Assembly: GCA_016190755.1 (NCBI GenBank) | Contig: JACPPY010000072.1 | Location: forward strand, 1-37,457 | DNA: 37,457 nt | DNA from: Chloroflexota bacterium | GTDB lineage: Bacteria > Chloroflexota > Dehalococcoidia > JACPPY01 | Reading direction: 5' to 3' | Part shown: piece by piece, positions 1 to 37,457 of the stretch | Layout of the letters: each line of letters starts with the position of its first letter | Position numbering within the stretch: position 1 is the first letter of the stretch | The notes under the pieces: generated by a model | Database searches by the model: none | Seen by the model: only the letters and a program-made list of their open reading frames with translations | What the model was told of the DNA's origin: nothing | Translations under genes and position numbers: made by a program

Positions 1-847
1 CCTGCGGCGTCTCGGTTATATCTGGAGTTCGACCCTCTGGCTCATCTCCCCAATGTGCGGAATATTCTCTACCTACTGTAACTGCGGAACTTCGGTTAGC
101 GGCAGGCTGGCCGTTGGCAGCTATACCGGGAACAACACGGATAACCGCTCTATCTCCGGAGTCGGTTTCCAGCCGGAATGGGTTGTCATTCAGCGTACAT
201 CTACTGATCAGGCCCGGCACAAGCTGGCCTCTACCGGGGCAACCAGCGACTATTCCCAGCTATTTGATGTGGTTGCTGACGAAACGAATAGAATCCAGGC
301 ACTGGAGAGCGACGGCTTTCAACTAGGGAACGGCGTTGGTGTGAATGTTAGCAGCACCTATTACTACATCGCCTTTAACCAGATAGCATTGGAGTCCTAC
401 GAGGATTCAGGCCGTACCACCGTCCGGAACACCTATACCAGTAGCTTCAACACCGTCTATATGCATGGCACCGGTTTTGCCAACACAGACTATCTGGTGG
501 CCTACTATGACAACGGCGGGGTAAAAAGAGGGTCGGAGACGCCAAGCGCATCCGGTGGCACACTGAACAGCACCTATCTCCTGACCTCTGATCTGACCGC
601 CGCCGCTGGCACCTGGCATGCCCTGGTTCAGCCCAGCTCCGGCTACACCGGGTTCGGCACAGCCAGCTATGCTACCATCGTAGCCTCACCCGATACCTAC
701 GGTCTACTGGCTAACGACTCCTTCACCGTGGAGAGCTCGGCCATACCGGAGTTTCCCACGGTGGTGGCTGGGATAGCTGTAGCCGGTATGTGCGCGGTAA
801 TCTACTGGTGGCTCAGGAATAGAAGGCTAGCGCATGTCCAAGCTTAG
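1..847 (+). CDS. C-terminal part of a surface protein with a PEF-CTERM-type sorting signal (partial)
   Basis: The frame is open from base 2, so the true start lies outside the window; the ATG at 53 is probably internal. Visible are a YTGNNTDNR/GVGFQPEWVV segment, typical of repeated beta-sandwich modules in large surface proteins, and a second module rich in Tyr, Gly, Ser and Thr. The C-terminus has the tripartite sorting signal: IPEFPT, a hydrophobic helix (VVAGIAVAGMCAVIYWW) and a basic tail (LRNRR). This matches the PEF-CTERM pattern known mainly from archaea, which is recognised by archaeosortases. The exosortase-like gene at 2052 suggests a dedicated substrate-enzyme pair. The protein is inferred to be exported, cleaved near PEF and anchored at the cell surface. 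No enzymatic motif is seen. Confidence is high for the sorting signal and low for the function of the body. Confidence 0.75.
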   Translation, partial: LRRLGYIWSSTLWLISPMCGIFSTYCNCGTSVSGRLAVGSYTGNNTDNRSISGVGFQPEWVVIQRTSTDQARHKLASTGATSDYSQLFDVVADETNRIQALESDGFQLGNGVGVNVSSTYYYIAFNQIALESYEDSGRTTVRNTYTSSFNTVYMHGTGFANTDYLVAYYDNGGVKRGSETPSASGGTLNSTYLLTSDLTAAAGTWHALVQPSSGYTGFGTASYATIVASPDTYGLLANDSFTVESSAIPEFPTVVAGIAVAGMCAVIYWWLRNRRLAHVQA

Positions 848-1208
848 GATAGTATACATGCTTTCGCTGATGGTACTGGCAGTGCTAATCGCGTTCACGG
901 TATTTCGACCCATGGCAACGGGCGGTCAATACAGCGAGGTGGCCAGGGAAAACCTGCTCGAGAGGGAAGACGAATGGATCATCCAGTTCGATATCATCAA
1001 CCGTGAAGGCAAACCCACCGAATACGTTATCAACGTCTCGGTTGCCGGCAAACAATTCAGCGACCGATTTATAATTGCGGACGGCAGCCTGTACACCTAT
1101 GTCTACCACATACGCCGTGATATGTTGGGCTCCGGCGAGGCAACTGTTACCGTTTACAAGGAGGGGGAGAGCACCCCCTTCGAGCAGACAACCTACTATT
1201 TGAAGTGA
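834..1208 (+). CDS. Small membrane-anchored protein, DUF1616-like extracellular domain
   Basis: A 124-residue protein with one N-terminal membrane helix (about residues 4-26) followed by a short beta-rich domain containing EYVINVSVAG and a C-terminal TTYYLK strand. Its ATG lies inside the end of the preceding gene (14-base overlap) with an AAGG about 8 bases upstream, and the CPBP protease gene follows after 4 bases, so it is translationally coupled in the sorting operon. The fold resembles the small immunoglobulin-like domain of DUF1616 and related archaeal and bacterial membrane proteins that sit beside exosortases. No catalytic residues are visible. An accessory role in sorting or surface-layer assembly is inferred from position only. 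Confidence 0.7.
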   Translation: MSKLRIVYMLSLMVLAVLIAFTVFRPMATGGQYSEVARENLLEREDEWIIQFDIINREGKPTEYVINVSVAGKQFSDRFIIADGSLYTYVYHIRRDMLGSGEATVTVYKEGESTPFEQTTYYLK

Positions 1209-1212
1209 AGAT

Positions 1213-2055
1213 ATGGAACGAGATCTGACGCAGACCTCACAGGTAGTGGCCCAGGACGAATACGGCGAGAGGAGACGGATCAGCCCCTGGCAGGCGGTGT
1301 TTATCGCCGCCATAGCTATGGCCATCTCTGCCAGCGAGTACGTCTTCGCCTATCAAAATGTAGCCTACGGCATAGTTATCGCTCTTGCCGTGACCATAGG
1401 AATATACTCCATGCTGTCCATACTGAATTTTGACCGGAGGATAACCGATTGTGGCGAGGTTCTGGCCCTCATTCCCCTGTATATCCTGTTCACGTCTTCC
1501 CTGCCCTGGTTCTTCATCAACCAGGAATACCTCTTGCCGGCGGTGTACTCCTGCATACTGGGCTTATGCCTGTGGCATGTCCACCAGAAAAACATCAGCT
1601 TGAAGAAGACCTTCGGCTTCAACAGGAAAAAGCTGCTGAAGCACCTGCTGATCGGCATAGCCATCGGCATTCCAACGGGGACGGTGGAGTACCTCATCCT
1701 CCGTCCATCTCCTGCCTTCCCTGTCTTCGAGGTGAAATACCTGTTTCGTGACATATCTTATATGCTCATTTTCGTGGGTGTTGGCGAGGAGCTCTTGTTC
1801 CGCGGCTTTATTCAACGAGACCTCGGCGAGGCTTTCGGCTGGAAATGGGGGCTTTTCGGCGCCTCCGCCTTGTTCAGCGTGATGCACCTCACCTGGAGGT
1901 CGGTCCCTGAGCTCTTCTTCGTCTTTGTTGCCGGGCTAATACTGGGAACTCTCTACCTGAGGACCAAGGGCCTGGTGGTGCCGATAATAGCCCACGGAGT
2001 AAACAATGTGATGCTGGTGGCGGTACTACCATATATATTCATGGGGTGGCAATGA
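1213..2055 (+). CDS. CPBP family intramembrane glutamic endopeptidase
   Basis: A 280-residue polytopic membrane protein of the CPBP (CAAX protease/Abi) family. The three hallmark motifs are present: EELLFR at 192-197 (EExxxR), FSVMH with H225 (FxxxH), and HGVNN with H261 and N265 (HxxxN). These residues form the intramembrane active site in this family. At least six hydrophobic helices are visible. The stop codon overlaps the ATG of the exosortase gene (ATGA). CPBP proteases are recurrent neighbours or fusion partners of exosortases, so a role in processing sorted proteins or the sortase itself is plausible. The substrate cannot be deduced from sequence. Confidence 0.88.
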   Translation: MERDLTQTSQVVAQDEYGERRRISPWQAVFIAAIAMAISASEYVFAYQNVAYGIVIALAVTIGIYSMLSILNFDRRITDCGEVLALIPLYILFTSSLPWFFINQEYLLPAVYSCILGLCLWHVHQKNISLKKTFGFNRKKLLKHLLIGIAIGIPTGTVEYLILRPSPAFPVFEVKYLFRDISYMLIFVGVGEELLFRGFIQRDLGEAFGWKWGLFGASALFSVMHLTWRSVPELFFVFVAGLILGTLYLRTKGLVVPIIAHGVNNVMLVAVLPYIFMGWQ

Positions 2056-3008
2056 ACATAGTCGCGGTGAATGGCGTCAAGAGCTGGCTTGAGACAAGGG
2101 CAGCAAGGAAGCTCGTCTTGTGGCTCCTTCTGTCTGTAATGCTGTCCCTGGTCTTCTTCCGGGAGCTCTGGACCAGCCTGCCTACCATGATCTCCCCTGA
2201 CGTGGTACTGGGACAGCAGCGCGCCTCCACCTGGGGAGTACTGGCACTGTGCCTGCTATTCCTCTGGCTCAAGAGGAAGGAGATATGGAAAGGGATCAGC
2301 CGGGAGAGCAGCCTTATCTTTGTTCCCGTAGGATTGGCTTTGGTAGCCAGTGCTGTTCTCATGCCTTCTTACAAGGACTACCTGGTATTCCAGGTTCTTC
2401 TGGCATCGCTGGGGGTGTTTGTCGCCCTCTTCGGGAAGGGCGCCAGGCTGCCCTCCATCGTCCTTGTGATATACGGCTTTGCCGTCTCCTTTCCTATCGG
2501 CGTTCAGCGTTTTCTCGAAGGCCCTTATCAGCAAACGGCCTTCGTACCCCTGACGGGGCTGATGAGGGCCATGGGTTACCCGTTGCGCGTCGACGGGCAG
2601 TGGCTGCATTTCACCAGCACCGGGGGCGAGCCCATCTCCGTAGTCGTAACCATGGCCTGTGCCGGCCCGGCTACCAGGGGAGTGTTCATCGCCTTGTTTG
2701 CCCTGATGATGCTGGACATGCCCCTGTCGCCCAGGAAGGCGGCTTGGCTCTTCCTCTTTGGTGCCGTGGGCACCTGGTTTCAGAACATCATCCGGCTCGT
2801 GTTCCTGATACTGATGGGATACTACCTGGGGAGGAATGCCCTGTGGACGGCGCACTATTGGACAACCTACATACTGTTCCCCCTGTGGTATCTGTTTTTT
2901 GCCTACATCTACTTCCGGCAGGTGGGGCGACCGCCAGGAATAAGGAAGGGCAGGAACCTGAGCACATTACGATATCAAGGAGCTACAAGTGAAACAGAAC
3001 AGGAATAA
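2052..3008 (+). CDS. Exosortase/archaeosortase family transpeptidase
   Basis: A protein of about 318 residues, almost entirely membrane helices. The conserved catalytic set of the family is visible: Cys203 in MACAGPATRG (with Arg209), Arg248 in QNIIRLVF, and His268 in TAHYW. The exosortase/archaeosortase enzymes cleave C-terminal PEP/PGF/PEF-type signals and transfer the protein to a surface anchor. The ATG at 2052 is preferred over a GTG at 2046 because it overlaps the upstream stop as ATGA. The gene lies 1.2 kb downstream of a PEF-CTERM-type substrate. The CAGPATRG sequence is a slightly unusual form of the Cys motif, but the other residues support membership. Family assignment is confident; the subfamily is not. 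Confidence 0.85.
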   Translation: MNIVAVNGVKSWLETRAARKLVLWLLLSVMLSLVFFRELWTSLPTMISPDVVLGQQRASTWGVLALCLLFLWLKRKEIWKGISRESSLIFVPVGLALVASAVLMPSYKDYLVFQVLLASLGVFVALFGKGARLPSIVLVIYGFAVSFPIGVQRFLEGPYQQTAFVPLTGLMRAMGYPLRVDGQWLHFTSTGGEPISVVVTMACAGPATRGVFIALFALMMLDMPLSPRKAAWLFLFGAVGTWFQNIIRLVFLILMGYYLGRNALWTAHYWTTYILFPLWYLFFAYIYFRQVGRPPGIRKGRNLSTLRYQGATSETEQE

Positions 3009-3687
3009 AAGCACAATGTTCAGGCTGGCCATAATCTGGCTGGCAATGTTGCTTCTGGGCAGCTTCTGGCTGACTATCAGGGGGACATCGGACCCGGTGA
3101 GCATGGCGGTCACCCCTCAGGCGCCCAGGGGCGGAGAGCCCATAATCGCCGTCTTCAGGCTAAACAACCCCTCCTCTCAGCCTCTGGTCACCAAATATCA
3201 GTTCTATGCTAATGGCCAGCTTCTCAAGGAAGGGGTCACCACCATAGCTCCTGAGTCGGATAAGGCCTACAGGTACGCCTATAAAAACCCCCTTCAGATG
3301 GGAGAACAGGTGAACTTCGTGGTAAGAACCCAGTCGGAGCGAGGAGACTATGAGAAGGTCCTCTCGACGCCGCCGTATCCACCTCAAGTATGGAGCAGCT
3401 TCGTCAGCTTTGCCACCTTCTCCACATCGGTCATGAGCTCGATGAGCACGATGACGTATTATAAGAGCACCTTCGGTAGCGAGATGGGACTCAATGCAGG
3501 CATTATACTCACCGTAGTTCTCATTATCCTGCTTCTCTTCCTCACGTTGACCCAGCCTGAAGTCGAAGGCAAGGAAGTTGCCAGACTAGGAAGATTGAGG
3601 ATAAGGTTTTCAACCGTGACCTCGATACTGTTCATTGTCTTCATGGGCATCGTTTATACCAGGGTGCTGATGATACTCGGAGCATAG
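2989..3687 (+). CDS. Exosortase-associated three-helix membrane protein of unknown function
   Basis: A 232-residue protein starting at a GTG preceded by AAGGAG, overlapping the end of the exosortase gene by 20 bases. It has an N-terminal membrane helix (about 9-29), an extracytoplasmic immunoglobulin-like domain (about 35-125, with RGGEPIIAVFRLNN), a Ser/Met/Thr-rich stretch, and two C-terminal helices (about 160-180 and 210-230). The topology suggests an outside-facing domain held by the membrane. I recognise no family. Its place as the last gene of the sorting operon, before tandem hairpins at 3708-3782, suggests an accessory subunit. Confidence 0.7.
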   Translation: MKQNRNKSTMFRLAIIWLAMLLLGSFWLTIRGTSDPVSMAVTPQAPRGGEPIIAVFRLNNPSSQPLVTKYQFYANGQLLKEGVTTIAPESDKAYRYAYKNPLQMGEQVNFVVRTQSERGDYEKVLSTPPYPPQVWSSFVSFATFSTSVMSSMSTMTYYKSTFGSEMGLNAGIILTVVLIILLLFLTLTQPEVEGKEVARLGRLRIRFSTVTSILFIVFMGIVYTRVLMILGA

Positions 3688-3707
3688 ATGTTATCCTGAA
3701 GTGCAGG

Positions 3708-3782
3708 GGTGTCACTTCACGACACCCACTGGAATAAGCTGTAGAGTGGGTAGAGTCCTTATCCTATCTGGGCTCTACCCAC
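3708..3782 (+). terminator. Tandem hairpins ending the sorting operon
   Basis: Two stem-loops follow the last gene. The first pairs GGTGTC (3708-3713) with GACACC (3721-3726). The second pairs GTGGGTAGAG (3746-3755) with CTCTACCCAC (3773-3782), a perfect 10-base stem. Only a weak T-run follows (CTGCTTT), so this may be a terminator of low U content or an mRNA-stabilising structure. Confidence 0.5.
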
Positions 3783-3965
3783 CCTGCTTTGACCCGCCGC
3801 CTGGCTGGACAGTGCAGTCGCAATGTACGGCTCCCCTTCAGACCACTTCAAACAGCACGGCCTGTAGAGTTTTTACACGCCTGCCTGTGGAGTTGTTCGT
3901 GCCATATTAATCTGTACAGGTGATCTCAATCTAATCTATCCGGGTGATCTGCTGTCACTGGCCCC

Positions 3966-3995
3966 TTGACACCCGCCGCTTTACTATGCTATCCT
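3966..3995 (+). promoter_or_regulatory. Candidate promoter for the nine-heme cytochrome
   Basis: A perfect -35 box (TTGACA, 3966-3971) is followed 18 bases later by TATCCT (3990-3995). The cytochrome start is about 190 bases downstream, leaving a long 5' leader that could carry regulation. Confidence 0.4.
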
Positions 3996-4183
3996 GCTCT
4001 CGACTTAGGGCAGACGGGCCCTGTTCTGACTGTGTCGCGCGAATACATTACGGCAACCCAACTACAGATAGGGCGGGGCAGAAAAGGTGCGTGCGAGGCG
4101 CGCCCTACTGCTGTTTATTCTCTTCTGGCGAACATGACCTGGGAAATCCATGGTCTGAGCAAGTCAAGTTGTCAGGAGGTACT

Positions 4184-6478
4184 ATGAGTCGTCTAGCCAA
4201 ACTAAACCTGCGTCTCCTAATTCTGTTCCTGGGGCTGACAGTGGCTGCGGCCTTGGCAGTAGCCGCGTGTAGCGGCGCTACAGGCCCCACCGGCCCCGCC
4301 GGACCTCAGGGCGCTGCCGGTATTGTCGGGCCTACCGGACCACAGGGCGCCTCTGGCTCTGCTGGTCCAGCCGGGTCTGCCGGACCCTCTGGCTCCCCCG
4401 GTGTTACCAATGGCTCCGTAAGCGGTGTGGTCACCGATGCTGCCGGCAAGCCGATCGAAAAGGCTTCCGTAAGCACCGACCCCACCTCAACCACAGCCAC
4501 CACCGACAAGGACGGTAAGTTCACACTGAAGGACGTCCCGCCGGGAAGCTACTATGTAGTAGCCTCGGCCACGGGCAAGAATGCCAAGGCCGCCAAGGTA
4601 TCCGTACTGTCGGGCAAGGAAGCCAAGGCGACGCTATCCCTTAAGACGGAAGAGGCCTTCCCGCTGGGTAGCGTGAGGGCCGTCTCCGCCAGCGCTGGCG
4701 ATAATGAGATCTATCCGGACAACAAGTCAGCGATAACGCTCAGTGCCGGGTACGGCACCAGCAACAATAACAAGATCAATACCTCTGGCCTGAACAGCGT
4801 GGGTGTTGGGACCTACGTCTATCTTCAGGGCAAGGCCACTGACCAGGCCGGCGAAAAGATAACCGCCTGGACCTGGACAGTAGCCGGGCCAAGGGAAAAG
4901 AAGGTGACGGTAGAAAATGCCAACACGCAGTTCCCACGCTTCATGGCGGACGAAGCAGGCCGTTATGAAGTGACAGTGAACGTGGTAAAGGAGAAGGGCG
5001 GCAAGGCCTCCTCCGAGTTTCAGGTCACCGCCGGTTCCTATGTCGGCGTGGGGACCTGCGCCACCTGCCACAGCGGCAGTGTCAAGGCGGACAAGGTCAC
5101 CGAATGGGCCGAGACCGGACATGGCAACAAGTTCGAGTTTCAGTTCGGCAGCTACAGCGCGAAGAGCGACTACTGCATACGCTGCCACACCGTGGGCTAT
5201 GACGAAACGGACAAGGCAGGCGGCATGGACGATGCCGCGCGCCTGGCCGGCTGGACCCCAGATAAGGGCAGCGCCCTGGCCTGGATAGCAGAACAGAAGA
5301 TGACCGTCGACGACATCAAAAAGTCGCCCATGGGGAAGTTCATAAACATTCAATGCGAGAACTGCCATGGCCCGGGCAGCACGCATACCAAGGCGTTGTC
5401 CTATGAGCCGGGCGTGTGCTCGCAGTGTCATGGCCAGGAAATTCAGTGGCGGAACTCCGGCCATGCCAAGACCGGCGCGGCGAGCATGCACCAGGCCGAG
5501 GGCGCTTCCTGCGTAGAATGCCATACCGGCCAGGGGTTTGTCGCCGTTAAGATCCGGGGCGAGAAACCCGTCTTCCCCAATATGGAGCGTGAGGGGTTGA
5601 AGGCCAACATACCTGAGCCGGGCAATATGGCCCCGGTAGCCTGTGCCACCTGCCATGACCCGCATGCCCTCAGCGAGCCTTTCAACAAAGGAACGGCCGA
5701 CAAGCCGAACATCGCCTCCCTCCAGCTCCGTATGGAAGGCAAAGTGACCATGCCGAACGGTGCGACAGTAGATGCCAAGGAGTCAGCAGTGTGCGTCTCC
5801 TGCCACGCCGATAAGCGCGACCTGACCTACAAGGCCGACTACCTGGCTGGCAAGTACACCCGTGGCGCCCACGACAATACCCAGTCGGACGTCTTCTACG
5901 GCGTGACCGCCGCGGTGTTCGACCTCGGCGGCGGCAACTACTCATCCTCGCCGCACAGCCAGCTTGTGAAGAACGCCTGCATCGACTGCCACATGGCGGC
6001 GCAACCTAAAGCTCCAGCTGGCGCCAAGGCCGACAACAAGGAGGTCATTAGCTCGCACGGCGAGCTTCTCATGGCCAATGCCGGCGGACATAGCTGGAGC
6101 ATGACCGGCTCTTACCAGGGCAAGGATATAGAGAACGTCGCCGCCTGCGCGAGCTGCCACAAAGACCTGACCTCATTCGACCGTCAGGCCTATGGCGATT
6201 ACGATGGCAATGGCAAGGCCGAGGGCATACAGACTGAGGTCGCCGGCTTGCTCAAGCTGGTAGCCGCCCAGTTACCCAAGGACAAGGACGGCAAGATAAT
6301 ATCCTCGATAACCAAGGACAACACTACCGAGCTTCAGCGCCAGGCACTGTGGAACTACGCGGTCATAGCCAAGGACGGGAGCAATGGCGTGCATAATGCC
6401 GCCTTCTCCGTACAGGTGCTGCAGCGGACCTACAAAGCGCTCACCGGCAAGGCCGTTCCCGGAGCCACCATCAGGTAA
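4184..6478 (+). CDS. Nine-heme c-type cytochrome lipoprotein with collagen-like stalk
   Basis: 764 residues from ATG 4184, chosen because it has AGGAGGT just upstream and begins a lipoprotein signal peptide with the lipid Cys29 (VAAC). The upstream in-frame extension has no signal. Order of parts: collagen-like Gly-X-Y repeats (about 31-75), a carboxypeptidase-regulatory-like beta-sandwich (about 78-155), a PKD/Ig-like domain (about 165-285), and then nine CXXCH heme sites from Cys292 to Cys655 (CATCH, CIRCH, CENCH, CSQCH, CVECH, CATCH, CVSCH, CIDCH, CASCH). It is probably anchored outside the cytoplasmic membrane and passes electrons to or from an external partner. The partner is unknown; no quinol oxidase or porin gene is nearby. 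It converges with a second lipoprotein cytochrome at 6604. Confidence 0.9.
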   Translation: MSRLAKLNLRLLILFLGLTVAAALAVAACSGATGPTGPAGPQGAAGIVGPTGPQGASGSAGPAGSAGPSGSPGVTNGSVSGVVTDAAGKPIEKASVSTDPTSTTATTDKDGKFTLKDVPPGSYYVVASATGKNAKAAKVSVLSGKEAKATLSLKTEEAFPLGSVRAVSASAGDNEIYPDNKSAITLSAGYGTSNNNKINTSGLNSVGVGTYVYLQGKATDQAGEKITAWTWTVAGPREKKVTVENANTQFPRFMADEAGRYEVTVNVVKEKGGKASSEFQVTAGSYVGVGTCATCHSGSVKADKVTEWAETGHGNKFEFQFGSYSAKSDYCIRCHTVGYDETDKAGGMDDAARLAGWTPDKGSALAWIAEQKMTVDDIKKSPMGKFINIQCENCHGPGSTHTKALSYEPGVCSQCHGQEIQWRNSGHAKTGAASMHQAEGASCVECHTGQGFVAVKIRGEKPVFPNMEREGLKANIPEPGNMAPVACATCHDPHALSEPFNKGTADKPNIASLQLRMEGKVTMPNGATVDAKESAVCVSCHADKRDLTYKADYLAGKYTRGAHDNTQSDVFYGVTAAVFDLGGGNYSSSPHSQLVKNACIDCHMAAQPKAPAGAKADNKEVISSHGELLMANAGGHSWSMTGSYQGKDIENVAACASCHKDLTSFDRQAYGDYDGNGKAEGIQTEVAGLLKLVAAQLPKDKDGKIISSITKDNTTELQRQALWNYAVIAKDGSNGVHNAAFSVQVLQRTYKALTGKAVPGATIR

Positions 6479-6506
6479 CCTCTTCTTACCACCCTGTCCC
6501 CCCTCG

Positions 6507-6543
6507 ATCAGAGCGGGCCGGGCCCACCCCGACCCGCTCTGAT
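6507..6543. terminator. Strong hairpin between convergent cytochrome genes
   Basis: An 11-base perfect stem, ATCAGAGCGGG (6507-6517) with CCCGCTCTGAT (6533-6543), followed by GCTTTTC on the plus strand. It lies just after the multiheme stop and before the convergent cytochrome stop, so it probably terminates the plus-strand transcript and may act in both directions. Confidence 0.75.
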
Positions 6544-6603
6544 GCTTTTCAACCCTCTGGACAGCCTTGCAGTAGGAGGAAGCCTCAGCGGGCGGGACAA
6601 GGT

Positions 6604-7155
6604 CTATGGATTGACGGTCTTCAAGAACTGTGCCATAGCCCTGATCTCGTCGGCTGTCAGGCGCCCTTGGAAGGCGGGCATGGCAGTATTCGGTTTACCC
6701 CTGGTTATCACTTCCACGACTTCCTCCAGGCTGTCTCCAGCCAGGTCGGCAGGCCTGAGGTCTGGGCCAAGCCCTTGAATGCCCTCCCGGTTCGCCCCAT
6801 GGCAGACGGCACAGTTGGCGCTGTAGAGCGCTCTGACGTTTATGGCCGGGGTTGTGGTCGGGGGCGTCGGAGCTACCGTTGGAGGCCTCGTGGTTGCCGG
6901 TGCTGTGGTCGTTGCTGGCGCTGTAGTCGGCGGTCTGGTCGTAGTTGCCGGCGCCGTAGTCGGCGGCCTGGTAGTGGTCGTCGTTGTGACTACCGTCGGC
7001 GTGGTAGTACGGGCGGGAGTCGTCGCTGCAGTTGTGGTTGTGGTCGTCTTGGCGGTCGTGGTTGTGGTAGTCGTGCCAGCTCCTGGAGCACATGCCATCG
7101 CAACTAGCCCGGCGACGGCCAGAATTGCCACCAGGGCCATCATTTTTCTTGACAT
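6604..7155 (-). CDS. Monoheme class I cytochrome c lipoprotein with Thr/Pro-rich linker
   Basis: 183 residues from the ATG at 7155, which has AGGAGGTG upstream; the in-frame extension above it lacks a signal. It has a lipoprotein signal (lipid Cys22 in AMAC), then about 80 residues of almost pure Thr/Pro/Ala as a disordered stalk. A compact cytochrome c domain follows, with heme site CAVCH (Cys115, Cys118, His119) and likely axial Met159 in NTAMPAFQG. It is a tethered electron shuttle outside the membrane. Its convergent position opposite a nine-heme lipoprotein suggests they may serve the same electron-transfer chain. The linker's repetitive codons create long meaningless open frames on other strands. 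Confidence 0.9.
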   Translation of the reverse strand: MSRKMMALVAILAVAGLVAMACAPGAGTTTTTTTAKTTTTTTAATTPARTTTPTVVTTTTTTRPPTTAPATTTRPPTTAPATTTAPATTRPPTVAPTPPTTTPAINVRALYSANCAVCHGANREGIQGLGPDLRPADLAGDSLEEVVEVITRGKPNTAMPAFQGRLTADEIRAMAQFLKTVNP

Positions 7156-7519
7156 ATCATCACCTCCTATACTCAATATAACACCATGCCTAAAGGCATA
7201 TATGCAGGCTGTATCACGGAGACTTCGTTTCAATTGTTGTGTCTTCATATGTCCAGCCTATCCGCTCCTGAGAACGGAAAGACTTTGCCATGCGCCTGCG
7301 ACGCACCACTGAGTGATGAAAATGCGTCTATTTTCAGAGCACCCTGAAAGGTTTGGTGTCCACTATTGACATCCAGCCTTGGTTTAATGTTTAATACGTC
7401 TAGCATTGAATTAATATACGAATATAGTACTATACGGCCGCATTAGTATAATAGGCTCTCACAACTCTGAGGTGAATGGTGTCCGGGTAGCCAACCGAAG
7501 AGCAAGAAACGAGGAGAAT
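7156..7519. other. Divergent intergenic region between cytochrome and solute-binding protein genes
   Basis: No gene is supported here. It contains the cytochrome ribosome-binding site (7161-7168, minus), an AT-rich segment at 7376-7450, and candidate plus-strand promoter boxes (TTGACA 7366-7371; TTTAAT 7390-7395; a further TATAAT at 7447-7452). Confidence 0.4.
7366..7395 (+). promoter_or_regulatory. Candidate promoter for the solute-binding lipoprotein
   Basis: TTGACA (7366-7371), 18-base spacer, TTTAAT (7390-7395). A second -10-like TATAAT at 7447-7452 lacks a good -35, so the exact start of transcription is uncertain. Confidence 0.4.
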
Positions 7520-9226
7520 GTGAAAAAAGAAGGAAGACTAAAAATCCTGGCTTGTCTTTCCCTCCTCCTGATGATAGCCACGTTATCCGTGCTTGGTTGC
7601 AGGCAAACAGCATCGACTCCATTCCCGACTCCAACGCAGTCTCCCACGCCTGCTCTCACTCAACAGACGACCGCCAAACCCACAACATCGCCTAGCCAGT
7701 CTCCAACCCTGCAGGCATCCTCCACTCCGAAGCCGTCCCCCTCCCCACCGCCGGCAGCAACTCCATCGCCGACACCCAAATACGGGGGCATATTCAAATA
7801 TGGGGTCCCATATTCCCCCATGGCGATTACCTATCCCCCGAAGATGGGCCTGAACGGATACTACTATGCCACTCCGGCTGTGGAAACACTGGTCAGTATG
7901 GATAGAACAGGCCGTATCCTGCCGCTTCTGGCCACGTCCTGGACCCTCTCGCCGGATGGGAAATCGATGACCATGAATCTCAGGCAGGGTGTCAAATTCC
8001 ATGACGGCACAGACTTCAATGCCGAGGCGGCAAAATGGAACCTGGACAACCAGACCAAGGAAAAGACTCCCACTTCTACGTTCTGGACCAGCATTGATGT
8101 CGTTGGTCCGTACACCATCCGGATCAACATGCCGCAGTACAATAACTCACTCTTATATAACCTGGCGATATATAGCCCTGGGATGATGACTTCGCCGACT
8201 GCCGTCCAGAAGAACGGCATGGACTGGGCACTGAAGAACATCGTTGGAACGGGTCCCTTCAGAATGAAGACCTTCACCCCGGACGTATCCATTACGTACG
8301 AGAAGTTTGACGGTTACTGGCAGAAGGGCAAGCCCTACCTTGACGGCATAGAGATGATATATATCGCCAACCCGACGACGGCCACAATCTCGTTGCAAGC
8401 GGGCTCGATTCACGCGTTGCGGGGCGTTGCCGCGGAGACACCCAAGGCTGCCTATGACCTTCAGCAGGCTGGCTTTGACGTCACATCCCGCAGAACAATG
8501 GTACTTAACCTGCTGCCGGACAGCAAGAATCCCGACTCCCCGTTCGCCGACAAAAAGGTCCGCGAGGCCGTGGAATATGCTCTTGACCGGCCGGCGTTGG
8601 TCAAGGCCTTGGGCTATGGCATCTGGGATGTTACCAACCAGGTCAGCTACCTGGACAACCTTAGCTACAATCCAGACATAATCGGCCGACAGTATGACCC
8701 AAACAAGGCCAAACAACTGCTGGCTGAGGCTGGCCGTCCAACTGGATTCAAGACGAGGATAATCATGGGGCCGGCGAAGACAAATACGGACGCCATGACT
8801 GCGGTGCAGCGTATGCTGGGACTGGTCGGTATCGATGCCGAGATAGAGGTCGTAAATCAGGGCAAATACCAATCTTACCAGAATGAAGGCTGGCGCAATG
8901 CCCTCCTGATAGCCGATGCTAGCCTGACTTTGAACTACACTACGGGAGTGAGTCGAAACTTTGATGCAGGATACCTTTACAATGTAAGTACCCTGAGGCC
9001 AGCCGGTTGGGGAGACGCATTGAATAGCGCTTTCGCCGCAAGCGATTTTGCAACTCAAAAGACGCTGACACAGAAGCTGGTGAGGATGTTGTACGATGAC
9101 GCCACAATAACACCATTATGGGCCAGCCCTTCATATGTAGCCAAACAGAAGAACATCGCAGGGGATAACCTGATGGTGGAGGACGTCTTTATCTGGATCC
9201 CGCAGGACTCGTGGCTGACCAAATGA
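7520..9226 (+). CDS. ABC transporter substrate-binding lipoprotein, family 5 (peptide/nickel type)
   Basis: 568 residues from the GTG at 7520, preceded by GAGGAG at short spacing; an upstream GTG at 7472 would bury the signal peptide. The lipoprotein signal ends at Cys27 (SVLGC), followed by a Pro/Ser/Thr-rich linker to about residue 90. The rest matches the SBP_bac_5 family: the GGIFKYGV entry, LATSWTLSPDGKSMTMNLRQ, GVKFHDGTDFNAE and VGTGPFRM segments are typical of periplasmic dipeptide/oligopeptide/nickel binding proteins. No permease or ATPase gene is adjacent, so it is an orphan binding protein or works with a transporter encoded elsewhere. The ligand cannot be predicted. A strong hairpin follows the stop. 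Confidence 0.9.
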   Translation: MKKEGRLKILACLSLLLMIATLSVLGCRQTASTPFPTPTQSPTPALTQQTTAKPTTSPSQSPTLQASSTPKPSPSPPPAATPSPTPKYGGIFKYGVPYSPMAITYPPKMGLNGYYYATPAVETLVSMDRTGRILPLLATSWTLSPDGKSMTMNLRQGVKFHDGTDFNAEAAKWNLDNQTKEKTPTSTFWTSIDVVGPYTIRINMPQYNNSLLYNLAIYSPGMMTSPTAVQKNGMDWALKNIVGTGPFRMKTFTPDVSITYEKFDGYWQKGKPYLDGIEMIYIANPTTATISLQAGSIHALRGVAAETPKAAYDLQQAGFDVTSRRTMVLNLLPDSKNPDSPFADKKVREAVEYALDRPALVKALGYGIWDVTNQVSYLDNLSYNPDIIGRQYDPNKAKQLLAEAGRPTGFKTRIIMGPAKTNTDAMTAVQRMLGLVGIDAEIEVVNQGKYQSYQNEGWRNALLIADASLTLNYTTGVSRNFDAGYLYNVSTLRPAGWGDALNSAFAASDFATQKTLTQKLVRMLYDDATITPLWASPSYVAKQKNIAGDNLMVEDVFIWIPQDSWLTK

Positions 9227-9231
9227 TGGTA

Positions 9232-9267
9232 TGCGGTGAGGCCCGGGAAAAACCGGGTCTCACCGCA
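9232..9267 (+). terminator. Long hairpin after the solute-binding protein gene
   Basis: TGCGGTGAG (9232-9240) pairs with CTCACCGCA (9259-9267) and the stem extends inward through GCCCGG/CCGGGT to a GAAAAA loop, about 15 pairs in all. There is no downstream T-run, so termination is probable but not proven. Confidence 0.55.
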
Positions 9268-9357
9268 CTATGCATGAATGTACAACCTCGCAACAGCTCC
9301 GGGTCGGGATAATTATCCTCTTCAGCCTCTCAATCCAATTGAATCACAGGAGGAATC

Positions 9358-10272
9358 ATGAGTGTCAAACTCCGCTGGTTAGGCGGTCCATATGAGATAG
9401 TGTTCCCTTCGGGCAAAGTCCTTCTAACCAGTTCATCGGGATTCGCCCCTCCGATTACATATGAAGACCTTACTCGTGTCGACTATGTCGTTGTCCACCA
9501 TGATTCCTGGCCTGCGACGGGCGGACTGGCAAAACTCGTTGAAAAATTTAACTCGACGGTGATATGCAGTCATTATGTGGGTAACCGTCTCACTACCGAA
9601 GCGGAGAATTCTAATCTCCCCTATAGACCGTTCGCAGAACTATTCTACCCGATTGATGAAAGCAACGTGGTGAAGGTCACCGCCGGGAATTGCATTACAT
9701 TCGATGATTTCAAACTTGAGGTCATGAAGGCTGAACATCCAACCCGAAGGCCCGCGTATTCCAACAAGCTTGCATATAAAATAGCGACGGGAAAAGAAGC
9801 GCCCCCCGGCATAACGCTGGCTGAAATAGAGAAGGCTAGACCGCACCCGGCCCTGACACGGGAAGTCAAGGAATCCTGGGAGAAATTAAGGGCGGTAGGG
9901 CTGGGCTTCGAGCGTGGCGAGCATCTGAACTTTGTGGTACAGACCAGTGATAACCTGAGGATTTACCTATCCAGCTCCAGCACGACAGGGTTCATGCGCC
10001 ACGAGATAGCGGCTGCTCACTGTAATATCCTTATCGGGGTATTAGGAGGTGGACTGGGAGAGGGAGAGCCTGAGGAAATAGCGGAATATGCCGCGCTCTC
10101 CAGTGCTGAGGTTGTCATCTGTCCCGGCAGTCGTATTTTTGGGCCAGAGGTACAGATGGAGGAGCGTCGGCAAATCGCTAAACATTTTGCCGCCAGGTCG
10201 AAAGCGCATTTTGCTTGCGACATCGTTCCCGGTAAGTGGTATGAATTAGGAGTCAAAATTTCGAATATCTAG
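9358..10272 (+). CDS. Metallo-beta-lactamase-fold protein with degenerate metal motif
   Basis: 304 residues; the ATG is preceded by AGGAGG. The start (LRWLGGPYEIVFPSGKVLL) and the spaced strand-loop pattern resemble the MBL-fold hydrolases of the UlaG/YtnP type. The expected HXHXDH is replaced by HHDSWPATGG, so only part of the zinc site is retained. A middle segment (residues about 135-190) is an insertion rich in charged residues, and a late CPGSRIFGPE segment may correspond to the last metal loop. It may be a one-metal or inactive MBL-fold enzyme. It precedes the CocE-type and amidohydrolase genes on the same strand, suggesting a shared catabolic role. Confidence 0.6.
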   Translation: MSVKLRWLGGPYEIVFPSGKVLLTSSSGFAPPITYEDLTRVDYVVVHHDSWPATGGLAKLVEKFNSTVICSHYVGNRLTTEAENSNLPYRPFAELFYPIDESNVVKVTAGNCITFDDFKLEVMKAEHPTRRPAYSNKLAYKIATGKEAPPGITLAEIEKARPHPALTREVKESWEKLRAVGLGFERGEHLNFVVQTSDNLRIYLSSSSTTGFMRHEIAAAHCNILIGVLGGGLGEGEPEEIAEYAALSSAEVVICPGSRIFGPEVQMEERRQIAKHFAARSKAHFACDIVPGKWYELGVKISNI

Positions 10273-10311
10273 GGCCTGCGCTGTTTCCCGAACAAGTTTA
10301 GGCCTTTTTTT
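10273..10311 (+). terminator. Weak intrinsic terminator or attenuator
   Basis: GGCCT (10273-10277) can pair with AGGCC (10300-10304), directly followed by seven T residues. The stem is short and the loop long. It lies between two same-strand genes, so it could reduce read-through rather than fully stop transcription. Confidence 0.35.
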
Positions 10312-10326
10312 CGCGATGGAGGTGAG

Positions 10327-12159
10327 ATGAAAAAAGACTGGCACCTGCTAATATCGCAGCCACAATACGAGATAACTCTGGAGGAGGATGTTTGGGTGCC
10401 GATGCGGGATGGCGGGAAGATGTGCGTCGATGTCTACCGCCCGAATGCGGACGGCAAATTCCCTGCGCTGGTCTCTTTCTCCGAATATGGCAAAGACCAG
10501 CAGAAGCTGCCGACCTGCCCCACATGGCAACCCTCAGACTATGAGAGGGGGAACGGCGGCCATGAATGCGGCGAACAGTGGTACTTCGTTCCCCGAGGAT
10601 ATGTTCAGGTGATTCCGGACCTGAGGGGCGTGGGCAAATCAGAAGGAAAGCTCGGAATTTCGTGGGGAGAGGATGGCTATGATCTGATTGAATGGATAGC
10701 CGCTCAGCCGTGGAGTAACGGCAACGTCGGCATGATAGGCATGTCCGCCTTCGCTCTGTCACAGTTTACCGTTGCCGCCGCCCAACCTCCTCACTTGAAA
10801 GCGATATTCCCTTTTGAAGCTTTTGCCGATGCCTACCGCACGAGCCGGTCGGGGTTGTTGAATTACCGCATGGCCATGCATACCCGCAACGAGTTCCCCA
10901 ACCGGTATGTTCCTCAACCTGCCAGCTTCAAGGAGTTCAACGAGCAGGAGCTAAGAGAGAGAATCAAGGCCGTTCAAGACGACCCCGACTTCATGGTCAA
11001 CCACTATCTCTACGTGATAACGCTGGCCCCTCAAACACACCCGGGTCTGTTTGACTCGATGATGCATCCCTACGACGGGCCTTATTACCGGGCACGGTCG
11101 GCTTATAGTAAGTTCAAAGATATCAAGATCCCGGCTCACCTCGGTTCTCGATGGGACGGTTGGGGAGGTCACATGGCAGGGGCCTTCCATGCCTATGAGG
11201 GACTGGCCAGCCAGACAAAGAAGCTGTTAATGGTGCCGTGCGGCATGGACCGCCCCTTTCATGAGGTCCAGGATATTATTCTCAGGTGGTATGACCACTG
11301 GCTCAAGGGGAACGACACCGGTTACCTGGAGGAACCTCCCATCCTCCTTTTCATCCAGGGCATTAACAAGTGGCGCTATGAAAAGGAGTGGCCCCTGTCA
11401 GCGACCCGATGGACGAAGTTCTATCTCAGGGATAAGGGCCGTCTGTCTGCAACTCCTCCCGACGAAGGAGAAGCACCCCAGACCTTTACCAGCAATCCGT
11501 GGGCAAGGCCAAACGAGGGTTTTGGCGGGGGAGACCCGCTGGCAAGAGCGGACCCGGTACCCAAAATTGTCTATGAGACCGAGCCTCTCCTGGAGAATAC
11601 GGAGGTGACCGGGCCTCTGGCGCTTTACTGGCACGCCTCTATCGAGAGCAAACCGTTAAAGGTGAGGAGTTGGAAGGGGTCACCTAAGGACGGCTTACAC
11701 CACCTTGAGCCAATTGCCAACGATACCGATTGGTACATCAAGGTGAAAGACATTGACGTTGATGGAAGCGAAAGGCTCGTGTCTCAGGGATGGCTCAAGG
11801 CCTCACGATATGAGCTTGATGAGAGTCGGTCGAAGCCCTGGGCGCCATATCATCCTCACGTCCGCAGCCTTCCCATCAAGCCGGACGAAATTATCTTGTA
11901 CGCCAGCGACGTGCGAGTGACCTCCAACGTGTTTCTAATGGGCCACAGGATAAGGCTGGAAATCGCCGCCCAAGACCAGGTGCGAGAATTGATATACTTC
12001 CTGCCACACATGGCCGAAGTGAAACATATCGTCTACAGCACCCCGGAGCAACCATCCTATCTGCTACTCCCTCTAATGCCGCGCGGGTACAAGGGAGCTG
12101 GCGAGCCAACCTACCCGCCAGAAGGACCATTTCGAATGCCAAAGTATAAGAGGGTATAA
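10327..12159 (+). CDS. CocE/NonD family X-Pro dipeptidyl-peptidase-like hydrolase
   Basis: 610 residues with a GGAGGTGAG ribosome-binding site. It has the N-terminal alpha/beta-hydrolase domain of the CocE/NonD family: VPMRDGGKMCVDVYRP, YVQVIPDLRGVGKSEG, and a nucleophile elbow GMSAFA with Ser140. Candidate acid and base are in SRWDGWGGH and PFHEV. The C-terminal half is the jelly-roll domain of X-Pro dipeptidyl-peptidases. Family members cleave cocaine esters, glutaryl-cephalosporins, peptides or other esters and amides; the true substrate is unknown. The neighbours are an MBL-fold protein upstream and an amidohydrolase 30 bases downstream. No signal peptide is seen, so it is cytoplasmic. 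Confidence 0.85.
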   Translation: MKKDWHLLISQPQYEITLEEDVWVPMRDGGKMCVDVYRPNADGKFPALVSFSEYGKDQQKLPTCPTWQPSDYERGNGGHECGEQWYFVPRGYVQVIPDLRGVGKSEGKLGISWGEDGYDLIEWIAAQPWSNGNVGMIGMSAFALSQFTVAAAQPPHLKAIFPFEAFADAYRTSRSGLLNYRMAMHTRNEFPNRYVPQPASFKEFNEQELRERIKAVQDDPDFMVNHYLYVITLAPQTHPGLFDSMMHPYDGPYYRARSAYSKFKDIKIPAHLGSRWDGWGGHMAGAFHAYEGLASQTKKLLMVPCGMDRPFHEVQDIILRWYDHWLKGNDTGYLEEPPILLFIQGINKWRYEKEWPLSATRWTKFYLRDKGRLSATPPDEGEAPQTFTSNPWARPNEGFGGGDPLARADPVPKIVYETEPLLENTEVTGPLALYWHASIESKPLKVRSWKGSPKDGLHHLEPIANDTDWYIKVKDIDVDGSERLVSQGWLKASRYELDESRSKPWAPYHPHVRSLPIKPDEIILYASDVRVTSNVFLMGHRIRLEIAAQDQVRELIYFLPHMAEVKHIVYSTPEQPSYLLLPLMPRGYKGAGEPTYPPEGPFRMPKYKRV

Positions 12160-12189
12160 CCAGGGTAACCCAACGTAGAGCTTTGATGG

Positions 12190-13227
12190 ATGAGTGGGGA
12201 AAATCCCAGGGGAGGCAATCACTTTCTGCTGCAATCGGGAGGACCTTTGATAATTGACCTTGAAAACCACTTGTTTCTTGAAGAGCAAGTAATAAAGGGG
12301 AAAAGCCAATCTGGCAGAATTTGTGAGCGCTACCGGGACAGTAGTGGCGAGGTCAAGCCACGTCTTTTTGAGGGAGCTGCCAGGATCGAGGCTGACCTGA
12401 AGTTCATGGACGAGGCCGGCATCGATATGGCCGTACTCAGTTATAACGACATGCTGCTGGAACGGTGCAAGCGGTGGCATGATTTCTGTGCAGGGGCGAT
12501 TCAAGATTACCCTAATCGGTTTGCTGGCTTCGCTTCAGTTCCCCCCTGCGGAGGCAAGCCTGCACTTGACGAACTCGAGCGGGCAGTAAAGAGTTTGGGA
12601 TTAAAGGGAGCGCATATTTATGCCCGCAACCAGGGGCACTTCCTGGACTCCAAAGAGATGTGGCCTTTTTATGAGAAGGTCTCGGAATTAGGCGTCCCTA
12701 TCGATGTACACATATCTGCCGCGCCTCAGGGTTTCGATGCCCTCAATGCCCCATACCCACTGTTTTATGTTATGGCGCGTGAGTATGATATGGCGGCCAA
12801 CGTGTTACGACTTTGCCTGGGAGGGGTATTGGAGAGCTTCCCCAAGCTGGTGTTTATCATGAACCATTTTGGAGGAGGTGTCTCCGCAGTCGTAGAACGC
12901 CTGGATGCTTACATGAGCTATGCGGATTCTGGCTGGTCTGACTTCTACCTCGGCAGACCTCCCATAAACAAGCCCTGGCGAGAATACTTTGATCGGCTTT
13001 ACTTTAGCATGGGCGGGCGCGAAGTCGGGGTGGAAGCTGTCAAGTGTATCCTGGCGAATGTCAGTCCCAGGAAACTGATGTTCGCCACCGATTGGCCCTT
13101 TAACTTCGATGGTCACGCCCAGGACGTACAACGATTTGTGACGGAAATGAAAAAACTTGGTTTGCCGGAGAGTGACACCGAAGCCATGCTTGGCGACAAT
13201 GCGGCAAATCTACTAAAACTACCATGA
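12190..13227 (+). CDS. Amidohydrolase-related protein (COG2159; ACMSD/resorcylate decarboxylase-like)
   Basis: 345 residues of the amidohydrolase_2 family. Metal ligands expected for the TIM barrel are visible: E25-x-H27 in DLENH, His174 in IDVHIS, His226 in IMNHFGG and Asp301 in FATDWPF. The first motif is ExH rather than HxH. In this superfamily ExH is known from gamma-resorcylate and 5-carboxyvanillate decarboxylases, so a decarboxylase or hydratase acting on a carboxylated ring is a reasonable inference. It follows the CocE-type gene closely and ends convergent to ispH. The substrate is not identifiable from sequence. Confidence 0.85.
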   Translation: MSGENPRGGNHFLLQSGGPLIIDLENHLFLEEQVIKGKSQSGRICERYRDSSGEVKPRLFEGAARIEADLKFMDEAGIDMAVLSYNDMLLERCKRWHDFCAGAIQDYPNRFAGFASVPPCGGKPALDELERAVKSLGLKGAHIYARNQGHFLDSKEMWPFYEKVSELGVPIDVHISAAPQGFDALNAPYPLFYVMAREYDMAANVLRLCLGGVLESFPKLVFIMNHFGGGVSAVVERLDAYMSYADSGWSDFYLGRPPINKPWREYFDRLYFSMGGREVGVEAVKCILANVSPRKLMFATDWPFNFDGHAQDVQRFVTEMKKLGLPESDTEAMLGDNAANLLKLP

Positions 13228-13263
13228 AGTACAAAGCCAAAGGAAGCTACCGCAATACCGGAG

Positions 13264-14145
13264 TCAGTCGCAAGTCTGATGGCCCAATCGAGCGCCGGTA
13301 GAAAGCTCCTGGAGGCGAGCAATGACATCATCTATGGCCTGGTCGGGAGTGGAGGTGCCTGCGGTAACACCTACCGACCGGATGTCCTTGAGCCACTGCG
13401 GTTGAATGTCGGCGGCCGTTTCCACGAGGTGCGTCTGGGCTCCTGCCACCGCGCAGGCCTCCACCAGCCGACGTGTATTTGCGCTGGTGCGCCCGCCGAC
13501 GACAATGATAAGGCCATGCTTTCTGGTAAGCTGGACGGCCGCCGCCTGCCGTCGCTTGGTAGCCAGGCAGAGGGTATTGATCAGGCGCAGCTCTTTCAAT
13601 TGTGGCAGCCGTGCTGTGGTTATCGCGGCTGCGAAGTCGGCGAAAGAGGCCTGGCTCTGCGTCGTCTGTGACAGCACTCCAAGTAGCTGCCCAATCTCTC
13701 TGGAATCAGGCAGCGATTGAATGTCGGCGCAGGCCTTACCCTTGCCTTTAGCCCAACCCAGCACGCCCTTGACCTCCGGGTGGCTGGCATCCCCGAAGAC
13801 TATCACGTAGAAACCAGCGGCGGCGAGCTTGGCCGCGGCGCGCTGTGCATTCCTCACGCGCGGACATGTAGCATCCACCACTTGAAGGCCACGTGCTTGT
13901 AAGCGCTCCACGACCTCCGGCCCGACACCGTGCGAGCTTATGGCCACAACCTTGCCTTTTGCCTCTTCCGGGCTGTTGATCACCCTCACGCCCTTTCGCG
14001 CTAGCCCTTCGATGACCACTGGGTTGTGCACGACCGCGCCCAGCGTCTCGATGCCGCCATGCTCCGCGGCAGCCCTTTCGAGCATCTGAATGGCATGCCT
14101 GACGCCGAAGCAGAAGCCTATCTCTCTGGACTTCTCTATTTCCAA
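13264..14145 (-). CDS. ispH: 4-hydroxy-3-methylbut-2-enyl diphosphate reductase (IspH/LytB)
   Basis: Last step of the MEP isoprenoid pathway, producing IPP and DMAPP with a [4Fe-4S] cluster. From the TTG at 14145 the protein is 293 residues and begins MEIEKSREIGFCFG, putting the first cluster cysteine at position 12 as in E. coli. The others are Cys94 (DATCPRV) and Cys193 (NTLCLATKRRQ). SHGVGP, SHPEV, LSQTTQ, TSANTRRL and VTAGTSTP are also conserved. The TTG start has GGAAGGTG about 10 bases upstream; a longer open frame to 14253 adds sequence unlike the family. It is cytoplasmic. The next gene on this strand, plsC, lies 300 bases upstream, so co-transcription is uncertain. Confidence 0.95.
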   Translation of the reverse strand: MEIEKSREIGFCFGVRHAIQMLERAAAEHGGIETLGAVVHNPVVIEGLARKGVRVINSPEEAKGKVVAISSHGVGPEVVERLQARGLQVVDATCPRVRNAQRAAAKLAAAGFYVIVFGDASHPEVKGVLGWAKGKGKACADIQSLPDSREIGQLLGVLSQTTQSQASFADFAAAITTARLPQLKELRLINTLCLATKRRQAAAVQLTRKHGLIIVVGGRTSANTRRLVEACAVAGAQTHLVETAADIQPQWLKDIRSVGVTAGTSTPDQAIDDVIARLQELSTGARLGHQTCD

Positions 14146-14446
14146 CTCGAAACACCTTCCCGAACTAAGGCCTAAGTGGTTCTTGCCATTCTGGACGCTG
14201 AACGCGTTGAAGCGGAAGAACCTCAGGGTGGACTGGGGTTTCGTCCTTTCCACCAGATTCTTCGTCGTCCTTCATCTGAAGGACTCCTCCAGAATGACAT
14301 GTCGACCTTCAAGCGACCCTTATTTCATTATGGTCATTCGTCATCCTCAGACAGCCTTTGGCAATAGAGGCTGTCCCTAATATCTGTAACGGCATCAAGG
14401 TAGTTCTCACCCTGGCTTCTGTTTAGACGAACTCACGCATCGGGGC
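14146..14446. other. Intergenic region between ispH and plsC with palindromes and a short tandem repeat
   Basis: No gene is supported. GTCCTTC (14267-14273) pairs with GAAGGAC (14278-14284) inside a segment that resembles a common interspersed palindromic repeat (CTTCGTC, then CTCCAGAATGACA). GACAGCCT (14350-14357) pairs with AGGCTGTC (14368-14375). A 14-base unit is duplicated at 14433-14460. Confidence 0.5.
14267..14284. repeat. Small palindrome in an interspersed-repeat-like segment
   Basis: GTCCTTC, loop ATCT, GAAGGAC. The flanks read like the remains of a dispersed palindromic repeat, but only this one copy is in the window. Confidence 0.35.
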
Positions 14447-14460
14447 TCACGCATCGGGGC
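14433..14460. repeat. Tandem duplication of a 14-base unit at the end of plsC
   Basis: TCACGCATCGGGGC occurs twice in direct succession (14433-14446 and 14447-14460). The second copy contains the plsC stop and last codons; the first lies just beyond the stop, so the protein is unaffected. Confidence 0.8.
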
Positions 14461-15109
14461 TCGGGCCCTTTTCACCATAGTCCCCGCAGTACGGCGGCGG
14501 CAACAGCGCGGCTATATTACGCATTATGGTCTTGGTGGCCGATGCCAGCTGCGTTTTCAATGGTTCGCCATCGTTCCGGGACACGTTGAACGGGCGGCCG
14601 ATGGTGACCGTCATTCTCGGATGCCGCCACAACCAGGACATGCCTCCCGCCCTTTCCGTCCCGGTGATGCCCACGGGCAGCACGACAGCAGAAGACCGCA
14701 GCGCCAGCAGGGCCGCTCCAGGGTTTCCGGGCAACAGGCAGGCCTGAGGGCTGCGTTTACCCTCGGGAAAAATGACCAGCGCGCCGCCGCGCTCCAGCAC
14801 TTCCAGCGAACGCCGCATCGCCTTGAAGTCCGTTGTCGTACGGTCTACCGGGAAGCACTCATACCAGTTGCCTAACGTCCTGAAGAACAGGTTGCGCCAT
14901 AGCTCTACCTTGCCAACAAAGACCAGCTTCCTGGGCAGCGCGATGCCCAGCAGCGGTATGTCCGCCATTTGCAGGTGATTGCTCACCACGATGAGGGGGC
15001 CGTTTCGAGGCACGTTTTCCCTGCCGTGAACCGTTGCGCTGGTAAACAGCAGGAAGCCGAGCCTGACGATGCTCTCCGCTATTCTGTAGGAAGCCTTTTT
15101 GATGAGCAC
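14447..15109 (-). CDS. plsC: 1-acyl-sn-glycerol-3-phosphate acyltransferase
   Basis: Transfers an acyl chain to lysophosphatidate in phospholipid synthesis. 220 residues from the GTG at 15109. The acyltransferase motifs are present: NHLQMAD (His45-x4-Asp50), the CFPVDRT block with Arg90, and FPEGKRS (114-120). A hydrophobic N-terminal segment suits peripheral or monotopic membrane binding. It overlaps the end of cmk by 31 bases, with AGGA in the coding sequence upstream as a ribosome-binding site. The cmk-plsC pair is a common arrangement next to ispH in several phyla, supporting the housekeeping assignment. Confidence 0.93.
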   Translation of the reverse strand: MLIKKASYRIAESIVRLGFLLFTSATVHGRENVPRNGPLIVVSNHLQMADIPLLGIALPRKLVFVGKVELWRNLFFRTLGNWYECFPVDRTTTDFKAMRRSLEVLERGGALVIFPEGKRSPQACLLPGNPGAALLALRSSAVVLPVGITGTERAGGMSWLWRHPRMTVTIGRPFNVSRNDGEPLKTQLASATKTIMRNIAALLPPPYCGDYGEKGPSPDA

Positions 15110-15969
15110 TTCGCGTTCCTGGCCAGCTCATAAACCCGGTCGACAACCTGCTCCAGGCTCAGGTCGCTCGTGTCGATGGTCCGGGCGTCCGGAGCCGGCT
15201 TCAACGGTGAATCCTCCCGGGTGCTGTCTATTGTATCTCTCGCCTTGAGCTCTCGCAGCACGGACTCGCAGTCTACAACCTTGCCGGACTGCTCCAACTC
15301 CTTGTAGCGCCGGACGGCACGCTGCTCCGGTGAAGCGGTGAGGAACACCTTCAGGTCCGCTCCCGGCAACACGATCGTGCCGATATCGCGTCCCACCATG
15401 ACTACTTTCCCGCGCCCGGCCATCTCCCGCTGCCTGGCTACGAGCTTACGCCGCACCTCCGGTATCCTCGATACGAATGAGACGGCTGCCTCAACAGCCG
15501 GCGCACGGATATCGCTAGTAACGTCACGCCCGTCCAATAGTACACGGTATCCGCTGGTGCTGGCGCTGTCCGGAGCGATCTCAAGCTGCATCCTGCCGGC
15601 AAGCTCCGGCACTTTGCGTTCATCGTTTGGGTCAATGCCCAGCTGCAACGCCTTCCAGGTGAGGGCGCGGTACATGGCTCCGGTGTCAACGAAATTGTAG
15701 CCCAGCCTTGCGGCCAGCGACTTGCCCACACTGCTCTTGCCTACCGCCACAGGCCCGTCAATGGCTATCGTCTGCGCCATACGGATTTCTTCCCGGGCTT
15801 CTGTCAGGCCGCGCTGGTAGCGCATGCCGGCCTCCACAGTGGCGCTCGAGCCGCACATGCTGCCTATTCGCACGCTGGCCTCGAAGGCGCACGCCTGGCA
15901 GCAGTAGTCCTTGCCTTTGTACTTAAACGGCTCTCCCTGTATTTCTTCACGGCATAGGGCACACTTCAA
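15079..15969 (-). CDS. cmk: Cytidylate kinase with an N-terminal zinc-finger extension
   Basis: Phosphorylates CMP/dCMP. The kinase part starts at an internal Met (codon ending at 15780): MAQTIAIDGPVAVGKSS with the P-loop at 72-80, then YNFVDTGAMYRA, GRDIGT and RDTIDSTREDSPL, about 233 residues, the usual size. Ahead of it, in the same frame with no stop, is a 63-residue segment with CALC, CCQAC and a later Cys39, resembling a small treble-clef or TRASH-like zinc finger. Either the two are fused, or the finger extends an alternative start; the internal ATG has only a weak GGAAG upstream. plsC follows with overlap. The kinase call is firm; the fusion needs checking. Confidence 0.9.
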   Translation of the reverse strand: MKCALCREEIQGEPFKYKGKDYCCQACAFEASVRIGSMCGSSATVEAGMRYQRGLTEAREEIRMAQTIAIDGPVAVGKSSVGKSLAARLGYNFVDTGAMYRALTWKALQLGIDPNDERKVPELAGRMQLEIAPDSASTSGYRVLLDGRDVTSDIRAPAVEAAVSFVSRIPEVRRKLVARQREMAGRGKVVMVGRDIGTIVLPGADLKVFLTASPEQRAVRRYKELEQSGKVVDCESVLRELKARDTIDSTREDSPLKPAPDARTIDTSDLSLEQVVDRVYELARNAKCSSKRLPTE

Positions 15970-16055
15970 TCTATTCGACCTCTAAGCAGAATTCGTGCGT
16001 AGCGTCTTAGTTAACACCAGTCCGAAGGGAGTGTCAAATCATCGAAACCCTACGT

Positions 16056-16084
16056 TTGAACCATAGGGCAGCCACAGTTATAAT
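16056..16084 (+). promoter_or_regulatory. Sigma70 promoter of the TIGR03960-type radical SAM gene
   Basis: TTGAAC (16056-16061), exact 17-base spacer, TATAAT (16079-16084). Transcription would begin near 16091, which excludes the upstream TTG and ATG codons and supports translation from TTG 16104. Confidence 0.7.
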
Positions 16085-16103
16085 GCCTTGCAGGAGGCAT
16101 TCA

Positions 16104-17945
16104 TTGATCGAACTTAGGAGCCTGCTGTCCGGTGTCATGAAGCCGGGACGCTATAGCGGCGGCGAGTGGAACGCCATCGCCAAAGATTGGGACAAGGCGC
16201 GCCTGCGCTTCGCCCTTATCTACCCGGACGCCTACGAGATAGGCATGTCCAACATGGCGATACCTATCCTGTATGACATACTGAATGCCCAAGCTGACGT
16301 GCTCGCCGAACGGGCATTCGCGCCGTGGCCGGACATGGAAAGCGCTTTACGTTCGCGAGGCATGCCGCTGTTCAGCCTGGAGTCCAGGCGGCCGCTCAAA
16401 GAGTTCGACGTGATCGGCTTCTCGCTGGGATACGAGCTCACGTATACCAACATGCTCAACGTCCTCGACCTGTCCGGCATACCTCCGCTGGCCTCGGAAC
16501 GGAACAACAAGCATCCCCTGGTCATCGCCGGCGGGACCTGCTGCCTTAACCCGGAGCCGGCATCTGATTTCATAGACCTCTTCGTCGTCGGCGAAGGGGA
16601 AGAGGTAGTGCTTGAGCTGGTTGAGCTGCTGCGCGAGAACAAGGGTAGAGACAGGCAAGAGCTGCTCCGCCTTGCCGCCGGCATACCCGGTATCTATGTT
16701 CCCAGCCTGTACGACGTGGAATACGGCGAAGGCCAGTTCTGCCGTATCTTGCCGCGCGTGCCTGAAGCCAGACCGAGCATTAAGCGCCGTATTGTAGACG
16801 TGCTTCCTCCACCCTTTACCAGGCCTGTTGTGCCATACTTGGAGGTCGTCCACGACCGGGCTGCGGTGGAGATACAGCGCGGATGCAGCCGCGGCTGCCG
16901 TTTCTGCCAGGCTGGCATCGCCTACCGTCCCGTACGCGAGCGCCCCCAGGACGGGGTAGTGCAGGCCGTGGGGGAACTGCTGCACAACTGCGGTTACAGC
17001 GAGATATCGCTCGTATCCCTGAGCACCGGCGACTACCCGGACATACAGGACCTGGTATTCAAGCTGGTGCAGGAGTACGGCCAGGAGAACATCTCTCTGT
17101 CTTTACCCAGCCTGCGGTTCGATACCTCTTCGGTGAAGCTGTTGGAGTCGCTGCCGGACAGGCGAAAGATGGGGCTGACCTTCGCTCCCGAAGCCGGGAC
17201 TGAGCGCCTGCGGCGCAGCATAAACAAGAGCTTGTCGCAGGATGAGATAGCGGCCACAGCGGCCACAGCCTTCGAGCGCGGATGGCTGAGCCTGAAGCTG
17301 TACTTTATGGTCGGGCTGCCTGGGGAGACGGACGAGGATGTGGCGGCCATCAGCGAAATAGTCCGCTTGATACGCCAGACGGCGCGCACCGTGGCGGGCA
17401 AGCAACCCAATCTGAGGGTGAGTGCTTCGACATGCGTGCCCAAGGCCCATACCCCCATACAGTGGCTGCCACAGGCCAAGGAGGAAGCCTTGCAGCCGCG
17501 CCTGGAGGCGTTGCGGGCCTCTCTCAGACGGCAGGGTGCGCAGTTCTCCTGGCACGACCCGAGGGTCAGCCTGCTGGAGGCGGTTATGGCGCGAGGCGAC
17601 CGGCGCCTGGGCCAGGTTATCTACCGGGCCTGGCGCTCCGGGTGCGTCTTCGATGCCTGGAGCGACCAGTTCAAGTTCGACCGCTGGCTGGCGGCCTTCG
17701 CCTCCTGCGGCATCAACCCTGGGTCGTACGCGCACAGGCAGTTCGCGCTGGACGAGCCGTTGCCGTGGGGCCATATCGAGACCGGTGTAAGCCTATCCTT
17801 CCTCAAGAGCGAGCTGAAAAAAGCCCAGCAGGATAAGGAGACACCTGACTGCCGGTACGGGGAATGCCATTTATGCGGCTTCCAGGGACGTGTCCAGGCG
17901 TGCAAGCAGAAGCTCGCCAGCCCGCTGCCTCTCAAGTCCCGCTGA
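16104..17945 (+). CDS. TIGR03960 family B12-binding-domain radical SAM protein
   Basis: 613 residues from TTG 16104, chosen because AGGAGG lies 6 bases upstream and a promoter overlaps the earlier ATG. It begins MIELRSLLSGVMKPGRYSGG; the KPGRYxGGE-like opening is typical of this family. The N-terminal third (YPDAYEIGMSNMAI, IGFSLGYELTYTN, VVGEGEE) is the degenerate cobalamin-binding-like domain. The radical SAM cluster motif is CSRGCRFC (Cys261, Cys265, Cys268). GLPGETDEDV and the C-terminal CRYGECHLCG cysteines follow; the latter may bind a second cluster. The family is often fused to or next to a TIGR03936 protein and ribosomal or Rne/Rng genes; none of these is here. The reaction is unknown. 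Confidence 0.9.
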   Translation: MIELRSLLSGVMKPGRYSGGEWNAIAKDWDKARLRFALIYPDAYEIGMSNMAIPILYDILNAQADVLAERAFAPWPDMESALRSRGMPLFSLESRRPLKEFDVIGFSLGYELTYTNMLNVLDLSGIPPLASERNNKHPLVIAGGTCCLNPEPASDFIDLFVVGEGEEVVLELVELLRENKGRDRQELLRLAAGIPGIYVPSLYDVEYGEGQFCRILPRVPEARPSIKRRIVDVLPPPFTRPVVPYLEVVHDRAAVEIQRGCSRGCRFCQAGIAYRPVRERPQDGVVQAVGELLHNCGYSEISLVSLSTGDYPDIQDLVFKLVQEYGQENISLSLPSLRFDTSSVKLLESLPDRRKMGLTFAPEAGTERLRRSINKSLSQDEIAATAATAFERGWLSLKLYFMVGLPGETDEDVAAISEIVRLIRQTARTVAGKQPNLRVSASTCVPKAHTPIQWLPQAKEEALQPRLEALRASLRRQGAQFSWHDPRVSLLEAVMARGDRRLGQVIYRAWRSGCVFDAWSDQFKFDRWLAAFASCGINPGSYAHRQFALDEPLPWGHIETGVSLSFLKSELKKAQQDKETPDCRYGECHLCGFQGRVQACKQKLASPLPLKSR

Positions 17946-17948
17946 GTC

Positions 17949-18722
17949 CTACATGAGCAGGAAGCCGCCGTCCGCTAGCACCACGCTGCCTGTCATGTAG
18001 TCCGAGGCCCCGCTGGCCAGGAACAGCGCCACCTTGGCAATGTCGTCGGGTTCCGCATAGCGCCCAAGAGGAATCCCTTCCGCAGCCTGTATCATGCTGC
18101 GGGTCATGTATGGGCGCGTGCCCTCGGTGATCACTCCTCCCGGGGCTATGGCATTCACCAGTATGCGGTTGGGCGCCAGCTCGAGCGCGAACGATTTTGT
18201 CATGGAGACCATGCCGCCCTTCGACGCGTCATAGTGCGCCAGGCGGCCGGTGGGACGGAAGGCATCGATGGAGGCGATATTCACGATCCTGCCTCCCCGG
18301 CCTGCTTTGACCATCTCGCGAGCAGCGGCCTGCGAGTAGAAGAACACGCCGGACAGATTGATCTGGATCACCTTGTTCCACATCTCCTCGCTGGTGTCCA
18401 GCAACGGGGAGAAGGGGTAAATTCCGGCGTTGTTGACCAATATGTCCAGACGGCCGAAAGCCTCGACAGCCGCGGCGGCTGTCTTGCGGGCGTCATCAGC
18501 GGAGGCCGCGTCGGCGTGCATCGCCTTAGCCTTGCCGCCCGCCGCCGTTACCTGCTCGGCAGTCTTCTTTGCGGCCTCCAGGTTGATATCAGCCACTATG
18601 ACGCCCGCGCCCGCTTCCGCTAGACGCTGGACTATGCCCCGGCCAATGCCCATCGCGCCTCCGGTGACTATGGCTCCCTTGCCCTTCAGGTCAAATATCT
18701 GTGCTATAGTCTGCTGTGCCAT
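17949..18722 (-). CDS. Short-chain dehydrogenase/reductase (SDR)
   Basis: 257 residues from the ATG at 18722, with AAGGAG upstream. Classical SDR features are present: TGGAMGIG (20-27) for NAD(P) binding, DAAS near 71, NNAG (97-100), catalytic Ser151, Tyr164 and Lys168 (YDASK), and the late PGGV. Asp45 in VIVADIN suggests NAD(H) preference. It is an oxidoreductase for an alcohol/ketone pair of unknown identity. It ends 3 bases from the convergent radical SAM gene and is divergent from the flavoprotein at 18913, with a TATAAT-like box on the minus strand at 18756-18761. Co-regulation with the flavoprotein is possible. Confidence 0.9.
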   Translation of the reverse strand: MAQQTIAQIFDLKGKGAIVTGGAMGIGRGIVQRLAEAGAGVIVADINLEAAKKTAEQVTAAGGKAKAMHADAASADDARKTAAAAVEAFGRLDILVNNAGIYPFSPLLDTSEEMWNKVIQINLSGVFFYSQAAAREMVKAGRGGRIVNIASIDAFRPTGRLAHYDASKGGMVSMTKSFALELAPNRILVNAIAPGGVITEGTRPYMTRSMIQAAEGIPLGRYAEPDDIAKVALFLASGASDYMTGSVVLADGGFLLM

Positions 18723-18827
18723 ATCGAAAACTCCTTTATCCCTATTCCCAACCGCATTATACGTCCTTACCCGGAGCACAAGGATTTCAGCAGGGAGCTA
18801 GCCGCGAGGGTGCAGAACGTTTGGATG

Positions 18828-18833
18828 TATAAT
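18828..18833 (+). promoter_or_regulatory. Candidate -10 box of the flavoprotein gene
   Basis: TATAAT at 18828-18833, about 80 bases upstream of the start, without a recognisable -35 box. A mirror TATAAT on the minus strand (18756-18761) could serve the divergent SDR gene. Confidence 0.35.
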
Positions 18834-18912
18834 AGATTCTCTCGATCTGCCTGAAATCGACCGAAGCTATAGACCAATGTACCTTCTTGTAAGGCTCAGG
18901 AGGAATGCACAC

Positions 18913-20379
18913 ATGGAAACAGTAAACATGGAAACCGATGTCGTCGTTATAGGCTACGGCGCTGCCGGCGCTAATGCCGCCATTGCGGCTCATGACAAAG
19001 GCGCCAAGGTTATCCTTCTCGAGAAGATGGCCACGGGCGGTGGTAATTCCCGTGTATGTGGTGGCAACCTGATCATCCCACGTGACATGAGGTTTGCTGA
19101 TTATCTGGATAAGCTTAGCTTCGGGACTGCCGAGAGAGAGATAATCGATGCGTTCGTTGAAGGTGCCACACAGCTTGAGAGTTTAGTTAAGGAAATGGGC
19201 GGTGAACTTGTACCCAGTCAGGCTCTATCACCATGGTATACAAGGAGACGGTTAGGCGGTTCATCAGTGAGTTTCCCAAAAGTTCCGGGTACAGAAAACA
19301 TAGCCAGGCTGCTTTCCTTTAAGGGACAGGAGGATATCATGTCAGGCAACCGTCTCTGGCGATTCTTTTCCAGCAACGTTGAGCGCCGTGGAATTAATGT
19401 CATGCTTCGCACGCCTGCAAAAGAACTAGTTAAAAACCAACGAGGCGAAGTGGTCGGTGTTATCGCCGAATCAGACGGCCGGACCATTTCAATTAAGGCT
19501 AGAAAGGGCGTCGTTTTGACCTCTGGTGGTTTCGAGAATAACAATGCTATGAAGTGGGACAATTTACCCATTAAGGCGCCGGTGATGTTTATGGGGAACC
19601 CGGGCAACACTGGTGATGGTATCAGAATGGCGCAAAAGATTGGTGCAGGGCTATGGCATATGGGTAGATCGTCAACTATCATGGGTTTCAAGGCTCCCGA
19701 ATACGAGTCGGCGTTCTACATGACCTTCTTGGCTCCGGGGTTTATCTATGTGGATAAGTATGGCAGGCGGTTTGTGGACGAGGCAACGCAATTTGGGCAT
19801 GAGTTCTTGGACTACGTATCGTTCTTCGACATGAAAAACCTGGAATATCCTTATATACCTATTTATGGCATATTTGATGAAGAAGCTAGACTCAGTGGGC
19901 CCCTGTATGTGCACAACGCTGGGTACAACAGGGATAAATACAAGTGGAGCCTCGATAATAAGGCTGAAATCGAGAGAGGATGGATAATTGAGGCAAAGAC
20001 GCTGCCGGAGCTAGCCAAGCGGTTATCAATGGATACGGCATCTCTAGAAAATACGCTTGGCAAATATAATGAGTCTTGCAAGATGGGCACAGATGCTGAA
20101 TTCGGCAGGCCGAAAGAACACTTGAAGTCTCTTGAGCCACCATATTATGCCATCTCGCTTTGGCCTACTCTGCTGAATACTCAGGGAGGTCCACGCCGCG
20201 ATAAAGGGGCGAGAGTATTGGACCCCGATGGCATGCCTATCCCAAGGCTATACGCGGCAGGAGAGCTGGGATCGATCTGGGGCTTCTTATATCAGACGTC
20301 GTGTAATATTGTCGAATGCATTGTTTTTGGTCGGATAGCCGGTATAAATGCCGCGACAAACCCGCCAATAGAATCATAG
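18913..20379 (+). CDS. FAD-dependent oxidoreductase, fumarate reductase/3-ketosteroid dehydrogenase type
   Basis: 488 residues from the ATG at 18913; AGGAGG is 9 bases upstream. The N-terminal Rossmann fold has DVVVIGYGAAGANAA and a glutamate at the end of the second strand (LLEKM), then GGGNSRVCGGN. The middle holds the substrate-cap domain, and the C-terminus has the second FAD motif (PRLYAAGELGS). This is the FAD_binding_2 family, which includes soluble fumarate reductases, ketosteroid delta1-dehydrogenases and similar alkene/alkane oxidoreductases. There is no export signal or heme motif, so it is a cytoplasmic enzyme with an unknown electron partner. The divergent SDR next door would fit a two-step redox pathway. 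Confidence 0.85.
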   Translation: METVNMETDVVVIGYGAAGANAAIAAHDKGAKVILLEKMATGGGNSRVCGGNLIIPRDMRFADYLDKLSFGTAEREIIDAFVEGATQLESLVKEMGGELVPSQALSPWYTRRRLGGSSVSFPKVPGTENIARLLSFKGQEDIMSGNRLWRFFSSNVERRGINVMLRTPAKELVKNQRGEVVGVIAESDGRTISIKARKGVVLTSGGFENNNAMKWDNLPIKAPVMFMGNPGNTGDGIRMAQKIGAGLWHMGRSSTIMGFKAPEYESAFYMTFLAPGFIYVDKYGRRFVDEATQFGHEFLDYVSFFDMKNLEYPYIPIYGIFDEEARLSGPLYVHNAGYNRDKYKWSLDNKAEIERGWIIEAKTLPELAKRLSMDTASLENTLGKYNESCKMGTDAEFGRPKEHLKSLEPPYYAISLWPTLLNTQGGPRRDKGARVLDPDGMPIPRLYAAGELGSIWGFLYQTSCNIVECIVFGRIAGINAATNPPIES

Positions 20380-20411
20380 CCGGATTCTATGACCCTCAGT
20401 TGGCACTACTT

Positions 20412-20438
20412 GCATAACCGCTAATCGATTGGTTATGC
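20412..20438. repeat. Inverted repeat after the flavoprotein gene
   Basis: GCATAACC (20412-20419) pairs with GGTTATGC (20431-20438) across an 11-base loop. There is no T-run. It may be a weak terminator or an operator for the next small gene. Confidence 0.45.
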
Positions 20439-20488
20439 TCGATCAGCGGGTTCCGACTCGTCCGGGAGAAAAAGCGGGAAGTACAGAT

Positions 20489-20707
20489 ATGCCGTCCTTG
20501 CTCTGTGGTAATTGTGGCTATTGGAAGCTGAAAGCGTATGACCTTGGAAAGCCAGCGGTGGCTCTCTGCACCAATCAGCAGAGTGAATCCTATCTGGTTC
20601 CTACGATGGCGACTGATTCATGCCCTTTTTGGGGGCCGGAAAGAGGCAGAGGCCCCGGCTCACCTGACCCAAGTATTCCAAGTAGACCACGAGGAGCTGC
20701 TGTTTGA
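20489..20707 (+). CDS. Small cysteine-rich hypothetical protein
   Basis: 72 residues from ATG 20489 (an earlier in-frame ATG at 20435 is possible). It begins MPSLLCGNCGYWK and continues with CTNQQ and SCPFWGP, a CxxC...C...C pattern suggesting one zinc site or a small cluster. The C-terminal 20 residues are Pro/Gly/Arg-rich and look unstructured. The ribosome-binding site is weak (GGGAAG). I do not recognise the family. It is convergent with the small minus-strand gene at 20721. Confidence 0.5.
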   Translation: MPSLLCGNCGYWKLKAYDLGKPAVALCTNQQSESYLVPTMATDSCPFWGPERGRGPGSPDPSIPSRPRGAAV

Positions 20708-20720
20708 CAGGTTATTCGAA

Positions 20721-20906
20721 TTAGTCCATGCCATCCGCAACGGCAAACTTATCGTACTCTCGGCTCTCGACCTGTGGCATATCATTGATTGCACGTGCCG
20801 CCACGCATACTCGTTCGATCTCCGGTTCCTCAGCCATAATGGCCTGTTCGAGCAAGTCCAGAAGCAGCTTGCGTATATTGGTGATGATCATTTTCATTCC
20901 CGCCAT
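20721..20906 (-). CDS. 61-residue hypothetical protein downstream of the HtrA gene
   Basis: The ATG at 20906 has a strong AAGGAGG 6 bases upstream, which is the main reason to accept it. It is an amphipathic, helix-rich acidic protein (KLLLDLLEQAIMAEEPEIE), with no motif or membrane segment. It lies about 100 bases after the HtrA-type gene on the same strand and could share its transcript. Function unknown. Confidence 0.55.
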   Translation of the reverse strand: MAGMKMIITNIRKLLLDLLEQAIMAEEPEIERVCVAARAINDMPQVESREYDKFAVADGMD

Positions 20907-21009
20907 TCCCGGCCTCCTTCTGTCCAGGCAAGGTGTTCCTGCTTAATAGAACGGAAAACCGGGGGAAATGTTACCGCCACCGCCGACAGAGCATGGAATG
21001 GCCAGCGCT

Positions 21010-22053
21010 TTACTCTTGCGTGGTGCTGGGAGTTATGGTTGCCTCTATCCTGGACGTCCAGCCGCGGAGCAATGCCACGTCCAGTGGCTTGCCGACGACG
21101 TCCCTGGTCAGGAGGCGGTGTATATCGTCCACGCCGGTCACTGGCTTACCTGCCAGGGATATGATGACATCCCCCTCTTTGAGCCCCGCGTTTGAGGCCG
21201 GGCTGTTCGGGGACACACCTATGACCTGAACTGCCGAGCTCTGCTGTAGGTTGAAATAACGCACCACACGGACGGGTAGCGGGGCCATCTGCCCCGCTAT
21301 GCCCATAAATCCACGGACCACCCGTCCCTCCCTGATGAGCTGCGTGACCACCCAGCGGACGGTGTTCACCGGTATGGCGAAGCAGATCCCCTGGGCGAAC
21401 TGTATGATGGCGGTGTTGATGCCGATGACAAGTGCCCGGGAGTCTATCAAAGGGCCTCCGCTGTTGCCGGGGTTGAGCGCGGCGTCGGTCTGTATGATGT
21501 TCTCAATGAGTCTTCCCGTGCGGCTACGCAGGGAACGCCCCAGGGCGCTGATAACGCCGGCAGTTACCGTGCTTTGAAAACCCAGAGGGTTGCCGATGGC
21601 GATCGCTATCTGTCCCGCCCGCAACGTATCCGAGTCTCCCAACGGTGCTGCATGCAGGCCTGAGCCAAGGATACTGAGCAGTGCCAGGTCGGTTGCCGGG
21701 TCCTGGCCCACAACCTGCGCGGCGTACTCGGTGCCGTCGGCCAGCATGACCTGAACGGATGTGGCACGATCGACTACATGGCTGTTGGTCACAATGTAGC
21801 CGTCGGGGGCTACAACCACGCCTGAGCCGCTCCCTTCCATTTCGCCCCTGCTGTCCGGAGCGGTGGCCCGGCGCGTGACGTGGACGTGGACGACAGAGGG
21901 AGCCGCCTTGGATACTGCGGAGCTGACCACCTGCGAGTAGGAGTCAAGCAGGCCGGCGTCGGTCCTCTCCTGTCCAGGTGCCTGAGCCCCGGCCTCTGCG
22001 GAAGCCGGTGTAGCCAGAAAGGTCAGATCAACATCCCGAATCCTGTCAGCCAT
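21010..22053 (-). CDS. HtrA/Deg-type serine protease with one PDZ domain
   Basis: 347 residues. A trypsin-like domain carries the catalytic triad His92 (TNSHVV), Asp122 (TDLALL) and Ser198 (GNSGGP), followed by one PDZ domain (about 255-340; NSPASNAGLKEGDVIISL). Family members act in protein quality control. Unusually, the N-terminus (MADRIRDVDLTFLATPASAE) has no signal peptide or membrane helix, while most HtrA proteins are exported or anchored. Either this one is cytoplasmic, or its true start differs. The pgsA gene lies about 50 bases upstream on the same strand. Confidence 0.92.
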   Translation of the reverse strand: MADRIRDVDLTFLATPASAEAGAQAPGQERTDAGLLDSYSQVVSSAVSKAAPSVVHVHVTRRATAPDSRGEMEGSGSGVVVAPDGYIVTNSHVVDRATSVQVMLADGTEYAAQVVGQDPATDLALLSILGSGLHAAPLGDSDTLRAGQIAIAIGNPLGFQSTVTAGVISALGRSLRSRTGRLIENIIQTDAALNPGNSGGPLIDSRALVIGINTAIIQFAQGICFAIPVNTVRWVVTQLIREGRVVRGFMGIAGQMAPLPVRVVRYFNLQQSSAVQVIGVSPNSPASNAGLKEGDVIISLAGKPVTGVDDIHRLLTRDVVGKPLDVALLRGWTSRIEATITPSTTQE

Positions 22054-22104
22054 CTCTCACTCCCCTGATACCATATTAAGCCAGAGGAGTGAGTTTCCGC
22101 CATC

Positions 22105-22785
22105 CTACCGGGAACCGGCTATCCCTCGATCCGCTGCCGTCCGGCGTGAATAGGCGGCCTTGCGCACACATTCACTGCCTGCCTGCCACGCTCCGCCATG
22201 CGGAAGCAAGGTTCGTCCTCCCGGAAGCAGCCCTAAATAGGATACGAGATAGTTCAATCCCGAGGCCAGCGTGAGGGCTACGGCCAGGAGCATGGTCCAG
22301 GGGGCCAGGCCCAGCAGCGCGGAAAGTTGCGCCTGGCCGGGAACGCTAGCCAGCAGCCCTCCCTGTTCCAGGTCCTGCTGCAGCAGGACCCCTGCTATGG
22401 CCACTATGGAGGCGGCCATCTTCATCTTGCCCCAAATATCCGAACCGGGCGCCACCCGGCCACGGAAGTGGACCAGCCGGATGGCCGACACTGCCGCTTC
22501 ACGGGCAACGACCGTACCCATCACCCACCATGGTATTGCGCCCTTGGCAGCCAGGACGAGGAGCATGGTCGTGACGAACAGCTTGTCCGCGGCAAGATCA
22601 AGCTGCGCTCCCGCCGCAGTCGTTTTCCCGGACCTGCGCGCCAGGTAGCCGTCTAAGGCGTCGGTGACACCGGCTACAGCAGTAGCTGCGGCGGCGACTG
22701 CCATGCCGTCTCCCCACCGCAGCAGCACAGCAAGCGCCGCCACCGGCAGCAGGCACAGCCTCGATATGGTCAGGAATGTTGGCAT
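22105..22785 (-). CDS. pgsA: CDP-alcohol phosphatidyltransferase, PgsA-like
   Basis: 226 residues from the ATG at 22785. The CDP-alcohol motif D-x2-DG-x2-AR-x8-G-x3-D-x3-D is complete (DALDGYLARR...GAQLDLAADK). It has several membrane helices. The most likely product is CDP-diacylglycerol:glycerol-3-phosphate 3-phosphatidyltransferase, which makes phosphatidylglycerophosphate; related enzymes using inositol phosphate cannot be excluded. The C-terminus carries about 40 polar residues beyond the usual fold. It lies in a run of membrane and lipid-linked genes on this strand. The ribosome-binding site is weak; a TTG start at 22803 is possible. Confidence 0.85.
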   Translation of the reverse strand: MPTFLTISRLCLLPVAALAVLLRWGDGMAVAAAATAVAGVTDALDGYLARRSGKTTAAGAQLDLAADKLFVTTMLLVLAAKGAIPWWVMGTVVAREAAVSAIRLVHFRGRVAPGSDIWGKMKMAASIVAIAGVLLQQDLEQGGLLASVPGQAQLSALLGLAPWTMLLAVALTLASGLNYLVSYLGLLPGGRTLLPHGGAWQAGSECVRKAAYSRRTAADRGIAGSR

Positions 22786-22879
22786 AGCGATGTGTCTTTG
22801 CAAAAGGCCTCTTCCGAAAGGGGCGCAGCCCCAATATGACGCCAGATGCTAACACAAAAGGGGACAGGAAAGTAAGCAG

Positions 22880-23575
22880 CTAGAAGCCCAGTCGTTTCAA
22901 GCAGGCTTCGGTGGCCAGCGGCACTGTCGCGCCGGGCATCTGTTTCAATCGCTGTATCTCTCTGGCAAGCGCGGGCAGATCATCGAACGTATCCACGTCG
23001 AAACAGCCGTCAACAAGTGACAGCGCAAGTCTTGCCTCCCGCGCCCTGTCCATCGTTGCGCTGAGCACCTGTGGCGTGCTCCAGGCTATATCCTGGAACA
23101 GGACGTCATGCCGGGTACGAAGGCCGACGAGATAGTAGCCACCGTCCGGGCATGGGCCCAGGCAGGCATCAGACCGGGACAGCGCTGTAAGGGCACCTTC
23201 CAGGTACTCCGGCTGGACAGTGGGACAATCGCTGCCGATGATGACAACCGGCCCATACCCCAATTTGAAGAGGCGTCCGGAAATGCCTGCCATCCTCTTT
23301 CCCAGGCCGCCCCGGCCCTGGGCCATCACTCCGAATCGTGTGCCAGCCAGACGCGAAAAATATTCCAGTGCCTCACTGGGCGTAAACGCCAGGAACAGAT
23401 GCCAGCGCTCAAGGCACAAGGCGGCGGCCATCACATCCTGGACAAAGGCGTGACAAAGGTCCGTGCTCTGCTCCGGGGTCAGCCGTGGTTGCAGGCGCGT
23501 TTTGACTTTCCCGGCAATCGGCTCGCGCACCATGATGGCCAGCGCAGGCCCGGATTGCTTACCTGGCGTCACCAT
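22880..23575 (-). CDS. TIGR04282 family glycosyltransferase (DUF2064)
   Basis: 231 residues. Family hallmarks are MVREPIAGKVKTRL near the N-terminus, IIGSDCPTV, GPCPDGGYYLVGL and DIAWST. TIGR04282 proteins have a nucleotide-diphospho-sugar transferase fold related to MobA/CofC and are found beside TIGR04283 glycosyltransferases, as here; the upstream neighbour overlaps by 17 bases. They have been linked by context to arsenosugar and other glycolipid pathways, but the product here is unknown. Cytoplasmic. Confidence 0.85.
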   Translation of the reverse strand: MVTPGKQSGPALAIMVREPIAGKVKTRLQPRLTPEQSTDLCHAFVQDVMAAALCLERWHLFLAFTPSEALEYFSRLAGTRFGVMAQGRGGLGKRMAGISGRLFKLGYGPVVIIGSDCPTVQPEYLEGALTALSRSDACLGPCPDGGYYLVGLRTRHDVLFQDIAWSTPQVLSATMDRAREARLALSLVDGCFDVDTFDDLPALAREIQRLKQMPGATVPLATEACLKRLGF

Positions 23576-24233
23576 AGAGCCTTTTCAGCCTCGAAGGCGG
23601 GCAGCGCAGGACGAACAGCAGGCGCAGCAGCCACATGAGGAGTATGGTTTTCAAGACGCCGTTCTTCTGCCACCTTCGAGCGGACGTGGTCACCTTCAGC
23701 GGCAATCTCACCACCTTGCCGGCCCTGACCATCCGCTTGCCGAAGTCCAGGTCTTCCATGAGAGGCATGTCGCCGTAGCCTCCCAACGCCCGGAAGACCT
23801 CCGCCCTGACGAATATAGCCTGGTCTCCCGTGAAGCCGGAGAAGAGGCGGTCGCGTGAGTTTATGAACCAGCCGATCATGCGGTACGGCCAGCGACGGTC
23901 GTCCAGCACTACCTTGAAGCGACCGCCGACAACGCCGGGGCGCTCAAGCGCCTTCTCGACCGCATGTATCGCACCCGCAGGCAGCAGTGTGTCGGCGTGC
24001 AGGAAAAGCAGTATGTCACCCCTGGCTTCGCTCGCCCCCAGGTTCATCTGGCAGGCCCTGCCCCTGCGGCCGTGCAGGACAGTGGCATAGCGCTCGGCTA
24101 TGGCCGCTGTCCCGTCGCCGCCACCGCCATCCACGACGATAACCTCGAAGTGGCCCGCCACTCCCATAGTGTGCTCCAGCGTCAAACCGATTGTCGAGGC
24201 CTCGTTGAGCGTGGGAATAACGATTGAGACCAT
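23559..24233 (-). CDS. TIGR04283 family glycosyltransferase (family 2)
   Basis: 224 residues of the GT-A fold. It opens with VSIVIPTLNEASTIG, has VDGGGGDGT at the nucleotide site, FLHADTLLP as the metal-binding DxD-like segment, and MEDLDFGKRM in the acceptor region. The C-terminus is hydrophobic (ILLMWLLRLLFVL) and could associate with the membrane. It overlaps the downstream TIGR04282 gene by 17 bases, the typical pair. The 333-residue membrane protein gene lies 18 bases upstream. This suggests a glycolipid or carotenoid-glycoside type product, but none can be named. Confidence 0.88.
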   Translation of the reverse strand: MVSIVIPTLNEASTIGLTLEHTMGVAGHFEVIVVDGGGGDGTAAIAERYATVLHGRRGRACQMNLGASEARGDILLFLHADTLLPAGAIHAVEKALERPGVVGGRFKVVLDDRRWPYRMIGWFINSRDRLFSGFTGDQAIFVRAEVFRALGGYGDMPLMEDLDFGKRMVRAGKVVRLPLKVTTSARRWQKNGVLKTILLMWLLRLLFVLRCPPSRLKRLYGDAR

Positions 24234-24251
24234 GCCGCCGAAGAGTATACG

Positions 24252-25253
24252 CTATTTGCGGGCAGCGAAGATAACGCCGCCTACAAGGCTCACCAGCGCT
24301 ACCAGTACCCAGAAGAGCAGCGAAGCCGCTATGGATGCCTCGCCGGACAGCCCCACGGAACCGAAGAAATAGACGTAGGCGCCTTCCCGTACGCCGAAGC
24401 CGCTGATGGATATGGGCAGCATTTGCAGGGCGGAAATGATGGGGATAAAGGCCAGGCTGTAAACGAAGAGGTCCTTCGGCCCGAGGGATACGTGCGATCC
24501 CAACGCCAGGAAGATGAAGTACGCGACCAGCACCACGGTGAACTGGAACACCAGGGAGTAGAACACTACCCAGGCCACATTGCGTCTGTCCTGCAGGCAG
24601 GCGCCCATCGATGTGCTGACCCCGCCCAGCCATCGTCGGATGGCGAACTTCTCCGGAAGCCTGATCCGCCTGCCAAGGGCTTTCCGCACTCTTCCCACGG
24701 CGAAAAGCAGTATGATGACCAGCGAAACAGCGAATATGCCGATAACCCACCAGCGGAACCGGTTCGATACGTTGTAGCTGAGCACAAGCCCCAGCAGAGC
24801 GGTCAGGGCCAGTGCAAGGGCGGCCAGCAGCCGTTCTCCGATGACAGAGGCTACCGATTCGGAAGTCTTGCCAGTGTACTTGGCAACGTCGGCGATCCTG
24901 ACCACGTCGCCGCCAATGTTCGTGGGCAGGAAGTTATTGAAGAATAGCCCGACCAGGTAGTAGACGAACAGGCGGGATAGGGGTGCTTTGACCCCCTGCA
25001 CCGTCAGCAGTCTCTGCCACTTGTAGGCGCTGACCACCATAGCCGCGACCACTGTGAGGACGCCTAAGCCCAGGTAAAACAGGCTGGCACCTCGCGCCAC
25101 ATCCCATAGCTTCCCTATATCCGTCCGCATCAGCACCAGAACCAGCAAGGCGATGCTGACCACCGGCCTCAGTACGCGGGACAGCGGGAACCTCTTTTTC
25201 GCTGGCACAGCTCCAGGGGCAGCCGACCGCTCTATTGTCCTGTTTTCAGTCAA
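24252..25253 (-). CDS. Lysylphosphatidylglycerol synthase transmembrane domain (UPF0104) protein
   Basis: 333 residues, about eight membrane helices, with the family signature FFNNFLPTNIGGDVVRI and later GERLLA and FGVREG segments. These are the flippase-like membrane domains found alone in many bacteria and archaea (AglD-like) or fused to an aminoacyl transferase in MprF; no synthase domain is attached here. Next to two glycosyltransferases it probably moves or binds a glycolipid. Its start lies 26 bases from the VTT-domain gene stop. Confidence 0.88.
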   Translation of the reverse strand: MTENRTIERSAAPGAVPAKKRFPLSRVLRPVVSIALLVLVLMRTDIGKLWDVARGASLFYLGLGVLTVVAAMVVSAYKWQRLLTVQGVKAPLSRLFVYYLVGLFFNNFLPTNIGGDVVRIADVAKYTGKTSESVASVIGERLLAALALALTALLGLVLSYNVSNRFRWWVIGIFAVSLVIILLFAVGRVRKALGRRIRLPEKFAIRRWLGGVSTSMGACLQDRRNVAWVVFYSLVFQFTVVLVAYFIFLALGSHVSLGPKDLFVYSLAFIPIISALQMLPISISGFGVREGAYVYFFGSVGLSGEASIAASLLFWVLVALVSLVGGVIFAARK

Positions 25254-25279
25254 TTGAAATGGTATGTATGCGTCCTAAA

Positions 25280-25993
25280 TTATTCCTTGCTCTTTTCGGC
25301 TGGCCGGGATGATAAGCGCCGCTCAAAGGCTTTTTTCAGCGTAAAACCCAGCACCACCAGAGCAACAATGATGCCGAAGGCGTAGATGCCAAGCGAGGTG
25401 ACCTTGGTCAGGTTTTGCCCCAGTACAGAATACACGATGGTCGCGGGTATCTGTCCTATGCCGGTGGCCACGATGAAGCCCAGGAAAGAGATCGAGGTCA
25501 CCCCTGCCAGGTAGGATACAGCATCGAAGGATACGACCGGTATCAGCCTGGCTATAAGCACCGAGTTGTTGCCATAGCGGCAGAAAAACCTGTCGGCGAC
25601 TGCCAGGGCTTTTTTGCTGGCCAGTTTCTCCACTGTGGGCCGGCCCAGGGCGCGTGCGATGAAGAAACAGACAAGTGCGCCAACCATCGCGCTGCTCCAG
25701 GAGAGCAGCGTGCCCCAGAACGCGCCGAAGAGCAGGCCGTTGGAAATAGTTACTACCTGTCCGGGCACCGGAAACAACACGGATTGCAGCACCATCAGTG
25801 CAGCGGAAACCAGAGGCGCCCATACGCCGAACGAGCGGATGTACTCGCGGAGGTTCTCTATAGCCTGGGATATGTCCCTGGTGCTCATCATTCCCAAGGC
25901 GGTGCCTATCCCGGACCTGAAGCCATGCCAGAGCAGGTACAGCAGGGCAAAAAGGATGACCAAGCCCAGCAGTATGGCAATGTTGCGCCACAT
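25280..25993 (-). CDS. VTT domain (TVP38/TMEM64, DedA-like) membrane protein
   Basis: 237 residues from the ATG at 25993, with AGAGGA upstream; the long in-frame extension above it is antisense to the radical SAM gene region and not credible. It contains the SNARE-associated/VTT core: FPVPGQVVTISNGLLFGAFWG, ARALGRP, YGNNSVLIARLIPVVSFDAVSYLAG, GFIVATGIGQIPATIVYS. The family includes lipid scramblases and transporters of undecaprenyl phosphate or other substrates. It follows the radical SAM gene by 71 bases. The two re-entrant loops typical of the fold are visible as the FPVPG and RLIPVVSFD segments. Confidence 0.9.
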   Translation of the reverse strand: MWRNIAILLGLVILFALLYLLWHGFRSGIGTALGMMSTRDISQAIENLREYIRSFGVWAPLVSAALMVLQSVLFPVPGQVVTISNGLLFGAFWGTLLSWSSAMVGALVCFFIARALGRPTVEKLASKKALAVADRFFCRYGNNSVLIARLIPVVSFDAVSYLAGVTSISFLGFIVATGIGQIPATIVYSVLGQNLTKVTSLGIYAFGIIVALVVLGFTLKKAFERRLSSRPAEKSKE

Positions 25994-26064
25994 TGTCTTC
26001 CTCTTGGGCCCGGCCGTTTGAATAGCGGCGGCCTCGCAGGCCGTAGCGCGCTGTTCAGCCAATA

Positions 26065-27594
26065 TCAATGTCCCTCGACATCCACCGCCAGCACGCAGGA
26101 ACAGTGGTAGGTGCCCACCTCGAAGCCCGCGTCGATCACCTTCGCGCCGTCGGCGGCGCAGGACTGGAGTATATTCTCCATCTGCCGGTACAGGGTGGGA
26201 CGCGCACGTTTCCGTTCCGATGGGCCGGGCATGGCCAGCCCCCACATCAACTCCTGCAGCTCGCTCTTGTAGACCTCGCAGTATGGGTCCGGCGCCATGA
26301 TGCAGCCGTAGCCCTGAGTGATCTCGTAGTTGAAGTATGACTGCGCGAAACACCCGCCGCCGCAGAAGAACTTCAAATAGCAGGAGCTGCACCCGACCCG
26401 CTTCTGGACCGAGTCCTCGCGCACCCAGTTTGTGACGGAAGACGACTTCCAGATATCCTCCAGGCTGCGTTCCTTTATCGAACCACAGTCGAAGGCCTCA
26501 GCTCCCACGAGAGAGGCGCACGGGTAGACGCGGCCATCCGGTCCTACCGCCAGTTCGCTGAAGCAGCAGTTGCAAAGGTCGTTCTTCCTGCCCCTCTTGC
26601 TGCGAACGCGGGCTTTGAGGGATTCCTCGTTGTCCACGACCATGCCTGTCTCTCTGGCTACGGTCCTCAGCTCCGCCATTATCTCGGCGACGCGCGAGCC
26701 GTTCACTAGCAGCGCGTCGATGTTCTTGCGCATCCTGCCCCGTGCGTGCAGCCACAGTATATGATGGTCTCTAACCCCTATCGAGTTCAGGAACCGCGTT
26801 GTATCGACCACACGGCCCTGGTTCAGAGCGGTTACCGTTGTCGTGACGATGGGCGATAGGCCGGAGCCGACCAGCCTCTTGATCCCCGCCACCGCCCGGT
26901 CGAAATTGCCCTTGCCGCGTATGGCATCGTTCGTCTGAGCGTCCGGGCCTTCAAGGCTGACCTGCACCAGCAGGCTGCCCGGATTCGCGGACGACAGCCG
27001 CTGCACGATCTCATCGGTGAGCAGCACGCCACTGGTAAGCACAACAAGCTGGGCGCGAGGCGTGACCCATTCCACCAGCTCAAGTATGTCCTTGCGCATG
27101 AATGGGTCGCCGCCGGTAAAGTAGACGCGCCCGACCCCCAGGGACAGAGCTTCGTCCACCAGCCCCTTTATCTCACCAGTGGCAAGCGGGCTGACCGTCT
27201 CGGCCCCGCCATCGACCAGGCAGTGCTTACAGCGCAAGGGGCAGGAGTTATTCGTATGGACCCACAGCTCTTCCAGCCGGCCGGGCGCGATGGCCTGCGC
27301 CCTTCCTCGATAGGCTGGAGACATGCTGGGGCAAGTGGCGACAAAACAGGCCTCCACGGCCTTGCGCACGAAGGCCTCTGTATCCTTGGGGGCCAGGCCG
27401 GTCTCAGCATGCAGTGAGTCAGCTATCTCCCTGAGCGTGTGCCGGCCGTCGCAACGGCGCACCACCCTGGAGCCGATCTCGTTAGTGCTCATCCAGTTGG
27501 GGGCCGATGGGTCTATGAGAAGGTACACTCCATCCCTCTCCTGCTGGACGATGTTCGGCGAGTACAGAATGGTATTCTGTTCCACCTGCTGCAT
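26065..27594 (-). CDS. PqqD-like/radical SAM/SPASM maturase
   Basis: 509 residues with AGGAGG 6 bases before the ATG. The N-terminal about 95 residues form a PqqD/RRE-like peptide-binding domain (LLIDPSAPNWMSTNEIGSRV, DGRHTLREIADSL). The radical SAM core has CPLRCKHC (Cys118, Cys122, Cys125) and YFTGGDPFMRKD. A SPASM region follows with CNCC, DGRVYPCASL, CSSCYLKFFCGGGCF, CIMAPDPYC, enough cysteines for two auxiliary clusters. The tail ends with YHCSC, another cysteine cluster. Such proteins modify peptides or proteins; no short precursor gene was found next to it. It lies 27 bases downstream of the selenocysteine rhodanese gene, so the rhodanese may be its partner or substrate. That link is inference. 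Confidence 0.85.
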   Translation of the reverse strand: MQQVEQNTILYSPNIVQQERDGVYLLIDPSAPNWMSTNEIGSRVVRRCDGRHTLREIADSLHAETGLAPKDTEAFVRKAVEACFVATCPSMSPAYRGRAQAIAPGRLEELWVHTNNSCPLRCKHCLVDGGAETVSPLATGEIKGLVDEALSLGVGRVYFTGGDPFMRKDILELVEWVTPRAQLVVLTSGVLLTDEIVQRLSSANPGSLLVQVSLEGPDAQTNDAIRGKGNFDRAVAGIKRLVGSGLSPIVTTTVTALNQGRVVDTTRFLNSIGVRDHHILWLHARGRMRKNIDALLVNGSRVAEIMAELRTVARETGMVVDNEESLKARVRSKRGRKNDLCNCCFSELAVGPDGRVYPCASLVGAEAFDCGSIKERSLEDIWKSSSVTNWVREDSVQKRVGCSSCYLKFFCGGGCFAQSYFNYEITQGYGCIMAPDPYCEVYKSELQELMWGLAMPGPSERKRARPTLYRQMENILQSCAADGAKVIDAGFEVGTYHCSCVLAVDVEGH

Positions 27595-27621
27595 ACCGTT
27601 CCTCCTATTGCCAATGGGCTA

Positions 27622-28800
27622 TTATTCTATGGGCACCTTGGGGTCGTTGCCCCAATCTTCCCAGGAGCCATCGTAGTTACGAATATTATCGTATCCGATC
27701 AAGTGCAGTGCAAGGTACATCACCGACGACCTTATGCCACCCTGTCAGTATACGACGCCGTTCTTGTCCCTTGTAAAACCTATGTTCGCGAACATTCCAG
27801 CAAGTTCCGCCGCTGGCTTAAACACCTTTACGTCGCCGGAGGTCAGGCTCTGCGTCCAATCCAGGTGGGACGCACCGGGTATGTGTCCCCCGCGGGCAGC
27901 CGACTTCTTGTTGCCGCCCTTGAACTCGCCCTCCGGCATAGCGGCCAGTAGAAAGTTCTCCGGCTTGTTCAGCATATCCAGTACCTGCTGCTTGGTCGCC
28001 AGTTTCGAAGCGTCGGGGTTCGCCATGAACTTCCCGGCGCTCTTCTTCACTGCAACATTTGTCAAATCGCGGTCCTCGGCGCGCCACTTTTTCAGGCCGC
28101 CATTCAGGACCTTCACCTTGCCTCCGCCGTGCCCATAGTATTCCAGCGTCCAGAGCAGCCGCGAGGCCCACAGCATATCGGCGTCATCCACTGCCACCAC
28201 TGTAGTATCGTTGCTGATGCCCTTGCTGCTCAGCAATCGCTCTATCTGTTCTTTGGATAGCACCCACCATTTGACCGGGTTTGTCTGATCGTAGAACTCA
28301 CCCCTACGGTCCATGACGTCGATGTTTACTGCGCCAGGTATATGTTTCTTATCGTAGCTCGACGCATTTCGCACATCTACCACGACAACGTTGCCGGCGT
28401 TCAGGTTCTGGGCCAGCCAGTCAGTCTCTGCCAGTAGCTCCGGATGAGCATAGCCCTCAGTTTGCTGGTCCGGTGTTGAGGTTGTCTCGGACGTCGCCGC
28501 AGCCGTTTGTTTCTTTGGTCTATTCCTTCGCCATCGAGGGATGAATATCAGTGCGGCCAGTGACAGGAGAAAGAAAGGCCCCCAAGCGGCCGCGACATAA
28601 GCCTGGTACGGTATGCCGGGACCTCCGAGAACGTTTGCCATCAGGTACTGGTACGGGCCAAGGGGCCAATAGAGTATGCCCTGGGCCCTGTACCAGGCGG
28701 AGGGGAAAGATGGCAGCCAGGTGAAGGAGTTCACCACGACTACCCCGCTGGTGGCGAAATAAGCCAGGGATAAAATCCAGAGCACGATCTTCAAAAACAA
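27622..28800 (-). CDS. Membrane-anchored tandem rhodanese (thiosulfate sulfurtransferase), predicted selenoprotein
   Basis: 392 residues if UGA 27745-27747 is read as selenocysteine 352; otherwise it stops at 351. The TTG start at 28800 has AGAGG 8 bases upstream. Two membrane helices (about 5-25 and 68-88) precede two rhodanese domains. The first (about 120-245) has VDDAD at the active-site position and is the usual inactive half. The second ends VVY-UGA-QGGIRSSV, then LIGYDNIRNYDGSW and EDWGN, matching the family's YC-x-x-G-x-RS and NYDGSW blocks, so UGA sits exactly at the catalytic Cys. A SECIS-like hairpin lies at 27712-27733. It probably moves sulfur or selenium outside the membrane. 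The radical SAM gene follows at 27 bases. Confidence 0.88.
27712..27733 (-). promoter_or_regulatory. Predicted bacterial SECIS element, rhodanese gene 1
   Basis: On the minus strand, 11 bases after the UGA: AAGGU pairs with ACCUU, CGUC pairs with GAUG, the apical loop is GGU and one U is bulged on the 3' side between the two stems. A bulged U and a G-U containing apical loop are the features SelB recognises in the E. coli fdhF SECIS. The apical loop lies 20 bases from the UGA, inside the usual bacterial range. Confidence 0.7.
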
Positions 28801-28859
28801 CTGCTAGCCTCTATTTAGTCGCCTACTGTATCGTCCCGGCCATTGGCCAAAACCAATTG

Positions 28860-28882
28860 CGAGGTGCGCCGGGCGCACCTCG
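28860..28882 (-). terminator. Strong hairpin between the two rhodanese genes
   Basis: CGAGGTGCGC (28860-28869) pairs with GCGCACCTCG (28873-28882) around a 3-base loop. On the minus strand it follows the upstream rhodanese gene and is trailed by CAATTGGTTTTGG, so it may end or attenuate that transcript before the next gene. Confidence 0.65.
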
Positions 28883-28906
28883 GAACGCTTTTACTCCAGG
28901 CGCAGG

Positions 28907-29860
28907 CTATTTCTCGATGGGTGTGTCCGTTTCGTTGCCCCACTCCTGCCATGAACCATCATAGTTGTGAATCTTATCATACCCAAGGAGCCTCAGTGTT
29001 AGGTACGTCACCGACGACCTCTGCCCGGTCTGTCAGTAAGCGTGTACGTCCTTGTCCCGGGTGACTCCCTGGTCCTCGTACATCTTCTTTATCTCGGCGG
29101 CAGGTTTGAACACCGGAGCATCGTCGCCGGTGAACAGGTCGGTCCAGTTGATATTCACCGCTCCCGGTATGTGGCCGCCCCTCTTGGAGCGCACGTCCTC
29201 GCCCTTGTACTCTTGGGGTGAGCGCGCATCCACGATAGCCACTCCGGGCTTGTTCAGCGCTGCCAGCATGCTGTCTTTGGTATCGAGCAGCACGGGATTC
29301 GCCCTGGCGGTGAACTTCTCCGGAGTCACTGTGGGAGCCGTGGTGCTTACCGGCAGGTTTTCCTTCTTCCATTTCGCGAAGCCGCCGTTGAGCACACTGA
29401 CTTTAGTCTGGCCGTAATACTCCAGGGTCCAGAAGACGCGGGATGCCTTGGTATCTTTGCCGTTGTCGTACACGACCACGACGGTATCGTTGCCTATGCC
29501 TCGAGCGCTCAGCAGCTTCTCGATCTGGTCAGCCGGACCCGCCATCTGCTTGGGCCCCGTAGGGTTGAACGTCTCGTCGACCGGCAAGCTGACGGCGCCC
29601 TGTATATGCCCTGCTGCGTAATCCGCCGCCGGGCGGGCGTCCACTACGCGGACGCTATCCAGCTTCTGTGCCAGCGCGCCGGTCTCCCACAGCAGGCCGG
29701 CGTTCTGGAAAGTGAATGGTTTCTCGGTGGTGCTGCTCTTTGCCGGGGTAGTGCTGGCGACCTTGGCGCCGCACCCGGCGAGCAAGACCACTGCCAGGGA
29801 CACCGCCGCAATCACGGCGGCCCTGCCTCGGTGCCTCATGGCCTTGAATCCTCCAGGCAT
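28907..29860 (-). CDS. Tandem rhodanese lipoprotein (thiosulfate sulfurtransferase), predicted selenoprotein
   Basis: 317 residues if UGA 29033-29035 is read as selenocysteine 276; otherwise it stops at 275. The ATG at 29860 has GGGGAGG 8 bases upstream. The lipoprotein signal ends at Cys30 (VLLAGC). Rhodanese domain 1 (about 55-155; [18 protein letters not shown]) lacks the catalytic Cys. Domain 2 (about 165-300; [21 protein letters not shown]) ends [28 protein letters not shown] and QEWGN, so the UGA replaces the active-site Cys and family homology continues 42 codons after it. A SECIS-like hairpin is at 29001-29020. It would act outside the membrane, transferring sulfane sulfur or selenium. 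It is paralogous to the gene at 27622. Confidence 0.88.
29001..29020 (-). promoter_or_regulatory. Predicted bacterial SECIS element, rhodanese gene 2
   Basis: On the minus strand, 12 bases after the UGA: AGGU pairs with ACCU, CGUC pairs with GACG, the apical loop is GGU and a U is bulged at the same place as in the paralogue. The inner stem has a G-C pair where the other copy has G-U, so the structure is retained despite the change. Confidence 0.7.
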
Positions 29861-29884
29861 ATCGTATCCTCCCCTTGCAGTCCG

Positions 29885-30466
29885 TCAGCGGACTCGCAAC
29901 AGCAGTTGTCTCAGGCCGTCCTTGGCCTTTTTGCTCAGCGAGGCGAACTTCCCCATCTTTGCGGGGAGCTCGATGAATACACTGTATGGCAATGCCATTA
30001 TCAGTTCGTTGGACTCGTAGCCTCCGTACGTCCGGGCGCCGTTGCACAGGAAGGTGACATTAGGGCCGCCGCCGGTATACACGTGCGCCATGGCCTCGCC
30101 ACAAACAGCCATATCGCCTTTGAACTTCGCGTTTACGCCTCCGAGGAGTATGGACATGGTCATGACCTGCTCCGGTGTCAGCAGGAGGAGGACGACGTCG
30201 GCGCCTTCCAGCGGGCCGACCCTGAGGGCGGCTGTCTTTTCCTTTATGCGCGGCTCGATGTTTACATACTTCGGCTCGCGAAAGCCGAGCGTTACCTCGG
30301 CGTTGGGGCAGTTCAGGTTTTCCACCTTCACGAGGAAGTCCTTGCCCGATGCAGCCTCCCTGACAAACCGGCAGAACGTCAGGCGCTTTTCCGGGGGCGG
30401 AAAGCCGGGGTCTTCGAACTTCTCCCCGTGGCGGTACACCTTGACTCCCACTGGGCGCGCGGACAT
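29885..30466 (-). CDS. DUF169 domain protein
   Basis: 193 residues from the ATG at 30466. It matches DUF169: PVGVKVY near the start, CRFVREAASGKDFLVKVENLNCPNAEV, and the late GEAMAHVYTGG and GARTYGGYES. The conserved Cys residues may bind a metal or cluster; the family has no settled function. The frame stays family-like upstream of this ATG (about 16 codons, KAVVSYLG), and AAGGAG at 30522-30527 is well placed for a rare ATC start at 30514, so the true protein may be longer. It precedes the selenocysteine rhodanese lipoprotein gene by 24 bases and probably shares its transcript. Confidence 0.85.
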   Translation of the reverse strand: MSARPVGVKVYRHGEKFEDPGFPPPEKRLTFCRFVREAASGKDFLVKVENLNCPNAEVTLGFREPKYVNIEPRIKEKTAALRVGPLEGADVVLLLLTPEQVMTMSILLGGVNAKFKGDMAVCGEAMAHVYTGGGPNVTFLCNGARTYGGYESNELIMALPYSVFIELPAKMGKFASLSKKAKDGLRQLLLRVR

Positions 30467-30861
30467 CCCCAGGTAAGAAACAACGGCCTTGGCGATACTA
30501 GCTACGTCTTCGATGGTAGTGCTCCTTGATTTAGTCGGATATAGAAATGGCCAATTCTAGCACCTGCTGTCATTTCATGTCATTCGTAGCCGCAGGGCAG
30601 CACCAAGGCAAGAACCGGACCGCTCCGGCCATTCCCACACTCCGGCTCATTCAGTAAGTCTACTAATATCATCATCTTGGTGGTCAATGCTAACACGATA
30701 TTGGTGGGGTGTCAAGAGGGGGTATCTGGCGCGTAGCAGCCAACAGCCGGCACAAAGAGCGATTCAATGAGAACGGCGGCGACTTACGGGGAAAGCAGGA
30801 GGTGCGAAGGATTCATCGGTCTACTGATATGGAAGATTGCAGCCGAAAAGACTTGGTTTCA

Positions 30862-30931
30862 GTTCATGTGTTCATCCCGATGAGTGCATCGTGCTATTCC
30901 TGCCCCTTTTGCAGGCCTGTGATACAATTTC
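30862..30931 (+). repeat. Diverged copy of the island repeat with promoter-like end
   Basis: CATCCCGATG is shared with the core repeat, and TTCCTGCCCCTTT...GCCTGTGATACAATTTC nearly matches the segment after the last repeat copy (36957-36990). The core frame is interrupted here. Confidence 0.55.
30920..30928 (+). promoter_or_regulatory. Extended -10 promoter of the MNT/HepT module
   Basis: TG-A-TACAAT (30920-30928), about 33 bases before the nucleotidyltransferase ATG. No clear -35, as usual for extended -10 promoters. Confidence 0.5.
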
Positions 30932-30960
30932 GATGCTGGATACTCAGGTTAAGGACTCTA

Positions 30961-31323
30961 ATGGCAACTAGTAGAAAGACCGCCCAATCAACTACCGGTA
31001 CGCCTGCCCTCACGGCGGATCGTGTCCGCGAGCGCGTTCACGTTTCGGGCAAGGAGCTAGCAGCTTTTTGCAGGCGCCATCACATCAAGAGCCTTTCCCT
31101 TTTTGGGTCCGTGCTCCGGGACGATTTCCGTCCGGACAGCGACATCGATGTGCTGGTTGAATTCCAGCCAGGCAAGACGCCCGGTTTCTTCACTTTCGCG
31201 GAGATGGAGGACGAGCTTTCCGCGTTGTTTGGCACCCGAAAAGTAGACTTGCGCACTCCACAGGACCTGAGCCGGTACTTCCGCGATCGGGTGCTCCGTG
31301 AAGCAGTTGTCCTATGCCGGTAG
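30961..31323 (+). CDS. MNT-domain nucleotidyltransferase antitoxin (MntA-like)
   Basis: 120 residues. It has the minimal nucleotidyltransferase motif GSVLRDDFRPDSDIDVLVEF, with the Ser and two Asp of the active site. Overlapping HepT partner downstream (10 bases) marks a type VII-like HepT/MntA toxin-antitoxin pair, in which MntA AMPylates the HepT toxin. The ATG at 30961 follows an extended -10 element by a short leader. The N-terminal 30 residues are Thr/Ser-rich and probably flexible. Confidence 0.85.
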   Translation: MATSRKTAQSTTGTPALTADRVRERVHVSGKELAAFCRRHHIKSLSLFGSVLRDDFRPDSDIDVLVEFQPGKTPGFFTFAEMEDELSALFGTRKVDLRTPQDLSRYFRDRVLREAVVLCR

Positions 31324-31661
31324 TTGACGACATCACGCGGATCAAGCACATCGTTGATGCCTCGACGAGGGCACTCCAACTCGTGAGTGGGCGGAAGCGC
31401 TCCGCTCTGGATCAGGATGATGTACTTGGCCTTGCGCTGGTCAGGTTGCTGGAGATAGTTGGGGAAGCCGCCTGGGGAGTCACCGAAGCAATGCGATCAA
31501 GATACCCGGAAGTGCCCTGGCGCAAAATGTCTTCGATGCGCAATCGCCTCATTCACGGGTACTTTGATGTGAACCTTGACGTTGTCTGGGACACCGTAAC
31601 CAAGGATTTGCCCCCTCTTGTCACGCAGTTGGAGAATGTGCTGAACAAGGAGACGAAGTAG
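31314..31661 (+). CDS. HepT-like (DUF86) ribonuclease toxin
   Basis: 115 residues, helical. The HEPN motif R-x4-H-x-Y is present as RNRLIHGY, the catalytic site of this RNase family and the site of AMPylation by MntA on the Tyr. It overlaps the MntA gene by 10 bases, consistent with a coupled toxin-antitoxin module. Cytoplasmic. Confidence 0.88.
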   Translation: MPVVDDITRIKHIVDASTRALQLVSGRKRSALDQDDVLGLALVRLLEIVGEAAWGVTEAMRSRYPEVPWRKMSSMRNRLIHGYFDVNLDVVWDTVTKDLPPLVTQLENVLNKETK

Positions 31662-31821
31662 GCCCATCCTGCCTCGTGGACAGGCTTCCAAGTAGGTCAG
31701 ATCTTAGTGCAAAGTGTTCTTCCACAGATAGGGGCGAAGATCATGCTCGAACGTCTTGCCCTCTATTTCGCACCAAAAACTAAGCTGGAATCCGGACAAC
31801 GGACTCATTGGATGGCCAATA

Positions 31822-32370
31822 CTACGGTCTGCTGGCCGTAACTGCTAAGCAAGCACAAAGGAAAAAGGCCCCATCCACTTGTACGCGTGACTGGACAGAC
31901 ATCCCGATCGGAAGTCCTGCTAAATGCTCCCTGGCGAACTGGCTTATGGACTCCAGCAGGCACAGGAAGTCTGGACTCCTTGGCTCGCCGTTCTTCAGGT
32001 CCACCCAGGGCTCAAAGGCGTCCACGTACTCTAAGGCCATGCCCTTCACAGCTTCCAGAGAGCCTGCATCTGGAAGCCACAACCCACCTTCAGCGTCCTT
32101 TCCTCCTCCCAGGCGCCTTGCCACCTTTTCGCCCAGCTTCGGGCCACTTGGCACCCTTTTCGCCAGTACCTCCATAGCTTTCTGACAGTCTGGCAGCCTG
32201 TAGCTTTCCACTACCTGGGAGTAGAGGTCCTGAGCCTTCTCTGACTCCTTCAGTGCTGCTGCAACACATGAATTGCAGAACACGAATGGCAGAGTTTCAG
32301 GCATGAAGTAGGCTGTTTCTGGCGGCTTCCTATCTTTCGCATCAGGTCTCCATTGTCCATGATGTCCCAT
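31822..32370 (-). CDS. Hypothetical protein whose C-terminus runs into the island repeat
   Basis: Up to 182 residues from the ATG at 32370; a later Met (MPETLPFVFC) may be the real start. No ribosome-binding site is convincing. The middle (LKESEKAQDLYSQVVES, GSLEAVKGMALEYVDAFEPW) looks protein-like, but no family is recognised. The last about 35 residues are encoded by a repeat copy at 31854-31911, in a different frame from the one conserved among repeat copies, so the natural end may be altered by repeat insertion. Low confidence. Confidence 0.4.
   Translation of the reverse strand: MGHHGQWRPDAKDRKPPETAYFMPETLPFVFCNSCVAAALKESEKAQDLYSQVVESYRLPDCQKAMEVLAKRVPSGPKLGEKVARRLGGGKDAEGGLWLPDAGSLEAVKGMALEYVDAFEPWVDLKNGEPRSPDFLCLLESISQFAREHLAGLPIGMSVQSRVQVDGAFFLCACLAVTASRP
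31854..31911 (+). repeat. Island repeat, copy A
   Basis: CACAAAGG...TTGTACGCGTGACTGGACAGACATCCCGAT. In minus-strand frame it reads SGCLSSHAYKWMGPFSFVLA followed by a stop. Confidence 0.75.
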
Positions 32371-32439
32371 GGCCAGTTATGATATCGCAATGAACTTCCC
32401 GCTATCATGAGAAATTGGTTTACTTTTCTAGGCTCGCCC

Positions 32440-32500
32440 CTTGCGCTGGCGGGACATCCCGACAAGCACGTTGACTGCACTGCTATAATGCTTTCTGGCC
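32440..32500 (+). repeat. Diverged island repeat with extended -10 element
   Basis: GGCGGGACATCCCGAC followed by TTGACTGCACTGCTATAATG. It resembles the region after copy B (TTGACG, TGCTATGAT) and leads into the small zinc-ribbon gene. Confidence 0.45.
32481..32489 (+). promoter_or_regulatory. Extended -10 promoter of the zinc-ribbon gene
   Basis: TG-C-TATAAT at 32481-32489, a perfect extended -10, about 90 bases upstream of the ATG. The TTGACT at 32471-32476 is too close (7 bases) to be its -35. Confidence 0.5.
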
Positions 32501-32578
32501 ACAGAGATGCGGCCAACGTGTACGCCAGTGGGCTTCGCTACCAGGCTCTCGCCTCAATACGTGGCAGGGGGATCAACA

Positions 32579-32749
32579 ATGGCAGGGTTTCCATATAAGA
32601 TCAAATGCACAGTCTGCGGCAGGGAATTTCCGGGAGACGAGTCTTTCGAGGTGCCCAAACACCCTTGTGCGGGTGAAAGAACCCAGCCGCATGTGTCCTA
32701 TGTTCCATGCGCTGGTTCCAACCAGAAAGGCACGCCGGTGAATACCTAA
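32579..32749 (+). CDS. Small zinc-ribbon-like hypothetical protein
   Basis: 56 residues from ATG 32579, with AGGGGG upstream. CTVCGREF, then HPC and PCAG give four cysteines, a likely single zinc site. Similar small proteins often ride on mobile or accessory segments; no function is known. It lies after a repeat copy carrying a good -10 element. Confidence 0.55.
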   Translation: MAGFPYKIKCTVCGREFPGDESFEVPKHPCAGERTQPHVSYVPCAGSNQKGTPVNT

Positions 32750-32817
32750 CTTGTGTCTCGGACGGCACCCGTGCGTGTTGTCACTTCAACAGTAGTGAAT
32801 GAGGGGGCAGGTCTGTC

Positions 32818-34116
32818 ATGCGAAAGACGTTGGCCATCTTGCTCGTGTTAGTCGGGATTGTAGCTCTTGTCATCGGCTGTTCGGTCCAACAAGGGCAGAT
32901 TCAGACCACTACCGAGACCTCAACCGTAACGATTGCGGCTGTCGCCACCCAGACGACCACCGTCACCGCTACAGAGCCTGCCCTTACGGTGACTACGGCC
33001 GGACCCATTCAGACAGTGACTGTGACATCTCTTGCCAAACAAACGCAGACGGTCACAGCTACTGTCACTGCGACATCTACCGCTACTGTCACGGTTTCTG
33101 GCCCAACCTCAACGACAACTGCAGTAACACAACTGACTCCAACCCCGATACCATCTCCAACTTACACTCCTTTAATCGGTGGCACGTTGGCATCCAACAA
33201 AACCCTGACTGCCAACGGCTCACCATATTTGCTGACGGGCAGTCTTCTCATACCTGCTGGAATGACCTTTACCATCGAGCCAGGAGTCACCGTTGATCTC
33301 GACGACAAGTTCATCCGGGTCGAAGGAATGTTCCAGGCGCGGGGGACGAGAGAAAGGCAGATACAAATAACCAGCAGCAGAGCCAACTCCAAGGACCCAG
33401 GTATATTCTTTGCGAACACAAGTACTCCTTGGGATCGAAACCGGCAGACCGGTTCAGTGATGGAGTACGTAAGTATGCGCGTAGACAGGGGCCTGGCAAT
33501 TCATATTAACGTGACGAATGATCCCAATGTGGGCGGGCCACGAATAGCGAACAGTTCTATCTCCAACCCCAGTGGTTCAGGCATTTTCGTGTCTGGCACC
33601 TCCATTGTGGAATACAACGTAGTGCAGGCCAAGGGCACCGTTGTTGAAGGCGACTCTGATCTGTGTCGCATCGAAGGCAATGTTATCAAGGGAGGCACCA
33701 TTGGACTGCGCCTCTCTCACTACGGTGTCCAAGTGAAAGGGAACCTGATCAGCGGCAATGAGACGGGAATCGAATTAGTCCCAGGCTATACGGTCGGGAA
33801 AGTCCAAGGACTGCTAACCGAGAACACCGTGGTGGCCAACTCCGCTTATGGCCTTCTCATAGATGGACTCGACCTTAATGGACCGGAATTCCAATTTCCA
33901 GCTATCAGCGCTAATTCCATATATGGCAACGGCAAATACGATGTCTATGTGCAAAAGACGACCAAGAGTATTGACCTGGCCAATAATTGGTGGGGCACAA
34001 CAGAAACCGCGTCAATAGAGAAGCACCTCTACGATAAGCGTCAGGACTTTCGTGTTGGACAGATAATATATCAACCGTTCTTAACTTCCGCACCAAGTCA
34101 GGCCCCTTCGCCTTGA
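32818..34116 (+). CDS. Right-handed parallel beta-helix lipoprotein
   Basis: 432 residues. The lipoprotein signal ends at Cys21 (ALVIGC), followed by about 95 residues rich in Thr/Val/Ala as a stalk. The rest contains NosD-like/parallel beta-helix rungs (SGSGIFVSG, GNVIKGGTIGLRLS, GNLISGNETGIEL, SANSIYGNGKYDVYV) and the typical closing LANNWWGT motif. Such folds bind or process polysaccharides, or form adhesins; no catalytic motif is seen. It is anchored outside the membrane. AGGGGG about 12 bases upstream is the probable ribosome-binding site. Confidence 0.85.
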   Translation: MRKTLAILLVLVGIVALVIGCSVQQGQIQTTTETSTVTIAAVATQTTTVTATEPALTVTTAGPIQTVTVTSLAKQTQTVTATVTATSTATVTVSGPTSTTTAVTQLTPTPIPSPTYTPLIGGTLASNKTLTANGSPYLLTGSLLIPAGMTFTIEPGVTVDLDDKFIRVEGMFQARGTRERQIQITSSRANSKDPGIFFANTSTPWDRNRQTGSVMEYVSMRVDRGLAIHINVTNDPNVGGPRIANSSISNPSGSGIFVSGTSIVEYNVVQAKGTVVEGDSDLCRIEGNVIKGGTIGLRLSHYGVQVKGNLISGNETGIELVPGYTVGKVQGLLTENTVVANSAYGLLIDGLDLNGPEFQFPAISANSIYGNGKYDVYVQKTTKSIDLANNWWGTTETASIEKHLYDKRQDFRVGQIIYQPFLTSAPSQAPSP

Positions 34117-34198
34117 GAACACTATGCTCAAGTTGGCTGCGTCGGCAGCCCCTGGCAAGTCCTTGGTTCTTATCTGACACACGTCACTTGTTCTCAAT

Positions 34199-34375
34199 CT
34201 ATGCTTTTGCCGATGTGTCCACTTGAACAGGCGGACTTACCTTGAGCAACTGCCGCTTGCTACGATTGGTCAGCAACCCCAGTCCATTTCTTGCCTGTTC
34301 CAGTGAGCCGAGTTCAAAGGCGAACGGAATCACCCGTTTGTACGCGCGGCTGGACAAACATCCCCCTGATGCCAT
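34199..34375 (-). CDS. Candidate 58-residue protein containing the repeat-encoded motif
   Basis: ATG at 34375, TAG at 34199. It starts MASGGCLSSRAYKRVIPFAF and continues with ELGSLEQARNGLGLL and a basic, polar tail. The first 20 residues are the motif conserved in all core repeat copies, and here the frame continues much further than elsewhere, so this may be the least degraded member. No ribosome-binding site is obvious, so coding is uncertain. Confidence 0.3.
   Translation of the reverse strand: MASGGCLSSRAYKRVIPFAFELGSLEQARNGLGLLTNRSKRQLLKVSPPVQVDTSAKA
34315..34371 (+). repeat. Island repeat, copy B
   Basis: CAAAGGCGAACGG...GTTTGTACGCGCGGCTGGACAAACATCC. GTTTGT and ACAAAC form a perfect 6-base inverted repeat. 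Confidence 0.75.
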
Positions 34376-34456
34376 TGACGATGCTGCTATGATTTCTGCC
34401 AGCAGCGGTCATCATTGAAGGCGGCTCTGCAAACATAGGAGACGGCGCACTCAAAC

Positions 34457-35115
34457 ATGAAAGACACCACGGTAAACCACAAGATACCCCCAACCGTACT
34501 TAATCGCTTTACATGTTGGCCTGAACTGTTCGACTTATTAACAAACAAAAAGCTCAGTCTGAGAGTAACAAGGGATTGGGACGACAAGAATGACTGAGGT
34601 AGGAGTTCGAAAAGCGGAATAACAACGCCAGAGTGTATGCGAAGTGTTTCTGTGCTGGCCGCGAGACCATCCATCACTGGAAAAACTTCGCCCCCGGGGT
34701 TACCGGATGTTGCGTTGAGTTCGACGCAAAGGAACTTTTGAAAGATGTTGATGATGTTGCTAGCCATACCAGCGGATGTTTGCGGTATGGGTGGGTTGAT
34801 TATGAGTACACAAAATTCGTTACAGCCAAACAACCTGACCTACCCCGTTATCCTTTCGTCAAGCGCAAGCCCTATCATGTCGAGAACGAGTACAGGATCA
34901 TTTGGCAAGGAGCAGATTACGACGCGCCTAGGGAAATCCCTTTCCGTTTGGAGTGCATCAAGAAGATCACTCTTAGCCCCGAATTGCCTCGTAACATCTT
35001 TGAGGCTATTGAACCATTGCTACGTGAACTACTCAAAGGGACTGCCAGCAGCGCACAAATTAACCTGTCAAAGATGTTGGAGCATCCAGAATGGATAGCG
35101 GCATTCCGGAGGTAG
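34457..35115 (+). pseudogene. DUF2971 family gene broken by a frameshift
   Basis: Two frames together make a family-like protein. From ATG 34457 the first reads PPTVLNRFTCWPELFDLL, NKKLSL and WDDKND, then meets TGA. The second, shifted by one base, is open from about 34603 to 35115 and reads VYAKCFCAGRETIHHW, GVTGCCVEFD, VENEYRIIW and the C-terminal helix. The N-terminal TDLL/LxLS/W-DDKND and middle HHW...GVCIEFD patterns match DUF2971 proteins. Either a pseudogene or a base error around 34592-34603. The part from GTG 34633 (160 residues) could still be translated. Function of the family is unknown; it is often found in defence and accessory islands. Confidence 0.6.
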
Positions 35116-35214
35116 CATCAGCGCCCCCCTCCTTCCGAGTGTAAGTGCTCGCACCACGCATGGAAAGGCAAACACCTGGCCAATCCCTCCCGGCCATGGT
35201 TGTTATCTAACCTC

Positions 35215-35269
35215 GAAGGCAAACGGCACCACCCATTTGTACGCGTCGCTGGACAGACATCCCGATGAA
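35215..35269 (+). repeat. Island repeat, copy C
   Basis: GAAGGCAAACGGCACC, then ATTTGTACGCGTCGCTGG and ACAGACATCCCGATGAA. It lies 25 bases beyond the stop of the minus-strand MazF gene at 35294. Confidence 0.8.
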
Positions 35270-35293
35270 TACCGGAGGCCAGCAGGAAGTTCC

Positions 35294-35653
35294 CTATTCT
35301 TTGACGTCACGCGGCGTAATCAGCAGTTCGATCCCTTTCAAAACCTGGATCATTCGTTCGCGGGATAGCGAGCCGATCTTCTCCACCAAATCTCGTTTGT
35401 CTATGGTAAATATCTGAGTGATATTGACCACGCTTGATTTTGGGAGATTGGCTTCACCCTTTTCGAGGAGCACATTGCCAGGGGAGTCTGCCCGACGTAG
35501 ATTGGAGGTCAATGAACATACGACAACAGTTTGGATGCGACTCCTGTTGAATACGTCGTTTTGAACTACCACATGAGGATGGCGGTATGCCGGTCCTGAC
35601 CCTGCTGTCTCTCCCAGGTCAACCCAGAAAATGTCTCCTTGATTGACTACCAT
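35294..35653 (-). CDS. MazF/PemK family mRNA interferase toxin
   Basis: 119 residues. It begins VNQGDIFWVDLGETAGSGPAYRHPHVVVQND, the conserved MazF/PemK opening, with VVCSLTSNL, SSVVNITQIFTI and a C-terminal IELLI helix. These toxins cut mRNA at short sequences. The antitoxin gene upstream overlaps its start by 7 bases, so the pair is co-translated. Cytoplasmic. A repeat copy follows 25 bases after the stop. Confidence 0.9.
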   Translation of the reverse strand: MVVNQGDIFWVDLGETAGSGPAYRHPHVVVQNDVFNRSRIQTVVVCSLTSNLRRADSPGNVLLEKGEANLPKSSVVNITQIFTIDKRDLVEKIGSLSRERMIQVLKGIELLITPRDVKE

Positions 35654-35901
35654 TGATCTCTCACGAGACGACGATGTTTGGACTTCATTTGTGCCCTTAG
35701 CCTAACTTCAGCAGGATCAGGAGGCTCATTGTATGCAGCGTTGATAGCATCCAGCAACTTCCGACTTTTGTGACGTTGGATGAACTCACGAGCAGCAAGC
35801 GAAAACACGTAACTTCGTGATACATCCATCTCTTCAGCCAGTGCTTCGACTTCTTCGAACAACGGTTTCTCTATAGATATCGCGGTCTTTTTGGCTGGCA
35901 T
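35647..35901 (-). CDS. Ribbon-helix-helix antitoxin for MazF
   Basis: 84 residues from ATG 35901, with AGAGAGG upstream; a second in-frame ATG lies at 35907. The N-terminal KKTAISIEKPLFEEVEALAEEMDVSRSYVFSLAAREFI is a ribbon-helix-helix/CopG-like DNA-binding domain, and the basic, polar C-terminus would bind the toxin. It probably represses its own promoter at 35926-35954. It overlaps the toxin gene by 7 bases. Confidence 0.85.
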   Translation of the reverse strand: MPAKKTAISIEKPLFEEVEALAEEMDVSRSYVFSLAAREFIQRHKSRKLLDAINAAYNEPPDPAEVRLRAQMKSKHRRLVRDQW

Positions 35902-35925
35902 ACCCATACCTCTCTTACTACCTCT

Positions 35926-35954
35926 AGTATAAATAGCAGTATAAGTTGAGTCAA
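35926..35954 (-). promoter_or_regulatory. Sigma70 promoter of the first MazEF-type module
   Basis: On the minus strand: TTGACT (35954-35949), 17-base spacer, TATACT (35931-35926). AGTATA also occurs twice around the -10, a possible operator for the antitoxin. Confidence 0.75.
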
Positions 35955-36027
35955 TACTGGAGACATGCTGACGTGGCAAGCGGCAAGACCAGACTGCCCT
36001 GCTTCTCAGTCTGAGCAGTTACCTTAT

Positions 36028-36085
36028 CACAAAGGCAAACGGGACCAAGTATTTGTACGCGTGACAGGACAAACATCCCGATGAA
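36028..36085 (+). repeat. Island repeat, copy D
   Basis: CACAAAGGCAAACGGGACC, then ATTTGTACGCGTGACAGG and ACAAACATCCCGATGAA. TTTGT/ACAAA and the outer CGGGA/TCCCG can pair into one stem-loop. It lies about 60 bases beyond the second MazF gene. Confidence 0.8.
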
Positions 36086-36145
36086 GGACTGGCTTTGGCG
36101 TATGCCTCCGCCAGTTGAAGGTACGGCTTTCACTACTCAGACATG

Positions 36146-36487
36146 TTACATGTCCAGATGCTCTCGGATAGCCCCGTGAATTGCAGCTTGCAGACCGGCG
36201 TCGTCCAGATACCCGAGAACTTTCCCAAGCCGTTGCTTTGATATGGTCCTTATCTGGTGGGCCATAACGATAGAATCCAGGGGTTGCCCTGCTTTACCTT
36301 TAGACAGAAGTACCTCAGATGGGTACAGGCGGCGCTTTGTGGATGTTAGTGGCAAAACGGTCACATTGGGCATAGCCTGGTTGAATTCCTCGTTGCTTAC
36401 CACGAGCACCGGGCGGATACCCTTTTGCTCAGCACCCGCTACGGGGTCGAGATTAGCTTCAAAGACTCCCCACTGAAAGGTAGCCAT
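36146..36487 (-). CDS. MazF/PemK family toxin, second module
   Basis: 113 residues starting MATFQWGVFEANLDPVAGAEQKGIRPVLVVSN, the family signature, with TVLPLTSTKRRLYPSEVLL and SIVMAHQIRTISKQRL. Only distantly like the first MazF protein here, so it is an independent acquisition. Its ATG overlaps the antitoxin stop (TAATG). Cytoplasmic mRNA interferase. Confidence 0.9.
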   Translation of the reverse strand: MATFQWGVFEANLDPVAGAEQKGIRPVLVVSNEEFNQAMPNVTVLPLTSTKRRLYPSEVLLSKGKAGQPLDSIVMAHQIRTISKQRLGKVLGYLDDAGLQAAIHGAIREHLDM

Positions 36488-36753
36488 TAGGCTATTCTCT
36501 TTGCTGCTTCAGCATCGGCTGTCTGGAATCCGGCAGTGACATCTTCCACATCCTTGAGCAGCAGTGCATCTGTGGCCCCTTCCCGCCATGCCTTACGTCG
36601 CGCCTGCCTGCGCAGCTCCTTCAGTTCTTTGAGCAACGCCTGTTCAACCAGCGCGTTCTTGCTAGGCGCCAGTCCTCGGTCCATCGCCTCATCAATTCCG
36701 GCAATAATGTCGATGTGCAGATTAAAAGTCGCCTTCTTCGTTTTGGTTGGCAT
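36487..36753 (-). CDS. Antitoxin of the second MazEF-type module
   Basis: 88 residues from ATG 36753, which has AGGAGGAGG about 7 bases upstream; the longer frame above it lacks support. N-terminal KKATFNLHIDIIAGIDEAMDRGLAPSKNALVEQALLKEL is a ribbon-helix-helix-like DNA-binding unit, followed by a basic helix and an acidic C-terminus that would wrap the toxin. Stop overlaps the toxin ATG. Confidence 0.85.
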   Translation of the reverse strand: MPTKTKKATFNLHIDIIAGIDEAMDRGLAPSKNALVEQALLKELKELRRQARRKAWREGATDALLLKDVEDVTAGFQTADAEAAKRIA

Positions 36754-36885
36754 ATACGTGGCCTCCTCCTTTATATGGTACACATAACTTCCTGATAAGG
36801 CAAGGCTATTCAGGAACCGGACTCGTCTTGCATACAAGGGAAGACTGGTGCACCAACCTCTTTGACTGATAATCATTTGGTGGCC

Positions 36886-36939
36886 ACGAAGGCGAAAGGA
36901 ATCACGCAGCTATAAGCATGGCTGGACAAACATCCGATG
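36886..36939 (+). repeat. Island repeat, copy E
   Basis: ACGAAGGCGAAAGGAATCACGC, then GGCTGGACAAACATCCGATG. More diverged at the centre. The following 36957-36990 matches the end of the copy near 30862. Confidence 0.65.
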
Positions 36940-36978
36940 TCTGCGCTGCGTTGTTGTTCCTGCCCCTTTGCCAGCCTG

Positions 36979-36987
36979 TGGTACAAT
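36979..36987 (+). promoter_or_regulatory. Extended -10 promoter of hicB
   Basis: TG-G-TACAAT at 36979-36987, about 26 bases before the hicB ATG. The same element precedes the MNT/HepT module. Confidence 0.5.
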
Positions 36988-37012
36988 TTCCTTGCCGGAA
37001 GGGGGCAAAGTC

Positions 37013-37225
37013 ATGACGCGAGAATTCACCGTAATAATAGAGCGTGATGAGGAAGGCTACCTGGTAGGCAGTGTTCCTTCATTGAAGGGCTGTCATACAC
37101 AGGCCAGGTCGATGGATCAGCTGATCCAACGCATGAAAGAAGTAATACTGCTTTGCCTTGAAGAACAGGGGCAGGAAACGGCCGAACCCCTGGAACTTGT
37201 CGGAATTCAAAAGGTAGCTATATGA
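37013..37225 (+). CDS. hicB: HicB family antitoxin
   Basis: 70 residues from ATG 37013, with GAAGGGGG upstream. It has the HicB partial RNase H fold: FTVIIERDEEGYLVGSVPSLKGCHTQARSMDQLIQRMKEVILLCLEEQ. There is no C-terminal DNA-binding domain, as in short HicB proteins. The hicA gene overlaps its end by 4 bases. Confidence 0.9.
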   Translation: MTREFTVIIERDEEGYLVGSVPSLKGCHTQARSMDQLIQRMKEVILLCLEEQGQETAEPLELVGIQKVAI

Positions 37226-37457
37226 CCCGGTTGCCTCGCCCCACGGGGCAAGACACGGTCAACGCGCTAGTCAGAGCAGGATTCCAAAAGACCCGTCAGC
37301 GCGGGAGCCATGTCTTCCTCAGGCGCATACCGATGGCAGAACGACCGTCGTGCCGGTCCATTCGGGCGAAGCCCTCGGTCCAGGCATTATCTCCAAGATT
37401 CTTCGAGATACTGAACTCAGCCGCGACGAATTCCAAAGATTGTTGTCCTTATCACAA
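37222..37457 (+). pseudogene. hicA: HicA toxin gene with a frameshift, cut by the window end
   Basis: From ATG 37222 it reads LPRPTGQDTVNALVRAGF, then RGSHVFLRR with the catalytic His, as in HicA mRNA interferases. The frame then leaves the family, but a -1 shift near 37326 restores DGRTTVVPVHSGEALGPG and IISKILRDTELSRDEF. One C appears missing in a CGC(C)ATACC context. It is either a disabled toxin or a single-base sequence error. The last codons run off the window. Confidence 0.75.

Follow-up and report, generated by a model that had tools for sequence, protein, structure and literature searches.

A five-gene sortase cassette with a PEF-tailed substrate and a CPBP protease occurs in both Dehalococcoidia and Halobacteriota

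The window (the whole stretch of 37,457 nucleotides that was analysed, from a Chloroflexota bacterium of the class Dehalococcoidia) carries at positions 2-3687 five tightly packed genes on the forward strand, which encode a substrate, a small ectodomain protein (P0002), a CPBP protease, an exosortase/archaeosortase and a second ectodomain protein (P0005); neighbouring frames overlap by 4 to 20 bases, apart from one pair separated by 4 bases. The substrate (2..847) consists of a DUF7483-like region (PF24299, 30.9 bits, cut-off 27), an Ig-like pre-tail domain of about 110 amino acids (401..736, YxVAYYD..GTWHAVV..DDSFTV) that is conserved across archaeal and bacterial substrates, and a tripartite C-terminal sorting signal (737..844) made up of AIPEFPT, a hydrophobic helix and the basic end RNRRLAHVQA. 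P0002 (834..1208), the frame of which overlaps that of the substrate by 14 nucleotides, has an N-terminal hydrophobic helix and an ectodomain. The CPBP/Rce1-like intramembrane glutamic protease (1213..2055) has the residues E192, E193, R197, H225, H261 and N265, and its gene is joined by an ATGA overlap to that of the sortase (2052..3008), a member of the exosortase/archaeosortase superfamily with Cys203, Arg248 and His268. P0005 (2989..3687), the gene of which overlaps that of the sortase by 20 nucleotides, is composed of an N-terminal transmembrane helix, a seven-strand Ig-like ectodomain, the strongly conserved segment PPYPPQVWSSFVSFASFSTSVM and further transmembrane helices. An earlier sequence-only reading had proposed a dedicated sortase operon with a Cys203/Arg248/His268 sortase and a CPBP protease in overlapping order; all five frames lie where that reading placed them, the three residues are exactly as it gave them, and the proposal of a dedicated operon is supported. 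The end that it assigned to the locus, position 3782, is intergenic, the last gene of the cassette stopping at 3687. The long hairpin past the operon (3741..3787, forward strand, -30.3 kcal/mol, z -4.7) has no T-run and was not called by the terminator scan; it is possibly the end of the transcript. The gene directly downstream of the cassette (4184-6475) encodes a multiheme cytochrome in which collagen-like repeats are combined with a carboxypeptidase-regulatory domain and a region resembling MtrC. The GC content of the cassette (0.547) is close to that of the rest of the window (0.567), and therefore composition gives no pointer to recent transfer.

The substrate gene is truncated at its 5' end, as the window opens at base 1 of contig C52 (106.8 kb) in a draft genome of 2.09 Mb that is 81% complete, and with the start of the gene missing the signal peptide is not seen. 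The first 99 bases of the window are an exact repeat, the second copy of which lies at the end of contig C94 (4225-4323), so that the assembly break falls inside the substrate gene at a repeat that lies at the ends of two contigs. Because of this repeat, substrate residues 1-32 and any signal peptide are unreliable.

The C-terminus of the substrate reads SAIPEFPTVVAGIAVAGMCAVIYWWLRNRRLAHVQA. The pre-tail domain has 35-48% identity to those of eight other substrates, archaeal ones included, and a model of the pre-tail domain plus tail built from archaea only detects the window substrate at E=2.2e-35. A model built from three archaeal tails alone matched the window tail at E=3.2e-10, no other frame of the window, and none of 2000 proteins with shuffled tails. 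The sequence-only reading had called this tail a PEF-CTERM pattern: the layout (PEF motif, hydrophobic helix, basic end) is indeed present, but the PEF-CTERM model TIGR03024 has no match among the proteins of the same genome, where its controls were also silent, nor among ten substrates, and the described pair of PEF-CTERM and archaeosortase C is not what the locus contains. Among carriers of the cassette the motif varies (PEFPT, PEFST, PEFPS, PELPT, PELPS, PEVPS, PEMPG). The tail is the constant part of the substrate, as genome G158 keeps it with a poor pre-tail domain. A cysteine within the tail helix is common to the window group, genome G340 and three ANME-type archaea, and absent in most other branches. 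The suggestion of a single substrate holds here: a profile search of the 81%-complete genome found one tail only, and a DNA pattern search for further proteins of this type returned 14 other matches, none of which is a C-terminal tail. A second substrate could be hidden in the missing genome sequence; one or two tails per genome are usual among carriers.

The sortase was sought in 393 genomes of the same class and found in 10. A tail model of 39 positions detects a tail in 10/10 of these genomes and gives weak matches in 4 of the other 383 (Fisher p 4.6e-17). Seven of the ten supplied rows to the model; for the independent three (G008, G340, G045) the count is 3/3 versus 4/383, with p about 4e-6 (35 of 9,511,040 draws, calculated by hand), the match in G045 being weak (E 2.2e-4). 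A C-terminal VPEFPS tail also occurs in G149 (L067, 3-143), a genome of the class in which no cassette sortase was detected, and possibly belongs to another sorting system or reflects a gap in the bin. The cassette set recurs, with varying order, in about nine other Dehalococcoidia genomes, and the sources are nearly all draft metagenome assemblies. In G268 the substrate, P0002, CPBP, sortase and P0005 genes stand in the same order as in the window; all five genes are also present in G364, G088 (with P0005 spread over two frames), G073, G054 and L026, and in split or rearranged form in G340 and G045, while in G008 the cassette lies on short contigs and P0002 was not seen. The flanks of bacterial cassettes include GroEL and panB among others, and the neighbouring genes in the window are bacterial. 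In G364 the sortase and a PEF substrate are fused in a single frame of 670 amino acids (L017, 9708-11720), possibly by a one-base assembly error that joined two genes, as an out-of-frame TGATG lies at the junction. Fur-family regulators and two-component receivers adjoin bacterial cassettes (L026, 1532-4256; L029, 6492-6845; L017, 8029-8433 and 11724-12170; L020, 5662-6051). Small genes lie between cassette genes in both domains (L020, 8466-8837; L032, 6241-6639; L031, 834-1139); judged by eye, these presumably encode proteins resembling the four-helix-bundle proteins of 23S intervening sequences.

A scan of genome contigs with an alignment of four sortase sequences found eight loci, of which four (48-53% identity) are archaeal: Methanophagales WYZ-LMO13, two Methanosarcinales bins and Ca. 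Argoarchaeum ethanivorans. Archaeal orthologues with the same gene set are at 51-52% identity. The archaea that share the cassette and its tag are methane or alkane oxidisers. Two of the archaeal loci (L028, L032) are complete, with five genes, the shared pre-tail domain and a SAIPEFPTVIAAIAV tail; another (L031) has the cassette without P0005, and the last (L030) is cut at the CPBP gene. In L031 the gene of a TFIIB-type transcription factor (TFB) lies some 6 kb away from that of the sortase, which identifies that contig as archaeal. A search of the archaeal phylum Halobacteriota found close relatives of the sortase in 12/394 genomes, at 195-450 bits. In three of these archaea (G732, G574, G771) all five genes are present with the CPBP gene in the opposite direction. 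The genes beside archaeal copies include glycan functions (UDP-GlcNAc 2-epimerase, polysaccharide deacetylase, glycosyltransferase, flippase, DUF1616). In the archaeon G480 (L104, 946-6926) three P0002-like genes surround one P0005 gene and a gene for a VPEFP-tailed protein.

The two ectodomain proteins match no family above cut-off. P0002 weakly resembles the C-terminal part of DUF1616, with matches for 6/10 members (best E 9.5e-4) and a score below cut-off for the window protein. The P0005 model was matched in 9/10 of the sortase-bearing genomes of the class and weakly in two others. The predicted structure of P0005 comprises a transmembrane helix, a sandwich of seven strands modelled with fair confidence, and further transmembrane helices for which the model is poor; a fold search with it returned generic Ig-like sandwiches only, with low TM-scores. 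The CPBP protein belongs to the CPBP/Rce1 family, scoring 74.4 bits against PF02517 (cut-off 22.4) with the residues of EExxxR, H and HxxxN all present. The predicted structure of the sortase (pLDDT 61) is too weak for use, and no solved structure is related by sequence to the sortase or the CPBP protein.

The reading that is considered likely is that the cassette is a dedicated sorting island with a sortase subfamily of its own, which has moved between Halobacteriota and Dehalococcoidia. The substrate would be exported and retained in the membrane by its C-terminal helix; the Cys/Arg/His sortase of the cassette would then cut it near the PEF motif and hand it by transpeptidation to a surface or membrane acceptor. 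Transpeptidation is also what has been inferred for archaeosortases. The CPBP protease would probably cut a second time within the membrane, to trim the substrate or to remove the helix that is left behind, and the external domains of P0002 and P0005 would most likely hold the pre-tail domain of the substrate at the enzyme. The computation itself demonstrates the gene set, the catalytic residues, the conserved tail and its co-occurrence with the sortase, the separate clade and the lack of archaeal monophyly; cleavage at PEF and transfer to an acceptor are inferred from the enzyme families, and the roles of the CPBP protease, P0002 and P0005 are likewise inferred. The nearest experimental precedent is ArtA-dependent lipid anchoring in Haloferax (PMC7157517).

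An alternative assignment of the catalytic roles, judged unlikely, is that sorting is carried out by the CPBP protease, a relative of the myxosortases, while the exosortase-like protein plays an accessory part. The myxosortase MrtX is a CPBP protein that has been shown by experiment to be a sorting enzyme (PMC11980579), the CPBP protein of the window matches the myxosortase core NF040914 at 44.8 bits, and the CPBP catalytic residues are kept without change in 17/17 cassette copies, archaeal and bacterial, whereas one sortase (G732; L105, 6622-7596) has Glu aligned at the catalytic His that is found in all other complete copies. However, the score against NF040914 is below the cut-off of 100 and all Mrt cut-offs are missed; in contrast to MYXO-CTERM, the cassette tail carries PEF and its helix is not preceded by a Cys; 19/19 sortases keep Cys203 and Arg248; and five archaeal genomes (L073, L074, L075, L078, L079) have the sortase with no CPBP gene in the stretches that were read.

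The family position of the sortase bears on a second alternative, that this is an ordinary, already described archaeosortase C/PEF-CTERM system sitting in a bacterium. The sortase scores above cut-off with the general models (39.5 bits against TIGR04178, cut-off 23; 45.6 bits against PF09721, cut-off 25.7) and reaches no exosortase subfamily cut-off (XrtV, 27.1 bits; XrtG, 24.8; XrtX, 23.3). The best-scoring specific NCBIfam model is that of archaeosortase C (TIGR03762), with 38.6 bits for the window sortase and 37.7 bits for an ANME-type member, and the PEF motif is common to both systems; but the cut-off of TIGR03762 is 100 bits, a true ArtC, scored in the same search as the ANME-type member, reaches 446 bits with this model, and TIGR03024 matches no substrate. 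In a tree of 46 rows the 24 cassette sortases group in a single clade (support 100/99), outside which lie ArtC in a clade of its own, the XrtA-like rows and the other exosortases of Chloroflexota; a single group of the cassette clade and ArtC is rejected (AU p=0.0066). The grouping with PEP-CTERM enzymes that the sequence-only reading had named as evidence against its proposal was thus not seen. It is very improbable that the cassette is a known archaeosortase C system: the sortase falls into an unnamed subfamily that differs from archaeosortase C and from the exosortases whose models were tried, and the reading preferred here is that the cassette represents a dedicated sortase island of a new subfamily.

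That the locus is a product of chance or a chimera of assembly, with a tail that does no more than anchor the protein in the membrane and a sharing between domains that arises from misbinning, would accord with a contig that opens inside the substrate gene on a repeated sequence and with sources that are nearly all metagenome bins, but is scarcely credible, since more than a dozen genomes have both the tail and the gene set, tail and sortase co-occur across genomes, sortase identities of 26-60% are too diverged for contamination to be plausible, and the flanks fit their hosts, TFB in archaea and GroEL, panB and others in bacteria.

In the 46-row tree three ANME-1/Argoarchaeum rows are sister to the five-member bacterial group of the window (100/96), and this set is nested in one of 11 rows, most of them bacterial (96/87), other archaea being placed elsewhere. 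Archaeal monophyly is rejected by AU tests of the sortase alone (p 0.007), of sortase, CPBP and P0005 concatenated (p 0.0012) and of the 46-row tree (p 0.0009). Because the archaeal members are not one clade, it is well supported that the cassette crossed between the domains at least once. The sequence-only reading had offered transfer between domains or an under-described bacterial branch; both apply, and the sharing between domains, supported by archaeal orthologues with the same gene set and by archaea that are not monophyletic, now stands more firmly than that reading could have known. A simple archaea-to-bacteria direction was set aside, as the nearest archaea nest within bacterial sequences in the tree; that nesting of ANME-1-type archaea favours transfer from bacteria to ANME-1 for this step, a direction suggested by one tree with a weak backbone. 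The tree backbones are weak in general, long branches are present, and single-gene trees of CPBP and P0005 are poorly resolved. The profile scans covered one phylum of archaea and one of bacteria, those to which the hosts belong, and other phyla may have carriers.

A bolder reading is advanced tentatively, with belief tilting somewhat against it: that a two-protease, five-component, single-client island functions with the same parts in the membranes of both domains, and that it reached ANME-1-type archaea from bacteria of the class Dehalococcoidia. It is customary to regard exosortase systems as a bacterial branch and archaeosortase systems as a separate archaeal one. In this case the whole cassette, including the client and two partner proteins, is common to both domains, which raises the question of how one sortase copes with two membrane lipid chemistries, and the system is tractable, a test of it needing five genes and a single client rather than dozens. 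If the bolder reading is true, ANME-1 would gain a surface-anchoring system; the cassette is a candidate sorting system for ANME-1-type archaea, in which a published survey reported no ArtA, ArtC or PEF-CTERM (PMC5244752).

Four known systems may be compared with the cassette. The PEP-CTERM/exosortase EpsH system shares the tripartite tail and an exopolysaccharide neighbourhood of the kind seen around archaeal cassette copies, but XrtA-like rows lie outside the cassette clade, and genomes with PEP-CTERM/EpsH usually have many substrates (median 8; PMC1569441). The archaeosortase C/PEF-CTERM system (TIGR03762/TIGR03024) is alike in its exosortase superfamily enzyme with Cys-Arg-His, in PEF followed by a helix and a basic end, and in its Halobacteriota hosts; the cassette differs, in a comparison of ArtC by models and tree, in missing the curated cut-offs, in its separate clade, in having bacterial hosts too, and in its one or two substrates, CPBP partner and two ectodomain proteins. 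The one-target systems of myxosortase and JDVT-CTERM (MrtX, MrtJ) likewise have a CPBP protease adjoining the sorting target, but have no exosortase, the MYXO-CTERM tag contains Cys, and the cassette CPBP misses their cut-offs. The fusion of exosortase E and protease that accompanies VPEID-CTERM (TIGR04162, XrtE) also pairs an exosortase domain with a CPBP protease, and a 2006 paper had already noted EpsH-like domains fused to CAAX-protease-like ones (PMC1569441); the CPBP protein of the window scores 32.3 bits against TIGR04162, missing the cut-off of 150, and in the cassette the two enzymes are separate proteins, with another tail and other partners.

Follow-up and report, generated by a model that had tools for sequence, protein, structure and literature searches.

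Two adjacent genes on the minus strand of a 37,457-nt stretch of Chloroflexota DNA, called the window here, very probably encode proteins with selenocysteine (Sec) at the active site of both, as judged from comparative sequence evidence. The original prediction of two Sec-containing tandem rhodaneses is strongly supported by a catalytic column that holds either UGA or a Cys codon, by a conserved reading frame past the UGA, by SECIS-like hairpins, and by the presence of selB and a Sec-type selD in the genome.

UGA at the catalytic codon of two tandem rhodanese genes

Gene B (28907–29860, minus strand) encodes a lipoprotein tandem rhodanese of 317 aa and ends in TAG (28907–28909). Gene A (27622–28800, minus strand), which adjoins B on its downstream side, starts with TTG, ends in TAA (27622–27624) and encodes a fusion protein of 392 aa in which a tandem rhodanese follows a two-TM anchor. 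The translation of B contains a single internal UGA at codon 276 (29033–29035, minus strand; Sec 276), followed by 41 sense codons and TAG, and that of A contains a single internal UGA at codon 352 (27745–27747, minus strand; Sec 352), within NGVVY-U-QGGIRSSV, followed by 40 sense codons and TAA; the frame thus runs on to the two stops that had been claimed.

Each gene gives two matches to Pfam Rhodanese, with the active site in the second domain. When aligned with Azotobacter vinelandii RhdA (1e0c; 172 bits), the UGA column coincides with the catalytic Cys of the motif 'thCqthhRS'. The AlphaFold model of A places residue 352, at a pLDDT of about 97, in the loop that joins the strand 347–351 to the helix 357–367, and the model matches solved thiosulfate sulfurtransferases, among them 1uar (TM-score 0.91 by target length, 38% identity) and 1e0c. 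Translation, the alignment with 1e0c and the model of A therefore all confirm that the UGA occupies the active-site position in the second rhodanese domain.

The UGA alternates with Cys codons and the frame past it is conserved

Taken at face value, the UGA codons could be true stops in truncated or decaying genes, or TGAs created by sequencing or assembly errors: standard ORF calling ends both A and B at the UGA, before the active site, as the original prediction had foreseen for the usual annotation, and the flanking DUF169 and radical SAM genes use UGA as an ordinary stop. Homologues were taken from a sample of 100 genomes drawn from relatives of the window genome, and genes with an internal TGA were aligned with the best Cys-containing ones. 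Among 56 homologues of the same class, the catalytic codon was TGA in 28, TGC in 27 and TGT in one, and never TAA or TAG; two homologues flagged as containing TAA have a normal Cys in the column itself. The 26 TGA genes other than A and B are spread over 25 other genomes of the sample.

Past the UGA, B and its orthologue in G021, the nearest Sec-bearing relative, are identical at 40 of 41 residues, with a dN of 0.02 and a dS saturated at about 3.3, and comparison of A with B over the same part gave a dN of 0.27 and a dS of 1.5. On these substitution rates, the sequence past the UGA is under strong purifying selection. The original prediction had set Cys or UGA in this column against other stop codons and decay of the downstream sequence; the column is Cys or UGA throughout (28 versus 28 of 56), and the downstream sequence of B is maintained. 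The recurrence of TGA at one codon, the low dN, the conservation of the hairpin described below and the fact that truncation would delete the active site in every case all argue against true stops, a reading that we regard as extremely improbable and already refuted in practice.

A genome-wide reassignment of UGA was also rejected, because both flanking genes end in TGA and their homologues in G038, a relative discussed below, terminate at the corresponding residue. The sample also contained a separate subgroup of Cys-only rhodaneses (L041, L093 and L094, from genomes G007, G054 and G074) with the active loop AYCRIGERSSH, which never carried UGA in this sample.

Predicted SECIS elements downstream of the UGA

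Both genes contain a SECIS-like hairpin in frame. In B (29001–29020, minus strand) it reads AGGUCGUC-GGU-GACG(U)ACCU and forms 8 bp with a bulged U; in A (27713–27732, minus strand) it reads AGGUCGUC-GGU-GAUG(U)ACCU, which is the structure of B with one G-C pair replaced by G-U. The hairpins begin 12 nt past the UGA and place the GGU loop 20 nt past it in both genes. All eight pairs are kept in A and B, and the structure is also found in G021, where 7 of 8 codons in the hairpin region are identical to those of B, compared with 11 of 30 over the remainder of the tail. Taken singly, the hairpins of A and B are of unremarkable stability (z of −1.00 and −0.30, where z expresses the folding of 45 nt relative to shuffled sequence), so that the support for the window hairpin comes from its conservation.

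Across the homologues, the 45 nt following the catalytic codon have a mean z of −1.46 in the 28 Sec genes versus +0.33 in the 27 TGC genes (rank test, p = 7e-8). The main group of Sec genes (25 genes) carries CCGUGC-GGC-GCACGG or a close variant, 11 nt past the UGA. The complete 6-bp stem is present in 24 of these 25 genes and in none of 28 Cys genes, which reach at most four pairs, and its outermost pair shows compensatory changes between C-G, G-C and A-U. The loop of the window lineage lies one codon further downstream than that of the main Sec clade.

In bacterial SECIS (bSECIS) elements, the loop lies 16–37 nt past the UGA (PMC10778597). The GGU loops of A and B, 20 nt past the UGA, provide a G in a small apical loop within this range, and both SECIS-like hairpins are predicted bSECIS elements. 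The downstream hairpin that the original prediction had invoked as the mark of a selenoprotein is thus found in A and B and kept in G021.

Sec machinery in the window genome and its relatives

The window comes from a draft assembly of 98 contigs and 2.09 Mb, with a completeness of 81%. This genome encodes a full-length match to selB (382 bits, cut-off 242), which adjoins selD (L001:3378-4430, contig C47; 382 bits). At the catalytic position of selD, too, an in-frame UGA is found (AAG-U-AAKLGPGDL), followed by a hairpin of its own, AGGUC-CGGGC-GACCU, and SelD of this genome is therefore itself predicted to be a selenoprotein. In the same draft, selA was not found, and neither was tRNA-Sec: the candidates scored at most 43 bits, the eight inspected were ordinary tRNAs (Ser, Ser, Tyr, Leu, Gly, Leu, Lys and Arg), no tRNA with anticodon TCA occurred among the loci scanned, and BLAST of the genome with the tRNA-Sec of G021 gave no match. 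An Rfam scan and ARAGORN, run on the window, found nothing. Of selA, selB, selC and selD, the set that goes with the original prediction, selB and a Sec-type selD are thus present and selA and selC were not found; as this holds for an 81% draft, the machinery is only partly shown in the genome itself.

In G001, the only genome of the same family that was searched (62% complete), selA is present (280 bits) and cut at a contig end; its neighbour there, folE, adjoins folD on a 4.1-kb contig in the window genome. In G021, selA (563 bits) and selB are both present, and ARAGORN confirmed its tRNA-Sec. A tRNA-Sec scoring above 60 bits was found in 24 of 25 genomes with a Sec-rhodanese versus 38 of 74 others (Fisher p = 2.7e-5, a value that is indicative only, since the genomes are related). 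We take the absence of selA and tRNA-Sec as gaps of the draft, which is an assumption and not proven.

Since selA and selC are missing, the UGA could alternatively be read by an opal-suppressor tRNA that inserts Cys or some other amino acid, and natural recoding of UGA to Cys by selC-like tRNAs is known. The absence of selA and tRNA-Sec from the draft would fit such decoding; however, the genome retains a full-length selB match and a Sec-type selD, selA is present in G001 of the same family, both selA and tRNA-Sec are present in G021, which bears the orthologous UGA gene, the scanned loci lack an anticodon-TCA tRNA, and the neighbouring genes still stop at UGA. Suppression is accordingly rated very unlikely, and Sec remains the preferred identity of the residue.

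A second Sec lineage

A maximum-likelihood tree from which the catalytic column had been left out unites B of the window, the Sec gene of G021 and the Cys gene of G038 in a fully supported group. This group lies outside the main Sec clade, nested in a larger, Cys-rich group that comprises 23 rows. A single Sec clade was rejected, as this constraint costs 165 log-likelihood units (p-AU = 3e-117). The tree requires at least four Sec/Cys changes, the direction of which it does not fix. On this topology, the window pair belongs to another Sec lineage than the main clade of the class, and the different hairpin register would agree with a separate origin of Sec. A scan of 393 genomes of the class, at the threshold used, returned a single further Sec form of B, that of G021.

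Gene A is placed nearer to Cys rows than to B, whereas its hairpin is nearly identical to that of B. This placement could be due to gene conversion, to shared descent followed by fast divergence, or to convergence on one SelB.

Gene A is a fusion and the two proteins may face opposite sides of the membrane

The N-terminal two-TM region of A (28510–28800, minus strand) is homologous to separate small ORFs in G021 and G038. Its first 97 residues match the two-TM ORF beside the rhodanese in G021 (L067:1720-1977) with 44% identity over 86 aa (4e-20) and the corresponding ORF in G038 (L141:2611-2826) with 39% over 72 aa (4e-10), implying that in A this two-TM protein has been fused to a second rhodanese. 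At the threshold used, no A-type fusion was found among the 393 genomes of the class.

The original prediction had placed both proteins outside the cytoplasm. For B this is in line with its lipoprotein signal, the lipobox AVVLLAGC (LAGC) with Cys 30. For A it is doubtful: the gene encodes two hydrophobic stretches with one K/R in the loop between them and six after TM2, and by the positive-inside rule its rhodanese domains probably face the cytosol. The anchor of A is a low-confidence region of the AlphaFold model.

A conserved cluster with Sec or Cys

The Sec pair lies at the end of a conserved cluster, all members of which are on the minus strand. The conserved neighbour upstream of B is a DUF169 gene (29885–30466, ending in TGA). 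On the other side follow a radical SAM/SPASM protein with a PqqD-like N-terminal domain, likewise a conserved neighbour (26065–27594, ending in TGA), a VTT-domain membrane protein (25280–26101, start codon provisional), a flippase-like LPG_synthase_TM protein (24252–25253), and two glycosyltransferases named 'arsenosugar biosynthesis', TIGR04283 (23559–24233; 251 bits, cut-off 182) and TIGR04282 with DUF2064 (22880–23575; 180 bits, cut-off 134). The word 'arsenosugar' is the NCBIfam name of these two families and no proof of a product. The ArsS-type radical SAM model was absent among the best 25 matches of the neighbouring radical SAM gene.

G038 has the same cluster in the same order, comprising the TIGR04282 and TIGR04283 glycosyltransferases, flippase, VTT protein, radical SAM/SPASM protein, two-TM protein, rhodanese and DUF169, and the catalytic codon of its rhodanese is TGC. 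In this genome (87% complete), neither selA nor selB was found above cut-off, and the tRNA-Sec candidate is a tRNA-Ser. The cluster points to a role at the membrane, possibly in making a glycolipid or an arsenosugar-type product.

Two observations concern other genes of the window. The radical SAM/SPASM protein has a conserved C-terminus, ...GTYHCSCVLA, also present in G038 and matched by no family, which could be a peptide-like or metal-binding tail. At 3944–6478, the window encodes a large protein resembling multihaem c-type cytochromes, which includes collagen-like and carboxypeptidase-regulatory segments and might serve in extracellular electron transfer.

Proposed function and relation to known rhodaneses

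In the mechanism that we propose, SelB would insert Sec at the UGA, guided by the in-frame hairpin just downstream, and A and B would be full-length tandem rhodaneses of the COG2897/SseA type with Sec as the catalytic residue. The selenolate would take sulfane sulfur from a donor, e.g. thiosulfate or an organic persulfide, giving an enzyme Se-S(H) intermediate from which sulfur passes to an acceptor, where Cys enzymes proceed via a persulfide. As a lipoprotein, B would work on the outer side of the membrane, with A on the inner side and both tied to the membrane/glycan cluster. Sulfurtransferase chemistry is in our estimation a reasonably probable activity of A and B.

The Sec proteins might instead be thiol or peroxide oxidoreductases, or enzymes that handle selenium or arsenic, a possibility that competes with the catalytic part of the proposal only. 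A recent review considers the majority of predicted Sec proteins to be redox enzymes (PMC13188914), and the cluster contains the two 'arsenosugar' glycosyltransferases above cut-off. A weaker second match connects the proteins to ExtH (NF040901), a rhodanese of selenite/tellurite reduction operons, at 100 and 87 bits; this is a distant sequence match below the cut-off of 200, and no ext operon genes were recognised among the neighbours scanned. Conversely, A and B have the fold and the active-site loop of tandem sulfurtransferases, Sec and Cys forms interchange within the same cluster, and no resolving Cys stands beside Sec (motif UQxGxR). A redox or metalloid-handling role is in our estimation less likely than not.

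Relative to the Cys sulfurtransferases RhdA (1e0c), the Thermus thermophilus enzyme (1uar) and Escherichia coli SseA (1urh), the window proteins are alike in having two domains with the active loop in domain 2, and differ from Cys thiosulfate/3-mercaptopyruvate sulfurtransferases by Sec in place of Cys and by their attachment to the membrane. Assignment to the 3-mercaptopyruvate sulfurtransferase equivalog (NF008557, NCBIfam) was rejected at 128 and 150 bits (cut-off 250).

Sec rhodaneses of the COG2897 kind are already known as a prediction. Three Sargasso Sea sequences were predicted in 2005 (PMC1088965), eight sequences in the GOS data are listed as rhodanase-related sulfurtransferase (PMC2398784), and the family figures as predicted in reviews of 2022 and 2026 (PMC9312934, PMC13188914), so that the earlier description of rhodanese-like selenoproteins as only sparsely reported is fair. 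As far as the accessible parts of these four papers describe them, the predicted proteins ('form 4') resemble A and B in the tandem rhodanese architecture, in Sec at the catalytic Cys, in the motif UxxG (UQTG and UQGG in the window genes) and in a bacterial SECIS directly downstream, whereas an adjacent pair and a two-TM fusion are absent from those descriptions. The comparison is one of descriptions, and the published sequences may belong to either Sec lineage. The literature available in part yielded no enzymology of Sec-rhodaneses and no description of Chloroflexota Sec-rhodaneses, and a full-text search returned no paper joining 'selenoprotein' with SAR202. What is new here is the separate Sec lineage with its other hairpin register, the fusion in A, the adjacent pair, and a cluster that carries Cys in a relative in which Sec machinery was not detected (G038).

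More speculatively, and with considerable doubt, this lineage may have exchanged Cys for Sec independently of the main clade and built its SECIS anew, one codon further downstream, and the two-TM fusion may have produced a selenosulfurtransferase pair on opposite faces of the membrane, whose members would pass sulfane sulfur, or else selenium, across the membrane or along it for a membrane/glycan or arsenosugar-type pathway.

A single position is thus either Sec or Cys in 56 related genes, with two Sec lineages and two hairpin designs, and in one conserved cluster Sec accompanies the machinery, and Cys is used where none was detected. The exchange at one position therefore offers matched pairs with which to test the contribution of selenium to sulfur transfer, in an enzyme that is widespread in the class and that standard ORF calling strips of its active site.
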